Shown: piece after piece, positions 1 to 64,000 of the stretch
Position numbering within the stretch: position 1 is the stretch's first letter
Layout of the letters: each line of letters begins with the position of its first letter
Assembly (NCBI RefSeq): GCF_010993705.1
Contig: NZ_WOFO01000003.1
Location: 617,734 to 681,733 of the forward strand
Source of the DNA: Cyclobacterium sp. SYSU L10401
Lineage (GTDB): Bacteria; Bacteroidota; Bacteroidia; Cytophagales; Cyclobacteriaceae
Direction of reading: 5' to 3'
Length of the DNA stretch: 64,000 nt
Translations under genes and position numbers: made by a program
Notes under the pieces: generated by a model
What the model was told of the DNA's origin: nothing
Databases searched by the model: none
Seen by the model: the letters and a program-made list of their open reading frames with translations, nothing else

Positions 1-1445
1 CTGAACAGACCTTTACGGTTACCGTTGAAGATAACGAATCTCCGGTTATTGAGGCGATAGCACCCATTACTGCAAATGCCGATGCCGGAACTTGTGCTGC
101 TTCGGTGGATTTTTCCGTAACAATATCCGACAACTGCGATTCATCTGTTTCTCCTGTATTCAGTATGCTGGTTGATGGAGAAAGTACGGAAATCAGTTCC
201 CCCTATACCTTTCCAGTGGGAGAAACCATGGTTTTTGTAAATGCGATGGACGCTGCCGGTAATGAAGCGGCTGAACAGACCTTTACGGTTACAGTAACAA
301 ACACTTTACCTGTAATTAACGGCACATTAACGACCGCTCCTATTGGTCCCAATCCTGTGGGAACAACTGTTACCTTCAGTGATATGGTTACGGACAACAA
401 TATCCAATCAGCGGAATGGCATTGGAATGATGGTGTTGTTACATCGGGTTCCTTTACATATGATGCTAACACAGGTACCAGTAACGTGAGTGGTCAGCGT
501 AGCTTTACTAGTGCTCAGAATTATACGGTCACATTGGTGATAACTGACCATTGCAATGAAAAGGTAGAATTTTCCTATCCTGATCAGATAGACATCGTTG
601 ATCCCGATGCAACCTCAGTCAGAGGTAGAGGCTGGATTGATTCTCCAGCCGGAGCTGCAGTTCAATACCCCAGGGCTACAGGAAAAGCAAAATTCAGTTT
701 CGATGCCCAATATCAACCCGGTGCCAGTAAAGCAACTGGAAATACAACATTCCAGTTTAGACGCGGAAATATCGACTTTGAAAGCCTTTCCTATGAATCC
801 CTGTTGGTATCGGGTGCTTCAACTATGCTCAAAGGGAATGGCACGAACAATGGCCTGGGCCAATACGGCTTTTTACTCGTTGCGGTAAATGGCAGGCTCA
901 ATGGCGATGGTTTGGACAGGTTTCGCATAAAAATCTGGGAGAAATTCAGCGGTACGGTTATTTACGATAACGAAATGGGTACTTCAGATGATGCGGAACC
1001 CACCACTGTGATTGGGGGAGGCAATCTTGGAACCAAAAATGAAAAGCCAGGTAAGGGTAGTCAAGGAAAGGGAAAAATAGCTAAAGAAAAACCCGGGAAG
1101 GGCAATTCGGGTAAAAATAACCGTTTCGATGTTAGTAATAGGACTGGTAAACCGATTTCTGAGAAATTCCCGGAAGGGTCTGTAACGCTTAACTTGAAGG
1201 TATATCCTAATCCTGTTCAGGAAAAGTTGTTTATTGACTTGCAAAGTAATTTTGATGAGGTAGTGCTCATCAGCATCTTTGACCTGACAGGCAGACTGCT
1301 GTATGAGGAGAAATGGCCAATTGTGAAAGGACAAAATAAAGTTGTGATTCCTATCAATGCTATAAATATTAAGACAGGGAAGCTATTGTTCCGATTGATG
1401 TCCCCATCTACAGGGTTCCATAATTTCATACTAATTAAACCGTAA
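1..1445 (+). CDS. C-terminal part of a secreted HYR/PKD protein with T9SS sorting domain (5' partial)
   Basis: The gene runs in from the left edge; the frame starts at base 3 and is open up to the TAA at 1443-1445. The visible ~480 residues hold hyalin-type (HYR) repeats: the phrase AEQTFTVTV closes two successive repeats, and its DNA (ctgaacagacctttacggtt) occurs identically at 1 and 271. A PKD-like domain follows, then a beta-rich module beginning near GRGWIDSPAGA that often accompanies HYR repeats, then a Lys/Gly-rich low-complexity linker (about 1020-1120). The last ~80 residues (from LKVYPNPVQEKLFIDL) are a type A Por/T9SS C-terminal sorting domain. The protein is therefore expected to cross the outer membrane through the type IX system and be anchored or released at the surface, probably as an adhesin or part of a degradative surface protein. 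The N-terminus and any catalytic domain lie outside the window. Confidence 0.85.
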   Translation, partial: EQTFTVTVEDNESPVIEAIAPITANADAGTCAASVDFSVTISDNCDSSVSPVFSMLVDGESTEISSPYTFPVGETMVFVNAMDAAGNEAAEQTFTVTVTNTLPVINGTLTTAPIGPNPVGTTVTFSDMVTDNNIQSAEWHWNDGVVTSGSFTYDANTGTSNVSGQRSFTSAQNYTVTLVITDHCNEKVEFSYPDQIDIVDPDATSVRGRGWIDSPAGAAVQYPRATGKAKFSFDAQYQPGASKATGNTTFQFRRGNIDFESLSYESLLVSGASTMLKGNGTNNGLGQYGFLLVAVNGRLNGDGLDRFRIKIWEKFSGTVIYDNEMGTSDDAEPTTVIGGGNLGTKNEKPGKGSQGKGKIAKEKPGKGNSGKNNRFDVSNRTGKPISEKFPEGSVTLNLKVYPNPVQEKLFIDLQSNFDEVVLISIFDLTGRLLYEEKWPIVKGQNKVVIPINAINIKTGKLLFRLMSPSTGFHNFILIKP

Positions 1446-1464
1446 TTTACTAGATCAACCTTTA

Positions 1465-1500
1465 GAAACCACTTCTCAACCGAGAGGGGGTTTCTTTTCT
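1465..1500 (+). terminator. Rho-independent terminator of the HYR/PKD gene
   Basis: GAAACC at 1465-1470 pairs with GGTTTC at 1489-1494 and the stem continues inward with CTTCTC against GAGAGG. A T-rich run follows. It lies 20 bases after the stop codon. Confidence 0.7.
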
Positions 1501-1544
1501 CAATATAAAAAGCCTATTATTATGCATAGCCTGTGATCAGAATG

Positions 1545-1694
1545 ATCCTATGTGCTTACATGCCTCCTATGTGGTTTAAAAAAGAGAACCATATAAGGCA
1601 GTTAAAGTCCTATTAGAGGGGTAAAAGATGGAAAATTGTCAAAAAGACTCCTATGTGCGCTCATGTGTCCTATGTGGTAAAACTAAGAACCATA
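1545..1694 (+). repeat. Dispersed intergenic hairpin repeat, copy A
   Basis: The copy contains two rounds of the module TCCTATGTG...CATGTG...CCTATGTGGT followed by an A-rich loop and AACCATA, so each round can form a GTGGTT/AACCAT hairpin. Between them lies a TATTAGAGGGG block. The same modules in the same order recur at about 26999-27321 and 30002-30312. It is non-coding and sits between the HYR/PKD gene and hen1. Confidence 0.75.
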
Positions 1695-1744
1695 ATCCTG
1701 ACCAAATAAAATCCAGTTAACCAGCCTTATTTTTAACACTTTAG

Positions 1745-3148
1745 ATGCTATTAACCATCACCACCACCCATCAACCGGCAACAGACCTGGGGTTCTTGCT
1801 CCACAAACATCCGGACAAATTCCAGTCCGTGGACCTTTCCATTGGGCAGGCACATATTTTTTATCCCGAAAGTGCTGAAGCCAAAACCACCGTTGCCCTG
1901 CTGCTGGACATCGACCCCACCGATATGGTACGAGGGGCAAGAAACCTCGCCGGTAAGGGATTTGCACTGGGGCAATACGTGAACGACAGGCCCTACGTGG
2001 CCTCCTCCTTTATGAGTGTTGCCCTTTCCAAGGCCTTTTCCACGGCCATGAATGGCAAATGTGAGGACAGACCAGAATTGGTATCCACGAAATTGCCCTT
2101 TGAGATCAAAATAGCCGTTTTGCCGGCACCCAAAGGAGGAGAATTCCTGATCCGGAAATTGTTTGAGCCCCTGGGATATCAAGTAAGCCTACAAAGACAT
2201 GCACTAGACGATAAATTCAAGGATTGGGGAGATAGCAAATACTTTACCCTTGCGCTTTCTAACAGCCTGACGCTTCAGGAACTGCTTTCCCACCTCTATG
2301 TGCTGATTCCCGTCCTTGACAATGACAAACATTATTTTGTCAGCCAAAATGAGATTGAAAAGTTGCTCGAAAGGGGAAAGGGATGGCTGGAAGGCCATCC
2401 GGAGAGGGATCAAATCAGCAGTCGCTACCTGCTTAACCTGAGGTCACTCACCCGTAAGGCTCTGGAAAGTTTTCATGAAGCAGACGAGCAGCCTGAAGAC
2501 AGCGAGGAGGAGAAAATAAGCAAGGAGGAAATCAAGAAAAAGGAGACACTGCACCAGCAACGGCTTGCCCTTGTATTGGAGCAGCTAAAAAAGACTGAAG
2601 CCAAAACGGTTATTGATCTGGGCTGTGGGGAAGGAAAAATGCTGAGAATGCTGTTAAAAGAAAAGCAGTTTTCCAGGATTGCCGGCATGGATGTGTCCTA
2701 TGAACAGCTGAACAAAGCCAAAGAACGCATGCATTGGGAAAACATGGCCCCTAAGCAAAAGGAACGCATCACCTTGTTTCAAGGGGCCCTCACCTACCGG
2801 GACAAACGCCTGGAAGGATACGATGCCGCAGCCATCGTGGAAGTCATGGAGCACCTGGACGAAAATAGATTGGATTCCTTTGAGCGGGTCGTTTTTGAGT
2901 TTGCCCAACCCAAAACCGTGGTGCTGACTACTCCCAATGCCGAGTACAATGCCCTGTTTGAGAAAATGGAGCCAGGCAGCATGCGCCATGCCGACCACCG
3001 TTTTGAATGGACCAGAAAGCGGTTTGAGGCCTGGGCAAAGCATGTGGCCAATAAAAACAATTATACCGTGGAGTTCCTGCCGGTGGGTCCGGAAACCGAC
3101 AAGGTGGGGGCTCCTTCACAAATGGGCATTTTTACCTATGGAAATTAA
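1745..3148 (+). CDS. hen1: 3'-terminal RNA ribose 2'-O-methyltransferase Hen1
   Basis: Bacterial Hen1 methylates the ribose 2'-OH at the 3' end of a cut RNA before ligation, so that the repaired tRNA cannot be cut again at the same place. The 467-residue length fits bacterial Hen1. Residues 1 to about 245 are the bacterial N-terminal domain, known in this family to activate the Pnkp ligase; an acidic, lysine-rich linker follows. The C-terminal methyltransferase domain shows the SAM motif DLGCGEG (about 288-294), the metal-binding EVMEH (E366, E369, H370) and H418 in HADHRFEWTR, which are the ligands described for characterised bacterial Hen1. The ATG at 1745 gives a full-length N-terminus. 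The 3' end overlaps pnkp by 11 bases, so the two are probably translationally coupled. Confidence 0.93.
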   Translation: MLLTITTTHQPATDLGFLLHKHPDKFQSVDLSIGQAHIFYPESAEAKTTVALLLDIDPTDMVRGARNLAGKGFALGQYVNDRPYVASSFMSVALSKAFSTAMNGKCEDRPELVSTKLPFEIKIAVLPAPKGGEFLIRKLFEPLGYQVSLQRHALDDKFKDWGDSKYFTLALSNSLTLQELLSHLYVLIPVLDNDKHYFVSQNEIEKLLERGKGWLEGHPERDQISSRYLLNLRSLTRKALESFHEADEQPEDSEEEKISKEEIKKKETLHQQRLALVLEQLKKTEAKTVIDLGCGEGKMLRMLLKEKQFSRIAGMDVSYEQLNKAKERMHWENMAPKQKERITLFQGALTYRDKRLEGYDAAAIVEVMEHLDENRLDSFERVVFEFAQPKTVVLTTPNAEYNALFEKMEPGSMRHADHRFEWTRKRFEAWAKHVANKNNYTVEFLPVGPETDKVGAPSQMGIFTYGN

Positions 3149-5711
3149 GCTACCAGAACTTTCTCTAGTGCTCCTGATCGGTGCTTCCGGAGCGGGAAAA
3201 AGCACCTTTGCCAGGAAACATTTTGGCAAGCATGAGGTGGTTTCCTCAGACAAGTGCCGTGGAATCGTATCGAATGATGAAAACAATACAGCGGCTACTA
3301 CCGATGCTTTTGAGCTGTTGCATTACATTATCGGCAAGCGCCTGAAAAATGGTTACCTGACGGTGGTGGATGCTACCAATGTGGAGTTTGATGCCCGGAA
3401 AAGCCTGATTCAACTGGCAAGAAACTACCATACCCTGCCGGTGGCCATTGTGCTGGATATGCCACAAAGGGTCTGTGAAGAACGCAATGCCGGACGGCCC
3501 GAGCGTGATTTCGGAAATTATGTTATTCGCCGACAAAAGTCTCTTTTGAAACGGTCCATTCGAGGCTTGCGACGGGAAGGTTTTCGACAGATCTACGAGC
3601 TCAAATCTCCTGAAGAAGTAGACAGTGTCACTGCCATTGTTCGGGAAAGGCTTTATAACGATAAGAAGGATATCAGGGGTCCGTTTGATATCATTGGGGA
3701 TATTCATGGATGCCATGAAGAAACCTTGGAGCTACTGGAAAAGCTCGATTACCGCATAGATAACGTAGCCGATAACGGAAAGAACTATGGCATTGACCTT
3801 ACCCATCCGGAAAACCGTCAGGTGATTTTCCTGGGAGATCTGGTAGACTGGGGACCTGATTCCCCGGCAGTCATGAAACTGGCCATGAGCATGGTGCACA
3901 GCGGCATCGCCTGGTGCGTTCCCGGCAATCACGACCTCAAGCTGCAAAAGAAACTCAACGGAAAAAATGTATCCCTCAACCATGGACTGGCAGAAACCAT
4001 GCAGCAACTGGAGAAAGAACCGCCTGAATTTCTCCTGGAGGTTAAGGACTTCCTGTACAGCCTGATCAGCCATTATGTATTTGATGATGGAAAACTCGTT
4101 GTCGCTCATGCAGGATTAAAAGAAGAAATGCAAGGCAGGGGTTCGGGTGCCATCCGGTCTTTTTGCCTGTATGGAGAAACAACCGGTGAAACCGACGAGT
4201 TTGGCCTGCCCGTCCGCTACAATTGGGCATCGGAATATTCAGGCAGGGCAAAAGTAGTCTACGGACACACACCCGTGCCGGAGGCGGAATGGTTTAACAA
4301 GACCATAGACATCGACACGGGCTGCGTTTTTGGTGGTCAATTGACTGCGCTGCGGTATCCCGAAGAGGAACTGGTAGCCGTGCGGGCAAAGAAAGTGTAT
4401 TGCGAACCTGTAAAGCCCCTGCAAGCGAAATCCGAGACCGAAATGACCCTCCAGCAGGCGTACGATGACTTGTTGGACATTGATGATGTGATTGGGAACA
4501 GCATCATTCAAACACGTCTCAGGAAGAACCTGTCCATTCGGGAAGAAAACTCCATTGCCGCACTGGAAGTGATGAGTCGTTTTGCAGTCAACCCCAAATG
4601 GTTGATTTACCTCCCTCCCACAATGTCCCCCTGCAGCACCAGCGACATGCCGGAATACCTAGAGCACCCCAGGCTGGCCATCGATTATTACAGGAAAAGA
4701 GGCATAGCCAAAATAATTTGTGAAGAAAAACACATGGGATCCCGAGCCATCCTGGTTATTTGCAGGGACGAAGTCGTGGCATTAAAGCGCTTTGGGATAA
4801 AAAATGAAGGCATTGGCGTATGTTATACCCGGACAGGGAGGAACTTTTTCAATGATGGCAAAATGGAAAAGGAATTCATTGAAAGAGTAAATAAAGCATT
4901 GGGCAAATCCGGTTTTTGGGATCAATTGCAAACCGGATGGGTTTGCCTGGATACCGAAATCATGCCCTGGTCTGCCAAGGCCCAACTGCTACTAAAAGAT
5001 CAATATGCCTCCGTAGGTGCCGCCGCCCACAACGCACTTCCCGAAGTAGAAAAGGCCTTACAAAAAGCGATAGACCGAGGCATAGAAGGTGCCAATCCTT
5101 CCCTAAAAAAATTCAGCCATAAAAAAGCCTCCATCTCCAAATTTATTCAGGCCTACCAACACTACTGTTGGGATGTCAACAGCCTGGAAGATTACAAAAT
5201 AGCCCCCTTCCATGTGCTGGCCACTGAAGGTGCCGTACATGTGGACAAAACGCATGAATGGCATATGGAAACCATCAGAGAGATCTGCCTGGTCGATGAA
5301 AAACTTTTTCGAGCCACTCCCAACCGGGTAGTCGACACCAAAGATATCGAAAGCATCCAGGCGGCCATTGACTGGTGGCTGGAACTAACGGGAAAAGGCG
5401 GTGAGGGAATGGTGGTAAAGCCCTTCGAATTCCTCGCTTATGGCCAGGAAGGACTGTTACAACCGGCCATCAAATGCAGGGGAAGTGAATACCTGCGCAT
5501 CGTATACGGCCCGGAATACGACAGCCCGGAAAATTTAGAAAGGCTCAAAAACAGGGGGCTCTCGAAAAAACGTTCCCTTGCCTTGCGGGAATTTGCCCTT
5601 GGTATAGAAGGGCTGGAAAGGTTTGTAAACAAGGAACCTTTACGTCGTATTCATGAGAGTGTATTTGGGGTGCTGGCCCTGGAGAGTGAAGAGGTGGATC
5701 CGAGGTTGTAG
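3138..5711 (+). CDS. pnkp: Polynucleotide kinase-phosphatase-ligase Pnkp (RNA repair)
   Basis: This is the end-healing and sealing half of the bacterial Pnkp/Hen1 RNA-repair system, 857 residues long. Three domains follow in order. The 5'-OH kinase has the P-loop GASGAGKS at residues 15-22. The calcineurin-type 2',3'-phosphatase shows GDIHG (about 187-191), GDLVDWGPDS, GNHD, VAHAGL and YGHTPV. The C-terminal adenylyltransferase (ligase) domain shows the nucleotidyl-lysine motif EEKHMGSR with K at about residue 531. All key motifs look intact. The ATG at 3138 was chosen because it puts the P-loop at the usual distance from the N-terminus; the frame is open further upstream, but that part only re-reads hen1 out of frame. 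The substrate is expected to be ribotoxin-cleaved tRNA with 2',3'-phosphate and 5'-OH ends. Confidence 0.94.
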   Translation: MEIKLPELSLVLLIGASGAGKSTFARKHFGKHEVVSSDKCRGIVSNDENNTAATTDAFELLHYIIGKRLKNGYLTVVDATNVEFDARKSLIQLARNYHTLPVAIVLDMPQRVCEERNAGRPERDFGNYVIRRQKSLLKRSIRGLRREGFRQIYELKSPEEVDSVTAIVRERLYNDKKDIRGPFDIIGDIHGCHEETLELLEKLDYRIDNVADNGKNYGIDLTHPENRQVIFLGDLVDWGPDSPAVMKLAMSMVHSGIAWCVPGNHDLKLQKKLNGKNVSLNHGLAETMQQLEKEPPEFLLEVKDFLYSLISHYVFDDGKLVVAHAGLKEEMQGRGSGAIRSFCLYGETTGETDEFGLPVRYNWASEYSGRAKVVYGHTPVPEAEWFNKTIDIDTGCVFGGQLTALRYPEEELVAVRAKKVYCEPVKPLQAKSETEMTLQQAYDDLLDIDDVIGNSIIQTRLRKNLSIREENSIAALEVMSRFAVNPKWLIYLPPTMSPCSTSDMPEYLEHPRLAIDYYRKRGIAKIICEEKHMGSRAILVICRDEVVALKRFGIKNEGIGVCYTRTGRNFFNDGKMEKEFIERVNKALGKSGFWDQLQTGWVCLDTEIMPWSAKAQLLLKDQYASVGAAAHNALPEVEKALQKAIDRGIEGANPSLKKFSHKKASISKFIQAYQHYCWDVNSLEDYKIAPFHVLATEGAVHVDKTHEWHMETIREICLVDEKLFRATPNRVVDTKDIESIQAAIDWWLELTGKGGEGMVVKPFEFLAYGQEGLLQPAIKCRGSEYLRIVYGPEYDSPENLERLKNRGLSKKRSLALREFALGIEGLERFVNKEPLRRIHESVFGVLALESEEVDPRL

Positions 5712-7013
5712 GGCTATTTTTTGAGTTAGTCCGGAGAATAGGCTTATACTGCTAGACATAAATCCAGAGATAATAAGTTGCTGGTCCCTACCCTTTCTCC
5801 ATTATCCAATTTTCAATTATCTAATTATTTTTCACGCTACTTACCTCCAATATACCAATGCTTTGGTATTGTCTGCCTTTGACATGGGGGTTATCTTGCT
5901 TGTCAGGATTTTAGTTCCCATTATGGGAGTGAGGTGGCGAAGCTGACTAAACATTCTATTAAATTAGACAATTAACCGATACCAAATTATATGTATTTCA
6001 GACATTTATGTGTTGTAAATCTAAAAAAACATTGTCTTATGCCACAACGTGCTGTGCCAACGCAATTCGACCAAAAAGATTCCGGAAGAGGACATCAAAA
6101 GTGGTTTCCACAACATTTCTCATGAATGAATCTTGCAAAATATTCCATTGAGCAGAAAGGTTTTTGCTCAATGACTTAAGAAAGGCTAAATGGATAGCAA
6201 ACCATGGTTCCGACAAAAAGCTTAGCACAAGGTGGGAGTATCTTTGGTTCAATCGTCCAAATGGACTTTAGTGAATATATAAACAATATACATCCATGCC
6301 GGACACAAAGGGGAGAGGAACCCCAAGAAAATTTACTTCACCTATTAATCGGAGGACTTTGCGCTGGTCTGTGACTGCAGTTAATATCTTGAAAGTAAGA
6401 TAAAACCGCAAATCAACGGGTTTCTTTTCAAGAGTGGGCTTAAGCTCTTGAAGAGAAACATGGAATTTCCCGTATCCGTGGGAGTTTTAGTTCTTATTTT
6501 ATCATTAAAGACACCGCTGCCTAGCTTACTTCAGTGCATGTGTAACCTCAAACCATCTTGCTACTTAATTGGCTTCGCAGGATTACCCTCGCGCTTAAGA
6601 TACTTTCACCCTTTGAAACGATCAATTTTTGTACGTATAGTTACCATTCAAGACACCCCACATCGTGTATGCGGCAATGGTGGTGTAGTGATAGGTCTTT
6701 GCATATAAGAAAGTTTATGCTAACCGGACACTGGGACAATTAAACGGGTTCCAAGCGGATTTGTTAAATGGAGTTCTAGGTAAACAAGCCGACAAAGAAT
6801 ATTTTTTTTCCGCCATCTTTTTTTGTTTTTTCATTTTTACGTCTGACGCTCATTTGGCACATTTTCTTTTACCTGCCTCCGCACAATGCTTGGCAGATTT
6901 CCAAAAGTCAAAGAGCCAAATTTTTCTTACACACCACATTTGTTGCTCTTATTTGACAACAAACTAACAAATCATCTAAATCATTATTTTCACAAACTAA
7001 AATTCAAAACCTA
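5712..7013 (+). other. Gene-poor stretch between pnkp and the accessory island
   Basis: No convincing gene was found in these 1.3 kb. Open frames at 6037-6252 (minus) and 6448-6708 (plus) have no recognisable domain. Two hairpins are visible. One pairs AAACC (6403-6407) with GGTTT (6419-6423) and is followed by a T-rich run, so it could be a terminator. The other is TTCAAGAG/CTCTTGAA around 6427-6452. The stretch may hold decayed genes that I cannot identify. Confidence 0.5.
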
Positions 7014-8900
7014 ATGTCAAATTTTAGATTAAATCTTCCAACAGATATTCCATGGCGCTTGATAGCCAATAGCAGTGATATGATGGATATGAAATTTTGC
7101 GATGGGCAACTACCCCCCCCTTGGCGTTCATCGATAGCACTGTCCGTTTTTGAGCCGACTGTGGAAGATCTCCCTTCTTCGCTCTGTGATCGGCGACTGA
7201 CCTACCTTAAGGTATCCGGCAGTATCACTGGGACTCAGCTGGAGTCGATAGAAGGACTTTCCGGTACTGGGCTGAAGGACGGAGTGCCGACTAAGGAGAG
7301 ACTCAAGGAACTTTTGGGTGAGTATATGGCCTGTTACGGGGTACTTGTAAACGTGGCTGTACACCCAATCGTTGAGGGCGGGAAAGGTACCGGCCACTAC
7401 CCACGAATTATCGATTTCGAACCTAAGAGGCGAGATCTTTACCAGGCAGCCACGGAAAGTGGTGAGGTACTCACCGCTTCCGTCAACAGACTTCGATTGG
7501 ACAAGACATTCAGCCATACTGAGTCGGTGGAGACCGGGTTATCCCTTACCGCTAGCTATGAGGGGAAGGGGCAAGGCAGCCTTTCTAGAGCCTGGGGAGA
7601 AACAACTCAGGATGTTCGTTCGTCCACGCGTGACGCTCATCAGGAGGAGCGTGAGCGGTTCGCCACTACCACTCACCTGAACCAAATGTACAATCTCTTG
7701 ACCGGGTATCACTTGGGTACCAACCGCTCAGTATTCCTCATGCTGCCTCGCCCGAACACCGAGCAGCCGAGCGAGCACCGCACTTTCGCCCAAGGCCTAC
7801 GTGTCATTGAGGGAGTGCAGGATTTCTTTCTAGTGGTATCGCGCCCCCGAGATTCAGATGGACTACGGGTGGAAATTCAGCTCGAGACCGGCCACTTTCC
7901 CGAGGACACTACAATTGAGGAACCGTCAAAAAAATGGGAAAAGTCCACACTTACTGTGACGGTGGACAAAACCGTAAAGAGCAGAGGACGCTGGGGACGT
8001 GAGCGGGCGACGAGAAATTTTGATATACCCTTTCACGGCTTAGAAGAAGATGGTTGGCAATTTGACGTTGCCTCAGGTGATCGAGGCAAAGGCGGTGTTG
8101 AGCAGATTCTGAAGTCGGGGGACAACGCGGACGGTTCGACCGGTGGGCGGGGGTTTTACCGTTCACTGCCCGCCATGGAGAATTACGACTACGGTGCGAG
8201 CTCACCCGGTCTCGTTTTCGTGAAGATGAAACTCCGGAGCTATACAGAAAAGAATACGCGTTTCCACCGCGACTTTAAGGTGCATCTACGGCGGGAGATT
8301 CGCACGACCGGCGCAGACAGAGCGGATGTGGGCCGGCTAATCGTGCTCGGCAGAAGCTTGTGTGCGTGGTACCGGAGTGCGGACCATTGCATAGAAGAGA
8401 CTAAGCCGGACGAGGAGGAATCACTGCCGGAGGCAAGGAGCACCGTGGGCATCCTCGATGAACTCGATTTGCGGATCCCGAAGGCCGCGACACTCCGCCA
8501 AGATTCTTATTCAGAGGCGCGTGCGACAGCGGATGCGGTCGGCAAGGCTTTAGTATCGAGCTGGAAAATGCCGAGCCGGCGACCGCTAGGCGAAACAACT
8601 TTGATTGACACTGATTACATCCGAGACCGGTTAATCGACTTGGTGCCCGAAGATCGGAAGCGCTGCCCCATCGAAGATGTACCGACACTTTCCGCAGACG
8701 TGAAGGACCAACTCGGTTTGAAAATGAGTGTGAGCGATGTGTTGGCCATGGAAGTGACGGAGCTGGCGAATCAGATCGGGCGCTCCGTAAGCGAGGCCGC
8801 ACATCTCAGGCGTGTACTCATGTTCCCCGGAGCAGAGACTTCAATGAAAGATGGTTCTCGAGGACCCGAGCAGACCGGTTCCAAAGGAGTCTCCTCTTGA
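7014..8900 (+). CDS. Orphan protein of foreign base composition, function unknown
   Basis: I do not recognise this 628-residue protein. It has no signal peptide, membrane segment or lipobox, so it is probably cytoplasmic or a cargo of a non-Sec system. Visible traits are a Thr/Ser-rich central part (about residues 150-260), a segment reading MYNLLTGYHLGTNRSVFLML, many charged residues and a disordered, Ser/Gly/Lys-rich C-terminal tail. Its base use departs from the surroundings: a hand count of 8281-8340 gives 39 of 60 bases G or C, against 18 of 60 at 9061-9120 just downstream, and Arg/Ala codons such as CGC, CGG and GCG are frequent. This suggests recent transfer. It sits just upstream of the Rhs gene on the same strand with a 283-base gap, so a functional link to the Rhs protein is possible but unproven. 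Confidence 0.7.
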   Translation: MSNFRLNLPTDIPWRLIANSSDMMDMKFCDGQLPPPWRSSIALSVFEPTVEDLPSSLCDRRLTYLKVSGSITGTQLESIEGLSGTGLKDGVPTKERLKELLGEYMACYGVLVNVAVHPIVEGGKGTGHYPRIIDFEPKRRDLYQAATESGEVLTASVNRLRLDKTFSHTESVETGLSLTASYEGKGQGSLSRAWGETTQDVRSSTRDAHQEERERFATTTHLNQMYNLLTGYHLGTNRSVFLMLPRPNTEQPSEHRTFAQGLRVIEGVQDFFLVVSRPRDSDGLRVEIQLETGHFPEDTTIEEPSKKWEKSTLTVTVDKTVKSRGRWGRERATRNFDIPFHGLEEDGWQFDVASGDRGKGGVEQILKSGDNADGSTGGRGFYRSLPAMENYDYGASSPGLVFVKMKLRSYTEKNTRFHRDFKVHLRREIRTTGADRADVGRLIVLGRSLCAWYRSADHCIEETKPDEEESLPEARSTVGILDELDLRIPKAATLRQDSYSEARATADAVGKALVSSWKMPSRRPLGETTLIDTDYIRDRLIDLVPEDRKRCPIEDVPTLSADVKDQLGLKMSVSDVLAMEVTELANQIGRSVSEAAHLRRVLMFPGAETSMKDGSRGPEQTGSKGVSS

Positions 8901-9183
8901 GCGACCTATGTGCCAAATCCGAAGTTAGCATTCAGGTGAAATCTAGTGTTTAGATAACGTACTTAACGTTTGGTTGAAACGGATCTCTTTGGCACAGCAA
9001 GAATCAAAAAGTGTTTCAAGTTCTTTAAGTAGGTCTATTGGATTTAACGAAATCGAATCATCTTCTCAATTACTATTTTCACTAAAAAAACTACAACTCC
9101 ACCGTTAAAATTAATGAGGGAGATGTTATTTATAATTGAAAAAATGCTTCAGCTGATACAATTTAATAAATAATTGAATTTTT

Positions 9184-12100
9184 ATGGGTAAATATCGCTC
9201 TTTAGATAACGTAACTGGGGAAACATTTGAGACGGATGATGTTTGCGAATTTATTCGGTATATTCGAAGAACTACGCCATTTAACGCAAAGGAATATAAG
9301 GCTAGAACTTTCAGACTATTAGAGGAAGAAGCTGCTCGCCCCGAGAACAATTGCCCTATTAATTTTATAACCGATAATTTAGTCGATCCCCAGCCAGCTC
9401 CAAGGGTAGATCCAGTGGAAGATATAAATCAAGCTGATGAAGATTTGGATCAACTTCAAGCCCCCCCAAACCCACCAGTCTCTAGAACAGTTAAGATAGA
9501 CGATCAAATTAATTCCACAACTGTTAATGCGACCGAAGAACCGATGAGACCCCCTTCTGGTGAGCCCCACCCCTCCCACGGTGAAGAACAACCCCATGAA
9601 CAAACTGATGCAGGTGACCCTGTGGATATTTTCAATGGTGCTTTCTACTTGCAGGAAACAGATTTGGAGATACCCAACACTATTCTACCACTTGCTTTTA
9701 CAAGGTTTTATAGGAGTGGGGCAGCTTCATTTGGACCCTTAGGGTGGAATTGGGATCATAATTTCAACTTATTCCTTCGTGAATTAAACAACGGAGATAT
9801 GGCATTGTGGCGAAACCTTCACGAGGAAAAATTCAAGTTTGATGGTGCGAATTTTGAACCTCAGAGAGGCGTGTTTGAGAAACTTGAAAGAATTCCCGCA
9901 TTAGCCCAAGTGTATGAGATAAAAGGCGAAGGTGGGGTAATTATGCGTTTTGAAAGGCCCTCAGGATGGATTGATGGAGAAAGAATTCCAATTGTTTGGA
10001 TAAAAGACCGGCACGGAAATCAGTTACAATTTACCTATGGTGCTGAAGACAAATTAGCTGAAGTACGGGACGATGATGACCGGTTTTTCAGGTTTGATTA
10101 TGATCAGTGTGGATTACTCGTAGCTGTTTCCGACCATTCGGGCAGGAAATTTCTATACGAACATGATGAGGAAACCATGCAATTGGTTCATGTCAAATCA
10201 CCTGCCATTAGTGGCCATCCCAACGGCATCACCCGTATTTATCACTATGAGAACCCCTGGACACTGCCTGAATTGAGGCATAATATTGTACGGGTAGAAG
10301 ATGCTCAGGGAAATGTATATCTCGAAAATACCTATGAACAAGACCCGGCTTCTTGGAGTTTCGCAAGAGTAACCGAGCAATTGTATGGTGGCTACTTATA
10401 TCAATTCAGATATACACAACTACAATATGTTCCTGCAAATTCAGTCTATGTTAATATTCCCGCTTTGCGAGTGGAAGTAATGAATCCCGACTTTGGCTTG
10501 GAGACTTATACATTCAATTACAGAGGCGATTTGCTTGACCGCAGGTATCGTTTAAGTAAAGACAAATCTTATCGTGTAGTGGTCTGGCAATATGAATTTG
10601 ACGAACAAGGAAACCCTGCTAAAACCACCAGGCCGGACGGAAGTGAAGAATTAACTGTTTTTGATTTCGCCAATGTTGACCCAAGGATGAGAGGCAAACT
10701 TTTAAGAAAAGAAATTACATCTGCATCCGGTTTTCCTTCTCCAAGCCGGATAATATGGAGGGGCAAGTATGAACCGGTTTACCAACTGTTAATTGAAGAA
10801 AAAAACGAAACAGGGGCAACCACTACCTATAAGTATGATTTTAATATTACTCCTGCCGCTCCAGCCAGTTCAGGAAAATTAATAGAGCTTATTCAACCAG
10901 ATTCTACCCTGCCCGATGGCACGGCACAGACTGCAAAAACATTTTTTGAATATAATTCCAAAGGTCAATCAACTGCTTTTATTCAACCAAACGGTATAAG
11001 AAATGAATTAAAATATGGTACAACCGGACACGAGAGAAGCCGGTTAATAAAACAGGTATTTGATGTAGGTGGAATTGATGCGGAAGAATTGATTAAGTAT
11101 GACGCGTTTGGATTTACATCTGAGAAAGTTGACAGAAATGGCAATATATCCAGGCAGGAATACAATAGTCTTGGAATACCAGAAAAAACAATGTTGCCTG
11201 CTGTAAATGGAAATGTAGCAGAATACTTCTTGCATTACGACTCTGATATGAACGTAATTTCAATTGAAAAACCAAAAGGAGATTTTAATGATGGGGTATT
11301 GACAGGGAATCATATTATTGATCTTTTTGAGAGAGATATTTTGGGTTTCCCGGTTAAATATAAACTAAGCAGCAATACCGGGGAAGAGAGAATACTTAAA
11401 GTAATTAATAATTACAGAGGTTTTCCGGTCGAAACCATTAATCCGGATGGAAGCAAATTCCGGTCTATCTATGACGAAAGAGGCTTTTTATTAAGCGAGG
11501 AACTGTTAGGAACTGACGGTAAAAAAGTCTCGTCAAAAAAAGTTTATGACCGTTCAGGAAAATTAATCCAGGAGACAAATGAATTTGGCTTAACTACAAA
11601 ATATGAATATGATGGTTTTTCAAGGCTGACTAAAGTGGAATTGCCAAATGAAACACATATAAGATATAAATGGCTTAAAAATGATTTACAGGAATCAGAA
11701 GAAACAATTGGTGATGATGGCACAGGTACGATTCGTCAGCTTCAATTCAAATCTTTTACATACGATGAAAAAGGCAGAAAAATTACGGAAACCATAAAAT
11801 CTTTTACAGATGATTCTTCTGTTTCCGTAGATATGACTACCACCTTATTCTATGATAATTTAGATCGCATAGAAAAAATCATTGATAGCAGAAGTGGTGT
11901 TTCAACGAAACAATACGATAATCTAGGCAGAATCAGTATTGAAACTGACCCAATGGGTAATGAAGAGCACTATTTTTATGATAACAATGGAAATCTTATT
12001 AAAACAGAAAGCCATCATAAGGAACCAGATAGTTCAACATCTGTTTTTATCAAGAAATTTGAATATGATGCAAGAAACAGAAGAATTGGATTAATAGAAC

Positions 12101-14865
12101 CGGACGGAGCAAAAGTCATCAGTCAATATGATGACAGGAACCTATTGGTTAGTCTGACTGACCAACAAAGGGTAGTCAATGAAATGTTTTATGATAGCTT
12201 CAATACTAAAATCCGAGAGATTGAGGATTCCGGTGGACTAAATATAACTAAGCAGTGGACTGTTGATAATATGTCAAGAGTCACTTCATTTATCGACCCT
12301 ATGGGGCAAATTTCAAGTTATGTTTTTGATTCGGTTGGTCGAAACTTTCGAGTAACTTATCCTAATGGTTTCTCAAGTAAAAAAACATTTAATGATTACA
12401 ATCAAATTATAAAGGAGCAATTAGGCAGCGGTGTAGAGTTAGTTTACGTATACGATTTTTCAAATCGTTTACAAAAAATCGAAAACACAGTGATCCCCGC
12501 TCCATTGATAAAAATTGATACACATGAATTTACCTACGATGGTTTAGACAGAACACTTTCTGCTAAAGTTGGGCTCAACGTTGTTCTCCGCAAATATGAC
12601 AGCCAAAGTCGTTTGCTCGAAGAAACAACGAATGGTAATACAATCTCATGTACGTATAATGACGTCACCGGAGAAGTTGAAAAAATATGGCCTGATGGTA
12701 GAACAGAAAAGCTATCACATGATTTAAATGGCAATCTGAGCAAAGTTGAAGAGACAGTAAATGGCACACTAGGATCGGGCAATTTATCTTTGGCAACTTT
12801 TAAGCCAAGTGGCCCAAACTTTTTGGGAGAAACGATTTACAATGGTGGTGTTTCCATTAAAAAGAATTACGATGAAAGAAAGCGGTTGACATCTATTGAC
12901 GCTTCAAGCCCAACTGGACTAAATGAATCTGTAAAATACCGCTATAACTCTGCGAACCTTATACAAGTAGAAGCTATTTCAGGGCAAAATCCTAAACTCA
13001 GTTATTTTGATTATGACACTAATTACAGGTTGCTGAATGCGAGTAACGGTTTTGTTTCCCCTATTCCGGATGCAGTAAATCAGGCTGAACATGATGTGGC
13101 TATTTCCACTGTTAAAGCATCTTCGACAGTAGCATCTCAATTTGAAGAGTTTCTTTATAACCCATCTGATGCTAGGACCAAATTCTCTGAAACTGGTTTG
13201 CCTGATAAAAACTATGCTTATCAACCCGGATACAGGATTCAAAGTGACGGTACAAACACTTATACTCATTTTACGGATGGCACATTAAGAAGTGATGGCG
13301 TTTTAATTTATGAGGCGGATGCACTTGGCAGGATTGTAAAAATAAAATCAGGAACCAGCACCATAACTGAAATCACTTATGATGCTCTTGGAAGACCAAG
13401 CGTTGTAAAAGAAGCCGGTAAACCGGATAAATCATTCAATTATCTAGGGGGATTCGTTGAACAGGAAAACGAAAACGGAACTGCAGCAAGACAAATCAGT
13501 CAGCACCCTGTAACCGGGATAACCATAGCTTATCACTCTGCATCAGGAAGCCATTATACTTTATTTGATAGAAGGTTTAATTTAATTGCTCTATTAGATG
13601 ATACTGGTAACTCAATAGAGAGCTATCGTTACAAATCATTCGGTAAACCCGAAATAATTGATAATTCTGGCGGAATTATTAGTAATTCTGCATTTGACAT
13701 AGACCCGATCTATGGGGGGCAGAGATATTTAAAAGCATCTAATCTTTATCTGTCCAAGAAACGATTGATGGATCCAATAAACGGTGCTTTTTTGAGTATA
13801 GATTCCAATGGATATGTTGATGCATCTTCACTATATGTCTATGCAGGTCAGGATCCCATCAATAACATTGACCCTAATGGAGAAGCCGTACCTATTATTG
13901 TTGCTGTATTCGTTATCGGAGGTGCGCTGGCAGGAGCAGGATATAGTGGATATGACGCATATCATAACCCCAACAGGTATGAGGGCTTGGGCGGTTCTGC
14001 AAGAGTTTTGGGAAATGTCTTTGGAGCTGCGGCCATTAGCGGGTTGGCAATCGTGGGAGGAGAAGCAGTGTTAGCAGCAGGCGGAGCAGGGATATTTGCA
14101 ACCGGAACAGGAACTGCCACTGCTTCTCTTACAGCAACTCAAACTTTTGTGCTTTTTGGCACAAGTACAACTGTTACAGGAGGAATACTGAGGGGTGGAT
14201 TTAATAATATGTTTCCTGAGTATGTAAATCCAGTTACTCCTCAAACAATGGCATGGGATTATGCAACCGGAGGCACAGCAGGTCTAGTATTCAAAAGCCT
14301 TAATTTATTTCCTGGCTCGGGATTAGGCAGCAGCCGCCCCAATGCAACATGGACTTTACAAGGAGATAGAGATTTAATTCTTAATAGTAGAAGAATCTGG
14401 GGCCAGACTGAAGGTAGTGTTTATAGTATGAATACACCAAACCTACCCACTTGGAGAGCAACTGGTGGAGGCTCTGTTAGTCCAAATTCTGCGATTTTTG
14501 AATTTCAGGGTGCAAACAATATTTTCAGGCAACATGAAGTGATCGGTCCATTTAGTTTGATAAAACGTATGCTTGGTCAAAGTAAAGCTGGTTTTGGTGA
14601 TATTACATTTGAGGCGGCAGAACAAATTGGAAGCAGAGTTGTAAATGGAAATACGATACCTATTTATAGGCTCAATGGAGTTCAACTTCAGTCTGGACAA
14701 TTTGCAGGCCAATCTGTTTCAAAGGCATCAGCAAGGCTTTGGGGAAGACGGTCTTTTGATGTACTAATGGATGCAGGATTAATAACGGCATTAGGATTAA
14801 GTATTAATAATCCACTTTCATCTGAAAATACTCACCCGAATGATAAACCACCCTCTTCAAAATGA
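9184..14865 (+). CDS. Rhs/YD-repeat polymorphic toxin-like protein
   Basis: The protein has 1893 residues. An unusual N-terminal domain (1 to about 75) and a Pro/Asn-rich linker precede GDPVDIFNGAF (about 146), the signature of a DUF6531-type Rhs entry module. Some 1350 residues of RHS/YD repeats (YDxxGR-like units) follow and would form a cocoon shell. The Rhs core ends with SLYVYAGQDPINNIDPNGEA at about 1550-1568. The remaining ~325 residues are the variable part: two Gly/Ala-rich hydrophobic stretches and then a ~170-residue C-terminal domain that I cannot assign to a toxin family. There is no signal peptide and no T9SS sorting domain, so export by a contractile injection system or release by lysis is more likely than Sec export; this is an inference. 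No immunity gene follows directly. The lower G+C separates it from the gene upstream. Confidence 0.88.
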   Translation: MGKYRSLDNVTGETFETDDVCEFIRYIRRTTPFNAKEYKARTFRLLEEEAARPENNCPINFITDNLVDPQPAPRVDPVEDINQADEDLDQLQAPPNPPVSRTVKIDDQINSTTVNATEEPMRPPSGEPHPSHGEEQPHEQTDAGDPVDIFNGAFYLQETDLEIPNTILPLAFTRFYRSGAASFGPLGWNWDHNFNLFLRELNNGDMALWRNLHEEKFKFDGANFEPQRGVFEKLERIPALAQVYEIKGEGGVIMRFERPSGWIDGERIPIVWIKDRHGNQLQFTYGAEDKLAEVRDDDDRFFRFDYDQCGLLVAVSDHSGRKFLYEHDEETMQLVHVKSPAISGHPNGITRIYHYENPWTLPELRHNIVRVEDAQGNVYLENTYEQDPASWSFARVTEQLYGGYLYQFRYTQLQYVPANSVYVNIPALRVEVMNPDFGLETYTFNYRGDLLDRRYRLSKDKSYRVVVWQYEFDEQGNPAKTTRPDGSEELTVFDFANVDPRMRGKLLRKEITSASGFPSPSRIIWRGKYEPVYQLLIEEKNETGATTTYKYDFNITPAAPASSGKLIELIQPDSTLPDGTAQTAKTFFEYNSKGQSTAFIQPNGIRNELKYGTTGHERSRLIKQVFDVGGIDAEELIKYDAFGFTSEKVDRNGNISRQEYNSLGIPEKTMLPAVNGNVAEYFLHYDSDMNVISIEKPKGDFNDGVLTGNHIIDLFERDILGFPVKYKLSSNTGEERILKVINNYRGFPVETINPDGSKFRSIYDERGFLLSEELLGTDGKKVSSKKVYDRSGKLIQETNEFGLTTKYEYDGFSRLTKVELPNETHIRYKWLKNDLQESEETIGDDGTGTIRQLQFKSFTYDEKGRKITETIKSFTDDSSVSVDMTTTLFYDNLDRIEKIIDSRSGVSTKQYDNLGRISIETDPMGNEEHYFYDNNGNLIKTESHHKEPDSSTSVFIKKFEYDARNRRIGLIEPDGAKVISQYDDRNLLVSLTDQQRVVNEMFYDSFNTKIREIEDSGGLNITKQWTVDNMSRVTSFIDPMGQISSYVFDSVGRNFRVTYPNGFSSKKTFNDYNQIIKEQLGSGVELVYVYDFSNRLQKIENTVIPAPLIKIDTHEFTYDGLDRTLSAKVGLNVVLRKYDSQSRLLEETTNGNTISCTYNDVTGEVEKIWPDGRTEKLSHDLNGNLSKVEETVNGTLGSGNLSLATFKPSGPNFLGETIYNGGVSIKKNYDERKRLTSIDASSPTGLNESVKYRYNSANLIQVEAISGQNPKLSYFDYDTNYRLLNASNGFVSPIPDAVNQAEHDVAISTVKASSTVASQFEEFLYNPSDARTKFSETGLPDKNYAYQPGYRIQSDGTNTYTHFTDGTLRSDGVLIYEADALGRIVKIKSGTSTITEITYDALGRPSVVKEAGKPDKSFNYLGGFVEQENENGTAARQISQHPVTGITIAYHSASGSHYTLFDRRFNLIALLDDTGNSIESYRYKSFGKPEIIDNSGGIISNSAFDIDPIYGGQRYLKASNLYLSKKRLMDPINGAFLSIDSNGYVDASSLYVYAGQDPINNIDPNGEAVPIIVAVFVIGGALAGAGYSGYDAYHNPNRYEGLGGSARVLGNVFGAAAISGLAIVGGEAVLAAGGAGIFATGTGTATASLTATQTFVLFGTSTTVTGGILRGGFNNMFPEYVNPVTPQTMAWDYATGGTAGLVFKSLNLFPGSGLGSSRPNATWTLQGDRDLILNSRRIWGQTEGSVYSMNTPNLPTWRATGGGSVSPNSAIFEFQGANNIFRQHEVIGPFSLIKRMLGQSKAGFGDITFEAAEQIGSRVVNGNTIPIYRLNGVQLQSGQFAGQSVSKASARLWGRRSFDVLMDAGLITALGLSINNPLSSENTHPNDKPPSSK

Positions 14866-15320
14866 CAAAACAACGAGTGGATATAGTATTGCCACCTGTT
14901 TGGTCCGGAGGATATTATCATACTGCAAGGCTTTTAATATATTAATTAGAGGATATTTGTCATAATTTCCTGATCACAGTAGCTAATAATATAACTAAAA
15001 CAGACTAGACATTGGTTCTTGGATGAAATTTGATTCCGAACACTATAGGATTTAATAATCCTTATATCATCTATCAACTGGAACCGCTATGTCTTGAGCA
15101 TTGGAGGCAGAAACTTCCCAAATTTCGTTCTTCAAAAATGCCCTTGCGATTTGGGACTATACAAGCTATAATCAAAAGTACCTAAGCGAATATGGGTTGA
15201 ACTCAACTGTCGTACCTCTTGGGTAAACCTGGAAATCACAGGAGTTTTTAACCAAGCCACAAGATAAGCCATGACACAACTGCTGGATCATTAGTTAAAT
15301 TATTCTATAAATTAAAACCA
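14866..15320 (+). other. Intergenic region after the Rhs gene; possible decayed ORF
   Basis: No intact gene is present where an immunity gene would normally lie. From about 15060 to 15270 one plus frame reads through with a single TAA (ending GVFNQATR then TAA), and another is open to about 15184. This could be the remnant of a small gene, but nothing in it is recognisable. Confidence 0.3.
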
Positions 15321-18107
15321 GTGCAACCCCTACCCCAAATCCCCTTAGACCAATCCAAACAAGAACACCTGGATGCCTTGCTAAAGCTTAGAGAAAGCCT
15401 TAGCCGCAATAACCAATACGGCAAAGGCATCATCTCCGGACTCGAACTTGAATCGGGCGCCAACCACACCATCACCATCAAAGAGGGATTCGGGTTCACC
15501 TCGCGGGGCTTGCCGATAGAACATCCGGAGACCGTATACACCCACTTTACCCCCTACAGTCCCCCACCCTTTCCTTCTGAGTTGGCTGCCTTGATACAAC
15601 TTGGCGAAAGCAATAAAAAAAGTCTCTATCGGTCCAAAGAAATTTATCGGCTAATAAAGAAGGGTGAAGCCGATAAGGATAACGATACCCACCTGAAGCA
15701 CAAGGAGGACTTAGCAGGATTTGTGGTCACCTTAGTTTTGGAAGCAGTTTTATATCAAGACAGCGAAGAATCTTTCGTTAAAGTGAACGTAGTTCCCCTT
15801 TTGGTACCCAAAGGTAGTCCCGTTTTTGAAGATCAATTGCCAGGGCTGTATTTTTTTCAGCGGACACTGCGGTTTAATCCAAGAAAAGGTGAAATACGTT
15901 CCGGAAATGATGTTCTTATGCATTTTCTGGAATTGATTTCGAATGGGCATTTAGGTATTTTACAAGAAAATATGGTCCGTGTCTGGGATTTTTATGCGCC
16001 TTTATTGGGCATCCAAGAAGATAATCCCTTTAGCATTATTCACCTGGATGGGCTATTGGCCAGCTTCAAATCGGACAGTCGATTAAGGATCATGGCACAA
16101 TACCTCGTGGACTTTATAGAGGATTTGTGCAGGGCATTCACTGAGTTCCTTGAAAAGACAAAGGCAGCAATAGATTCTGGTCAACTCGATCCGTTTCCAT
16201 TTCCACTTCACCTCGCCCTGGGCACCACGGCAAAGGGTGTTTATGGTAATGAAAACAAATACCGTCATTCTTTCCAGCGTAATACCTTTACCAACGCTCC
16301 ACCTGATATCTTGGAAGAAGCGGCTTTTTTGTTAAGAAGATTGGGTATAATGGCTTCCGCCTTTGACTGGGTGAATATTGAGGAAAGCAGTAAGGTGATT
16401 GTCACACCAAGCATGATAGGAAATGTCGAAACAGCAGCACGGGCCATACCCATTTATTATGACTGGGGCAGATTGAAGGACTTTTGGAAATTTACCGATA
16501 AGGTGGCTTCATTTCCCTATTACCATCCAATGGGATATTTCAACGAATATGAAATGAATTGTCCTTCTTGGGTTAACAGACCACTGGATTACAACCTGGG
16601 GCCCTATAACTTCTTTAAAATAGAGGGCCATATTGGAAAGCATTATACAACCGCAAGGCAACAACTGAACTTCTTTCGATCGGCATATTCCCTGCCCTTT
16701 CAGTTGCTTGTATTAAGTTCAGGCGACTTCACTGCATTGCTCCAGGACGAATCAAAACCATTAAATGGCATTGAGCACAAGGCTGGGGTTACAAAAGGTG
16801 GCACCTTTATACTTGTATTCAATGATAATGAGTCGATTCAATCTAGACAAAACCCTGAAGCCACCAAATATGCTGAATTTGCCGAGTCATTAAGGTGGTT
16901 AAACCTACCCCTGGGAGAGCATGTGGAAAAAGTGATAGCGGCTTTGGACATAAAGGCCGCCGAACAGAAGAGCAAGCCAACCCAAATTCCGGATCACATC
17001 GTCATAGCAGACTTTTACTTGCCCTATTATTTCCCATTCCCCCAGCCGGAATACCCTAGCCCATCGAAAAAACATGCTCCGGGTGAGTCAGCATCTCGGA
17101 AACCAGTTATCGAACTGAAGCAACGGGAATTTTGCGAAACGGATGGGGATTCTTATATGATAAGGGTTAAACCAGAGGGGGGAAAGCTTAGGTTGGATGA
17201 TAAGGAATTAACTATACAAACAATCGTTCCATCAGTAATCGGACCAGGAGAATACACGCTCACCTATGAGCTGGAGGGCCATCTGGAAACCATCCGATTT
17301 AAAGTGAGCCAAAGTCTAAAACCGAAAATAGTTATTTCGCAAATCGCCTACACCGAAGAAGGCGAGTGGGATATTGCCTTTGCCAGCAGTCCCACAGTTG
17401 TATATCCCTTAGGTTGGCAACTCAGTCAATACCAGTACAATGATGACAACAAGGAACACCAAGGGATATTTAGAAGTATGTTTAAACCTAGCGTAGGGGA
17501 AATGAGGGTCAGCCTGGAAATCCAAAACCCTCCACCCTGCATGTACACCTACACCTATAAAAAGTTGATTTTTGAACAGAAAAAGGAATATCTATGTCAT
17601 CCAATTACCAGTTTTACCTGTTCCTTGGAACGCGAACTGCCAATTATTCCTGTGGATCAACGGGAAGGCATACAAATGGAAGCAAGTAAAATCAGATTAA
17701 AAGACGCGAGGGAAATCGCAAAAGGAAAAAATGAAATCATCGTTCCCATTTATCAGGAGACAGCTACTGATTATATTTTTACAGTTGTACAATTCCTGTT
17801 TTTGGACGCTTCCTTTCAGGCAACCTTTAAACGGTTCCCGTTAAGTGAATCAGAAAGGATACAGGTTTTCCTGAAGGCAAATCGTCCGGAGGGTCAGTCA
17901 AATTGGCAAGTAAACGGAATTTCCTGTGATGATGGGGCAGAAATAATCCTCAACGTAGATGAACTCGGAGATAATTTTCTAATCGTTCATGGCATTACCT
18001 TTAAACAAATAGGTTGTGAGGATAGATTGGAAATAAAAATCAATAGCCAGGAACTTCTTGAGGCGCTGCGAATAAGTGGGACCCATACAAAAACGGTAAA
18101 CCACTGA
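15321..18107 (+). CDS. Large orphan protein with injection-system-like N-terminal motif
   Basis: The product has 928 residues and starts at a GTG; no ATG lies nearby in frame. The N-terminal ~60 residues follow a pattern seen in proteins encoded with extracellular contractile injection systems: a run DQSKQEHLDALLKLRE, then YGKGIISGLELE, then ITIKEGFGFTSRGLPIE (short helical stretch, G-x-G-I/V-x-x-G-L, beta strand, G-x-x-x-x-x-G). The long middle part is alpha/beta with many aromatic residues and is unknown. The C-terminal third (from about residue 590) looks like beta-sandwich repeats, such as a domain beginning PVIELKQREFCETDGD. There is no signal peptide. No tube, sheath or baseplate genes are visible in the window, so it could be an orphan part of a remote system. 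A role with the Rhs protein is an inference from position only. Confidence 0.7.
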   Translation: MQPLPQIPLDQSKQEHLDALLKLRESLSRNNQYGKGIISGLELESGANHTITIKEGFGFTSRGLPIEHPETVYTHFTPYSPPPFPSELAALIQLGESNKKSLYRSKEIYRLIKKGEADKDNDTHLKHKEDLAGFVVTLVLEAVLYQDSEESFVKVNVVPLLVPKGSPVFEDQLPGLYFFQRTLRFNPRKGEIRSGNDVLMHFLELISNGHLGILQENMVRVWDFYAPLLGIQEDNPFSIIHLDGLLASFKSDSRLRIMAQYLVDFIEDLCRAFTEFLEKTKAAIDSGQLDPFPFPLHLALGTTAKGVYGNENKYRHSFQRNTFTNAPPDILEEAAFLLRRLGIMASAFDWVNIEESSKVIVTPSMIGNVETAARAIPIYYDWGRLKDFWKFTDKVASFPYYHPMGYFNEYEMNCPSWVNRPLDYNLGPYNFFKIEGHIGKHYTTARQQLNFFRSAYSLPFQLLVLSSGDFTALLQDESKPLNGIEHKAGVTKGGTFILVFNDNESIQSRQNPEATKYAEFAESLRWLNLPLGEHVEKVIAALDIKAAEQKSKPTQIPDHIVIADFYLPYYFPFPQPEYPSPSKKHAPGESASRKPVIELKQREFCETDGDSYMIRVKPEGGKLRLDDKELTIQTIVPSVIGPGEYTLTYELEGHLETIRFKVSQSLKPKIVISQIAYTEEGEWDIAFASSPTVVYPLGWQLSQYQYNDDNKEHQGIFRSMFKPSVGEMRVSLEIQNPPPCMYTYTYKKLIFEQKKEYLCHPITSFTCSLERELPIIPVDQREGIQMEASKIRLKDAREIAKGKNEIIVPIYQETATDYIFTVVQFLFLDASFQATFKRFPLSESERIQVFLKANRPEGQSNWQVNGISCDDGAEIILNVDELGDNFLIVHGITFKQIGCEDRLEIKINSQELLEALRISGTHTKTVNH

Positions 18108-18162
18108 ACCTTGTCTCCTAAATTTAATCAGTTCCCATATTGTCATTTACCACCCCCTTTTT

Positions 18163-18185
18163 CCCCCTCCTAAAACAGGAGGGGG
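18163..18185. repeat. C/G-rich palindrome
   Basis: CCCCCTCCT (18163-18171) and AGGAGGGGG (18177-18185) form a perfect 9-bp stem with a short A-rich loop. It lies about 55 bases after the stop of the 15321 gene. It is the same element type as the one at 18355. Confidence 0.7.
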
Positions 18186-18354
18186 ATATATGAATTACTA
18201 TTGGTTCCTCCCATTGCTTATTTGGTTTTACGAAACTGCTTGCCAATTCCAAGTTTATTAAATTCTATTTCTATTTTTCTCAGTTTCCATTTGCCTTATT
18301 CAAAGCACCAATTAACCTCAATAAGAAGAAAACTCACTTTATTGGACAGACTAG

Positions 18355-18392
18355 CCCCCCTCCTGCTAAAAGGAGGGGGGTTGGGGGGTGGT
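18355..18392. repeat. C/G-rich palindrome with G-run tail
   Basis: CCCCCCTCCT (18355-18364) pairs with AGGAGGGGGG (18371-18380). Two G runs (GGGGGG, TT, GGGGGG) continue to 18388. It is a second copy of the palindrome at 18163, about 190 bases away. Such CCCTCCT/AGGAGGG palindromes are common between genes in Bacteroidota, so it is probably a dispersed element rather than a specific operator. Confidence 0.65.
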
Positions 18393-18525
18393 TGAAAATA
18401 CCAAATCTTAGGTATTGCCTGAATTCTAAAGAAAATCTACCTTGACCATGCATTAATGATTGAGTAGCAAATTGAGTCTTGAAGGAAATCAATCCTTTTC
18501 ACATTTTATCATCAATACTTCCCTC

Positions 18526-19014
18526 ATGTACCTGCAACCAGAAGCCTATATTAAGATCCGTGAAGAAACACTGGAGGAACTGCACAAGCGATATCCCGGA
18601 CAGTTTATCGAGGGAAACCCATGGGACTATATTGCTATTTTTCCGGCCAAACATGAGAAAGTGGGCGAGCTGAAATTGTACCAGGCTATCAAAGACATTA
18701 CCTATGTCATCCCGTATATCACGCACGGACACCTGTCTTACCCCGAAGATGATACACCGGAATATGCAGCCAATTATATGAAGTGGTCCGTAGTGGATTT
18801 TCTGGAAGATCTTTTCAATGACAACATGCTTTTGGCCATAGACAGAGACCTGACTTTCTCATTTGCCATCCCACAATGTTCTGTTTCCCAAAGGGAGGGG
18901 TTTATGGAACCCGGTGTGGACTATTTTGTATGGTCCGGCCCTATCCCTAACTTAGCGGAGGAAAAAGGCAGGGATACCGCTGTTTTCAGGAATAAGTTAA
19001 ATGATGATTTATAA
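18526..19014 (+). CDS. Small acidic protein, paralogue of the 19339 gene
   Basis: The family is not recognised. The 162-residue product shares a clear pattern with the 139-residue protein encoded at 19339: YIAIFPAKHEKVGELKLY here against FIALFPAKHEKVGRLMLY there, then FLEDLFNDNML against FLDDLFNDRIL, and near the end FMEPGVDYFVWSGPI against FMQPGFDYFLWSGPI. There is no signal peptide, so it is probably cytoplasmic. The ATG at 18526 aligns best with the paralogue's N-terminus; a TTG at 18460 would add 22 residues. Small paired cytoplasmic paralogues near an Rhs gene are compatible with immunity proteins, but nothing in the sequence shows binding to the Rhs toxin domain. Confidence 0.75.
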   Translation: MYLQPEAYIKIREETLEELHKRYPGQFIEGNPWDYIAIFPAKHEKVGELKLYQAIKDITYVIPYITHGHLSYPEDDTPEYAANYMKWSVVDFLEDLFNDNMLLAIDRDLTFSFAIPQCSVSQREGFMEPGVDYFVWSGPIPNLAEEKGRDTAVFRNKLNDDL

Positions 19015-19029
19015 CCTGAATTCGAATCA

Positions 19030-19045
19030 GTACCGTTATCGGTAC
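19030..19045. repeat. Small perfect hairpin after the 18526 gene
   Basis: GTACCG (19030-19035) pairs with CGGTAC (19040-19045) around a TTAT loop, 16 bases after the stop. A short CTTTA run follows, so it may act as a weak terminator. Confidence 0.4.
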
Positions 19046-19221
19046 CTTTATACGCTGCTATTCAGTTCAATTAGCAATCTTTGTTAAAAAATATAACCTA
19101 CAATAAAAATTTTATCGGATCTAAGTTTGACATTTAATTAAACAAAGCGAGCTGGCCCGACAAAAAACCGGGGTGCGCAGGAGGCTTGTGGGGGGAAGGA
19201 TTTTTTTGTCTTGATTTTTTG

Positions 19222-19247
19222 GTACTTTTTCATCAAGGAAAAAGTAC
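19222..19247. repeat. Perfect 10-bp inverted repeat between the two paralogues
   Basis: GTACTTTTTC (19222-19231) and GAAAAAGTAC (19238-19247) form a perfect 10-bp stem with a 6-base loop. It sits inside the 324-base gap between the two paralogues, in a stretch (about 19140-19260) with G runs followed by T runs that looks like a dispersed intergenic element. Confidence 0.6.
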
Positions 19248-19338
19248 AATAAGAAAAGCTAACGATACAAAATAACAGCTAACCTACCATTATACATTAA
19301 ATGGAGAGCTGCTAAAACTTCCATAAATATAAAAAAAC

Positions 19339-19758
19339 ATGATCCGAGACCAACTTATTCCTGCACTAAAAGAAAAATACGGTGACACCTTTACGGTTGG
19401 TGAACCCAATGAATTTATAGCTCTCTTCCCCGCCAAACACGAAAAAGTAGGCCGCCTGATGCTGTATGAAGGGGAAGAATACCTCACCTTTGTCATCGAA
19501 AAGGTAGCCCACGACCATGTTTATTTCGATCCAAACGAGGAACAGGAAAAAATCGATCAGTCTGTGACTACCCAAACCATGGAGTTTTTGGATGATTTAT
19601 TCAATGACAGGATACTGATGGGCCTGGCCAAAGACCTAATGGGCACCTCGATCATGGCCTTAAAATGGGGCGAACCAAAAGATTTTATGCAACCCGGATT
19701 TGACTATTTTTTATGGTCCGGCCCTATTGGCGATATCACTGAAAATTCACAAAAATAA
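19339..19758 (+). CDS. Small acidic protein, paralogue of the 18526 gene
   Basis: The 139-residue protein is unrecognised but shares three blocks with the neighbour at 18526 (IALFPAKHEKVG, FLDDLFNDRIL, FMQPGFDYFLWSGPI). It starts almost at the homologous core and has no signal peptide. It lies 5 bases ahead of the 19764 lipoprotein gene, so the two are likely co-transcribed. Tandem duplication and divergence is the simplest origin of the pair. Confidence 0.8.
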   Translation: MIRDQLIPALKEKYGDTFTVGEPNEFIALFPAKHEKVGRLMLYEGEEYLTFVIEKVAHDHVYFDPNEEQEKIDQSVTTQTMEFLDDLFNDRILMGLAKDLMGTSIMALKWGEPKDFMQPGFDYFLWSGPIGDITENSQK

Positions 19759-19763
19759 GGCAA

Positions 19764-21929
19764 ATGAATTTACCCTTTTGGCATGATCAGAAAATCAAGG
19801 AATGGCTGGCACAAGCGATGGGACTGGCTACTGTTGTTCTATTTCTATTGACTTTTTTGGGGCTGTACTCCTGCGAAACAGACCAAATTGATGACCAGCC
19901 TGCTCCTCCCCCTGTTACTTTGGATGGGGGAACAGAAATTTTTCATATTTATAAATTCCAGGTTCCTGACTTGCCGGAAGATCAATCAGCCTTTACCGGT
20001 ACCCTCGGCGATCAAATGGTGCACTTGGGTAGGTATACGGATGATTCCCTGGTTTTCATTATTCCTATCATCCCGGAGGGAAACCACCTACTCAGCGTAA
20101 ACATAGCTGGGGAAAAGAAGCGATGGTCATTGGACATCCGGCACCCCATACTTGAAATAAACCTCAATGATTTTTATGAGGACCTGATGGGAAAAACAAA
20201 TGTCTTGCTCTCTCAAGCAGAAACCATCGAAAGCCTGTCGGAATTGTCCTCAGAATTTGAAAGCTGGATAAATACGTTTCAGGAAAATCTCCATGCACTC
20301 AGCGATCAGGAAAAAACAACGGTCCTGGGTGCCATGCAGCAGTTTACCTTCAGGCAGCTATTTCAAACCGATCAAATTGACCTGCTCCAATTGGATAATG
20401 TGGAAAACTTATCATCCGGCCGGGCAACCCTGGATTTCCACAACAACCTTTACGATCTGCAACAGTTAGCAATAATGAATCAATTTCCTGACCAACGGCT
20501 ATACAGCACCATGACATTGGGATTGGGTATGGGACTTTGGTACCGAAATGTACTGAATGAATACCTTTCCCATAAAATACTGGAATTTCCCATGCTTCGG
20601 GATATCAGCCTCTATAAAATTGACTCCGTTGATTTGGCTGAAGAACCCACTGAAAAACTATTTTTAGAATCAGGAGAGCATACCGTCTTTAGCCTCTATG
20701 CCCATTACCAAAATATAAATGAACAGGATTTAGGTTCAGAGGCATCCAGTAGCCATCATGATTTTGCTGAATTCATTGCAAATGCAGCCCCCTATAAAAT
20801 TCAATCGGTGCAATTGATCAATTCCTATCTGGAAACCTATTCACTCTCCTTGTCTGATTTAGCAAGCAATTTTATCCACACTTTGCCCCCACATGCGGAT
20901 AGGGTCCAAAGTAAATTAACGGCAAGCTTCTCAGTAGCACCACGGACTGAAATACTTGATGAAAGCACCTTTAGAATAAGGGAATTTGATTGGGTGGAAG
21001 GAGTACTCCAGCTAATGGTGGAGTCCCTGACCGGAAATGCGGTGGAATTTCCCTTGGAGGTACTGGTTGAAAACCCACAGTACCAATTTTTTAAACAGCT
21101 ATCCGTTATTGTACAGGTAAGTTGTCCAATTATTTTCCAATTTGTAATCGAGGAAGACCAACCGTCCCTAGATATGACTTTTGGTACCCCTCCCTATGTT
21201 TTGCATTGGTTGCAGGGTACGGGCAGCGAGAACCTATCCGATCTACCCCCAGGCCAATATGAAGTGGAAGTAGAAGATGCACTGGGCTGCAAAAGAAGCC
21301 TATCATTTACTATTCCTGAATTCGGAACTGTAGCAGATATTGAAGGAAATGAGTACCGTACCGTCAGGATTGGTGAACAATGGTGGATGGCTGAAAATCT
21401 GAGCGTAGGTAAATTCAATGATGGAACACCTATCGAACCATTAGAAAGTTCAGAAGAGTGGGTTGCTTTTGACGGTCCGGGGTACTCCTGGTACGACTAC
21501 GATCAGGAAGCTCACCAAAACTACGGGAAATTATACAATGCACAAACTGCTTGTTGTGCCATATGCCCGGAAGGATGGCGTTTACCTACCATTGACGATT
21601 GGACTCAACTAAGCCATCAGCTAGACCCCTTCCCTGCCGGTAAACTGAAACCAGAGAAAAGCTGGAATGAAGAGAATCTTGACAATACCAACTCAAGTGG
21701 GTTCTCAGCCTTACCTGCAGGTGGAAGAAAAATTGATGGGAGTTTTTTTGGAAAAGGTGATGCAACCTTTTACCTGACCCTAAACTCAAACAATAATCTG
21801 GCTGACGACCTGTTTCCCACGGTGGGGCCTGGTAAAAATGGCTTTGGTTTTCTATTGAACATGCCCGATTTTCATGGGTTTCCACAAATCTCTACCACCG
21901 CTTATTCCATTCGCTGTATAAAAGAATAG
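19764..21929 (+). CDS. Lipoprotein with C-terminal FISUMP domain
   Basis: The product has 721 residues. An N-terminal basic stretch and a hydrophobic segment end in the lipobox-like GLYSC (about residues 33-37), so the mature protein is probably lipidated. The middle part is unknown and rich in helices. The last ~200 residues (from about 523, VADIEGNEYRTVRIGEQWW) are a 'Fibrobacter succinogenes major paralogous' (FISUMP) domain, with WMAENL, YNAQTACC, CPEGWRLPT, GFSALPAGGR and a final YSIRCI. These domains occur in surface-exposed proteins of Bacteroidota and Fibrobacterota; the molecular role is not established. The gene is 5 bases behind the small paralogue gene at 19339. Confidence 0.85.
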   Translation: MNLPFWHDQKIKEWLAQAMGLATVVLFLLTFLGLYSCETDQIDDQPAPPPVTLDGGTEIFHIYKFQVPDLPEDQSAFTGTLGDQMVHLGRYTDDSLVFIIPIIPEGNHLLSVNIAGEKKRWSLDIRHPILEINLNDFYEDLMGKTNVLLSQAETIESLSELSSEFESWINTFQENLHALSDQEKTTVLGAMQQFTFRQLFQTDQIDLLQLDNVENLSSGRATLDFHNNLYDLQQLAIMNQFPDQRLYSTMTLGLGMGLWYRNVLNEYLSHKILEFPMLRDISLYKIDSVDLAEEPTEKLFLESGEHTVFSLYAHYQNINEQDLGSEASSSHHDFAEFIANAAPYKIQSVQLINSYLETYSLSLSDLASNFIHTLPPHADRVQSKLTASFSVAPRTEILDESTFRIREFDWVEGVLQLMVESLTGNAVEFPLEVLVENPQYQFFKQLSVIVQVSCPIIFQFVIEEDQPSLDMTFGTPPYVLHWLQGTGSENLSDLPPGQYEVEVEDALGCKRSLSFTIPEFGTVADIEGNEYRTVRIGEQWWMAENLSVGKFNDGTPIEPLESSEEWVAFDGPGYSWYDYDQEAHQNYGKLYNAQTACCAICPEGWRLPTIDDWTQLSHQLDPFPAGKLKPEKSWNEENLDNTNSSGFSALPAGGRKIDGSFFGKGDATFYLTLNSNNNLADDLFPTVGPGKNGFGFLLNMPDFHGFPQISTTAYSIRCIKE

Positions 21930-21983
21930 GGCAATAGAATTATCGGTTCATACATATTCAAGAACTGCAACTAAGCCCGATAT

Positions 21984-22676
21984 TCATCCAATCACATCAA
22001 AAGCATACGCATAAGTCAGCAATTCATTGGGCGAATGAATGTCCAGCTTTTGGTTGATCTTTTTCCGGTGTTGCTCCACAGTCCTCCGGCTGATAAATAA
22101 ACACTCGGCTATTTTGGGGTTGTTTTCCCCCATGGCAAGTCGCCTGAACACTTCCAGTTCCCGCTCAGTGAGGGTACTGAACTGGGCTTCATGATCCCTT
22201 TTGAACAATTCCTCGGCAATGATCCTTTTGATCTTGGTAGATAAAAAAACCTTTTTCTCCAAAGGAAGGATAAAGGAAAGATAACCTTCAAATAATTTTT
22301 TAGTCATGACCAGGCAGATGGCGTAGTTTTTTTCCCCGGGATGGTAAAACTGCTGGTAATTGGAATATACCTTTGAACTGCATTCATTCCTAAAATACAT
22401 TTTGATCCTTGGGAATTCGAAGTCGACGGTGTCGGGATGATACAGTTCCTCCGGGTTTTTCTTCTTAAGTGTTTCCATCCCTGCAGCATCCAGGCCCAGC
22501 CAGTTCCTTCCCCGCCGGTTTAAAAAAAGACATCGGAAATCCTTATTGCAATACTGCATGATTTCCCGGCTCATTTCTCCCACTTCCTCCATAGAATTAT
22601 CCTTGTCAATGATCATTTGCTTGAAATGATTCAATTGCTGCTGTTGCTGGTTTAATAAAGAAGGCAAAATCTCCAT
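21984..22676 (-). CDS. LuxR-type transcriptional regulator
   Basis: The C-terminal ~65 residues are a LuxR-type HTH: LTERELEVFRRLAMGENNPK, then IAECLFISRRTVEQHRKKI and KLDIHSPNELL. The N-terminal ~160 residues lack a phosphoacceptor receiver domain and look like a PAS-like sensor. The chosen ATG (22674-22676) begins MEILPSLLNQ and gives 230 residues; another ATG at 22722-22724 and a TTG at 22736 would lengthen it. It faces the same way as the response regulator and kinase genes upstream but is separated from them by about 350 bases, so it probably has its own promoter. The target genes are not visible; the FISUMP lipoprotein gene converges on it. Confidence 0.85.
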   Translation of the reverse strand: MEILPSLLNQQQQQLNHFKQMIIDKDNSMEEVGEMSREIMQYCNKDFRCLFLNRRGRNWLGLDAAGMETLKKKNPEELYHPDTVDFEFPRIKMYFRNECSSKVYSNYQQFYHPGEKNYAICLVMTKKLFEGYLSFILPLEKKVFLSTKIKRIIAEELFKRDHEAQFSTLTERELEVFRRLAMGENNPKIAECLFISRRTVEQHRKKINQKLDIHSPNELLTYAYAFDVIG

Positions 22677-23023
22677 CTTTGAAAAAGGGTTTAGGTTAAC
22701 ACAATACTTCCTAATTTGTCCCATTACATGAAACAATATAAGGTAGATCCGTTCTTTGAATGAATTGTTACCGAAATGATCGTAGGGTTTTCAAAAAACC
22801 ACCGGTGCTTTCTTCAAAGGGCATATGAGTACATCCACAAAAAGGTGTGGAACCGCAGTTGGTTATAATAGCTAGTCCTACCCAAAACAGTCAAACCAGT
22901 TTGAATAAAAGTAGGAAATCAAATCTTCAGGAAATGGTAGAATGACCTGTTTGCGATTTGAACGATATACCTTAAAATTAAATAAGAATAAATATCCTGA
23001 CAATCCCCTTTTGGGGTGATATT

Positions 23024-23668
23024 TTACTTGTTTAACCTGATTTTCTCCTGCAAAACTTTGGCAATGGCTTCTTTTCCGCATTGAACATGAAGCTTTTTGT
23101 AAATATTTCGCAGGTGCGACCTGCAGGTTTCATACGCCATGTGGAGTGTTGATGCGATGTATTTGACGGTATAGCCCTTTACCAGCAAACTGAGCACCTC
23201 TGTTTCCCGGGTGGTCAGAGAATACACCTCTTTTTGGGTACGGTGTTTTTTTCTAAAGGAATGCAAGACCTTTTGTGCGATGGTCGGCGACATGGGTACA
23301 CCTCCCATTTGTACATCATCTATCGCTTCAAATAATTTCAGGGGAGAAGTCTTTTTTAGCACATAGCCATCTGCTCCTGCACAAAGGCTATCAAACAATT
23401 TATCATCGTCTTCGAATTGGGTATACATCAAAATCGAAATGCCGGCATTAAGTTCCTTAATAATGGGGATTGCGGAGATTCCATCCAGTTTTGGCATATC
23501 AATATCCAGTATGACTACATCCGGTTTATCTTTCCTGATCACTTCTTTTACCTGAAGCACATCCCTGTAATTTCCAATTACCTCAAACTCAGGCCCACTC
23601 TCTAAAAGTGTACAAAGAGATGTTCTAAGTGCATCGTCATCCTCAAATAATACCAAACGCGTCGACAT
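23024..23668 (-). CDS. NarL/LuxR-family response regulator
   Basis: The 214-residue protein has an N-terminal receiver domain with the acidic FEDDD pocket (residues 8-12), the phosphoacceptor D55 in VVILDIDMP and a conserved Lys near KKTSP. A C-terminal LuxR HTH follows from about residue 150 (LTTRETEVLSLLVKGYTVK). It lies 80 bases downstream of the propeller sensor kinase on the same strand and is the expected partner for phosphotransfer. It most likely controls transport or surface-lipoprotein genes, but no target is evident in the sequence. Confidence 0.92.
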   Translation of the reverse strand: MSTRLVLFEDDDALRTSLCTLLESGPEFEVIGNYRDVLQVKEVIRKDKPDVVILDIDMPKLDGISAIPIIKELNAGISILMYTQFEDDDKLFDSLCAGADGYVLKKTSPLKLFEAIDDVQMGGVPMSPTIAQKVLHSFRKKHRTQKEVYSLTTRETEVLSLLVKGYTVKYIASTLHMAYETCRSHLRNIYKKLHVQCGKEAIAKVLQEKIRLNK

Positions 23669-23748
23669 GGTTAAAAATAGGTAACTAAAATATAACTATC
23701 AATCCCATAAAAGGGGGATATTGAATTTTGCAGGCCTTCAAACCTGGC

Positions 23749-26700
23749 TCACTTTCGATCAAGGATCCTGTATAGCCAATTGCTTTCAAAAGGTACCCAG
23801 ACTTCAGCAGTCGTTCCCTTTTCCTTCCGGGAGTGAAATTGTACCCATCCTTTCCATTTTTCCATACGAAACTGAATGTTTCGTATGCCATTTCTGAGAC
23901 TTTCCCCTGAGGTATCAAAACCGACCCCATTATCCACGACTTTTAAAGATATCCCATGTTTTTGTGGCACAATGGTTATGGTTACATAGGAAGCTTTCGC
24001 ATGTTTTCGGACATTGGTAAGCAACTCTTTGAAAACCATAAAAAGCTCTCTTCTTTTCTGCATGGACATTTTTTTTCTCCGAAAACCTGAACCCACGACG
24101 ATTTCGTAATTTATCCCGTCGTTCTCCAGGACTTCACTGGCATGGCGCCTCATGCGTGTAACAATATCAAGAAGGCTTTCGTCAGAAATCTTGATGTTCC
24201 AGACAATTTCATCCAGTGCCTCTGCAGAAAGTCTGGCTTCCCTGTCTATTTTCTCCAATGTGTCCATTGGGTCAGCTCCTTTAAGTTTGTTTTTTGAAAT
24301 AACGGATAGCAGGTGAATATTCGTAAGTTTGGATCCGATTTCATCATGAAGATCAGCAGAGATCGTATTTTTCACCTGTTGAATATGTATGATTTGATTA
24401 ACCCGGTATTTGTAGGTTCCGTAAAGAAGCAGTATTACCAGGAGCAATACAGCCAAAATAAACCACCATTCCAGCCAAAAGGGAGCCGCTATTGTAATGG
24501 TCAAAGCCGCTTGATGGGCTTTGTCATCAGGCGCTTTAGCAGACTTTACCAAAAACTGGTATTCTCCTGGCAACAAATTGGTGTAAGCAGTGTATTTTCG
24601 GTTTCCGGCCGCTACCCAATCCTCATCATATCCCTCAAGCTTGTAATAAAATGTGCTTTTATCGGGCGAAATAAAATCAAAAGCGGTGTAAGAAAAACCA
24701 AGGGAATGATCATAGTACTTGAGTTGTATTGAATTCTTATAGGTAATCAAGGTATCTGCCTGTACAGGAATATTGCCCACCATGACTTCTGTAAGCACCG
24801 TTTTCTTCGAATTGTCAGAAAAGACCAGGTGATCAGGGTCAAAATAGTTTAAACCACTAATGCCTCCAAAATACATGGTTCCCCTTTCCGAACGGTGAAA
24901 AGCACCGGTATTAAACTCAGGGCTTTGCAAGCCATCTGATACCGTATAGGCAGAAATTTGTCCGGATTGCAACTGATTGCGGGAAATTTGAAAGTTAAAC
25001 CGAAAAAGGCCCCGATTGGTGCTTGCCCAAATACAACTGTCGCTTTGCGGTAAGATTCCATAAATCACATTGTTGGGAAGACCATTTTCTTCATTCAGCT
25101 GTAGGGTATTTCCTGTTTCCAGGTGCGTCGCAAGTAAGCCTTCGCCCGAAGTACCAATCCAAAGCCATCCTTTATTGATATACAAACTCTTAACTACCGG
25201 CCGGGTGGTATCGGAAGGAGAAATATCAAGGTTAGTAAAGGTGCCTGTGTTGGTATTTACCAACTGTACACCATGGATTTTCTCAAACCCAACGGCAAGT
25301 GTACTGTCGTTTATGGCGATTATGCTTCTGATACTGTTTTCGTCCTGTTGCTGCAGGTGTACTGGTGTCTTGATAAACCTTTTTATCAGACCCTTATTTT
25401 TATCCAACAAAAGCAACCCCGCATCTCGGGTACCTAACCAATATTGACCCTGCCCATTTTCCAAAATGCACCAAATGGTATTATCCGGTATTCGTTCCGA
25501 TGCGATAGAGGCTTCTTTAAAAAATCTTTTCTTGATTTTTTTAGTAAACCTGTCAAGAATAATTAAGCCATTATCCTGAGTTCCAACCCAAACATCTCCT
25601 TTCTTATCCGACAGCAGGGAAACAACCCTATTTGGATTGCCAATGTTGGTATGAATCGGGGGTAAATAAATCGTTTCAAAATCCCTGCTAATGGGATCGT
25701 ACAACGTTAAACCCTGGCCTGAAGTGCCGATCCAAACCTTGCCGTCCTCACTTGTGGTTATGGATCTGATTTGGTCAATTGAGACATCTTTCGATACATT
25801 CTGATTGGTGATACGTCGAAAATTATTGAATTGCTTGTCATAATAGCTTACTCCTCCCCCATCTGTTCCAATCCAGATTCCCCCTTTTTTATCCTCGTAA
25901 ATAGATAATATATCCTGAAAACCAATTGAAAATGGATTTCGGATATCTGGCATCAAATTGATGAATGTAGCATCTTTTAAATCAATAATATAGAGGCCTT
26001 TACCATAGCTTCCTACCCAAAGCTGGTTCAGGTGATCAACATGAATGGCTTCTACAATTAAATCAGACGGAATCTGATCACCTTTGGAACCGGTGAATTT
26101 CTCAAAATTCTGCGATGATTGCCCCTTCCTGTATAGTCCCTCATTAAAAGTCCCTACCCAGAGGTTTCCTTCGCGGTCTTCTGTCATCACATGGGTATTA
26201 ATAGTTTCCAGGTACAATTCAGTTCCGGATGGTTTTACCTCTACTAATCCGGATTTGGTCAGAATCCAGAGATTTTCTTTGCTATCCTGGAAAAAGGTCC
26301 GGACCTCGCCGCTATTGAGATGCTCCTCTCCAAAAATGCGGACCTCCTCTTTCCTTGGATTGTAGCATAAAGCGCCTTCATTAAGCGTTCCAATCCATAA
26401 ATTTCCTTGAACATCAAAAAATAAATCAGTTGCCGGAGGAACGACGATATTCTCTTTACCAATCCGTTCTATTTCTTGAAATTCATGGGTAAATAGGTTG
26501 AGGACTTCAAGTTTTCCTCCTTTTGTGATTAACCATAATTCATGCCCGTTTGAGGCGAGTTTCCCCAGTTGGGTATTGTCAGGAGTGGTGATGTCATCAA
26601 AGAACTTTTTAAAAACCAGAAACTCATTTCCATCAAAACGGTTCAGGCCATCCTGAGTAGCAAACCAAATAAAGCCGGTGGTATCTTCTACCACGTCTAC

Positions 26701-26823
26701 CACACTATTTTGAGACAGGCCTTCCGAAATGGTAATATTTTTAAAGGTATAATCTCTTTGTTGGGCCCTAAGCGGACATAAACTGCAAAAAAGCAATATA
26801 AAAATGATGACAAAAGTTTTCAT
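23749..26823 (-). CDS. Periplasmic-propeller sensor histidine kinase (Reg_prop/Y_Y_Y, HisKA_3)
   Basis: The 1024-residue protein starts with a signal peptide ending near LRAQQ. A long two-component-regulator propeller follows, with repeats such as GFIWFATQDGLNRFDG, NLWIGTLNEG, GVWIGT-type and IWIGTDGGGVSYYD. Next come a Y_Y_Y domain, one transmembrane helix (EWWFILAVLLLVILLLYGTY) and a cytoplasmic HisKA_3 domain with phosphoacceptor H826 in SADLHDEIGSKLT. The C-terminal HATPase domain has FKELLTNVRKHA and VVDNGVGFD. It is a sensor of the kind often linked to polysaccharide or cell-surface cues, but unlike hybrid SusR-type sensors it lacks fused receiver and AraC domains; the receiver is the separate gene downstream. 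A TTG/TATATTTG promoter lies 30 bases upstream. Confidence 0.94.
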   Translation of the reverse strand: MKTFVIIFILLFCSLCPLRAQQRDYTFKNITISEGLSQNSVVDVVEDTTGFIWFATQDGLNRFDGNEFLVFKKFFDDITTPDNTQLGKLASNGHELWLITKGGKLEVLNLFTHEFQEIERIGKENIVVPPATDLFFDVQGNLWIGTLNEGALCYNPRKEEVRIFGEEHLNSGEVRTFFQDSKENLWILTKSGLVEVKPSGTELYLETINTHVMTEDREGNLWVGTFNEGLYRKGQSSQNFEKFTGSKGDQIPSDLIVEAIHVDHLNQLWVGSYGKGLYIIDLKDATFINLMPDIRNPFSIGFQDILSIYEDKKGGIWIGTDGGGVSYYDKQFNNFRRITNQNVSKDVSIDQIRSITTSEDGKVWIGTSGQGLTLYDPISRDFETIYLPPIHTNIGNPNRVVSLLSDKKGDVWVGTQDNGLIILDRFTKKIKKRFFKEASIASERIPDNTIWCILENGQGQYWLGTRDAGLLLLDKNKGLIKRFIKTPVHLQQQDENSIRSIIAINDSTLAVGFEKIHGVQLVNTNTGTFTNLDISPSDTTRPVVKSLYINKGWLWIGTSGEGLLATHLETGNTLQLNEENGLPNNVIYGILPQSDSCIWASTNRGLFRFNFQISRNQLQSGQISAYTVSDGLQSPEFNTGAFHRSERGTMYFGGISGLNYFDPDHLVFSDNSKKTVLTEVMVGNIPVQADTLITYKNSIQLKYYDHSLGFSYTAFDFISPDKSTFYYKLEGYDEDWVAAGNRKYTAYTNLLPGEYQFLVKSAKAPDDKAHQAALTITIAAPFWLEWWFILAVLLLVILLLYGTYKYRVNQIIHIQQVKNTISADLHDEIGSKLTNIHLLSVISKNKLKGADPMDTLEKIDREARLSAEALDEIVWNIKISDESLLDIVTRMRRHASEVLENDGINYEIVVGSGFRRKKMSMQKRRELFMVFKELLTNVRKHAKASYVTITIVPQKHGISLKVVDNGVGFDTSGESLRNGIRNIQFRMEKWKGWVQFHSRKEKGTTAEVWVPFESNWLYRILDRK

Positions 26824-26852
26824 CTTTGGATTTTAAACAACTTTCTGTATTT

Positions 26853-26882
26853 CAAATATAAAATATTTGAAATAATAGCCAA
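26853..26882 (-). promoter_or_regulatory. Bacteroidota-type promoter of the sensor kinase-response regulator pair
   Basis: Read on the minus strand, TTG (26880-26882) and TATATTTG (26853-26860) are separated by 19 bases. This fits the -33 TTG / -7 TAnnTTTG pattern known for the primary sigma factor of Bacteroidota. The kinase ATG begins 30 bases downstream. Confidence 0.6.
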
Positions 26883-26998
26883 GATAAAGCCGTTCAAAAA
26901 CCAAATATTCTTGAAATAAATATGGTTAATTTAGATAAAAACATTGTTTTTTATTGATATAATTCAATATGAAGAAATTTTTATATATATCAAAAAAA

Positions 26999-27321
26999 AC
27001 CACATAAGGCACTTAAGGGCATATTAGAGGGGTGTAAGATTAAAAATCACCCTTCCCTTGATTTAATAGAGGTTATTGTACAAAAAATAGGCAGCAAATA
27101 ATATTATTAAAAAAGTCTTATGTGTTCTCATGTGGTTAAAAAAAGAACCACATAAGGCACTTAAGGGCATATAAATGGAACCTGCAGCAACGAAATGGTT
27201 CTCCCCTTGGTTTAAAAAATTAGTATTGTACAGATTCCATATTAAAAATAATTCTATGTGCTCTCATGTGTCTTATGTGGTTTAAAAAGAACCATATAGG
27301 AGGCATTGAAGGGCAAATTAG
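26999..27321 (+). repeat. Dispersed intergenic hairpin repeat, copy B
   Basis: This ~320 bp copy holds AACCACATAAGGCACTTAAG twice (from 26999 and from about 27146) and TTATGTG/CTCATGTG/TTATGTGG blocks. The hairpin GTGGTT-A7-GAACCAC at about 27132-27150 is perfect. Unique spacers (AATAGGCAGCAAA and AACCTGCAGCAA) also occur in copy C at 30002-30312 in the same order and orientation. The two copies flank the lipoprotein gene at 27362-29893 as direct repeats. Confidence 0.8.
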
Positions 27322-27361
27322 AGGGCTTCAGGATAGAAAATGGACTGATTTTTATCCAAAT

Positions 27362-29893
27362 TTACTCGGGTTTTAATTTAATTTTGACCTCTACCATCCC
27401 GCCAAATGCTTGCAGTGCATTGTATAGGCGGGGATTGGCTCCTGTGCCGCCTGCATTGTTTAAAATCCAAACCCCAATTTTATCATCAAGATTGGTCTTA
27501 TGTCTACTGAAATCAATCGCTCTTGGAACTTCTTGGTCAGCATTCCATGTATAGGTTTTTCCTTCTACACTGGGCATGGCCTGTTTCTTGAAACCGTAAA
27601 ATCTAACGGTATACGATTCATGGTTATCTTCCTTTTTGAACGTGGCATTAAGCCAATTTGTAAAGCAATAAGTAGAACAAGGGTTTTCAATTATTTCTAC
27701 GGTAAGCGGCAAATGTAAAATCTCATAATGCTCATCATTGACCACTTTAATATCCCCCTCAGCAGTCGCATAGTAGGAATAATCATTCTTTCCTTTTGGA
27801 GAAAGTGACACCCGAACCGTTATTTGATCGATTCCTTCCTCGATTTCCTCATCCAGTGCCTGATAGGTAATTTGGGGGGTTTGGGTATTTGCTTCACTAA
27901 GAAATCCATCAAAAAGCCCATGCTTACCCGTGGTACTCCATTCGTATTTGTAATCAAAGACCTCAGGTTGGTGAAAGGTATCCCCATTGGCCCATTCGAC
28001 ATGTAGGCGAACCTGATCTTTTTTTCTGCCAACCAACGATAATCCATCCGGTTTAACAACCAATTCGGCTGGCTTTACCGTTACCACTGCTTCTGTGCTT
28101 CCTACCTTGTCCAGCCGCTCTCCTTGCTTGAGATACGCTTCCACATAAATCGTGTCCACCGCATCGTCAGGAAGTTGCGCGGCGGACTTATTGGAGCGAT
28201 AATTAACGGTCTTCTGTCCGTTTTCAAATGTTATCCCCTCATTCCCTAAAGCATCTTTTAGAAATCCGTATTGCCCGCTGGTCCGCCATTTGAACAACAA
28301 TGCCTGGCCATCCGAAAAACCCGACTGGCTGGATACGGTAAAGGGTGTATCTTTAAAGGTCAATACGGAGGTTTCATTGGGAGATAGCTTGATATCGTGC
28401 TCAATGGCTTTGACCACAAATTCTTCCAGGGTATTGCTGACGCCTATCTCCCCTGCCAATTTTGCCATATCCACGGCTTTTAAGGTTAAATCAATGACCT
28501 TTAGTACTTTCAAATATTTTGATACCTTTTTTTCATTGAGATAATCCCGGTCCAGCTCTATCCAATTCTGGGTGGGTTGATTGGCATAGCGATCCACCAC
28601 CTTTTTTACGATTTGTTCCTGAAAATATCCTCCCCCCAGATCCACCACCAGGTATTTCATGGTTTCAGTACCAGCACTTTTCCAATTGCCATTCACGAGC
28701 ATATCCCAGAGATTCGGGTATTTGGCATAAAGGTATTTTACTGCTTCAATAATGACTTCATCACGGAAATAATCTGCATCAAACTCACTGGTCAGCTCAC
28801 CAAATACCTCTCCCATGATGGGAAGTACAAAGTCAAAAGCAAATTGGCGGAGCATCAGATCCCGGAAGGCATCCTTTTCGGTCGCTGTCAGGGTATAATT
28901 TGCCGTACCACGGAAACTTGGCCCGATCAACCGTACTTTATATCGGGTTTCCTTTTCGCCGGGACCCAACGTTATAGGTATAGGTTCAGTTTCCACCATG
29001 GCATAATCCATCCCCTTTCCCGAAACCCAGTCTGCTATGGTGCCCATGGTACCCCCAAACGCTGCGGTGCCGGTAACACTTACATCTTGGTCAGCTACGT
29101 CGTTTCCCCTGATATTTTCCTTTACAATCTGTAAGGTGTTTTCTTCGTCTTCCTTATTTATGAAAGCATGCTTGTAAATAAAAGCCTTGGCCAATCTTCT
29201 GTAATAGTTTTGTATTTTAATGGTCTGGGGATCGTTTTCGTAAACCTGTATTCCACTCGCTTTTCCGGTACGGTCTACGTTGATCTGCCGGCTTCTGATA
29301 TCAATCAGATCGGCATCTTTTTCGAATGCCTGCGTAAGGCCCTCCAAGGCATCCTGAAAAAGTCCCTTTTCCAAAAAATAGGGGTCAGACCCGGCAAGTC
29401 CCTTGATCTGAGTTTTGAATTCGGCAATCTCTCCGACTTTATCCATGCTTTGAAAAAATTCCTGCTGGACTTGTTCAGGGAAATACCACATTCCCAATCC
29501 CATATAGGCCAATGCCTCCGAAGTGGACATGAAATCGATGGTTTTATGATTGGCACTGATCAGCCCCATCATCACCAAATTCTCCTCTTTATCGAATACA
29601 TAGGCAATTCTGGAAACTCCCGGAGGCAAAACAACTTTTGAATTACCGGTTGGATCGATGGAAAAATCCATTAATCCGGTGGAAACAATTCCCCCTGATA
29701 GATCCAACCCTTCAGGAATCAGGATGTTTACATCCACGGTGGGAAGATCAGTATCCTCGCCGCCTTCATCCGGAACGGGATCTTCTACACCGGGGTTTTG
29801 ACTTATTGGTTGGGTAGGCTCCTCGGTCTCCTTACATGAGTTAAAGACCAGCAGCAGTACCAGCAGCATTAAAAGAGCAGATGATAATTTCAT
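27362..29893 (-). CDS. Large lipoprotein of unknown function
   Basis: The 843-residue protein has a signal peptide ending in the lipobox-like LVFNSC (Cys about 20), followed by an acidic Pro/Glu/Gly tether, as in surface lipoproteins of Bacteroidota. I do not recognise its family. The N-terminal part (to about 180) includes MGLGMWYFPEQ, the middle (about 180-480) is mainly helical, and the part from about 500 contains two or three Ig-like beta units (KWRTSGQYGFLKD and EWSTTGKHGLFDG occupy equivalent places). It stands alone, flanked by two direct repeat copies, which makes a mobile or recombinationally acquired history possible. No sign of a T9SS domain was seen. Confidence 0.8.
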   Translation of the reverse strand: MKLSSALLMLLVLLLVFNSCKETEEPTQPISQNPGVEDPVPDEGGEDTDLPTVDVNILIPEGLDLSGGIVSTGLMDFSIDPTGNSKVVLPPGVSRIAYVFDKEENLVMMGLISANHKTIDFMSTSEALAYMGLGMWYFPEQVQQEFFQSMDKVGEIAEFKTQIKGLAGSDPYFLEKGLFQDALEGLTQAFEKDADLIDIRSRQINVDRTGKASGIQVYENDPQTIKIQNYYRRLAKAFIYKHAFINKEDEENTLQIVKENIRGNDVADQDVSVTGTAAFGGTMGTIADWVSGKGMDYAMVETEPIPITLGPGEKETRYKVRLIGPSFRGTANYTLTATEKDAFRDLMLRQFAFDFVLPIMGEVFGELTSEFDADYFRDEVIIEAVKYLYAKYPNLWDMLVNGNWKSAGTETMKYLVVDLGGGYFQEQIVKKVVDRYANQPTQNWIELDRDYLNEKKVSKYLKVLKVIDLTLKAVDMAKLAGEIGVSNTLEEFVVKAIEHDIKLSPNETSVLTFKDTPFTVSSQSGFSDGQALLFKWRTSGQYGFLKDALGNEGITFENGQKTVNYRSNKSAAQLPDDAVDTIYVEAYLKQGERLDKVGSTEAVVTVKPAELVVKPDGLSLVGRKKDQVRLHVEWANGDTFHQPEVFDYKYEWSTTGKHGLFDGFLSEANTQTPQITYQALDEEIEEGIDQITVRVSLSPKGKNDYSYYATAEGDIKVVNDEHYEILHLPLTVEIIENPCSTYCFTNWLNATFKKEDNHESYTVRFYGFKKQAMPSVEGKTYTWNADQEVPRAIDFSRHKTNLDDKIGVWILNNAGGTGANPRLYNALQAFGGMVEVKIKLKPE

Positions 29894-30001
29894 AATTGTA
29901 CCAAATTAGGATGTTACCTATACATCGGAAAGAAAGTAAAAAGTCACCAATAAATTTAAACTTTATTTTTTCAATAAATACCAATAGGTCCGCAAACTTT
30001 T

Positions 30002-30312
30002 TGTAAGGTTAAGAAAAAGAACCGCATAAAGCACTTAAGGGCATATTAGAGGGGTTTGAGATGGAAAAACATCCTTCCCTCGCTTTACTAGAGGCTATTG
30101 TATAAAAAATAGGCAGCAAAAAATATTATTAAAAAAGTCTTATGTGTCCTTATGTGGTTAAAAAAAGACCATATAAGGCACAGAAGGGCATAAAAATGGA
30201 ACCTGCAGCAAAGCAATGATTCTCCCCTTAGTTTAAAAATCAGTATAGTACAGACTCCGTATTAAAAATAATCCTATGTGTTCTCATGTGTCTTATATGG
30301 TTCAAAAAAAGA
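30002..30312 (+). repeat. Dispersed intergenic hairpin repeat, copy C
   Basis: This is the second long copy, colinear with copy B over about 310 bases: GGTT-loop-AACCGCATAAAGCACTTAAG, TATTAGAGGGG, ATAGGCAGCAAA, TCTTATGTGTCCTTATGTGG, AACCTGCAGCAAAG, and a last CATGTGTCTTATATGGTT block. It lies upstream of the 29893-27362 lipoprotein gene. The rest of 29894-30446 holds no gene. Confidence 0.8.
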
Positions 30313-30446
30313 TTGTCATTTCAGACCTGAAAAATAAATTCTTAGGCAACCATTATCCATTCGATTAATCTTTTATTCCATTAAAGTTGAAAGGTTTAGG
30401 TAAATTGGCCATTAAATATTCTATCGTCATATAAAACCCGAAAAAC

Positions 30447-31385
30447 ATGCCATTAATAAAAGGCTGTGAGAATTATCCTTGGATTAATTTTTTGCAAGCA
30501 GGAAAAATTTTGATCCTGTTGGTTGTAGTGCTGCCTGGGTTATACAATCTCTCTTTGGCCCAAGAAAACACTGTCAGGCTCGTAGAAGATGGCGGCACTG
30601 GGTCCTATCCTGCCATCATGGAGCAAGCCCCTTCATTACCCACTCACACCGTATTTAGACCTCGGAATCTGAGTGAATTTGGCGAAAATGAAAAATTGCC
30701 CATCATCGCCTGGGGAAATGGAGCTTGCGCCAACTCCCCCTGGGAACACGTAAATTTTTTAAGTGAAGTGGCATCCCATGGATTTCTGGTTATAGCGCTT
30801 GGGCCTATGCCCAAGGAGGGTGAGAAAGGGACCGGCAAGTCAACTTCCCCTCAAATGATAGCCGCTATCGATTGGGCAATCGCCAGTAGTGAAGATGAGA
30901 ATAGTCCCTACTATAAAAGAGTGGATACCACAAAAATTGCAGTGAGCGGCATGTCTTGTGGTGGATTACAGACCTTGGAAGTCGCGCCGGATCCAAGGGT
31001 CACTACCGTGGTGGTATGCAATAGTGGCATACTTCCGAAACCAGGTGATGGCATGCCCGGTATGCCCAGCCTGGACAAAGCACAACTCAAAAAGCTGCAC
31101 ACGCCTACCCTGTACTTGCTGGGTGGTGAAAAGGACATTGCCTATAACAATGGAATGGATGATTTCAATCGGATCGACCATGTTCCTGTGTTCGTAGGTA
31201 ATATGAATGTGGGTCATGGCGGCACCTATGCCCGTACGCATGGTGGTGAGTTTGCCAGGGTAGCAACAGCCTGGTACAAGTGGCAGTTAAAAGGAGACCT
31301 GGATGCAGGGACGTTGTTTTCAGGAGATCCCAGCGGCCTTGCTCAATCCCGGGAATGGACAGTACAAAAAAAGAACATTCCCTGA
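30447..31385 (+). CDS. Secreted alpha/beta hydrolase (dienelactone hydrolase/lipase-like)
   Basis: The 312-residue protein begins with a basic stretch and a hydrophobic segment (ILILLVVVLPGLYNLSLAQ) that looks like a signal peptide. The alpha/beta-hydrolase core shows the nucleophile elbow G-M-S-C-G with S170, the oxyanion-region text PIIAWGNGAC, a conserved TLYLLGGEKDIAYNN segment and a late HGGT that supplies a plausible catalytic His. It is therefore a periplasmic or extracellular esterase or lipase of unknown substrate. A degraded GH53 fragment follows directly, so the gene may once have belonged to a carbohydrate-use cluster. Confidence 0.82.
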   Translation: MPLIKGCENYPWINFLQAGKILILLVVVLPGLYNLSLAQENTVRLVEDGGTGSYPAIMEQAPSLPTHTVFRPRNLSEFGENEKLPIIAWGNGACANSPWEHVNFLSEVASHGFLVIALGPMPKEGEKGTGKSTSPQMIAAIDWAIASSEDENSPYYKRVDTTKIAVSGMSCGGLQTLEVAPDPRVTTVVVCNSGILPKPGDGMPGMPSLDKAQLKKLHTPTLYLLGGEKDIAYNNGMDDFNRIDHVPVFVGNMNVGHGGTYARTHGGEFARVATAWYKWQLKGDLDAGTLFSGDPSGLAQSREWTVQKKNIP

Positions 31386-31395
31386 AATGGTGTAG

Positions 31396-31608
31396 ATTGG
31401 TTATGAAATCCACAGCGGGATTTTATGGCCTGAAGGAAAAATGGAAGGAGAGGCATCAGGATCTTTTGATGAGTTGCTTAAGCGCGCCAGTGAAGCAGTG
31501 AGAGATGTTGACCCGGAGATCAATATTATGGTCCATAGGGTACTTGAGCAAGTGATAAATGGAAATATCAAAAAATATGGGGTGGTCGTACTCAATCGAA
31601 GGGTGTAA
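31396..31608 (+). pseudogene. Remnant of a GH53 arabinogalactan endo-beta-1,4-galactanase gene
   Basis: The frame begins immediately after a TAG at 31393-31395 and reads IGYEIHSGILWPEGKMEG, then LLKRASEAVRDVDPEINIMV, and closes at a TAA at 31606-31608. This matches the GH53 acid/base region, whose usual form is IGNE-x-x-x-G-x-LWPxG followed by a helix ending AVRxxxPxxKIMxH. The usual Asn before the acid/base Glu is Tyr here. Both the N-terminal half and the C-terminal nucleophile region are missing, so the fragment is a remnant of about 70 codons. Confidence 0.65.
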
Positions 31609-31721
31609 GATACGGCTAATTGCCCCCATTTCCCTACCCGCTTTCAGATGATAAGAAAAAATCGTTTATTTGTTTTTTGATAATCAAGAAATCCACCTTC
31701 AATAAATCAAACGCTTACTAC

Positions 31722-32351
31722 ATGAAAAAGATACCACAGATTGTAATGGCCTTGCTCCTGTTTGCGACTTTCAGTTGCAATAATGCCAAAAAAGGAGAAG
31801 AAACCGAAACACAGGCAAGTGCAGAGAGCTTCGAGTTGGTCAGAGATTCGACCAAAGTCAGCTTTGTGGCCTATAAAACCACCGATAAAGTTCCTGTTGG
31901 CGGGGAATTTACCAATATCAACATCTCTGATTTTGGATCCGGAGACACCGCTTTGGAAGCCATGGATGGTACGGAATTCAGTATTCCGGTCAGCAGTTTG
32001 TTTACCAACGATCCCACTGGGACCAGGGACCCAAAAATCCTGGAATTTTTCTTCGGTGCCCTGGAGAATACCGAGCTGATTTCCGGGGTATTTAAAGTTG
32101 GGGCGGATAAGCAATGTGCCATTGATGTAACGCTAAACGGACAAACCGAGACCATCCCACTGACCTACACCACCGAAAACGATACCAAATTTGTTTTTGA
32201 CGGGGTCATGGACCTGGCCAACTGGGATGCCCTGGGAGCAGTAGCATCTATTAATAAAGCTTGCGAGGCCTTACATACCGGATCAGATGGTGTAAGTAAA
32301 ACCTGGAGCGAAGTGGCTGTACACGCAGAAGTGTTGCTGGCTAAATTGTAA
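31722..32351 (+). CDS. YceI-family lipoprotein
   Basis: The 209-residue product starts at the ATG at 31722 because the signal peptide MKKIPQIVMALLLFATFSC begins there; a longer frame upstream adds only an unlikely N-terminus. The Cys after FATFS is a good lipobox. The rest is a YceI-like beta-barrel domain (SFVAYKTTDKVPVGGEFTN, then FSIPVSSLFTNDPTGTRD). YceI proteins bind isoprenoid-type ligands in the periplasm; the ligand here is unknown. A strong terminator follows directly. Confidence 0.87.
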   Translation: MKKIPQIVMALLLFATFSCNNAKKGEETETQASAESFELVRDSTKVSFVAYKTTDKVPVGGEFTNINISDFGSGDTALEAMDGTEFSIPVSSLFTNDPTGTRDPKILEFFFGALENTELISGVFKVGADKQCAIDVTLNGQTETIPLTYTTENDTKFVFDGVMDLANWDALGAVASINKACEALHTGSDGVSKTWSEVAVHAEVLLAKL

Positions 32352-32370
32352 TGCTTCATTCCAACCAAAG

Positions 32371-32410
32371 AAAGCCCCTACAGGAATAATTTTCCTACAG
32401 GGGCTTTTTA
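32371..32410. terminator. Bidirectional terminator between the YceI gene and the 32413 ORF
   Basis: AAAGCCCCT (32371-32379) pairs with AGGGGCTTT (32399-32407), and AGGAA/TTCCT extends the stem inward. A T run follows on the plus strand and an A-rich flank gives a T run on the minus strand, so it can serve both converging genes. Confidence 0.85.
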
Positions 32411-32412
32411 TT

Positions 32413-32646
32413 TTAAGGATAAATAATCAGCCTCTTACTCCAGCGCAGTTCCCCGTATAGTTGGCCTGCCGTCAGGGCAACAAATTGCAGTCGGGCTATT
32501 ACCCTTTTCAGTGCCCCTACACCAAAGCCTTTCCCTGCAAATACGTATTTTTTTGAAGAAATAATTGGCATTACCGGCTGTCCGTTTCCTTCATCCACCA
32601 GGAAAGCCTTCTGGGAAACCTGCTTGACTTGGAGGGAAAAGGACAT
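32413..32646 (-). CDS. Small hypothetical protein
   Basis: This 77-residue reading frame ends 3 bases from the strong terminator at 32371-32410, in convergent orientation to the YceI gene, which supports its being a real gene. The product (with QPVMPIISSKKYVFAGKGFG and a basic C-terminal half) has no recognised domain or signal peptide. Spurious origin cannot be excluded. Confidence 0.4.
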   Translation of the reverse strand: MSFSLQVKQVSQKAFLVDEGNGQPVMPIISSKKYVFAGKGFGVGALKRVIARLQFVALTAGQLYGELRWSKRLIIYP

Positions 32647-32835
32647 TTGAATGGTGGAAACTATAAAGATTAGAAGCGCATTATTTGCACCAGTACCCGG
32701 CCGGAAAGGATGGTCTGTCCTGAAGTAAATCGAAGCTAATCAAATAATTATGACATTATTTGAGGCCTCCGCATCCGGTATCCGGGAAGGAATTGAGGTG
32801 TATTCCGCCGTAGCGGCCTTATGAACTTTTTCCCA

Positions 32836-32863
32836 TTGGTAATAAATTTTTTCTTTACTTTTG
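32836..32863 (+). promoter_or_regulatory. Bacteroidota-type promoter of ktrB
   Basis: TTG at 32836-32838 and TACTTTTG at 32856-32863 are separated by 17 bases. The ktrB start lies about 90 bases downstream. The promoter looks intact although the gene is broken. Confidence 0.5.
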
Positions 32864-32953
32864 GCGCAGTGCAAGGAGAATAGATCTGGCCAGGGGCCAA
32901 AAAATGAACCTGCGGTCGTAAGTATTCCGGACGGCATAGAAAATTTTAGCGAA

Positions 32954-34695
32954 TGAATTTACAAATACTACACCGGCTTGCCTTATAGACCAGCATATTT
33001 GGAATCATAGCCTTTATTTCTGATTTTGGATATACACAAAGTGATCGATCTCAACAGTTACTTGATGGGTTTTATTTTGTAGTCCTTGGAATCGGTATCG
33101 TTTCCACCTTGACTAGATACCTTTACAACAAGTCCCTGATCAAAAGAAAAGTATTTGTTTTTGATTTTTTGTCGGTTTGTTTTACGTTATGGGTTTTTTA
33201 CTTGTTTTTATTTGTAGGCGTTCCCTTTGAGACAGACTTGTTGCTGGAAAACCCCATCTGGGTTAGAATTGCTGTGCTATTTACCTTTATCCGGGAATTT
33301 TCCGAAGTGAAGTTAAATTATAAAAGAACGGTACTAAATCCCGCACAGCTTTTTGTTGCGAGTTTTCTACTCATTATTTTATTGGGAACCTTTCTCCTCA
33401 TGTTGCCTAAAGCCACCCATGAGGGCATTTCCTTTATTGATGCCTTGTTTACTTCTACCAGTGCAGTATGTGTGACTGGCCTTATTGTAGTGGATACGGG
33501 CAGCTATTTTACGGAATTTGGTCAAATCATCCTGATGTTCCTTATCCAGATCGGGGGCTTGGGAATCCTGACTTTCGCCAGCTATTTCGGCTATTTTTTT
33601 AAAGGTGGTTCTACCTACGAAAACCAACTTGCGCTTACCGATATCACCAGTTCAAAAACGATTGGCGAAGTCTTCTCTACCCTAAAATACATTATCCTGA
33701 TTACCTTCAGTATTGAATTGGTTTCTGGAATACTGATTTACAGTAGTTTAAATGCAGATCATTTTCCCTCTCAGTATGAGCGGATTTTTTTCTCTGTTTT
33801 CCACGCTATTTCTGCCTTCTGCAATGCCGGATTTTCTACTTTGCCAAATAGCCTTTACGAAAGTGATTTCAAATTCAACTACATGCTCCAGTTAACGGTA
33901 ATCGGCACCTTTGTTTTGGGGGGACTTGGTTTTCCGATAGTTGCAAACACAATAAATTACCTTAAATACCGGGTAAGAAAGTTGTTTTCTTTTGGAAAAA
34001 ACCGCTGGGGGTACCGCCCCTGGATATTGAACCTGAACAGTCGTATCACTTTGATTACCACTTTTTCTATCACTGCTGTCGCTTTTGTTGGTTTTTATTT
34101 ATTGGAGTACAACAATGCCCTATCCTAGCATCAGGGCTTCGGAAAGCTGGTTACCGCACTTTTTGGAGCTACTACCCCACGAACCGCAGGATTTAACTCA
34201 ATCGATACCGCCTCCATGCTTTTTCCCACCACCATGATGGTATTTTTGCTGATGTGGATTGGAGCATCCCCCGCCTCTACAGGAGGTGGGATCAAGACCA
34301 GTACATTTGCCATCGCAACATTAAACATGCTGAGTTTGGCCAAGGGCAAAGATCGGATGGAAGTTTTCGGAAGGGAAATCGCTGCCATTTCTGTCAGGCG
34401 GGCTTTTGCCGTTATATCGCTTTCGCTGATAGTCATAGGCCTGGGCATCATGGCCATATCCTTATTTGAAAAGGATAAAAACCTGATGGATATCGGATTT
34501 GAATGCTTCTCCGCCTACAGTACGGTTGGCCTGAGCCTGGGTATCACTGCAGACCTGGCCAATGAAAGTAGATTAATAATTACAGCCATCATGTTTGTGG
34601 GCAGGGTAAGCATGCTGACCATCATCATTGCGGTATTCCGGAAAGTAAAAAGTAAAAACTACCGGTATCCCACAGAAAAACTAACCATTAACTAA
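32954..34695 (+). pseudogene. ktrB: Broken ktrB/TrkH-family potassium channel subunit
   Basis: A nearly full KtrB/TrkH protein can be read, but with several lesions. The ATG at 32954 begins MNLQILHRLAL and hits TAG at 32987-32989; a frame change near 32998 is then needed to reach the main frame, which runs GIIAFISDFG onward. That frame holds filter loops 1 and 2 (AVCVTGL and CNAGFSTL) and ends at TAG 34126-34128. The same frame continues at once with HQGFGKLVTALFGATTPRTAGF and reaches loops 3 and 4 (TTPRTAGF and YSTVGLSLG) before the TAA at 34693-34695. Each lesion alone would stop a functional membrane protein of ~580 residues. The partner ktrA follows and is intact. Sequencing errors could explain part of this. 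Confidence 0.8.
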
Positions 34696-34715
34696 AAAGA
34701 ACAGATGAAATCGAC

Positions 34716-34764
34716 ACGATTAAAATCATCATTAAACACACAGGGCAACGATGATTTTAATCGT
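34716..34764. repeat. 15-bp perfect inverted repeat between ktrB and ktrA
   Basis: ACGATTAAAATCATC (34716-34730) pairs with GATGATTTTAATCGT (34750-34764) across a 19-base loop. It lies 20 bases after the end of the ktrB remnant and could be a protein-binding site or a terminator-like hairpin, although no T run follows. Confidence 0.6.
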
Positions 34765-34780
34765 CAAAGATTCCATCTGA

Positions 34781-34924
34781 CCATTAAAAATCAAATTATA
34801 AACAGATGAAATCGAGCATGACGCAATCGTCACACAGAGGGATGATTATTATTGCGAGATTCTCCCGATTAAGGATCGGGACAGGCTATGTGGCCATTAA
34901 AAATCAATTATAAACACATGAAAT
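34781..34924 (+). repeat. Direct repeat spanning the ktrA start
   Basis: CCATTAAAAATCAAATTATA at 34781 and CCATTAAAAATCAATTATAA at 34894 are followed by AACAGATGAAAT and ACACATGAAAT respectively. The ktrA translation start region is thus duplicated 113 bases upstream, where it leads into no open frame. A weaker third copy (AAGAACAGATGAAATC) lies near 34697-34712. Confidence 0.6.
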
Positions 34925-35616
34925 ATCTTATCGTAGGATTGGGAAATTTCGGTGCCTCGCTGGCCCAAAAACTCACCGCACAAGGAAATGAAGTCATCGG
35001 AATAGACACCCGGATGGAAAAGGTGGATTTGTACAAGGAAAAAATATCCCATACCATTCGTATGGACGCAACGGATGAGTTTACGGTGAGCGGCTTGCCG
35101 TTAGAGGATACTGATGTGGTTATTGTAGCCATAGGAGAAGATCAGGGATCCAATATCATGACCACCGCCCTCTTTAAAAACCTGCAGGTAAAACGCCTGA
35201 TCAGCAGGGCCATCAACAGCCTTCATGAGAAAGTGTTGGTGGCCATTGGGGTAGACGAAATCGTGCATCCCGAAGAAGAAACTGCCGAACGCTGGGCAAA
35301 AAAGTTATGCCTAAACAATGTGGTGGACTCTTTCGAAATAAGTGATGATTTCAGCATCATTGAAGCCAAGGTTCCAAAAGATTGTATCGGTAAGACCATA
35401 CGGGAAGTAGGCTTCCGCCTCAAATACAACCTGCTCGTCCTTACCATTATGAAAAAAACCGAAGTGAAAAGCATATTGGGGAAAAGCCGGACAGAAATGA
35501 GAATACAAGGAATAGCTACCCCAGATCAAAACCTGGAAGCATCGGATATTTTGGTATTATACGGTGCCAACAATGACCTCCAGGATTTCCTGAAACAAAA
35601 AGGAAACGATAGCTAG
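34918..35616 (+). CDS. ktrA: KtrA/TrkA-family potassium uptake regulatory subunit (RCK)
   Basis: The 232-residue protein is a cytoplasmic RCK subunit that gates KtrB-type channels in response to nucleotides. The N-terminal Rossmann fold begins at once with YLIVGLGNFGASLAQKL and continues with EVIGID; the C-terminal TrkA_C domain runs from about residue 140 (FSIIEAKVPKDCIGKTIRE). The ATG at 34918 places the glycine-rich loop right at the N-terminus, as in the family. The channel partner directly upstream is broken, so this subunit may be orphaned or serve another channel. Confidence 0.92.
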   Translation: MKYLIVGLGNFGASLAQKLTAQGNEVIGIDTRMEKVDLYKEKISHTIRMDATDEFTVSGLPLEDTDVVIVAIGEDQGSNIMTTALFKNLQVKRLISRAINSLHEKVLVAIGVDEIVHPEEETAERWAKKLCLNNVVDSFEISDDFSIIEAKVPKDCIGKTIREVGFRLKYNLLVLTIMKKTEVKSILGKSRTEMRIQGIATPDQNLEASDILVLYGANNDLQDFLKQKGNDS

Positions 35617-35714
35617 GGTCTGCTGAAAAACCCATGCCAAATATCCCCCATTTAGCCCCCCATAAAAAAATAAAAACCCTCCCCTATTGATGTACAATAA
35701 GAAAGGGTTTTAAC

Positions 35715-35806
35715 TGGTAGAGAGTGGGGGATTCGAACCCCCGGTACGCTGTTAGGCGTACGACAGTTTAGCAAACTGCTGGTTTAAGCCACTCACCCAA
35801 CTCTCT
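35715..35806 (-). tRNA. tRNA-Ser (anticodon GCU)
   Basis: On the minus strand AGAGAGT (5' acceptor) pairs with ACTCTCT, followed by discriminator A and an encoded CCA. The D-arm is GGTGAGTGGCTTAAACC, the anticodon loop TTTGCTAA gives GCU, a long variable arm (GTACGCCTAACAGCGTAC) marks a class II tRNA, and the T-loop TTCGAAT lies between GGGGG and CCCCC. These features together fix tRNA-Ser reading AGC/AGU. Confidence 0.96.
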
Positions 35807-35815
35807 ATTTTGATG

Positions 35816-35848
35816 CAAATATAATCGAATATTTTCCATTTAAACAAA
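35816..35848 (-). promoter_or_regulatory. Promoter of tRNA-Ser
   Basis: On the minus strand TTTG (35845-35848) and TATATTTG (35816-35823) are separated by 21 bases. The -7 element lies 9 bases ahead of the tRNA 5' end. Confidence 0.65.
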
Positions 35849-35923
35849 ATCAACGGACCAAATAATTGGTGATTTTTGGTTTAAAAAGCGTTCTTTCCGG
35901 TAAGGTTCTGTGAACCATTAGGA

Positions 35924-36817
35924 TTAATAACTAGGTACCAGGCTTAACTTTTTTGGATACAAACAGAGCTTTAGCCAGTTTTGGCGGGATCGATTCTTTA
36001 ATTCCCCTTCCAATAATTCATCATCAACATGCATCGACCCTTCAAAGTTGATCAATACCTCCCTCGCTTTTAGTGCCAAATCAAATCGATAATGATCCGT
36101 TTGTTTCTGATGTTCGATAAACCGTTCAATTTTTTCTTTCTCGGCTTTCGTTATTAAAATGACATCCAAATACTGGTCTTCAGGGTCCGCATTTGGTGCT
36201 AAATGGAGATTTGGACCCATAAAGGGCGTATTCATCACTTCTATCCATACGTATTCTCCGGAATAATCCCTTCCATCGACTTCTATTTGGTAGTGGGATG
36301 ATTTGAGGTCATTAATGGAATCCTTTAATTTTTTCAGTCCAAATGCCACTTTGTCATCCGGACTTCTGTTCCACCGTTTTTTTTCTTTTTTTATTCTGGC
36401 TAGTGTATCAGCAAACAACCCCCACCCTACCGATTCAAAAAAATAGTGCGTTTTCCCCTCTTGCTCCAAATATCCTATACTAAGAGGTGTTGTTTTCTTG
36501 TTTTTCCAATTACGTACTATTTTGCCCAAATAATCATCAAGGTTTAGGCTTTCTGCCATATTATTGGCGTTTCCCAATGGCAAAATCGCGAAAGGTACAG
36601 GGTTCTGTATTATTTTTTTTAATACTTCCTGTACCGTACCGTCCCCCCCAGCAATTAGCAAAAAATCACATTTTATCATAAGGAAATTGCTTAGATCAAC
36701 TGATTTTTTATTGAATGCTAGAACATTGGCCCCGTGGTCTTTAAGCCTTTTCACAATACTTGCAATGGAATGACTTCCATCACCTGCCGTTTCATTATAG
36801 ATAAGGTTGATATGCAT
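35924..36817 (-). CDS. Diacylglycerol/lipid kinase family protein (YegS-like)
   Basis: The 297-residue protein has the DAGK catalytic domain: a Rossmann-like start (INLIYNETAGDGS), the nucleotide loop IAGGDGTVQEV at about residues 55-65, and ILPLGNANNMA, then SVGWGLFAD and a beta-sandwich C-terminal half with APNADPEDQYLDVIL. These enzymes phosphorylate lipids such as diacylglycerol or sphingoid bases in the cytoplasmic membrane. The exact substrate cannot be read from the sequence. It diverges from surE. Confidence 0.88.
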   Translation of the reverse strand: MHINLIYNETAGDGSHSIASIVKRLKDHGANVLAFNKKSVDLSNFLMIKCDFLLIAGGDGTVQEVLKKIIQNPVPFAILPLGNANNMAESLNLDDYLGKIVRNWKNKKTTPLSIGYLEQEGKTHYFFESVGWGLFADTLARIKKEKKRWNRSPDDKVAFGLKKLKDSINDLKSSHYQIEVDGRDYSGEYVWIEVMNTPFMGPNLHLAPNADPEDQYLDVILITKAEKEKIERFIEHQKQTDHYRFDLALKAREVLINFEGSMHVDDELLEGELKNRSRQNWLKLCLYPKKLSLVPSY

Positions 36818-36892
36818 CTTTTTCCAATTATTCCATTTTATCGCCCGATTTTTGTACCTTAAATGTAACGTTTGAAACCAAAATTTATGTAA

Positions 36893-37639
36893 ATGAAAAT
36901 ATTAATAACAAACGACGACGGCATATATAGTCCTGGCATTTTAGCTCTTGCGGAAATAGCCGCTGATTTTGGCGATGTCAGAATTGTTGCTCCGGACGTT
37001 GAGCAATCATCCATGGGCCACGCCATCACCGCATCCCGTCCACTTTCTTATAAAAAGACCAAAATTGGCCATTTTGAAGCTTTTCGGGTTAACGGCACAC
37101 CGGCAGACTGTGTATCTCTCGGCTGCTTTCACTGGGATAAGGTGGACATGGTATTGTCTGGCATCAATATAGGCTCCAACCTCGGTAATTCGATGTGGCA
37201 TTCAGGTACGCTGGCAGGTGCCAAACAAGCTGCCCTTTTGGGCATTAAAGGAATCGCCTTTAGCACCCCGAGCCACCAAGCGGAAATCGAATTTCATGCC
37301 ATAAAACAATTCGCCTCAAACATATTGAAAATCCTGACCGAGGAAAAAGAAAGCCCTCCCCTTGTCAACGTCAACTTCCCAATTAACCCACGTGGCATCG
37401 TATGGGCCAGGCAATCTGTCCGCCATTACGATGGTATAGTCAAACCTGCCGAAGACCCAATGGGAAGACAGCATTATTGGTTTACCGTGGAACCTATTGA
37501 AGAAGCAGAAGAAGGAACCGATCGTTGGGCGGTAAACCACGGCCTTGTTTCCCTGACGCCTTTAAGCCTTGATCTTACTAATAATACGGAATTAGAGCGC
37601 ATGTTACAAAAACATTACTTTCCGAGCCCAAAATCCTGA
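36893..37639 (+). CDS. surE: 5'/3'-nucleotidase SurE
   Basis: SurE hydrolyses nucleoside 5'- and 3'-monophosphates with divalent metal. The 248-residue length is normal. The N-terminal metal site is visible as LITNDDGIYSPGI (residues 4-16), followed by VAPDVEQSSMGHAIT, then VNGTPADCV and VLSGINIGSNLGNSMWHSGT, all characteristic of the family. Its usual neighbours pcm and rpoS are absent, as expected outside Proteobacteria. Confidence 0.95.
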   Translation: MKILITNDDGIYSPGILALAEIAADFGDVRIVAPDVEQSSMGHAITASRPLSYKKTKIGHFEAFRVNGTPADCVSLGCFHWDKVDMVLSGINIGSNLGNSMWHSGTLAGAKQAALLGIKGIAFSTPSHQAEIEFHAIKQFASNILKILTEEKESPPLVNVNFPINPRGIVWARQSVRHYDGIVKPAEDPMGRQHYWFTVEPIEEAEEGTDRWAVNHGLVSLTPLSLDLTNNTELERMLQKHYFPSPKS

Positions 37640-37735
37640 ACAAACTTTCGGTCAATGATTCCAGCACTTAAATTAAATTCCCTTTGAAATACTGCTTAAA
37701 TCATTTTCTTTGCACTTTGTTTTAAATGCATCAAA

Positions 37736-38347
37736 ATGAAAATAATTGCCATCGGCCGTAACTACGCCGCTCATATAGAAGAATTGCAAAACGAAAAGCC
37801 CACTGAACCGGTGGTTTTCCTTAAACCGGATACGGCTTTATTGAAAAACAATGAGCCCTTTTATCATCCTGAATTTTCTGAAAATATCCACCATGAAGTG
37901 GAATTGGTCCTGAAAATCAAAAAAGAAGGCAAATACATTGATCCAAAATTCGCCCGTAACTACTACAATGAAATCGGAATTGGTATCGATTTTACCGCCC
38001 GGGACCTGCAGCAAAAATGTAAGGAAAAGGGATTGCCCTGGGAAATTGCCAAAGCCTTTAATGGGTCCGCTCCTATCGGCGAATTTCGACCGATAGCCAA
38101 TTACCCCGATGTAGCCAATATCAGTTTTCACCTGGACGTAAATGGAGAACGCCGGCAAACCGGCAATACCTCCCTATTGCTTTTTTCGTTTGATGTGATT
38201 TTGGCTTATGTTTCGCAGTTTTTTACCCTTAAAACAGGAGATTTAATTTTTACCGGCACCCCTGCAGGAGTAGGAAAAGTTGCTATCGGTGACCGGTTGG
38301 AGGCTTATGTGGAGCAAGAAAAATTACTGGACTTTGAAGTTAAATAA
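37736..38347 (+). CDS. Fumarylacetoacetate hydrolase-family protein
   Basis: The 203-residue protein is a compact FAH-fold enzyme of the acylpyruvate hydrolase or oxaloacetate tautomerase type. Visible blocks are IGRNYAAHIEEL (residues 6-17), PVVFLKPDTALL, HHEVELVLKI with the metal-binding E-x-E, GIGIDFTARDLQQ and GDLIFTGTPAGVG near the C-terminus. The substrate is not determined. The 3' end overlaps the peptidase gene by 41 bases, which suggests joint translation. Confidence 0.88.
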   Translation: MKIIAIGRNYAAHIEELQNEKPTEPVVFLKPDTALLKNNEPFYHPEFSENIHHEVELVLKIKKEGKYIDPKFARNYYNEIGIGIDFTARDLQQKCKEKGLPWEIAKAFNGSAPIGEFRPIANYPDVANISFHLDVNGERRQTGNTSLLLFSFDVILAYVSQFFTLKTGDLIFTGTPAGVGKVAIGDRLEAYVEQEKLLDFEVK

Positions 38348-40202
38348 AACCCTTTTTTGCCTGTTTTTAATACTGCTTGCCATCACGCTCCTCTCACAGA
38401 CAGCTAAGGATTATTACCTTTTCCCCATTAAACCGGGAAAACAGAATTTTTTGGCGGGCAATATGGCAGAAATCAGACCCAATCACTTTCATACCGGACT
38501 GGACATCAAAACCGAAGGAAGGCAGGGCCTGCCGGTATATGCGGCTGCCGATGGGTATGTTTCCCGCATTAAAATATCCAGCTTTGGTTATGGCAATGTC
38601 ATCTTTCTCAAACACCCCAATGGCAGCTCTACCGTGTATGCCCACTTGCGGAATTTTGAGGAACCCATTGCCAGCTACATGAAATCCAAAATCTATGAGG
38701 CCCGGCAAAACGAGCTGGAATATTTTCCGGAAGCCGGTGAAGTTCCGGTCAAAAAGGGAGATGTCATCGCCCTCTCAGGCAACACCGGCAGTTCGGGTGG
38801 GCCACATTTGCACTTTGAAATCAGAGATTCCCTGAACAGGGCCATAGATCCCCTACATGCAGGTTTTGCGGAAATAAAGGATACCACCTCTCCCATAGTG
38901 AGAAGGGTGGCCATTACCCCCCTGGATCAGAACAGCCGGGTAAATGGCATGTTTCGCAGACAGGAGTTTTCCCTGATCTATAGCAATGGTGCCTTCCGGG
39001 TACCCCCAACCATCAACATTTCCGGAAAAGTAGGTATAGAAATTCTGGCCTATGACCAGCTCGATGAAATGTACAACCAAAATGGATTTCCCATTTATGA
39101 AATTTATGATCAGGAGAACCGGATCTTCAAATCAGAGGTTAATGAGGTGAATTTTAATATTGGCCGGTTTATCCTGGTCCACACTTACCGCAACCGATAT
39201 ACCCGGCTCTATAAGAAACCGAACAATAAATTTGATTTTTACGAGCCCGATTCGGCGTTTAGCGGAGCCATTAGTGCCCAACCCGGTATCAATAAAGAGA
39301 TCCGGGTAAAACTCAAGGATGCCTATGCCAACGAAACAGATCTGATACTGGATTTTTTCGGGGAAGAAGCCCCTGAACTGCTGAGGAATTTCAACTATAC
39401 CTCCGGCAATAAAAGCCTGGATTATGATGAAAACCACCTGATCATCAATGCGCCGCCTTCAGAAAATGGCAGCCTGGCCAAGTTTTATGTAAATGGCTAT
39501 ATCATGGAAATACCCTATGCCTATGAGGGAACCAATAAAAGAACCTATCTTTGGGACATGCGACTGGGTATCCCTGACTCGGTGGATGTTTGTACCGAAA
39601 CGTTTATTCCTGAAGTAAATGCGGTCATTCCCTCAGAAAAGGAAATCCATTTCAATGATGGGCGTTTGACCCTGACTTTCGATAAGGAAACACTGCTGGA
39701 TGACCTTTACCTGCGGCTGAACCCTTTCCGGGATGGAGATGCGGAGGGCATCAGCATTAATGATCCCTACGAATATTTATGGAACCCCATGCACATCTCC
39801 TACCATGCACCGGATTTTCAGGGGGATAAATCCAAAACACATATGTACCTTCTTTATGATAATGGGTATAAAAATTTTCAAGGAGGTACCTGGGAGGGTA
39901 ACAGTATTCACTTTTCCACCACAAATTTCGGCAAATTCATACTCGCCACAGATACTGTTCCCCCAGGCATACGACCCATCCGTGTCAACCGCAATGAATT
40001 GCGCTTCGTTATCCGGGATGGTATGTCCGGAATCAGGGATTTTGAGGCCTGTGTAGATGGGGAATGGATACAGATGCGGTATGAACACAAGCAGTCCGTG
40101 ATATGGTCCGATCCTCCTTCTGGCAAGTCCCTTCAGGGGGAGGTAATTTTAAAAGTAAGGGATCGGGCAAATAACGAGTCCATTTATAGGAGAAAAATTT
40201 AA
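38307..40202 (+). CDS. Secreted M23 (LytM) peptidase
   Basis: The 631-residue product starts inside the end of the FAH-family gene; the ATG at 38307 precedes a signal segment (LFCLFLILLAITLLSQ). The LytM domain is in the N-terminal third, with the zinc motifs HTGLDI and, later, HLHFEIRD in GGPHLHFEI. The long C-terminal part (about residues 210-631) is beta-rich and unassigned. These enzymes cleave peptidoglycan cross-links or act as regulators; the zinc ligands here appear intact, so it should be active in the periplasm. Confidence 0.88.
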   Translation: MWSKKNYWTLKLNKTLFCLFLILLAITLLSQTAKDYYLFPIKPGKQNFLAGNMAEIRPNHFHTGLDIKTEGRQGLPVYAAADGYVSRIKISSFGYGNVIFLKHPNGSSTVYAHLRNFEEPIASYMKSKIYEARQNELEYFPEAGEVPVKKGDVIALSGNTGSSGGPHLHFEIRDSLNRAIDPLHAGFAEIKDTTSPIVRRVAITPLDQNSRVNGMFRRQEFSLIYSNGAFRVPPTINISGKVGIEILAYDQLDEMYNQNGFPIYEIYDQENRIFKSEVNEVNFNIGRFILVHTYRNRYTRLYKKPNNKFDFYEPDSAFSGAISAQPGINKEIRVKLKDAYANETDLILDFFGEEAPELLRNFNYTSGNKSLDYDENHLIINAPPSENGSLAKFYVNGYIMEIPYAYEGTNKRTYLWDMRLGIPDSVDVCTETFIPEVNAVIPSEKEIHFNDGRLTLTFDKETLLDDLYLRLNPFRDGDAEGISINDPYEYLWNPMHISYHAPDFQGDKSKTHMYLLYDNGYKNFQGGTWEGNSIHFSTTNFGKFILATDTVPPGIRPIRVNRNELRFVIRDGMSGIRDFEACVDGEWIQMRYEHKQSVIWSDPPSGKSLQGEVILKVRDRANNESIYRRKI

Positions 40203-40259
40203 TTTATTACGATATTTAAGGCCTCAAATTAATTTGCTAATCTATAAAAAACAAAAATC

Positions 40260-40709
40260 ATGTCATTAGAAGTAGGCCAAACAGCACCGGATTTTGAATC
40301 AGTTGACCAGGATGGAAATCCCATCAGGCTTTCCGATTTTAAAGGCAAAAAGGTGGTTTTGTATTTTTACCCCAAAGACAATACCCCCGGATGTACTGCC
40401 CAGGCCTGCAACCTGAGAGACAATTATGAGGCCCTTCAAAAGGCGGGATATGTGGTTTTGGGCATCAGTTCTGATTCCGGAAAATCACACAAAAAATTTA
40501 TAGAGAAACATGAATTGCCTTTTTCACTGATCGCTGATGAAGACAAGAGCGTGCATGAAAAATACGGAACCTGGGTAGAAAAAAACATGTATGGCCGAAA
40601 ATACATGGGTACTGCCAGAACTACTTTTGTCATCGATGAGGAGGGTAAAATCGAAGAAATTATCTCAAAGGTAAAAACCAAAGAACACACCAATCAAATT
40701 ATCAAATAA
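40260..40709 (+). CDS. bcp: Thioredoxin-dependent peroxiredoxin Bcp
   Basis: The 149-residue protein is an atypical peroxiredoxin that reduces hydroperoxides with electrons from thioredoxin. FYPKDNTPGCTAQACN holds the peroxidatic Cys in PGCT and a second Cys five residues on, the Bcp-type resolving position. The conserved ARTTFVID and GKI segments follow. It opens a likely operon with the two transketolase genes (10-base gap to the next). Confidence 0.95.
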   Translation: MSLEVGQTAPDFESVDQDGNPIRLSDFKGKKVVLYFYPKDNTPGCTAQACNLRDNYEALQKAGYVVLGISSDSGKSHKKFIEKHELPFSLIADEDKSVHEKYGTWVEKNMYGRKYMGTARTTFVIDEEGKIEEIISKVKTKEHTNQIIK

Positions 40710-40719
40710 TTCCAAATCA

Positions 40720-41571
40720 ATGGAAAAACATTCAACAGAACAATTGCAAGCAATCTGCTCTCAGGTAAGGAGAGACATTTTAAGGATGGTGCATGCCTGT
40801 CAATCAGGTCATCCCGGAGCCTCCCTGGGCTGTACGGAATTTTTCGTAGCCCTTTATTTTGATCAAATGAAGCACAATAAAAATTTCAATATCGATGGGA
40901 TAGGCGAGGATTTATTTTTTCTTTCCAATGGACACATTTCCCCTGTCTGGTACAGTGTGCTTTCCAGAAGTGGCTATTTTGACACCAAAGAACTGGCCAC
41001 TTTCAGAAAAATCAACAGCAGACTTCAGGGGCATCCGGCCACCGAAGAAGGACTTCCAGGTATCAGAGTGGCCTCCGGCTCTTTGGGACAAGGATTGTCT
41101 GTGGCTATTGGTGCAGCCCTGACCAAAAAAATGAATGGTGACAAGCAGACCGTCTATGCCCTGATGGGAGATGGAGAACAGCAGGAAGGACAGATTTGGG
41201 AAGCCGCTATGTGTGCGCCCCATCACAAGGTGGATAATTTAATCGCTTCCATTGACCTGAACGGACAACAAATCGATGGTCCTACGAAAGAGATCATGAA
41301 TTTGCTGGACCTGAAAGCAAAGTGGGAAGCCTTTGGCTGGGAAGTGATCGTCACCGAAAATGGCAATGACATCACCAACGTGCTGCAATCCCTGGAAAAG
41401 GCGAAAAGCTTGCTTGGAAAAGGTAAACCAGTACTCAACCTGCTCCATACCGATATGGGTTTTGGGGTTGATTTCATGGTAGGCACCCACAAATGGCACG
41501 GTGTGGCTCCAAATGACGAACAATTGGAAAAGGCCCTGGGCCAATTGGAAGAAACGCTGGGAGATTATTAA
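40720..41571 (+). CDS. Transketolase, N-terminal subunit
   Basis: The product (283 residues) covers the thiamine-diphosphate-binding half of transketolase: SGHPGASLGCTEFFVALYFD, then SNGHISPVWYSVL, GSLGQGLSVAIG and the ThDP/metal motif GDGEQQEGQIWEA with ASIDLNGQQIDG. It works in the non-oxidative pentose phosphate pathway together with the separate C-terminal subunit. The split form is known in many bacteria and archaea. It lies between bcp and the partner gene. Confidence 0.93.
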   Translation: MEKHSTEQLQAICSQVRRDILRMVHACQSGHPGASLGCTEFFVALYFDQMKHNKNFNIDGIGEDLFFLSNGHISPVWYSVLSRSGYFDTKELATFRKINSRLQGHPATEEGLPGIRVASGSLGQGLSVAIGAALTKKMNGDKQTVYALMGDGEQQEGQIWEAAMCAPHHKVDNLIASIDLNGQQIDGPTKEIMNLLDLKAKWEAFGWEVIVTENGNDITNVLQSLEKAKSLLGKGKPVLNLLHTDMGFGVDFMVGTHKWHGVAPNDEQLEKALGQLEETLGDY

Positions 41572-41606
41572 AAGCGATCAGACTTGATCATTAAATGGTT
41601 TGAAAA

Positions 41607-42575
41607 ATGGAAAAAACACTCGATACAAAATATACTTATACAGAAAAGAAAGACACCCGTTCCGGATTTGGTGACGGTTTTCTTGAGCTTGGCAGAAAAA
41701 ACAAAAATGTGGTCGGTTTGTGTGCCGATCTCATCGGTTCTCTCAAAATGGGTGCCTTTCAAAAGGAATTCCCGGACCGGTTTTTTCAGGTGGGCATTTC
41801 AGAAGCCAACATGATGGGCCTGGCAGCAGGTATGACCATAGGCGGCAAAATACCATTTACCGGTACCTTTGCCAATTTTTCTACGGGACGTGTATATGAC
41901 CAGATCAGGCAATCTATTGCCTATTCTGAAAAGAATGTGAAAATTTGTGCCTCTCATGCGGGTCTTACCCTGGGTGAAGACGGTGCCACCCACCAGATCC
42001 TGGAGGATGTGGGCATGATGAAAATGCTGCCTAATATGACGGTGATCAACCCTTGTGATTATAACCAGACCAAGGCAGCCACATTGGCCATAGCAGACCA
42101 CGAAGGCCCCGTGTACCTTCGCTTTGGCAGGCCCAGCTGGCCAATATTCACCCCAGCGGATCAGCCATTCGAAATCGGTAAGGCCTGGAAAATGATCGAC
42201 GGAAAGGACGTTTCCCTTTTTGCAACCGGCCACCTGGTATGGGAAGCTGTCGTAGCCGAAGCCATGTTGAGAGAAGAAGGTATTTCCGTGGAATTGATCA
42301 ATATCCACACCATCAAACCTTTGGACACAGCGGCAATTCTTGCCTCCGTGGCCAAAACCGGCTGTGCAGTGACGGCCGAAGAGCATCAGCTTAATGGAGG
42401 TTTGGGTGACAGCGTTGCTCAAACCCTGATCCGAAACAACCCGGCCCCTCAGGAATTTGTCGGTGTAGATGACTCCTTCGGCGAATCAGGCAAACCAGTG
42501 GACCTACTGGAAAAATATGGATTGAATGCGGAAAACATTGTAAAGGCGGTGAAGAAAGCCATTGCCAGGAAATAA
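41607..42575 (+). CDS. Transketolase, C-terminal subunit
   Basis: The 322-residue partner carries the pyrimidine-binding and C-terminal transketolase domains: RFFQVGISEANMMGLAAGM with the catalytic Glu, then FTGTFANFSTGRVYDQIRQS, THAGLTLGEDGATHQ-like text and a C-terminal domain from about residue 195. It starts 35 bases after the N-terminal subunit gene. A strong terminator follows the stop. Confidence 0.93.
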   Translation: MEKTLDTKYTYTEKKDTRSGFGDGFLELGRKNKNVVGLCADLIGSLKMGAFQKEFPDRFFQVGISEANMMGLAAGMTIGGKIPFTGTFANFSTGRVYDQIRQSIAYSEKNVKICASHAGLTLGEDGATHQILEDVGMMKMLPNMTVINPCDYNQTKAATLAIADHEGPVYLRFGRPSWPIFTPADQPFEIGKAWKMIDGKDVSLFATGHLVWEAVVAEAMLREEGISVELINIHTIKPLDTAAILASVAKTGCAVTAEEHQLNGGLGDSVAQTLIRNNPAPQEFVGVDDSFGESGKPVDLLEKYGLNAENIVKAVKKAIARK

Positions 42576-42599
42576 TCATACATGCCAACCAGGTTAAAG

Positions 42600-42630
42600 G
42601 CGGAAAAAGAAAACTTTTTCCGCTTTTTTT
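42600..42630 (+). terminator. Terminator of the bcp-transketolase operon
   Basis: GCGGAAAAAG (42600-42609) pairs perfectly with CTTTTTCCGC (42614-42623) around an AAAA loop, followed by seven T. Confidence 0.9.
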
Positions 42631-42699
42631 ATGGAGACAGAAATTAGGTTAATATACAGGAAACAATTATTTTTAACGCTACTCCCTCGGCCCCATACC

Positions 42700-43638
42700 A
42701 TGCAAGTATCCTACTTACCCTTTTCGAAAATCCTTTTTTTCTTTTCATTGCTGTTCATTTTCATGATGGAGTTGAAAGCACAGACCCTTACTTTTGAAGA
42801 ACAGGAAGATGGCTGGCTTTTACTGGACGATGGAAAGCCACGGTATTTTTACCAAACGGCGACCAAGTCCCTTGATGGAAAATACCCCAGGGCAAATTAC
42901 ATTCATCCTTTATACAATACAGATGGTGAGGTGGTGACGGAGGATTTTCCGGCCGACCACCCGCATCACCGTGGAATATTCTGGACCTGGCATCAGCTTT
43001 GGGTAGGGGATCAAAGAGCAGCAGACCCCTGGATCTGCGAAGATATCATATGGGAGGTCAAAAATGTAAAAACCCAAACCAACCCAAACGGTTCGGCTAG
43101 CCTGGAAGCCAGGGTCATTTGGAAAGGCACAGGAACCGTCAAAAAAAACATCCTGGAAGAAACTTTAATCATCAGCTACCAGCGAATCTCTTCAAGGGCC
43201 TTTAAACTCGCTTTTGACATTACTTTAAAGCCTTTACTCTCCGATGTACGATTGGGAGGATCCGAAGACCCCAAAGGGTATGGCGGGTTCTCTCCCAGGA
43301 TCAAATTGTCCGAAAATGTAGGATTTTTTGATGAAAATGGAGCGGTGGTACCACAGGAGTTGGCTGTCCAGGCAGGCCCATGGATCAATGTTACCAGAGA
43401 AAAAGCTGAAGATCCTGGCGTGGTCATCATGGGAGAACCTGACAGGCTTCCCTCCTACCAGGGTTGGATATTAAGATCGGAAAACAGCATGCAAAACATG
43501 GCATTCCCTGGAAGTGAAGCCCTTCTGCTGAGCAAAAAGGCTCCTCATTTAAGGTTCAAAAATCAATTATTGGTACACCAGGGCATGGAAAAACAAGAAA
43601 TCGCCAATCAATACCGGATCTTTAGAAACCAACCCTGA
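42700..43638 (+). CDS. Secreted DUF6807 (PmoA-family) protein
   Basis: The 312-residue product starts at the ATG at 42700, ahead of a signal peptide (KILFFFSLLFIFMMELKA). The mature protein shows the family blocks PRANYIHPLYNTDGE and DHPHHRGIFWTWHQLWVG, typical of the PmoA/DUF6807 group of secreted proteins in Bacteroidota and Planctomycetota, which are often found with carbohydrate-related genes. The His-rich block may bind metal. The biochemical role is unknown. The name 'methane oxygenase PmoA' used for this domain is misleading and does not imply methane oxidation. Confidence 0.85.
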   Translation: MQVSYLPFSKILFFFSLLFIFMMELKAQTLTFEEQEDGWLLLDDGKPRYFYQTATKSLDGKYPRANYIHPLYNTDGEVVTEDFPADHPHHRGIFWTWHQLWVGDQRAADPWICEDIIWEVKNVKTQTNPNGSASLEARVIWKGTGTVKKNILEETLIISYQRISSRAFKLAFDITLKPLLSDVRLGGSEDPKGYGGFSPRIKLSENVGFFDENGAVVPQELAVQAGPWINVTREKAEDPGVVIMGEPDRLPSYQGWILRSENSMQNMAFPGSEALLLSKKAPHLRFKNQLLVHQGMEKQEIANQYRIFRNQP

Positions 43639-43812
43639 ATTACTTTAACATTTTCATTTCATGTTGTAGAGCCATTCATCAGCTAAACCAAAGGTGATGA
43701 CGCCAATATATCCCTCCATTACAACCCGGACTATGCATTAGGAATCGTAATGGATAGGCTAATGCATACTTCGGGTTCAAAGGACGGCACCCTGTTATGC
43801 CCCGGTTTTGGA

Positions 43813-43846
43813 TAAAAAAAAGGCAATGATCAGAGACCATTGCCTT
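43813..43846 (-). terminator. Terminator of the 43898 gene
   Basis: AAGGCAATG (43820-43828) and CATTGCCTT (43838-43846) form a perfect 9-bp stem. Read on the minus strand it is followed by a T run (the A run at 43814-43820). Confidence 0.85.
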
Positions 43847-43897
43847 AGAGTTGGTTAATTGTTTCAAAAATTGGGTTAAAAGCTTATTTAGCTGGTT

Positions 43898-44215
43898 CTA
43901 CTTCTTCTTTTCATTCACTTCTTTACCCATGGCATCATATTTCTTCTTCACTTCTCCTTCAGGAGTTTCGCCTTCGAATTTTACCATGTAAAAAACCACA
44001 GCTTCTTCCATTACCTGATGAGCTTCCTTGATTGTGAGATCTTTGACAGCCTCATCATTTTGAATGGCTTCTTTTACCTTTTCCGGAAGGCTTTCAGGAT
44101 CAATTTTTGTAGTCTCCTGAATCATTACCTGATCTGCAGATTTCACTGTCTCGGCATTGATTCCGGCAAAGGCCAGAACACTCATTGCGGCAAGGGATAA
44201 CATTAACTTTTTCAT
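43898..44215 (-). CDS. Small secreted protein, possibly PepSY-like
   Basis: The 105-residue product has a clear signal peptide (MKKLMLSLAAMSVLAFAG) and a mature part with two helices and strands reading LPEKVKEAIQNDEAVKDL and VVFYMVKFEG, followed by a Lys/Glu-rich tail. The order helix-strand-strand resembles a PepSY-like domain. It is probably periplasmic. It has its own terminator and no co-directional neighbour. Confidence 0.78.
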   Translation of the reverse strand: MKKLMLSLAAMSVLAFAGINAETVKSADQVMIQETTKIDPESLPEKVKEAIQNDEAVKDLTIKEAHQVMEEAVVFYMVKFEGETPEGEVKKKYDAMGKEVNEKKK

Positions 44216-44700
44216 AACATTTTTAATTTATGGTGTTAAATAATAGTTGGTTGAAAACAATACTATTTAAATATTATTTTCAATTATACTTATCCAAATG
44301 TTATGCCGAATTAATTTAAAGTTTTTAATTTATATAAAAACAGGCTTTAAAGGTTACCTACCCCATTAATTCAGGTTAAAGCGCACCGCCAAGAAATCTT
44401 GACCCCGTAAATAGCTCGTCAAAATGTGTGGATTAATTACCACAACCTGTAAATGATTGCAAGCATAAAACTCCCTGAGGTCAATAATTTTTTGGTGCGT
44501 CAAGTCATAATATTGACCAGAAATACCCCTTTTTTGGTAGGAAATGGTAGAAAAAGCGGTAAATAATATCCCAAGTCGATTGGCCAGGGCAGCCAAATAA
44601 TACTACAGCCTTCAGGTAATTTTCTCGGGAGGGACACCCTACCGAAAAAACAGGCTATAGATTTAATGGAAGAGCTCTCCTGTCTTTCCTGGGAAAGCCT
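44216..44700 (+). other. Intergenic region upstream of argS
   Basis: This ~485-base stretch is AT-rich at the left and contains no supported gene. A minus-strand open frame at 44366-44596 has no recognised domain. No T-box or other known leader could be seen. Confidence 0.5.
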
Positions 44701-44708
44701 TATATTTG
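44701..44708 (+). promoter_or_regulatory. -7 element of the argS promoter
   Basis: TATATTTG fits the Bacteroidota -7 consensus. It would start transcription near 44715, which rules out the TTG at 44706 as translation start and supports the ATG at 44730 (or 44739). No clear -33 TTG was seen. Confidence 0.5.
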
Positions 44709-44729
44709 CGCCTCAATAAATTTGACCTT

Positions 44730-46529
44730 ATGATAAGTATGGATATCCAGCAAACCATTACAAAAACCATAGCCGGTGCATTCCGGGATTTATTTGATCA
44801 TGCGGTGGATCCGGATAGTCTTGCCTTGCAACCTACCCGAAAGGAGTTTGAAGGTACCTATACATTTGTCATCTTTCCTTTTTTAAAGATCACCAAAAGC
44901 ACCCCGGAAGCCAGTGGGGAGAAGCTTGGTGCTTATTTACAGAAAAACCTTCCCGAAGTAAGCACATTTAACGTGGTGAAAGGGTTTTTAAACATCTCGC
45001 TCTCCTCTTCGTATTGGATGAATTTGTTTCAGCAATTGTATGAAGCAAAGGATCATGGTCGATTTCCTTCCAAAGGTAAAAAGGTCATGGTTGAATACAG
45101 TTCGCCCAACACCAACAAACCCCTTCACCTGGGACACCTTAGAAATAATTTCCTGGGTTTTGCCGTTTCCCTTATCCTGGAGGCCTATGGTTATGAGGTA
45201 ATCAAATCCAATCTGGTAAATGACCGGGGAATCCATATATGCAAGTCCATGGTAGCCTATGAAAAATTGGGTAAGGGAGAGACTCCGGAATCTTCAGGAC
45301 TGAAAGGGGATCACCTGGTGGGTAAATACTATGTCCTTTTTGATCAGGAATACAAAAAACAAATCAGGGCACTTACCGAATCCGGTTTAGAAGAAGCCGC
45401 AGCCAAAAAGTCTGCCCCCTGGATGAAGGAAGCGCAGGACATGCTCGTGCGCTGGGAAGCGGGAGATGCTGCCACCATTGATTTGTGGAAAAAACTAAAC
45501 GGTTGGGTTTACCAGGGCTTTGAAGAAACCTATCGGAAGATGGGAGTAGATTTTGATCAATACTATTACGAGTCCGACACCTACCTATTGGGAAAGGACA
45601 TTGTTGCCGAAGGGTTAAAAAAAGGCGTATTTTTCAAAAAAGAAAATGGTTCCGTATGGGCTGACCTCAGTGAGGAAGGCCTCGATGAAAAATTGGTTTT
45701 GCGGGCCGACGGAACATCTGTCTACATGACACAGGATATGGGAACGGCAGATTTGAAATACAAGGACCACCACATTGAAAAATCCGTTTATGTGGTGGGC
45801 AACGAGCAGGATTATCATTTTGAAGTTTTGTTTAAGATCATGCGGAAGCTCGGCAGGCCTTATGGAAATGGCCTTTACCACCTTTCCTATGGCATGGTGG
45901 ATTTACCTACAGGCAAAATGAAATCCAGGGAAGGTACCGTAGTGGATGCCGACGACCTTATGGCCGAAATGGTGGCAACAGCCCGGGAGCATACGCAGGA
46001 ATTGGGGAAAATTGAAGGATTTAGCCAGGAAGAAGCCGAAGCACTTTATGAAATTTTGGGATTGGGAGCCTTAAAATATTTCCTATTAAAAGTCGATCCC
46101 AAAAAAAGGATGTTGTTCAACCCACAGGAATCCATAGAATTTCAGGGCAATACAGGGCCTTTTATCCAGTATACCCATGCCCGGATTGCGGCTATCCTGA
46201 GAAAGGCTGCACAAATTGATCTGGATTATTCCCCTGCCCAATTTCAAGGCTATGCTACATTGGAGAAAGCCGAAGAAAGTTTGATTTATCAATTGGATGA
46301 TTACAGCAACAAGGTCCATTTGGCTGCTGAAGAACTGTCACCGGCGGTCATCGCTCAATATTTATTTGATTTGGCCAAAGAATATAACCGCTTTTATGCA
46401 GAACTCCCTATATTTAGTGAAACCAAAGCAGCAGTGCAGGCTTTTAGAGTAGGCTTATCCGCTCAGGTAGCCAAAACAATTAAGTCGGGCATGGGTTTGT
46501 TAGGTATCGTTGTACCCCAAAAAATGTAA
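44730..46529 (+). CDS. argS: Arginyl-tRNA synthetase
   Basis: ArgS charges tRNA-Arg. The 599-residue length is normal. Visible blocks are the N-terminal tRNA-binding domain, the class I signature SSPNTNKPLHLGHLRNN (HIGH-type HLGH), the region VYVVGNEQDYHFEVLFKIM and KMKSREGTVV in the place of the second signature, and the C-terminal anticodon-binding domain with YTHARIAAILRKA. The start at 44730 follows from the -7 element at 44701; 44739 is also possible. A glutathione-peroxidase gene begins 2 bases after the stop. Confidence 0.96.
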   Translation: MISMDIQQTITKTIAGAFRDLFDHAVDPDSLALQPTRKEFEGTYTFVIFPFLKITKSTPEASGEKLGAYLQKNLPEVSTFNVVKGFLNISLSSSYWMNLFQQLYEAKDHGRFPSKGKKVMVEYSSPNTNKPLHLGHLRNNFLGFAVSLILEAYGYEVIKSNLVNDRGIHICKSMVAYEKLGKGETPESSGLKGDHLVGKYYVLFDQEYKKQIRALTESGLEEAAAKKSAPWMKEAQDMLVRWEAGDAATIDLWKKLNGWVYQGFEETYRKMGVDFDQYYYESDTYLLGKDIVAEGLKKGVFFKKENGSVWADLSEEGLDEKLVLRADGTSVYMTQDMGTADLKYKDHHIEKSVYVVGNEQDYHFEVLFKIMRKLGRPYGNGLYHLSYGMVDLPTGKMKSREGTVVDADDLMAEMVATAREHTQELGKIEGFSQEEAEALYEILGLGALKYFLLKVDPKKRMLFNPQESIEFQGNTGPFIQYTHARIAAILRKAAQIDLDYSPAQFQGYATLEKAEESLIYQLDDYSNKVHLAAEELSPAVIAQYLFDLAKEYNRFYAELPIFSETKAAVQAFRVGLSAQVAKTIKSGMGLLGIVVPQKM

Positions 46530-46531
46530 CT

Positions 46532-47137
46532 ATGAAAATTTTACTCAGTTTTACCGCTTTAGCCTTACTGGCTTTCCAGTCCCCCCAATCCAATAGACAG
46601 GAATTTCCTATGGAAAACAACGACCTGGAATTGGTTTCAAATGAAGATTATATGAATATACAAGAAAATTTTTATGATTTTACCATGAATGATATTGATG
46701 GTAATCCGGTTGATTTTTCTGCTTTTAAGGGCAAGAAGCTTTTAATCGTCAATGTGGCATCAAAATGTGGTTATACCCCGCAGTACGCAGAATTACAGGA
46801 ACTTTATGAAGCTTATAAAGACCAAATTACAATTTTGGCTTTTCCTGCAAATAATTTCGGAGGCCAGGAACCGGGAACGAATGAGGATATCAAGTCCTTC
46901 TGCTCTGAAAACTATGGAGTTACCTTTCCGATGTTCGAAAAAATATCTGTCAAGGGAGTAGACAAGCATCCCTTATACCGCTGGCTTTCTGACAAAAACC
47001 TGAACGGATGGAACAATACAGAGCCTTCCTGGAATTTTTGTAAATACTTTATCAACGAAAAAGGAGAGCTGGTTAAGTTTTTTCCTTCTTCCGTCAAACC
47101 AATGGATGAGGAAATCATTGCTTTGATCAAGGCCTGA
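46532..47137 (+). CDS. Glutathione peroxidase-family thiol peroxidase, exported
   Basis: The 201-residue product has an N-terminal hydrophobic signal-like segment (LLSFTALALLAFQS) and then a GPx fold: VNVASKCGYTPQY with a catalytic Cys in place of selenocysteine, then AFPANNFGGQEPG and PSWNFCKYFI with the conserved Trp-Asn. In most bacterial Cys-GPx the electron donor is thioredoxin rather than glutathione. It starts 2 bases after argS and is likely co-transcribed with it. Confidence 0.9.
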   Translation: MKILLSFTALALLAFQSPQSNRQEFPMENNDLELVSNEDYMNIQENFYDFTMNDIDGNPVDFSAFKGKKLLIVNVASKCGYTPQYAELQELYEAYKDQITILAFPANNFGGQEPGTNEDIKSFCSENYGVTFPMFEKISVKGVDKHPLYRWLSDKNLNGWNNTEPSWNFCKYFINEKGELVKFFPSSVKPMDEEIIALIKA

Positions 47138-47235
47138 AATCTTGTTTATAGGTTGATGGTCTGAAACCAGGGGCAAATTTCCTAGGGAGGGAATTTGCCT
47201 CGTTCATTTATTTGTTTAAAATTATTCTTCAGCTC

Positions 47236-48141
47236 TTGAGTATTATCAACAAAAGACAGGCATGGGTTCATGCCATGAGATTGAGAACTTTGCCCTTAGC
47301 CCTATCAAGTATTTTGATGGGAACTGTCATTGCCTTTCAAACCTCCGGTATCAAATGGTCTGTTTTTGTACTTGCTGCCCTCACCACTACCCTTTTGCAG
47401 GTCTTGTCGAATCTGGCTAATGACTATGGAGACAGCATTAATGGGGCGGACCACGCAGGTAGAAAAGGCCCGGTAAGGGCAGTACAGTCAGGTATCATTT
47501 CCCTCTCTGAGATGAAATCAGCCATGATGATTTTTGCCATGCTGTCTTTTATCTCTGGTGTAAGCTTGTTGCTTATTGCATTAGAGGAACCATTGAAGTT
47601 TTTGCTATTTTTGGGAATAGGAATACTGGCCATTTGGGCGGCTATTTCCTACACTTCCGGAAGCAAACCCTATGGCTATGCTGGTTTTGGAGATTTGGCT
47701 GTATTTGTCTTTTTTGGTTGGGTAGGTGTCATGGGTACTTACTATCTGCATACCCAAACATTTGACTCCATGTTGTGGCTGCCCGCATCTGCCGTGGGTT
47801 TATTGAGTACTGCGGTACTTAACATCAATAATATCCGGGACATACAATCAGACAAAGCGGCAGGCAAACGTTCGGTACCTGTAAGAATAGGAAAAAATGC
47901 CGCCACAAATTACCATTGGTTTTTATTGGTTTCAGCCCTGATCCTTTTTATTGTATTCATATTAATGGAAAAAGCATGGGGGGGGTTATTTTACCTCCTG
48001 GCCACACCACTGATATTAAAAACAGGTTGGGCCCTGGGAAAATTTGATTCTCCGGAGAAACTGGATCCTTACCTGAAAATCATGGCCGTTTCCACTTTTT
48101 TATGTGTTTTGTTTTTTGGTTTGGGCTGGTTGATTTTTTAA
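47236..48141 (+). CDS. menA: 1,4-dihydroxy-2-naphthoate polyprenyltransferase MenA
   Basis: MenA attaches the polyprenyl chain to 1,4-dihydroxy-2-naphthoate in menaquinone synthesis, in the cytoplasmic membrane. Eight or nine hydrophobic segments, the first prenyl-diphosphate/Mg2+ motif NLANDYGDSINGAD and the second region NINNIRDIQSDKAAGKRSVP identify the UbiA family, with the MenA-type start AWVHAMRLRTLPLALSS. There is no ATG ahead of that conserved start; TTG at 47236 (giving MSIINKRQAW) is chosen, and TTG at 47212 is the alternative. The only ATG nearby (47275) would cut off the conserved block. Confidence 0.92.
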   Translation: MSIINKRQAWVHAMRLRTLPLALSSILMGTVIAFQTSGIKWSVFVLAALTTTLLQVLSNLANDYGDSINGADHAGRKGPVRAVQSGIISLSEMKSAMMIFAMLSFISGVSLLLIALEEPLKFLLFLGIGILAIWAAISYTSGSKPYGYAGFGDLAVFVFFGWVGVMGTYYLHTQTFDSMLWLPASAVGLLSTAVLNINNIRDIQSDKAAGKRSVPVRIGKNAATNYHWFLLVSALILFIVFILMEKAWGGLFYLLATPLILKTGWALGKFDSPEKLDPYLKIMAVSTFLCVLFFGLGWLIF

Positions 48142-48222
48142 ACAAATTGAGGATTTACTACCTATTCTGTTGATATTTTTGTAGTTTCCCTGCATTATAA
48201 ACTTAAATAGTTCGAAGCAAAG

Positions 48223-49074
48223 ATGAAAAGCATTTTAGTACCTTATGATTTTTCGGAAGAAGCAGAAAATGCCTTCCAGTTGGCACAGGAATTAGCTGCC
48301 AAAGCTTCCTGCAAGTTGAAATTGGTTCATGTCATCGAAATTCCTACCGCCCAACATTTTAATACTATGGGTGAAATCAACATGGAAGATAATTTCATTG
48401 ACAGGATTTATATGGTGGATTTGGTAGATAAAAGAAAGGAACAGTTTAAAAAACTGGAAGAAACGCATGCCGTAAAACCTTATCAATTCAGTACCAACCT
48501 GTTATTTGGCAATCCTTATGCAGGCATATCCAGCGAAATCACCGAAGTCAAGGCGGATCTGGTCATTATGGGCTCAAAAGGATCCAGTGGCCTGGAAGAA
48601 CTGTTGATAGGCTCGAATACTGAGAAGGTGGTCAGGCATTCCTCCTGTCCTGTGATCACGGTGAAAAGTCCTCTGAAAGCAGAAGATTTAAAAGTTATCG
48701 TATTTGCGAGCGATTTCAGCGAAGACAGCAAAAAGGTCATGAAGCAACTCAAGGATTTTCAAGAGCTTCTGGAGGCTGAAATCAGGTTGGTCAAAATCAA
48801 TACCCCAAACTCATTCGAGAAATCTAAAATCTCATTTGAGAAAATAAATGGATTTGTAAAAGCCAATAAACTGACAAATGTTCAGATTGACATCTACAAT
48901 GCCGATACCGAGGAGGAAGGAATCATTGAGTTTGCAGATGAAATCAATGCAGACCTGATTGCCATGGCTACCCATGGGAGAACAGGGTTTCTACACCTTC
49001 TCAGCGGAAGCATTGCAGAAGATGTGGTCAATAGCGCCAAAAGGCCTGTATGGACCATGAAGTTTAAAAAGTAA
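48223..49074 (+). CDS. Tandem-domain universal stress protein
   Basis: The 283-residue cytoplasmic protein has two UspA domains. Domain 1 starts with ILVPYDFSEEAENAFQLA and includes the nucleotide-loop GSKGSSGLEELLIGSNTEKV; domain 2 starts with VIVFASDFSEDSKKVM and includes THGRTGFLHLLSGSIAEDVV. Both loops match G-x2-G-x9-G(S/T), so ATP binding is plausible in both halves. A -7-like TATTTTTG lies at 48174-48181. The SUI1-family gene follows by 10 bases. Confidence 0.93.
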   Translation: MKSILVPYDFSEEAENAFQLAQELAAKASCKLKLVHVIEIPTAQHFNTMGEINMEDNFIDRIYMVDLVDKRKEQFKKLEETHAVKPYQFSTNLLFGNPYAGISSEITEVKADLVIMGSKGSSGLEELLIGSNTEKVVRHSSCPVITVKSPLKAEDLKVIVFASDFSEDSKKVMKQLKDFQELLEAEIRLVKINTPNSFEKSKISFEKINGFVKANKLTNVQIDIYNADTEEEGIIEFADEINADLIAMATHGRTGFLHLLSGSIAEDVVNSAKRPVWTMKFKK

Positions 49075-49084
49075 AAGCGGATTT

Positions 49085-49441
49085 ATGGGTAGAAAAAAAG
49101 ACAATGACTGGAAAAAAAGGGATGGGGTGGTGTATTCTACCGCAGAAAATTTTGATTATGACGAAAATGACTCCGAATCAGGTGAAACTCTTCCACCCAA
49201 ACAGCAACATTTAAAAGTGATGTTGGATAAAAAGTCAAGAGGTGGGAAACAAGTCACTTTGGTTACTGGTTTTATCGGTAATGAAGAAGATCTGAAATCT
49301 TTGGGAAAAGCCCTGAAAACAAAATGTGGTGTTGGAGGGAATACCAAAGCAGGAGAAATCATTATTCAGGGTGATCAGAGGGAAAAAGTGCTGGAGCATT
49401 TAATTCAGGAAGGATACAAAGCAAAAAAATCCGGAGGCTAA
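49085..49441 (+). CDS. yciH: SUI1/YciH-family translation initiation factor
   Basis: The 118-residue protein has an N-terminal basic/acidic tail and a C-terminal SUI1 (eIF1-like) domain: KSRGGKQVTLVTGFIGNE, then LGKALKTKCGVGGNTKAGEI, and IIQGDQREKVLEHLIQEG. The bacterial family is thought to affect initiation fidelity. The terminator stem overlaps its stop codon. Confidence 0.92.
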   Translation: MGRKKDNDWKKRDGVVYSTAENFDYDENDSESGETLPPKQQHLKVMLDKKSRGGKQVTLVTGFIGNEEDLKSLGKALKTKCGVGGNTKAGEIIIQGDQREKVLEHLIQEGYKAKKSGG

Positions 49442-49461
49442 ATGTCTCCGGATTTTTTTTT
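49424..49461 (+). terminator. Terminator of the usp-yciH unit
   Basis: ATCCGGAG (49429-49436) pairs with CTCCGGAT (49446-49453), extended by A/T pairs, and is followed by a run of T. The left arm lies within the last codons of yciH. Confidence 0.9.
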
Positions 49462-49666
49462 GCCCTCACCAACAATAACCCCGTATATTTTTAACCCCCG
49501 GATAGCAGAAGTTTACCGACCACTTTTTACAGTTGGACGAATTTTTTCCAGGATAATAAAGAATACCACTACCTTCATATCATCATATTTTTACTACCGG
49601 CAAATCCGGTAAAGTTTGGAAGTTCGTATGTACTTCTAAAATTAACAGCAAAAAATAACAGCAGCA

Positions 49667-50911
49667 ATGGGACAGTTCAGATTATTAAGCTTCAGTACAA
49701 AAGTGACAACGAAAGAAGATTTTAACTTCTACCTGGATCTTGAAGAAACTAAAAAACTACTCCTTCAGTTAAAACACTGGCCGACCATAAAAGAAGCCCT
49801 GGTCTTGTCCGTTCCTGAAAGGACAGAAATCCTGTATTACAGTTCAGAAGTCCTGGATGATGCGATTTATTCCGCCATTGTAGCGATTAAGGCGAAGGAC
49901 AACTTCCCTGCCGCTAACTTATTTCAGCATAGCTGTAATGAGGAAAGGTCACTGACCCATCTCTCCGAGCTCTGTTTTGGTGTTCAGTCTTCCACCTACG
50001 GATCGGTCCCCCTCTTTCCCCATTTTGTTGCGGCATTTTCTACCGCTTCTCAATGTGGCATGACTGGTGATTTATTGGAACAATGGTGGAATCACCTGGT
50101 AAGTACAAATAATGCCATTAAAAATGAAGTGAGTTTTCAATTTCCCAATTTTTCGATCTCCTATACAGTCACAGACATGGTTACGGAATTGATAAGAAAA
50201 GTGAAAACTCCGAAAATCGCCATCGTCGGTTTCAATGCCCTGGGCAAACGGGTCTACCAAAACCTCACCCAAAAGGGATTCAACAAAATAACCATTGTAG
50301 AAAGCAGCATCACTTCTTTTTCAACCTTACAAGGTGAGGAATTGAAAAATTTCATCTTTGAGCCATTTGATCAAACGAAAAATGTGCTTCAGGAAAATGA
50401 TATCGTGATTTCCACACTGGAAGATCTGGAGCCGGTATTTTCTCAAGAACTGGAAACACCAGATCTTTCCTCCCCAAAAGTATTGATAGACCTGTCTTTA
50501 AAAGGAGATTTCCTGGCTTGGTTAAACCATCATGAATTGGTGATTTCTTTCGAGCTGGCAGATATCTATCAGATAATTGAAAATAAAATGGACATCAATA
50601 AAAGGTGGTTAAAGAAAGCAAAACCCCTTATTGCTCAAAGGAATGCGGTATTTTTTGATTGGATGGATAAAAAAAAAGGTTTGAATATGCTAGATCAAGC
50701 CAATGACTTACTTAATAAGCACTCCTTCGGAGATCAATATTTTACCAAAGTCATGAATAATGACAACCTTAAGGTCAAAAAAAGCTTGACCAGCAGCCTG
50801 ATGAATAAACAGCTTTTGAAAAAGTCAATTGAAAAAATCAGAAGTGCTTCTCCTTATAAAGACATGATCAATTATGAAAGAATGGTAAACGATTTTTATT
50901 TATACAATTAA
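49667..50911 (+). CDS. Glutamyl-tRNA reductase-like protein lacking the catalytic cysteine
   Basis: The 414-residue protein has the overall order of HemA: an N-terminal domain with KEALVLSVPERTEI, a central part, a Rossmann dinucleotide-binding segment KIAIVGFNALGKRVYQNL, a long linker helix and a C-terminal helical dimerisation part. In glutamyl-tRNA reductase the first block reads S-T-C-N-R-T-E with the nucleophilic Cys; here it is S48-V-P-E-R-T-E, so Cys is Pro50. The substrate-recognition block (usually GLDSMVLGE) reads GVQSSTYGS. It is therefore unlikely to reduce glutamyl-tRNA and is probably a repurposed paralogue. It is a lone gene between the yciH and the his terminators. A short hairpin (TACCGG/CCGGTA at 49595-49611) lies in its leader. 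Confidence 0.72.
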   Translation: MGQFRLLSFSTKVTTKEDFNFYLDLEETKKLLLQLKHWPTIKEALVLSVPERTEILYYSSEVLDDAIYSAIVAIKAKDNFPAANLFQHSCNEERSLTHLSELCFGVQSSTYGSVPLFPHFVAAFSTASQCGMTGDLLEQWWNHLVSTNNAIKNEVSFQFPNFSISYTVTDMVTELIRKVKTPKIAIVGFNALGKRVYQNLTQKGFNKITIVESSITSFSTLQGEELKNFIFEPFDQTKNVLQENDIVISTLEDLEPVFSQELETPDLSSPKVLIDLSLKGDFLAWLNHHELVISFELADIYQIIENKMDINKRWLKKAKPLIAQRNAVFFDWMDKKKGLNMLDQANDLLNKHSFGDQYFTKVMNNDNLKVKKSLTSSLMNKQLLKKSIEKIRSASPYKDMINYERMVNDFYLYN

Positions 50912-50986
50912 TTTTTGTCAATGATTTTTTCAACCTATTAAGCTAAAATATAAAGAAGTTTTTTGGTTAAGTTGGTTTATTGTTTC

Positions 50987-51013
50987 AGAGGCTCCGGATG
51001 GAGCCTCTTTTTT
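50987..51013 (+). terminator. Terminator after the HemA-like gene
   Basis: AGAGGCTCC (50987-50995) and GGAGCCTCT (51000-51008) form a perfect 9-bp stem with a GGAT loop and a T run. It separates the HemA-like gene from the his promoter. Confidence 0.9.
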
Positions 51014-51034
51014 GCGTTGGAAAGCAGCATATAT

Positions 51035-51065
51035 TTTGTATGTTAGAAATAGCTCACTAAATTTG
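51035..51065 (+). promoter_or_regulatory. Promoter of the his operon
   Basis: TTTG (51035-51038) and TAAATTTG (51058-51065) are separated by 19 bases, a near-ideal match to the Bacteroidota -33/-7 consensus. Transcription would start near 51070-51073, at or just before the first ATG of the leader ORF. Confidence 0.7.
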
Positions 51066-51072
51066 CCCTATC

Positions 51073-51168
51073 ATGATGACCAAAAAGAACAGATACACTA
51101 ACATACTATTTTTACGTTTTTCAAATGCAGCCTGGCATCATGCAAACCATATGGTTACCGGAAAGTAG
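51073..51168 (+). CDS. hisL: Putative his operon leader peptide
   Basis: The frame encodes 31 residues: MMTKKNRYTNILFLRF, then SNAAWHHANHMVTGK and TAG. Three of five successive codons at 51136-51150 (CAT CAT GCA AAC CAT) are histidine, a rare amino acid, and the peptide sits between the his promoter and hisG with a 74-base gap to hisG. The ATG pair (51073 and 51076) lies almost at the predicted transcription start, so the mRNA may be nearly leaderless. These traits fit a leader peptide at which ribosomes pause when charged tRNA-His is scarce. The symbol is used by analogy with the enteric leader; there is no sequence homology claim. Confidence 0.55.
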   Translation: MMTKKNRYTNILFLRFSNAAWHHANHMVTGK

Positions 51169-51192
51169 CTCAAAATGCCGAAGCACTTTTTC
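51130..51192 (+). promoter_or_regulatory. Candidate attenuator overlapping the His codons
   Basis: GC (51130-51131) and GGCAT (51134-51138, covering the Trp codon and the first His codon) can pair with ATGCC (51175-51179) and GC (51183-51184), and CTTTTTC follows at 51186-51192. A self-complementary AACCATATGGTT (51145-51156) lies inside. A ribosome stalled on the His codons would block the 5' arm, so the stem would form only when histidine is plentiful. The stem is weak, and the fold is a hand-made proposal. Confidence 0.35.
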
Positions 51193-51242
51193 AATCAAAA
51201 AATACTACAATTTATTTAAAATCATATTGTACCTATCATTAC

Positions 51243-52103
51243 ATGGAAAATATCATCAGAATTGCTGTTCAAAAAAGCGGAAGGTTAAGTGAGGAATCAC
51301 TGAAGTTAATTAAAGAATGCGGCATTAAATTTTACAACGGAACAGGAAAATTAAAGTCTACTTCTACCAACTTCCCGATAGAATTTTTGTTTTTAAGAGA
51401 TGATGATATTCCGGGATATGTGGCAGATGGAGTGGCAGATTTGGGAATTGTCGGAGAAAATGAGGTAGTCGAAAAAAACAAGTCCATTGATGTGCTTAAA
51501 AAACTGGGTTTTTCCAAATGCCGCCTATCCCTGGCCATACCGAAAGGAGAAAACTATACGGGAATGAACTATTTTGAGGGAAAAAGCATCGCTACTTCCT
51601 ATCCTAAAATATTGGGTGACTACCTGGAGTCTCAGAAAATTAAGGCCGAAATACATGAAATCAGTGGATCTGTAGAAATAGCCCCCAGTATTGGATTGGC
51701 AGAGGGTATCTGTGATATCGTCAGTTCCGGCTCCACCCTGATGATGAATGGCTTGAAAGAAGTAGAGGAGATTTTCCAATCTGAAGCAGTCCTGATTTGC
51801 CACAAGGGCATTTCGAATCTAAAGCAACAAACGGTTGAAAAACTGCTTTTTAGAATGGACGCTGTTCAAAAAGGCAAGAAGAACAAATATGTCCTTTTGA
51901 ATGCTCCAAATGATTCATTGGATCGCATTGTCTCGCTGATACCCGGAATGAGAAGTCCTACCATATTGCCACTGGCAGAGCAAGGCTGGTCTTCGGTACA
52001 TTCAGTCATCAGTGAAGACCAGTTTTGGGAAAACATAGAGGAATTAAGGGCCGCTGGTGCCCAGGGAATTTTGGTAGTGCCCATAGAAAAAATGGTGATT
52101 TAA
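51243..52103 (+). CDS. hisG: ATP phosphoribosyltransferase (long form)
   Basis: HisG joins ATP and PRPP in the first, feedback-controlled step of histidine synthesis. The 286-residue length is that of the long form with a C-terminal ACT-like regulatory domain, so no HisZ is needed. Visible blocks are RIAVQKSGRLSEESLKLIKE at the start, DLGIVGENEV, the PRPP-binding GICDIVSSGSTLMMNGL and the C-terminal domain from about 210 (VLLNAPNDSLDRI). It opens the hisGDCB cluster behind the leader ORF. Confidence 0.96.
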   Translation: MENIIRIAVQKSGRLSEESLKLIKECGIKFYNGTGKLKSTSTNFPIEFLFLRDDDIPGYVADGVADLGIVGENEVVEKNKSIDVLKKLGFSKCRLSLAIPKGENYTGMNYFEGKSIATSYPKILGDYLESQKIKAEIHEISGSVEIAPSIGLAEGICDIVSSGSTLMMNGLKEVEEIFQSEAVLICHKGISNLKQQTVEKLLFRMDAVQKGKKNKYVLLNAPNDSLDRIVSLIPGMRSPTILPLAEQGWSSVHSVISEDQFWENIEELRAAGAQGILVVPIEKMVI

Positions 52104-52205
52104 ACGCATTTTCAACAAGTGCAAACTACCTGTTGCAGCTTTACTGGTCAAAACTGAATATAAAATTTCCTGTAATTATCAGGGCTCAATTAAATACGAT
52201 ATAAC

Positions 52206-53498
52206 ATGAAAATCCTGGTGAATCCTGACATCCATACCTGGAGCAAAGAACTGGCCAGGCCGGTTCAGAAAATGAAGGATATCGAAAAGATCGTCAAACC
52301 GATCATGAAGAAAGTAAAGCGTCAGGGCGATAAGGCTTTGAGGAAGTTTGCTTTGGAATATGACCATGTTGAAATTGAACAGTTATTGGTAACTCAGGAG
52401 GCCCTGGATAAAGCCGGCCAAAAAATCGATACCCGGCTAAAAGAAGCCATACAGACCGCCAAAATAAACATAGAGAAATTTCATAAACTGCAGGAAGCCC
52501 CTCCCCTAAGCACCGAAATCATGGATGGCGTTACCTGCATGAGAAGAAGTGTGCCCATCCAGAAAGTAGGACTCTATATTCCGGGTGGTACCGCACCCCT
52601 GTTTTCCACCGTATTGATGTTGGGTATTCCAGCTAAATTAGCTGGTTGTCAGGAGATTGTTTTATGCACTCCTCCGGATACCAAAGGAGAAATACATCCC
52701 GCCATTTTATTTACTGCCAAAATGGTAGGTATTGATAAAATTGTTAAAGCCGGAGGTGCACAAGCCATCGCTGCCATGACCTATGGTACGGATTCGGTGC
52801 CAAAGGTCGACAAAATATTCGGTCCTGGTAACCAGTATGTTACTGCGGCCAAACAGTTGGCTACCAAGCAAGGCGTGGCCATAGATATGCCTGCCGGGCC
52901 TTCAGAAGTACTGGTATATGCTGACGAAACGGCCATCCCAGAGTTTGTCGCTGCCGACCTGCTTTCCCAGGCAGAGCATGGGGTAGATAGTCAGGTGGTT
53001 TTGGTATGCCCCACGGAGAAATTTGTAAAAAAGGTAATCAAATCTGTTAACCTTCAATTGGAAAATCTTCCCCGGCAAAAAATTGCTAAAAAAGCCCTGG
53101 AAAACAGTGTAGCTGTGGTCATGTCGTCTACTGAAAAAGCCCTGGACCTGATCAATGCCTATGCCCCCGAACACCTGATCATTTCAGTAAAAGAGGAAGA
53201 TAAAGCCGTATCAGGTATAATTAACGCAGGATCTGTATTTATCGGCAATTATACGCCGGAATCAGCGGGAGACTATGCTTCAGGGACCAACCACACCCTA
53301 CCTACCAATGGGTATGCCAGGAGCTATTCCGGAGTATCCCTGGATAGTTTTGTCAAAAAGATCACCTACCAGAAAATCACTGCTGCGGGGATTAAAGCTT
53401 TGGGCCCAACCATCGAAATCATGGCGGAAAATGAAAACCTGCTGGCCCACAAAAATGCAGTAAGCATCCGATTACAGTACCTCTCCAAAAACAAATAA
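52206..53498 (+). CDS. hisD: Histidinol dehydrogenase
   Basis: HisD carries out the last two NAD-dependent oxidations from histidinol to histidine with a Zn2+ ion. The 430 residues show the family text VGLYIPGGTAPLFSTVLMLG, GGAQAIAAMTYGTDSVPKVD, FGPGNQYVTAAKQL, the zinc-site region LLSQAEHGVDSQ (Gln-Ala-Glu-His) and YAPEHLIISV. It starts 102 bases after hisG and ends 1 base before hisC. Confidence 0.97.
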   Translation: MKILVNPDIHTWSKELARPVQKMKDIEKIVKPIMKKVKRQGDKALRKFALEYDHVEIEQLLVTQEALDKAGQKIDTRLKEAIQTAKINIEKFHKLQEAPPLSTEIMDGVTCMRRSVPIQKVGLYIPGGTAPLFSTVLMLGIPAKLAGCQEIVLCTPPDTKGEIHPAILFTAKMVGIDKIVKAGGAQAIAAMTYGTDSVPKVDKIFGPGNQYVTAAKQLATKQGVAIDMPAGPSEVLVYADETAIPEFVAADLLSQAEHGVDSQVVLVCPTEKFVKKVIKSVNLQLENLPRQKIAKKALENSVAVVMSSTEKALDLINAYAPEHLIISVKEEDKAVSGIINAGSVFIGNYTPESAGDYASGTNHTLPTNGYARSYSGVSLDSFVKKITYQKITAAGIKALGPTIEIMAENENLLAHKNAVSIRLQYLSKNK

Positions 53499-53499
53499 C

Positions 53500-54567
53500 A
53501 TGGCGTTTGACCTTAAAAGCCTGTTAAGGCCACACATTGCGGCACTCAAACCATACTCCTCTGCCAGAGATGAATATACAGGCAAAGAAGGCATTTTTCT
53601 GGATGCCAATGAAAATCCTCTCGGTTCAATTACTCAGGATGCTTTCAATCGCTACCCGGATCCGTATCAAACAGCGCTGAAAGCCAGGTTATCCCAAATT
53701 AAGCAAGTACCTGCGGACAGGATATTTATAGGAAATGGAAGCGATGAAGCCATTGATTTGCTCTTCCGGGCTTTCTGCAGGCCTGGAATTGACAATATAA
53801 TCATTCTCCCTCCTACCTATGGCATGTATGAAGTCAGTGCAGGGATTAATGATACCCGGGTGGTCAAGGTGCCTTTAAGCACTGATTTTCAGATGGAGGA
53901 AGAAAAAGTCCTTCAGGCTGTGGATGAGCATACCAAAATCATATTTATCTGCTCACCCAATAATCCCAGTGGGAATAAACTGAAAAGAGCATCCATCTAC
54001 CAAATCCTTCGGAGTTTCGATGGCCTGCTGGTGGTCGATGAAGCCTACATTGATTTTAGTGATGAACCCAGTTTTTCTCTGGAACTGGATCAGTTCCCAA
54101 ACCTTTTGGTCTTGCAAACCTTATCCAAAGCATGGGGGCTGGCGGCTTTGAGACTGGGAATGGCCTTCGCTTCCCCAGAAATCATAGCCATACTCAATAA
54201 AATCAAGCCTCCCTACAATGTGAGCGGGCTTACCCAGCAAACGGTGCTGCAGGCCATGAACGATATGGATAAGCTGGATGGGATGGTACGGGAAATCCTG
54301 ACCCAAAAAGAATCACTAGCAGAAGAATTAAATAGAATTCCGCTGGTGGAAAAGGTCTATCCCTCCCAGGCCAATTTCTTGTTGGTCAAAGTACCACAAG
54401 CCCGGAAGGTCTATCAGGAACTTATTGGTAGAAAAATAATAGTAAGAGACCGGTCACAAGTACAGCGATGTGATGATTGTTTGAGAATTACTGTAGGGAG
54501 TATGGACGAAAATAAGCGCATGCTGCAGGCCTTAAAAGAGGTTTTGGAATGTCAGGCAGGCTCCTAA
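53500..54567 (+). CDS. hisC: Histidinol-phosphate aminotransferase
   Basis: HisC is a class I/II PLP enzyme converting imidazole-acetol phosphate to histidinol phosphate. The 355-residue protein shows LDANENPLGS near the N-terminus, FIGNGSDEAIDLLFRAFC, CSPNNPSGN, VVDEAYIDFSD and the PLP lysine in LQTLSKAWGLAALRLG. It starts 1 base after hisD and 20 bases before hisB, so the genes are likely co-translated. Confidence 0.96.
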   Translation: MAFDLKSLLRPHIAALKPYSSARDEYTGKEGIFLDANENPLGSITQDAFNRYPDPYQTALKARLSQIKQVPADRIFIGNGSDEAIDLLFRAFCRPGIDNIIILPPTYGMYEVSAGINDTRVVKVPLSTDFQMEEEKVLQAVDEHTKIIFICSPNNPSGNKLKRASIYQILRSFDGLLVVDEAYIDFSDEPSFSLELDQFPNLLVLQTLSKAWGLAALRLGMAFASPEIIAILNKIKPPYNVSGLTQQTVLQAMNDMDKLDGMVREILTQKESLAEELNRIPLVEKVYPSQANFLLVKVPQARKVYQELIGRKIIVRDRSQVQRCDDCLRITVGSMDENKRMLQALKEVLECQAGS

Positions 54568-54587
54568 ATCCCTGAACCAAGAAAATT

Positions 54588-55688
54588 ATGAAAAGAAAGG
54601 TATTGTTTATTGATAGAGACGGCACCATCATCAAGGAGCCACCTACAGATTTTCAGGTGGATAGTCTTGAAAAATTGGAATTTATTCCCAGAGCCATTAC
54701 CAACCTGAGTAAGCTGTCGGAAGATGGGGATTTTGACCTGGTAATGGTCACCAATCAGGATGGTCTGGGCACGCCCTCTTTTCCAGAGGAAACCTTCTGG
54801 CCTGCCCAGTACAAGATGCTTAAAACCCTGGAACAGGAAGGAGTGGTATTCAAAGCCATTCACATCGATAAGACCTTTGAGCATGAAAAGGCACCCACTC
54901 GCAAACCCGGTATCGGCTTGCTTAAGGATTACCTGAATGGGGAGTATGATCTTGAAAACTCCTTCGTAATAGGCGATAGAAAGACAGACGTTCAGTTGGC
55001 GAAAAACCTGGGTACCCGTGCCATTTTTTTCGGAACAGAGGAAATGCAGGGAGCCGATTTATGTATCCATTCCTGGGATGGAATTTACAACTTTTTAAAA
55101 TTGCCTCCCAGAAAATCAAGTTTGAAAAGAAACACATCAGAAACAGAAATTTCCATTCACCTAAACCTCGATGGCTCCGGGAAAAGCGACATTCAGACCG
55201 GCATTCCTTTTTTTGACCACATGCTGGATCAATTGGCCCGGCATGGGAGCACAGATCTGGAAATAAAGGTAAACGGTGATTTACATATAGATGAGCACCA
55301 TACCATCGAGGACACAGGATTGGCCCTGGGTGAAGCATATCTAAAGGCTTTGGGAGATAAAAAAGGTATTTACAGATATGGTTTTCTATTACCCATGGAT
55401 GACTGCCTGGCCCAGGTAGCCGTTGACTTTGGAGGAAGACCCTGGCTGGTCTGGGAAGCCGATTTTAAACGGGAAAAAATTGGTGATATGCCCACAGAAA
55501 TGTTTTTTCACTTTTTCAAATCCTTCAGCGACACGGCAAAATGTAACCTGAACATCAAAGCAAGCGGAGAAAACGAGCACCATAAAATTGAAGCCATTTT
55601 CAAGGGCCTGGCAAGGGCCATCAAAATGGCGGTAAAAAAAGATCCCCATGGGCTTGACCAGTTGCCAAGTACCAAAGGAACACTGTGA
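54588..55688 (+). CDS. hisB: Bifunctional histidinol phosphatase/imidazoleglycerol-phosphate dehydratase
   Basis: The 366-residue protein fuses two enzymes. Residues 1 to about 165 form a HAD phosphatase with the nucleophile motif FIDRDGTII and [10 protein letters not shown]. From about 180 the dehydratase domain follows, with [51 protein letters not shown] and [17 protein letters not shown], which include its metal-binding His/Glu residues. This fusion is common in Bacteroidota and Enterobacteria. A terminator lies just after the stop, so hisHAFI are not part of this unit. Confidence 0.97.
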
Positions 55689-55692
55689 AACA

Positions 55693-55727
55693 AAAGGGCT
55701 ATCCCGCCGTATTGGATAGCCCTTTAT
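55693..55727. terminator. Terminator of hisGDCB
   Basis: AAAGGGCTATCC (55693-55704) pairs perfectly with GGATAGCCCTTT (55714-55725). The flanks are T-rich on one side and A-rich on the other, so it may also serve the small minus-strand ORF at 55761. Confidence 0.88.
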
Positions 55728-55760
55728 TAAAAAATAGCTGTTTTTTCTACCTTATTGCAT

Positions 55761-55955
55761 TTACTTTTTAACAATTCCTAAAGCGATATTCTTACGCTTA
55801 TCGTGGTAAATCAGGGAAGTTTCACATTGCCAGTTATTAACCTGGATTTGAGCTGATTTCTCCAAAAAAACCTTCAATTTCGTCACTGAGAAACCTTTTT
55901 CCTGATTGTGGGAGGAGTAAGAACCTGGTATTATCCCTATTTTGAAGATTCCCAC
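55761..55955 (-). CDS. Small ORF of uncertain status
   Basis: This 64-codon minus-strand frame ends about 35 bases from the hisB terminator in convergent orientation. The peptide (with VTKLKVFLEKSAQIQVNNW and a basic C-terminus) has no recognised domain, signal peptide or promoter. The ~440 bases between hisB and the TPR gene hold nothing else that I can identify. Confidence 0.3.
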   Translation of the reverse strand: MGIFKIGIIPGSYSSHNQEKGFSVTKLKVFLEKSAQIQVNNWQCETSLIYHDKRKNIALGIVKK

Positions 55956-56132
55956 GGCCTCCTCTGCTCAAACCCAGCCTATGGACGCACACTTTTTTTG
56001 AACATTTACAAGCTGAACTTCGGTTATTTATGAGATAACCTACGTCAGAATCCTAGCGATTGGATTGAAATGATAGGGAATTTTTGTAAAAAAAATATAA
56101 ATCCAGTATATTTAAAACTAAATAGTTAATAT

Positions 56133-56945
56133 ATGAAATCTTCCTTTGCTCTTCCCTTCCTTTATGCTATGCTTTATTCCCTGCTTTTTAGCCAATGCAT
56201 AGGTAGCTTCAGGGATGCAGAAGCATTGTACCAAAACGGCAGGTACGAAGAGGCCATTGAGGAATTTAACAAGGTTTTGTTTGTAAGTGCAACGGACCTG
56301 AAGACCTTACATTTGAGAGCCCGGTCTTACGAGGAATTGCAGATGTATGATAAGGCAACCAAGGATTACCGCAGAATCCTCAGTCTGGATCCAACTTATG
56401 CCCAGGCTTATGCAGGGATAGGAAAAATCGCCTGGGAAAAGGATGACATGAAGACTGCCGAAAAGAATTTTTTGCTGGCAGCCAGGCATGACCCCAAAGA
56501 TTATGACATCCTTATTTTCCTCTCCAGGGCCATGATCAAAAACGGGAGGTATAAAAGTGCAGTGGAATTCTTGGATGAAGCCATCGGGTTAAAACCTGAA
56601 GAGCCCATGCCTCACTATTATAAAGGAATTGCCATGGCCTATTCCGGAGATGGTTTGGGAGTAATTGTTTCCTTTAACAAATACCTGGAAATTGAACCCG
56701 ATAACCTGAGTGCCCATTACAACCGGGGATTTGCCCTGATGAAACTGGGTTATAAGGAATGGGCCATTGAGGATTTTGATAAGGTGTTGGATGACAATCC
56801 GAAACATTATGAAGCCCTGGCCAGACGGGCTATTTGCCTTATGGACAAAAATCCCCGGCAGGCTTGCTTCGACTTAGAAACAGCCGCATTAAACGGCAAT
56901 TTACTTGCCAAATCAAATTTGCAACGTTGCAATGGCTACCAATGA
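56133..56945 (+). CDS. Exported tetratricopeptide-repeat protein
   Basis: The 270-residue protein starts with a signal segment (FALPFLYAMLYSLLFSQC), where the Cys may be lipidated although the lipobox is weak. About six to seven TPR units fill the rest, with the A-x-x-x-Y-x-x-x-G-x-(Y/F)-x-x-A pattern (YQNGRYEEAIEEFNKVL, YEELQMYDKATKDYRRIL, MIKNGRYKSAVEFLDEAI). It probably acts as a periplasmic or outer-membrane scaffold. No specific partner is indicated by the context. Confidence 0.87.
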   Translation: MKSSFALPFLYAMLYSLLFSQCIGSFRDAEALYQNGRYEEAIEEFNKVLFVSATDLKTLHLRARSYEELQMYDKATKDYRRILSLDPTYAQAYAGIGKIAWEKDDMKTAEKNFLLAARHDPKDYDILIFLSRAMIKNGRYKSAVEFLDEAIGLKPEEPMPHYYKGIAMAYSGDGLGVIVSFNKYLEIEPDNLSAHYNRGFALMKLGYKEWAIEDFDKVLDDNPKHYEALARRAICLMDKNPRQACFDLETAALNGNLLAKSNLQRCNGYQ

Positions 56946-57035
56946 GCGCAAGGATACATGAACTCATTTAATAATTTTTAACTGTATAAAAACCGTATTT
57001 CTTTCCGTTTTTCAGAAAAAAACGGTTATAAACCC

Positions 57036-57043
57036 TACTTTTG
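57036..57043 (+). promoter_or_regulatory. -7 element upstream of the GT2 gene
   Basis: TACTTTTG fits the Bacteroidota -7 consensus and lies 11 bases before the ATG, which implies a very short leader. The -33 element is weak. Confidence 0.4.
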
Positions 57044-57054
57044 TTTTCTGAAAT

Positions 57055-57801
57055 ATGAAAAGCCGGAAACTAGTCATCATACCCACTTACAATGAGAAGG
57101 AAAATATCCAGGATATTGTAGCTGCCGTACTGCATCTTCCGGAGGTATTTGATGTATTGGTAATTGACGACGGATCTCCTGATGGCACCGCGGAACTGGT
57201 AAAGGCATTGCAGACCGATTTCCCAAACAGGCTTCATTTAATGGAAAGAAAAGGAAAGCTGGGATTGGGAACAGCCTACCTGGCAGGCTTTTCTTATGCG
57301 CTGGAAAAGGGCTATGAATATATTTTTGAAATGGATGCTGATTTTTCCCATGACCCCAAAGACCTCAGTAAACTGTATCTTAAGGCATATGAGGAAGGCC
57401 GTGATATGGTGATCGGCTCCCGCTATGTATCAGGAGTAAACGTAGTCAACTGGCCTATGGGCAGGGTATTGATGTCCTTTTTTGCCAGTAAGTATGTACA
57501 ACTTATTACCGGCATTCCCATCAAGGATACCACAGCGGGCTTTATCTGCTACCACAGAAAGGTGCTGGAGGCCATTAATTTGGATAAAATCAGGTTTATC
57601 GGATATGCTTTTCAGATCGAAATGAAATTCACTGCCTGGAAACTTGGTTTTGATATCGTTGAATTGCCGATCATCTTCACGGACAGGACCAGGGGTACCT
57701 CAAAAATGTCTCAACACATTTTCAGAGAAGCCATTTTTGGGGTCATCTATATGAAACTAAAAAGTATTTTTTTTAAATACAAACGGGTCAATCAAACTTA
57801 A
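57055..57801 (+). CDS. Polyprenol phosphate mannosyl/glycosyltransferase (GT2, Dpm1-like)
   Basis: The 248-residue enzyme matches polyprenol monophosphomannose synthases: IIPTYNEKENI at the N-terminus, VIDDGSPDGT, then GLGTAYLAGFSYAL and the metal-binding EMDADFSHDP (DxD), followed by GSRYVSGV and NWPMGRVLMS. It lacks the C-terminal membrane domain of some homologues. It transfers a sugar from a nucleotide donor to polyprenyl phosphate at the membrane; GDP-mannose is likely by family but not shown. Its last 14 bases overlap the convergent permease gene. Confidence 0.9.
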   Translation: MKSRKLVIIPTYNEKENIQDIVAAVLHLPEVFDVLVIDDGSPDGTAELVKALQTDFPNRLHLMERKGKLGLGTAYLAGFSYALEKGYEYIFEMDADFSHDPKDLSKLYLKAYEEGRDMVIGSRYVSGVNVVNWPMGRVLMSFFASKYVQLITGIPIKDTTAGFICYHRKVLEAINLDKIRFIGYAFQIEMKFTAWKLGFDIVELPIIFTDRTRGTSKMSQHIFREAIFGVIYMKLKSIFFKYKRVNQT

Positions 57802-59008
57802 TAGACTTTATTGGATTTACATTGCTGGTGATCATGGCTGGAATGAATAGCACCGCTGTAGTTATCAATAGAATCAAGACATTCAGGCCAATGATTACCG
57901 GCCAATTCCAAAATACTGGCACAAAGCTCATGTAATAATTCTCCGGATCAAGCTTGATCAATTGGGTTTGCTCCTGAATCCAGCCAAAACCCAATCCAAT
58001 GAGGTTGCCCAAAATCATGCCTCTGCCAATAATACGCACACCATTCCAAATAAAAATATTCCTTATTTGCCTGTTTTTCGCTCCCAATGCCTTTAATAAG
58101 CCTATCATGGGTGTTCGCTCCATGATCAGGATAAAAAGAATAGACACCATGTTAAAAGCAGCTACAAATAAAATGAGAGCTAAAAATACATACACATTGT
58201 TGTTCAGCAATTCCAACCAATCAAAAATCTGAATGAATTTATCGGTAACCTTTACCAGTCTTAAATCATAATCAATAAAGTCATACAGGGTTTCTTCGTA
58301 ACCATCGATTTCCTTCGGGTCTTTCAAAAACACCTCAAATCCACCTACCTGGGATTCGTCCCAATCATTGAGTATGCGGATGACCTGAATATCTCCCAGT
58401 ACAATTTTGTCGTCAAAATCTTCGAGAAAGGTCTCATACAGTCCAACCACCTCCATTCTTCTGAATCGTGGTGGGTCCTGGACAAAGTACATGGTAACCC
58501 TATCACCCACATCCAACAGCATTTTTCTGGCGATCCTGGTGCTGATAACGATTTCATTGGCCGCTGTTCCATTTTCATTGAACTGAATGAATCGGCCCTT
58601 AACAAGGGAAGACTTAAAAGAAAGAGAATCAAATCCAGGTCCCACTCCCTTCATCATGACTCCTTCCACCTCTTCCTCACCTTTGAGTAATCCCGGCTTG
58701 TTGGCATATACCTGCACATGGCGGATATTGTCAAGGCTATTGTAATTGGAATAAAAATTACTTTCCGTACTCGTCGGTGAATCGTCCAGGGATTGACTCA
58801 TGACAAAACGATTGACCTGATAATGCCCGGTAAAGGAAAAAACCTTATTGGATATCACCTCCTGAAATCCACCCAGTATCAGGAAGGAAATGATCATGAT
58901 GGAAAGGCCCAATGCGATGCTGGCTACTGCGATCCGATGAATGGTCCCGGTGAAACCTCCCGTCTTTTTAAAACTGATTCTTTTTGCAATGAAGTAGGAA
59001 AGGTTCAA
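57788..59008 (-). CDS. LolC/E-type ABC transporter permease (FtsX family)
   Basis: The 406-residue membrane protein has the FtsX/MacB-like layout: one N-terminal helix (AVASIALGLSIMIISFLIL), a large periplasmic domain (about residues 50-270) and three C-terminal helices (VYVFLALILFVAAFNMVSIL, then IGRGMILGNLIGLGFGWI, then VIIGLNVLILLITTAVLFI). The start FIAKRISF and the TPMIGLLKALGAKNRQI loop are typical of the lipoprotein-release LolC/E group. The ATPase partner is not adjacent. It converges with the GT2 gene and diverges from namZ. Confidence 0.88.
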   Translation of the reverse strand: MNLSYFIAKRISFKKTGGFTGTIHRIAVASIALGLSIMIISFLILGGFQEVISNKVFSFTGHYQVNRFVMSQSLDDSPTSTESNFYSNYNSLDNIRHVQVYANKPGLLKGEEEVEGVMMKGVGPGFDSLSFKSSLVKGRFIQFNENGTAANEIVISTRIARKMLLDVGDRVTMYFVQDPPRFRRMEVVGLYETFLEDFDDKIVLGDIQVIRILNDWDESQVGGFEVFLKDPKEIDGYEETLYDFIDYDLRLVKVTDKFIQIFDWLELLNNNVYVFLALILFVAAFNMVSILFILIMERTPMIGLLKALGAKNRQIRNIFIWNGVRIIGRGMILGNLIGLGFGWIQEQTQLIKLDPENYYMSFVPVFWNWPVIIGLNVLILLITTAVLFIPAMITSNVNPIKSIKFD

Positions 59009-59046
59009 TGAAGTCGTTTATTTTGTTAACCGAAACGCAAATTAAT

Positions 59047-60264
59047 ATGAAGCTCCTAAAATTAATACTTATCCTGGCATTTTTGTTTGGAAACCTGACA
59101 TTTTGCAAGCAAAGCTCAGAAAACCAGGCAAAAATAACCGGGCAAACAATGGATCATCCTCCTGCCACCGAAGCTGTCCCGGGGGCAGACCGCCCTGAAA
59201 TTTACCTGCCCAAATTGGCCAACAAACGGGTAGCCCTGGCGGTAAATCAAACCAGCGTCCTGACACAAAGTGACAACCTGCATTTGGTGGACTTTTTACT
59301 TCAGGAAGGAATTACCGTCCAAAAGGTTTTTGTTCCGGAACATGGGTTCAGGGGAGATGCGGATGCAGGTGAAAAGGTCGAAAATCAGGTGGATCCGAAA
59401 ACAGGAATACCCTTGGTTTCACTGTATGGAGATTCTAAAAAGCCCTCGGAATCTGCACTGGCAGATGTGGATATCGTCATCTTTGATATTCAGGATGTGG
59501 GTGTCAGGTTTTATACCTTCATCAGTACCCTGCATTACCTGATGGAAGCCTGCGCTGAGCAAGGTAAAGCATTGATGATCATGGACCGCCCCAACCCCAA
59601 TGGAGACTATGTTGATGGGCCGGTATTACAACCTGGCTATGAAAGTTTTGTGGGCATGCATCCCATTCCTGTGGTTCACGGTCTTACCGTGGGTGAACTG
59701 GCCAGGATGATCAATGGAGAAGGCTGGCTGAAAAACCAGGTAAAGGCCAATATTGACATCATACCAATTGACCAATGGCAGCACGCTAACCATTATACCT
59801 TACCCATCAAACCCTCACCCAACCTACCCAATGATGTGGCCATTCGTCTGTACCCATCTTTGTGCTTCTTTGAAGGGACAAATATAAGCCTGGGAAGAGG
59901 CACCCTTTTCCCGTTTCAGGTCTACGGCTATCCGGATCCAAAATTCGGAGACTTCACATTTACCCCTGTAAGCATTGAAGGAATGTCCAAAAATCCCCCT
60001 CAGCAGGATAAGCTTTGTTATGGAAAAGACCTGAGAAATGAACCGCTTACTCATCGGTTTACTTTGTCTCATTTATTGGAGGCATACAGAATAGCTGACA
60101 GTGGACCCAATTTTTTCAATAACTTTTTCGATAAACTGGCAGGAACGGATCAACTGAGGAAAGCCATTCTCGATGGAGAAGATGAAGCCAGCATCAGGGA
60201 GTCCTGGGCAGAAGATTTGGAAGCGTATGGCGCAAAAAGAGCTAAGTATTTGATTTACGAATAA
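59047..60264 (+). CDS. namZ: Exo-beta-N-acetylmuramidase NamZ (DUF1343) lipoprotein
   Basis: NamZ releases terminal N-acetylmuramic acid from peptidoglycan fragments. The start at 59047 precedes a signal peptide (LLKLILILAFLFGNLTFC) whose Cys is a fair lipobox; a frame extending to 59008 adds 13 unlikely residues and would run into the divergent permease start. The 405-residue product shows the family blocks ALAVNQTSVL, FVPEHGFRGDADAGEKV, FDIQDVGVRFYTFISTLHYL, MDRPNPNGD and LFFEGTNISLGRGT-like text near the centre. Fmt starts 6 bases downstream. Confidence 0.9.
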   Translation: MKLLKLILILAFLFGNLTFCKQSSENQAKITGQTMDHPPATEAVPGADRPEIYLPKLANKRVALAVNQTSVLTQSDNLHLVDFLLQEGITVQKVFVPEHGFRGDADAGEKVENQVDPKTGIPLVSLYGDSKKPSESALADVDIVIFDIQDVGVRFYTFISTLHYLMEACAEQGKALMIMDRPNPNGDYVDGPVLQPGYESFVGMHPIPVVHGLTVGELARMINGEGWLKNQVKANIDIIPIDQWQHANHYTLPIKPSPNLPNDVAIRLYPSLCFFEGTNISLGRGTLFPFQVYGYPDPKFGDFTFTPVSIEGMSKNPPQQDKLCYGKDLRNEPLTHRFTLSHLLEAYRIADSGPNFFNNFFDKLAGTDQLRKAILDGEDEASIRESWAEDLEAYGAKRAKYLIYE

Positions 60265-60270
60265 TGAACC

Positions 60271-61197
60271 ATGGATAAGCAGCTTAGGATAATATTTATG
60301 GGCACTCCGGAATTTGCGGTAGCGCCGCTGGAAGCCCTGCTAAAGGAGGGCTGGCAGGTAGTGGCAGTTATTACAGCAGTAGACAAGCCCCAGGGACGGG
60401 GCCGAAAGCCCAGACCCTCACCCGTAAAAGAATGTGCCCTGCGACATGGAATTCCAGTCCTGCAGCCACCAAACCTTAAAAACAAAGAATTCCTGTCCGA
60501 ATTAGCAACTTACCAGGCAGACTTGCAGGTGGTGGTTGCCTTTAGAATGCTTCCAGAAGTGGTCTGGTCCATGCCACCCAAAGGTACATTCAACCTGCAT
60601 GCCTCGCTTTTACCAGATTACAGAGGTGCCGCCCCCATCAACTGGGTGCTGATCAATGGGGAAACAAAAACAGGTGTCACCACCTTTTTTCTTCAGCAGG
60701 AGATCGATACCGGAAATATCCTTTTTCAGGAGGAGGAGCCCATTCATCCGGAAGATAATGCAGGTAGCCTTTACGAGAGGTTAATGCAAAGGGGGGCCAG
60801 GCTGGTAGTGAAAACAGTGGAAGCGATCGCCACTAATAATGTTCAGCCTAAAAAGCAAGATCACCACAACGCACTGCATCAGGCACCGAAGATTTTCAAG
60901 GAAACGTGTGAGATTGACTGGAGCCAACCTGCCATTGCTATTCATCACCTCGTCAGGGGGCTTTCTCCTTACCCCGGGGCCAGGTGTTTATTGAATGGCA
61001 AATCCTGTAAAGTATTCAAGACTGAGGTGCTACCCCAGGAGAAGACCGACTTAAAAGCCGGGGAATTCAAAACAGATAACAAAACATATATCCATTTTCA
61101 GACTGGAAAAGGAGTTTTGTCCCTTTTGGAAGTGCAACTTGAGGGAAAAAGAAAAATGGATGTGCAAGAATATTTACGGGGAAATCCACTTATTTAG
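60271..61197 (+). CDS. fmt: Methionyl-tRNA formyltransferase
   Basis: Fmt formylates initiator Met-tRNA using 10-formyl-THF. The 308-residue protein begins LRIIFMGTPEFAVAPLEALL and shows the catalytic region FNLHASLLPDYRGAAPINW with His/Asn/Asp-type residues, then TGVTTFFLQQEIDTGNIL, and a C-terminal tRNA-binding domain from about residue 210 (GLSPYPGARCLLNG). It lies 6 bases behind namZ and may be co-transcribed with it. Confidence 0.96.
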   Translation: MDKQLRIIFMGTPEFAVAPLEALLKEGWQVVAVITAVDKPQGRGRKPRPSPVKECALRHGIPVLQPPNLKNKEFLSELATYQADLQVVVAFRMLPEVVWSMPPKGTFNLHASLLPDYRGAAPINWVLINGETKTGVTTFFLQQEIDTGNILFQEEEPIHPEDNAGSLYERLMQRGARLVVKTVEAIATNNVQPKKQDHHNALHQAPKIFKETCEIDWSQPAIAIHHLVRGLSPYPGARCLLNGKSCKVFKTEVLPQEKTDLKAGEFKTDNKTYIHFQTGKGVLSLLEVQLEGKRKMDVQEYLRGNPLI

Positions 61198-61338
61198 GGA
61201 CTTGTTCCCCTGAAGATCACCCATTACACCAAAACGCAAAAAACGATTCAAAAGGATATTCAATTTCAATTTGAATTTTTCCCGTTCTTTTTACCGGATT
61301 GATTAAACCCAGCCGGTATTATCTGGTCTAAACACCTA

Positions 61339-61887
61339 ATGGTTCCATTAATTGATGTTAAACTTTTAGAAATGATCAATGATCCCCAAACCCGGGATCA
61401 GGGCTTCAGAATTTTAATAGAGACCTATCAAAAAAGGGTATATGGCATGGTGAGAAAAATGGTCATCATCCATGATGATGCCAATGATGTGGTACAGAAC
61501 ACCTTTATCAAAGCATTCAAAAATATTCACCAGTTTAATCATAAATCAACCTTATTTACCTGGATCTACCGGATAGCGGTCAATGAGAGTTTAAATTTCC
61601 TGGAAAAGAAAAAAAAGCGGCGTTTTTTTTCCATGGAAGACCACCAGGAAGTAATGAAAGCCTACGTTGAGGAATCTCCACTGGTAGATGGCAATGAAAT
61701 TCAACGGAAACTACAGCAAGCCATTTTAAAATTGCCAGAAAAGCAGCGACTGGTTTTTAACCTCAGGTATTTTGAAGAGATTCCCTATGAAGATATCAGT
61801 AAAATGACGGATACAAGTGTAGGTGGCCTCAAGGCGAGTTACCACCATGCCGTAAAGAAAATTGAAGAAATTCTGAAGCGGGAATAA
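61339..61887 (+). CDS. ECF-type RNA polymerase sigma factor
   Basis: The 182-residue protein has sigma region 2 (YQKRVYGMVRKMVI, DDANDVVQNTFIKAFKNIHQ, then TLFTWIYRIAVNESLNFL) and sigma region 4 (LPEKQRLVFNLRYFEEIPYE followed by a helix-turn-helix DISKMTDTSVGGLKASYHHA). It opens a three-gene unit with a small single-span membrane protein and a Spy/CpxP-like periplasmic protein, an arrangement typical of envelope-stress regulation. Confidence 0.94.
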   Translation: MVPLIDVKLLEMINDPQTRDQGFRILIETYQKRVYGMVRKMVIIHDDANDVVQNTFIKAFKNIHQFNHKSTLFTWIYRIAVNESLNFLEKKKKRRFFSMEDHQEVMKAYVEESPLVDGNEIQRKLQQAILKLPEKQRLVFNLRYFEEIPYEDISKMTDTSVGGLKASYHHAVKKIEEILKRE

Positions 61888-61921
61888 ACCTTCCCGCAAT
61901 AAAACTGTCTAAAAGACGAAT

Positions 61922-62293
61922 ATGAATAAATTTCCTAAAGAAAATATATTTAAGGCTCCGGACAATTACTTTGAAAATCTGCCGGATACCATCCTAAATA
62001 GGCGGAAGCAGCAGATCAAACGCTATTATATCAGTGGAATAGCAGCTACTGCTGTATTGCTGATTGGATTCCTGATGCTGGCCATTGACTTTACGACCAT
62101 GGAGGAGGTGGATCTTCAGGCTGAAATCAATGAAGATATAGAGTATTACATCGTTACGGGAATCTGGGATGATGAGGAAATATTGCTTTTGGCAGATCAT
62201 CCAAATGATATTTTGGATCTCATAGCAGAGGAAGAATGGAGCCATCAGGTATGGGATGAAGAAGAATTATATCACAATGAAATCTGGTATTGA
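61922..62293 (+). CDS. Small single-span membrane protein, putative anti-sigma factor
   Basis: The 123-residue product starts with KENIFKAPDNYFENLPDTIL, a motif seen at the N-terminus of small Bacteroidota proteins encoded after ECF sigma factors. One membrane helix (about residues 38-56, GIAATAVLLIGFLMLAI) follows, and then a very acidic ~65-residue tail outside. The cytoplasmic ~35 residues could hold the sigma factor, but no ZAS zinc motif is seen. The role is inferred from position. Confidence 0.72.
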   Translation: MNKFPKENIFKAPDNYFENLPDTILNRRKQQIKRYYISGIAATAVLLIGFLMLAIDFTTMEEVDLQAEINEDIEYYIVTGIWDDEEILLLADHPNDILDLIAEEEWSHQVWDEEELYHNEIWY

Positions 62294-62294
62294 T

Positions 62295-62750
62295 ATGAAA
62301 AATTTAATCATGGTCTGGCTCATGATGGGAATCACCCTCACAGCCTTCGGACAAAGGGATCGGAATATTGACCGGGAAAAACTCGATGCCGCTAAGGTAG
62401 GTTTTATAACCAACAGGCTTTCGCTTACCCCCGAACAGGCAGAGAAATTCTGGCCTCTCTTTAATGAACACGAGGAAAACAGGATGTCCATGATGAGGGA
62501 AATGCGTAGTATTTCCCGGAAGAGCGAAGCTGAAATCAGCAATGAGGAGGCCAGAGAATTGATAAAAAGCAGGTTTGAAATTCAAATGAAATTATTAAAT
62601 GCTGAAAAAGCGTTTCTTGAAAAAATTTCAGAGACCCTATCTCCGGTGCAGGCGTTGAGGTTAAATGAAGTGAACCGGGATTTTACCCGACATATCTATA
62701 GAATGCAAAGAAGGGATCGGGATTCAAGAAATCAGGAAAACCAGGAATGA
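62295..62750 (+). CDS. Spy/CpxP-like periplasmic protein
   Basis: The 151-residue product has a signal peptide (MKNLIMVWLMMGITLTAFGQ) and a helical mature part with two LTxxQ-type motifs: RLSLTPEQAEKFWPLFNE and SETLSPVQALRLNEVN. This is the hallmark of Spy/CpxP and heavy-metal-resistor (CnrX-like) proteins, which sense or buffer envelope stress. The ATG at 62295 is preferred over 62256, because it begins the signal peptide and sits 1 base after the previous stop. It is the third gene of the sigma unit. Confidence 0.85.
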   Translation: MKNLIMVWLMMGITLTAFGQRDRNIDREKLDAAKVGFITNRLSLTPEQAEKFWPLFNEHEENRMSMMREMRSISRKSEAEISNEEARELIKSRFEIQMKLLNAEKAFLEKISETLSPVQALRLNEVNRDFTRHIYRMQRRDRDSRNQENQE

Positions 62751-62862
62751 GGGCCAGTTAGGGAAACAGGTTTTCTGCCAGATCTTTTTGAATTGATTCC
62801 AATTACTTGTCTTAAGTCAGTTTTTTTGATTTATAAACCTCAATTTTTTGTTAATTTGTGGC

Positions 62863-64000
62863 ATGCAGCAAGCCATAACTTTATTTTCCCTGAATACCAT
62901 CATCAAGGAATGCCTGGACAAGCAGCTCTCCCCCACTTATTGGGTCATTGCAGAAATTGGTGAGATAAGAGAAGCTGTACGAGGGCATGCCTATCTGGAC
63001 CTGGTGGAGAAGACAGATGGGGAGATTCGGGCGAAGATGAGAGGTAATATTTGGGCCTACAGCTATCAGGCCATAAAAAGGAAGTTTCAGGGCACCACCG
63101 GCCAGCCGCTTAAAAGCGGCATGAATATCCTGGCTTTGGTCAATGTGCAGTTCCATGAACTCTATGGCATCAGCCTGGTCATCAAGGATATTGACCCAAA
63201 TTTTACGCTTGGAGAAAGGGCAAGAAGAAGACAGGAAATCATTGAACGCTTACAATCAGAGGGATTATTAGAGCTCAACAGACAGTTTGTCCTTCCTGCC
63301 GTAAGCCAGAAAATTGCCGTCATCAGTTCGGTTACAGCTGCCGGATATGGAGACTTTATCAACCAATTGGATCAAAATCCATATGGATATAAGGTTCATT
63401 ATCAGCTGTATCAGGCAGCCATGCAGGGAAAATCAGCTGCCGCTGAAATCATTGATGCCATCCAACAGATCGAAGAAACCGCTCCCGGATTTGACCTGAT
63501 AGTGTTGATAAGGGGTGGTGGAGCGCAAACAGACCTGGATTGCTTTGATGACTATGACCTGGCTAAAGCTATTGCCAATGCTGCCCTCCCCATAGTAACC
63601 GGTATCGGACATGAAAGGGATGAATCTATTGCAGATCTGGTAGCCCATACCCAGCTCAAAACCCCCACAGCAGTGGCCAGCTTTATTTTATCCGGATTTC
63701 GTGAATTCGAAGATAACCTCCAACACAGTTTGATCCGAATAGAAAGATGGGTCCAAAGCAGGATCAAGCAGGAATCAGAGGGCATTATGGATCAAACCCA
63801 TTTATTAAAGAACCTTTTTCAGGGCAAAATCAATGAGAAAATGCTTTTTTTGGATCGCATATCCCAACAATCCATGCGCTCGGCACTGCATAAAATAGAA
63901 AAAGATACCATCAAGGTAAACAATAATGGAAAATACCTCCATAAAGCGGCTTTGACCTGCATAAGTAAAGCCGCTGATAAGTTGAATCAACTTGAAAAGA
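62863..64000 (+). CDS. xseA: Exonuclease VII large subunit (3' partial)
   Basis: The frame opens at the ATG at 62863 (MQQAITLFSLNTIIKECLDK) and runs off the right edge without a stop, covering about 379 residues. It has the N-terminal OB-fold (YWVIAEIGEIREA, then GHAYLDLVEK) and the catalytic domain with VISSVTAAGYGDFINQL, then LIVLIRGGGAQTDLDCFDDY and VVTGIGHERDESIADLVAHT, continuing PTAVASF. The coiled-coil C-terminal part is reached (from about residue 280). Exonuclease VII degrades single-stranded DNA in both directions. Confidence 0.93.
   Translation, partial: MQQAITLFSLNTIIKECLDKQLSPTYWVIAEIGEIREAVRGHAYLDLVEKTDGEIRAKMRGNIWAYSYQAIKRKFQGTTGQPLKSGMNILALVNVQFHELYGISLVIKDIDPNFTLGERARRRQEIIERLQSEGLLELNRQFVLPAVSQKIAVISSVTAAGYGDFINQLDQNPYGYKVHYQLYQAAMQGKSAAAEIIDAIQQIEETAPGFDLIVLIRGGGAQTDLDCFDDYDLAKAIANAALPIVTGIGHERDESIADLVAHTQLKTPTAVASFILSGFREFEDNLQHSLIRIERWVQSRIKQESEGIMDQTHLLKNLFQGKINEKMLFLDRISQQSMRSALHKIEKDTIKVNNNGKYLHKAALTCISKAADKLNQLEK

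Follow-up and report, generated by a model that had tools for sequence, protein, structure and literature searches.

What controls the hisGDCB operon of Cyclobacterium sp. SYSU L10401 is the question raised by the DNA just 5' of hisG, where an initial annotation of the 64-kb stretch analyzed here (the window) had drawn a promoter, a short open reading frame (ORF) rich in His codons and a compact attenuator. The promoter, the ORF, the His and Trp codons, the stem arms and the CTTTTTC are each found where they had been placed, and the gene order it had assigned was confirmed, hisG, hisD and hisB by Pfam and hisC by a class I/II aminotransferase match together with its position. The operon consists of the following genes:

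51243 to 52103, + strand: hisG, long form with HisG_C (Pfam PF01634, 6.3e-53; PF08029, 1.1e-27)
52206 to 53498, + strand: hisD (Pfam PF00815, 5.8e-168)
53500 to 54567, + strand: hisC, class I/II aminotransferase (Pfam PF00155, 3.3e-59, and operon position)
54588 to 55688, + strand: hisB, HAD-like N part and IGP dehydratase (Pfam PF00475, 9e-63)

This hisB is the only PF00475 match in the genome. The hisA and hisF genes (PF00977) lie at a separate locus (L285, G000:C3:142961-145692), flanked by apparent hisH and hisI genes, the translations being judged by eye. No second His leader was found among the ATG ORFs in the 400 nt upstream of that locus, so only hisGDCB appears to be leader-controlled. 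The 5' neighbor of the hisGDCB locus is a glutamyl-tRNA reductase-like gene followed by a terminator at 50987-51008, and between this boundary and hisG the leader region comprises the following elements:

51035 to 51065, + strand: putative Bacteroidetes-type promoter of the his leader, TTTG-N19-TAAATTTG (sequence and genus-wide recurrence)
51073 to 51168, + strand: predicted his leader ORF, 31 codons and TAG (conservation across genomes)
51109 to 51113, + strand: T5 run within the leader ORF, 5' of the His codons
51136 to 51150, + strand: putative regulatory His codons, CAT at 51136 (H22), 51139 (H23) and 51148 (H26)

The ORF, described at first as 31 codons with His at codons 22, 23 and 26 after a Trp, translates as MMTKKNRYTNILFLRFSNAAWHHANHMVTGK up to its stop, the Trp being codon 21, and an untranslated spacer of 74 nt separates that stop from hisG. 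All 12 Cyclobacterium genomes have such an ORF, 29-31 codons long and ending 73-89 nt upstream of hisG, and all 12 leaders have an HH pair with another His no more than 5 residues downstream of it. Comparison beyond the genus drew on a set of 30 hisG loci, 7 of them from other families of the order, and on 60 further hisG places, part of those remaining. Of 195 upstream stretches, one was left out because it met a contig end (L028), and 162 distinct stretches, mostly from the window's family with a few from the rest of the order, were tested, L109 being omitted for its short flank. Of these 162, 150 have an ORF that starts with ATG and holds 3 or more His within 8 residues; among shuffles that preserve dinucleotides the figure is 25 of 810, and among reverse complements 2 of 162. 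Of the 12 stretches failing the rule, L015 apparently uses a GTG start that an ATG-only rule misses. Judged by this cross-genome comparison, the predicted leader ORF is far above chance, and the loss of the ORF and its His codons in relatives, which had been named as the outcome that would count against it, is not what the relatives show. The locus is thus very probably a His-sensing leader peptide (upstream ORF) of hisGDCB, and the same comparison supports its conservation throughout the genus and broadly across the family.

The leader escaped the family libraries: that of the window matched no Pfam model, the same leader and those of two relatives matched no NCBIfam model, and an Rfam cmscan of the whole window at gathering thresholds returned a tRNA as its sole match and no his leader model. 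A DNA motif for the His tract was found at 46 places in 41 of 148 genomes (5 for the reversed control pattern); by eye, 31 of the 46 lie within about 160 nt upstream of one of the hisG places located in these genomes. The T5 run is also a recurrent part of the leader. Among the near leaders, defined as those with a HisG about 80% identical or more, a T5 lies between the start and the His cluster in 81 of 92, against 379 of 1,840 codon-shuffled controls, at a median of 27 nt upstream of the cluster's first His codon. The double start ATGATG (51072-51083) is complementary to the His codons CATCAT (51134-51142), and the two pair with each other in the whole-leader fold; this start is not universal, occurring in 8 of 12 Cyclobacterium leaders. 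Additionally, a CATAT motif recurs, by eye, near the N-terminus of many leaders.

The promoter boxes, TTTG at 51035-51038 and TAAATTTG at 51058-51065, are separated by 19 nt. By itself the pattern match is of little weight, since TTTG-N18-20-TANNTTTG has 2 matches on both strands of the 64 kb, the his promoter being one of them, against a chance expectation of 1.71. Both boxes and the 19-nt spacing recur, however, in 12 of 12 Cyclobacterium genomes. TAnnTTTG ends 7 nt upstream of the leader ATG in the window, and 84 of 92 near leaders have a distance of 6-10 nt there; in the sample of the class described below a -7-like box lies 2-16 nt upstream of the ATG in 19 of 54 leaders. With the -7-like box so close to the ATG, a nearly leaderless transcript is expected, and the leader ORF is probably near-leaderless. 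The promoter spacer (51039-51057) is itself kept within the genus, with ATAGCT directly 5' of the -7 box in 11 of 12 genomes; this appears to exceed what is expected of a spacer, and the stretch is perhaps a protein site.

Attenuation in its textbook form is defined by a terminator/antiterminator switch, and the terminator is what this leader lacks. Under a rule requiring a hairpin of at most -8 kcal/mol with a T-rich tail behind it, a strong terminator before hisG was found in 0 of 95 near leaders, the window included, and in 10 of 55 more distant ones. Between the leader and hisG of the window no terminator was found, the best hairpin before the T tract reaching -2.2 kcal/mol. The class as a whole behaves otherwise. 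In a sample of 158 genomes, 69 of them with a HisG match, 60 upstream stretches were taken, all from outside the window's order, and under a laxer ORF rule (ATG, GTG or TTG) 47 of 54 leader-bearing genomes have a strong terminator, hairpin and U-tract, before hisG. His attenuation is thus not confined to Enterobacteria, most leaders of the class sample being of the terminator type; the unusual feature here is the missing terminator. The genome of the window provides a control at four loci. The ilvD leader (L279, G000:C22), MFILVSLVVLIVIII to its stop, is followed by a terminator of -14.4 kcal/mol, and the trpE leader (L281, G000:C15), MKKTIQIWWWLTYFF to its stop, by one of -19.5 kcal/mol; a second ilvD homologue (L280) has no classical leader and a best hairpin of -7.0, and the start of the homoserine dehydrogenase gene (L278) is too close to the edge of its locus for judgment. 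Since the ilv and trp leaders and most his leaders of the class sample have terminators, the classical device is missing from the his leader of this lineage, not from the genome or the class. The position of the His codons differs as well: 84 of the 95 near leaders have their last His 2 residues from the stop, and over all 95 the median number of residues downstream of that His is 2, compared with 6 in the 57 terminator leaders used for this comparison.

In place of a terminator, many relatives have a predicted hairpin centered on the stop codon of the leader. Over 122 distinct leaders without a strong terminator, a 27-nt window centered on the stop has a mean minimum free energy (MFE) of -6.14, compared with -0.99 and -1.25 for windows 12 nt to either side; the mean z is -1.62, with 53% of leaders below -1.5, against a z of -0.09 in 10 terminator leaders. 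The arms vary by genus while pairing is kept (TTCCTC/GAGGAA, ATTGCT/AGCAAT, ATTGCTGT/ACAGTAAT, ATCTCTC/GAGAGAT and TGTGC/GCACA). When arms were swapped, on either side, among 72 less related representatives, the native pairing was stronger in 63 of 72 (p 2.6e-10); it was stronger in 42 of 58 in swaps between species (p 1.8e-6) and in 33 of 48 with the common TCCTC arm left out (p 6e-5). The predicted stop-codon hairpin is thus backed in many relatives by compensatory change. Within Cyclobacterium it is much less evident, with z below -1.5 in only 2 of 12 leaders (L011 and L012) and z of 0 or more in L001, L003, L005, L007, L009 and L010. A stop-codon hairpin was also seen in a leader from another order of the class (L235, in G249, family f16), which ends in HHSHTHHHSS, has TCCTCC/GGAGGA arms and has no terminator; given this case, the type may be wider than the lineage or may have arisen twice.

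Other structures in the leaders were considered and set aside. The MFE profile has further, lower peaks 5' of the His codons and 24-42 nt past the stop. Tested against shuffles, the hairpin just 5' of the His codons is weak, with a mean z of -0.61 over 88 representatives, and its pairing with two downstream stretches (p 0.033 and 0.036 out of 12 tests) is not significant once corrected; a stem farther downstream, in the spacer before hisG, has a mean z of -0.42. Shortly 3' of the stop-codon hairpin, ACATATCGCCC (or ATATTGCCC) recurs by eye in relatives such as L038, L072 and L080, and also in L020, L022 and L024; the CATAT motif of the leader N-termini resembles it.

In the window itself, the following elements lie around the leader stop codon:

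51162 to 51189, + strand: weak stem spanning the stop codon of the leader, with its 5' arm at 51162-51171 and its 3' arm at 51181-51189
51187 to 51191, + strand: T5 tract at the base of and just past the stop-codon stem (invariant in four species)

This stem is a possible counterpart of the hairpin of the relatives. It is formed in both the MFE and the centroid structure of the whole leader, a fold that is overall no better than shuffles (z -0.18), and taken alone it has a z of -0.87, with 93 of 500 shuffles as good; the short stop-centered hairpin is absent from the window (z 0.4). In a four-species group (the window, G011, G004 and G008, in that order) the stem energies are -6.0, -7.7, -6.3 and -4.4 and the z values -0.87, -2.74, -2.13 and -1.40, significant in two of the relatives. 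Across the four, 94.4% of cells are paired, without covariation. Invariant columns make up 1.00 of the 5' arm, 0.30 of the loop and 0.92 of the 3' arm with the T tract. The region 51122-51192 in fact holds three islands, GGCATCATG with the His codons, AAAGTAGCT and nearly AAGCACTTTTTC (1.00, 1.00 and 0.92 invariant), separated by stretches at 0.26 and 0.30, and the latter two islands pair across the stop codon. The stem arms are not the sole conserved part, since the 56 nt upstream of hisG are 0.68 invariant in the same species. The window stem starts 26 nt past the first His codon and 14 nt past the last, farther than in typical relatives, where by eye the hairpin starts about 12-18 nt past the terminal cluster's first His codon. 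The terminal cluster differs too, HHANHMVTGK before the stop instead of HHFHHSS, and the window is a derived, weaker case of its leader type. It is important to consider that the Belliella-type group was picked by pattern, so that conservation of the pattern inside that group is by construction.

These distances suggest how such a leader might work. The footprint of a ribosome usually reaches about 13 nt downstream from the first base of its A-site codon. When charged tRNA-His is scarce, the ribosome would halt on the His codons with its front edge just reaching the base of the stop-codon hairpin, which could then form; a ribosome reading through to the stop would unwind it, and the hairpin would therefore report His shortage. 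By the same footprint, a ribosome at any His codon of the window would leave the stem at 51162-51189 free or nearly so, and one at the stop would cover its 5' arm. As a terminator such a hairpin would shut the operon in starvation, for which reason we take it as most likely an ON structure replacing the classical antiterminator, or a pause signal. Once the ribosome leaves at the stop, the untranslated spacer would be open to termination without a U-tract, and Rho would be the obvious candidate. Our confidence differs between the parts. That the stop-codon hairpin is an active element in the relatives is evenly balanced; the terminator-less leader as a whole, with sensor, hairpin and shut-off, comes slightly short of an even chance; an active role for the stem of the window is held more tentatively still; and the Rho step is rather unlikely. 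With similar caution as for the window stem, we suggest that the lineage of Cyclobacterium, Algoriphagus, Belliella and Echinicola may have a his attenuator that lost its terminator and was rebuilt on a stop-codon hairpin, a sensor of ribosome position needing neither an intrinsic terminator nor an antiterminator pair, in a background where the ilv and trp leaders of the window genome are still classical.

The OFF step of this mechanism would have to lie elsewhere than in the hairpin and was not found, the tests for Rho loading and for hiding of the hisG start being weak or negative. The ratio C/(C+G) before hisG is 0.60 in near leaders against 0.54 in 178 control 5' regions (p 2e-6), with just 9% of near leaders above the 95th percentile of the controls; the window, at 0.71, falls on their 94th percentile. 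The longest G-free run near the stop has a median of 22 in near and terminator leaders alike and measures 10 in the window. The Rho-loading signature is accordingly not convincing, amounting to a mild excess of C over G with a G-free run that is the same in both leader types. A programmed frameshift through the stop towards hisG was discarded, long alternative-frame ORFs being seen by eye in few genomes only.

Among the other explanations, the two that survive best are both unlikely, and to a like degree. In the first, attenuation is classical with a weak terminator, formed by the stem at 51162-51189 with CUUUUUC, and ribosome stalling on the His codons would let an unrecognized antiterminator fold. 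The stem does lead into a T5, its arms and the T tract vary little or not at all among four species, and classical attenuators are both the rule in the class sample and present in the same genome. However, the terminator rule failed at every site, as noted above for the best hairpin before the tract, the sign is wrong by the footprint given above, with the stem left free by a stalled ribosome, and in arm swaps none of the downstream partners tried for the arms of the stop-codon hairpin covaried (p 0.94-1.0). The second is translational attenuation of the mycobacterial polycysteine type, in which base pairing with the leader would occupy the hisG start until a stalled ribosome opened it. The his leader has the layout reported for the mycobacterial cys leaders (PMC1262725, PMC13236596), in that its ORF is probably near-leaderless, its regulatory codons lie near the stop and a terminator is lacking; moreover, a consensus fold built from 29 sequences of the Algoriphagus type pairs ATGGAA of hisG with TTCCAT in the His tract. 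This pairing was nevertheless rejected for absence of covariation, native combinations of His tract and hisG start being stronger than swapped ones in 31 of 72 (p 0.69), and the hisG start region has no structure (mean z +0.20).

Far less probable is that the leader ORF is a decaying remnant in the species group of the window, with regulation lost. The weak stop-codon hairpin and the altered His cluster would fit such decay, but promoter, ORF, frame, His codons and stem arms are all kept in four species while the stretches between them have diverged. The least probable reading, hardly tenable now, is the compact switch first proposed, in which the stalled ribosome itself covers the 5' arm of a terminator, drawn as follows:

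51130 to 51184, + strand: stem GC+GGCAT / ATGCC+GC, not supported

Although the window has both arms (GGCAT at 51134-51138 with ATGCC at 51175-51179, and GC at 51130-51131 with GC at 51183-51184) as well as CTTTTTC (51186-51192), this stem was rejected, since 104 of 200 shuffles fold as well or better (z 0.19), three of the four aligned species break two of the seven pairs (75% of cells paired), and the whole-leader fold does not contain it. Thus, of the attenuator as first drawn, the His leader peptide is supported and the stem with the first His codon in its 5' arm is not.

The preferred reading, in which the His-sensing leader lacks a terminator and relies on a hairpin at its stop codon, matters because many related genomes keep an amino-acid-sensing leader peptide without the terminator, and the two classical leaders of the same genome serve as an internal control. 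This lets operon control by a leader peptide without a terminator be tested directly, in a phylum little studied for such regulation, and may aid the finding of short regulatory ORFs missed by family libraries. Comparative work on attenuators from 2004 reportedly mentions Bacteroidetes/Chlorobi. Within the open-licence literature, in the portions of text available and with most subscription papers outside its scope, no description was found of a his leader that lacks a terminator and has a hairpin at its stop codon.

In tnaC, the position of the ribosome near the stop codon decides the outcome, through nascent-chain arrest. The leaders described here resemble the tnaC type in that an intrinsic terminator would not be needed and ribosome position near the stop would be decisive, and they differ in that codon-dependent stalling is expected and the Rho-loading signature is not convincing. 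The excerpted text of one study names Rho-dependent attenuation of the tnaC type as a model and describes cys leader peptides of Mycobacterium with codons near the stop and no terminators, for which Rho was suggested (PMC1262725). These were later reported to be translational attenuators (Canestrari et al. 2020, as cited in excerpts of PMC9094748, PMC9031893 and PMC13236596). The likeness, as far as those excerpts go, lies in an ORF that is leaderless or nearly so (probably, in the his case), in regulatory codons close to its stop and in the lack of a terminator; the phylum and the amino acid are different, and the mycobacterial leaders are reported to act on translation of the downstream gene, which has no support in the his leader here. 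In Escherichia coli, ribosomes repress terminators near a stop codon, according to the accessible part of PMC4824070. For his genes in the superphylum, the available section of a further paper mentions attenuation for E. coli and Salmonella (PMC8305728). Likeness to the enterobacterial hisL consists in a short His-codon ORF directly 5' of hisG that is expected to sense charged tRNA-His. The enterobacterial leader has a run of seven His codons, a strong terminator and an antiterminator; the one here, in contrast, has no run of seven His, no strong terminator and no demonstrated antiterminator.

Nearer to Cyclobacterium, part of a Flavobacterium transcriptome study reports a structured 5' element before hisG in Flavobacteriaceae and clues to leader-peptide attenuation at amino acid operons (PMC9723704), and part of a separate paper describes short ORFs in Bacteroides that resemble attenuator leaders (PMC7366714). 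The structured element 5' of hisG, as given in that portion of the Flavobacteriaceae work, is a point of likeness to the present case, and the terminator-type his leaders of the class share with it a His-rich leader ORF in the same place before hisG. The difference lies in what follows the ORF and in its end: the terminator-type leaders carry a strong hairpin with a U-tract and continue for a median of 6 residues past the last His, whereas the near relatives of the window carry no such terminator and place the last His a median of 2 residues from the end.
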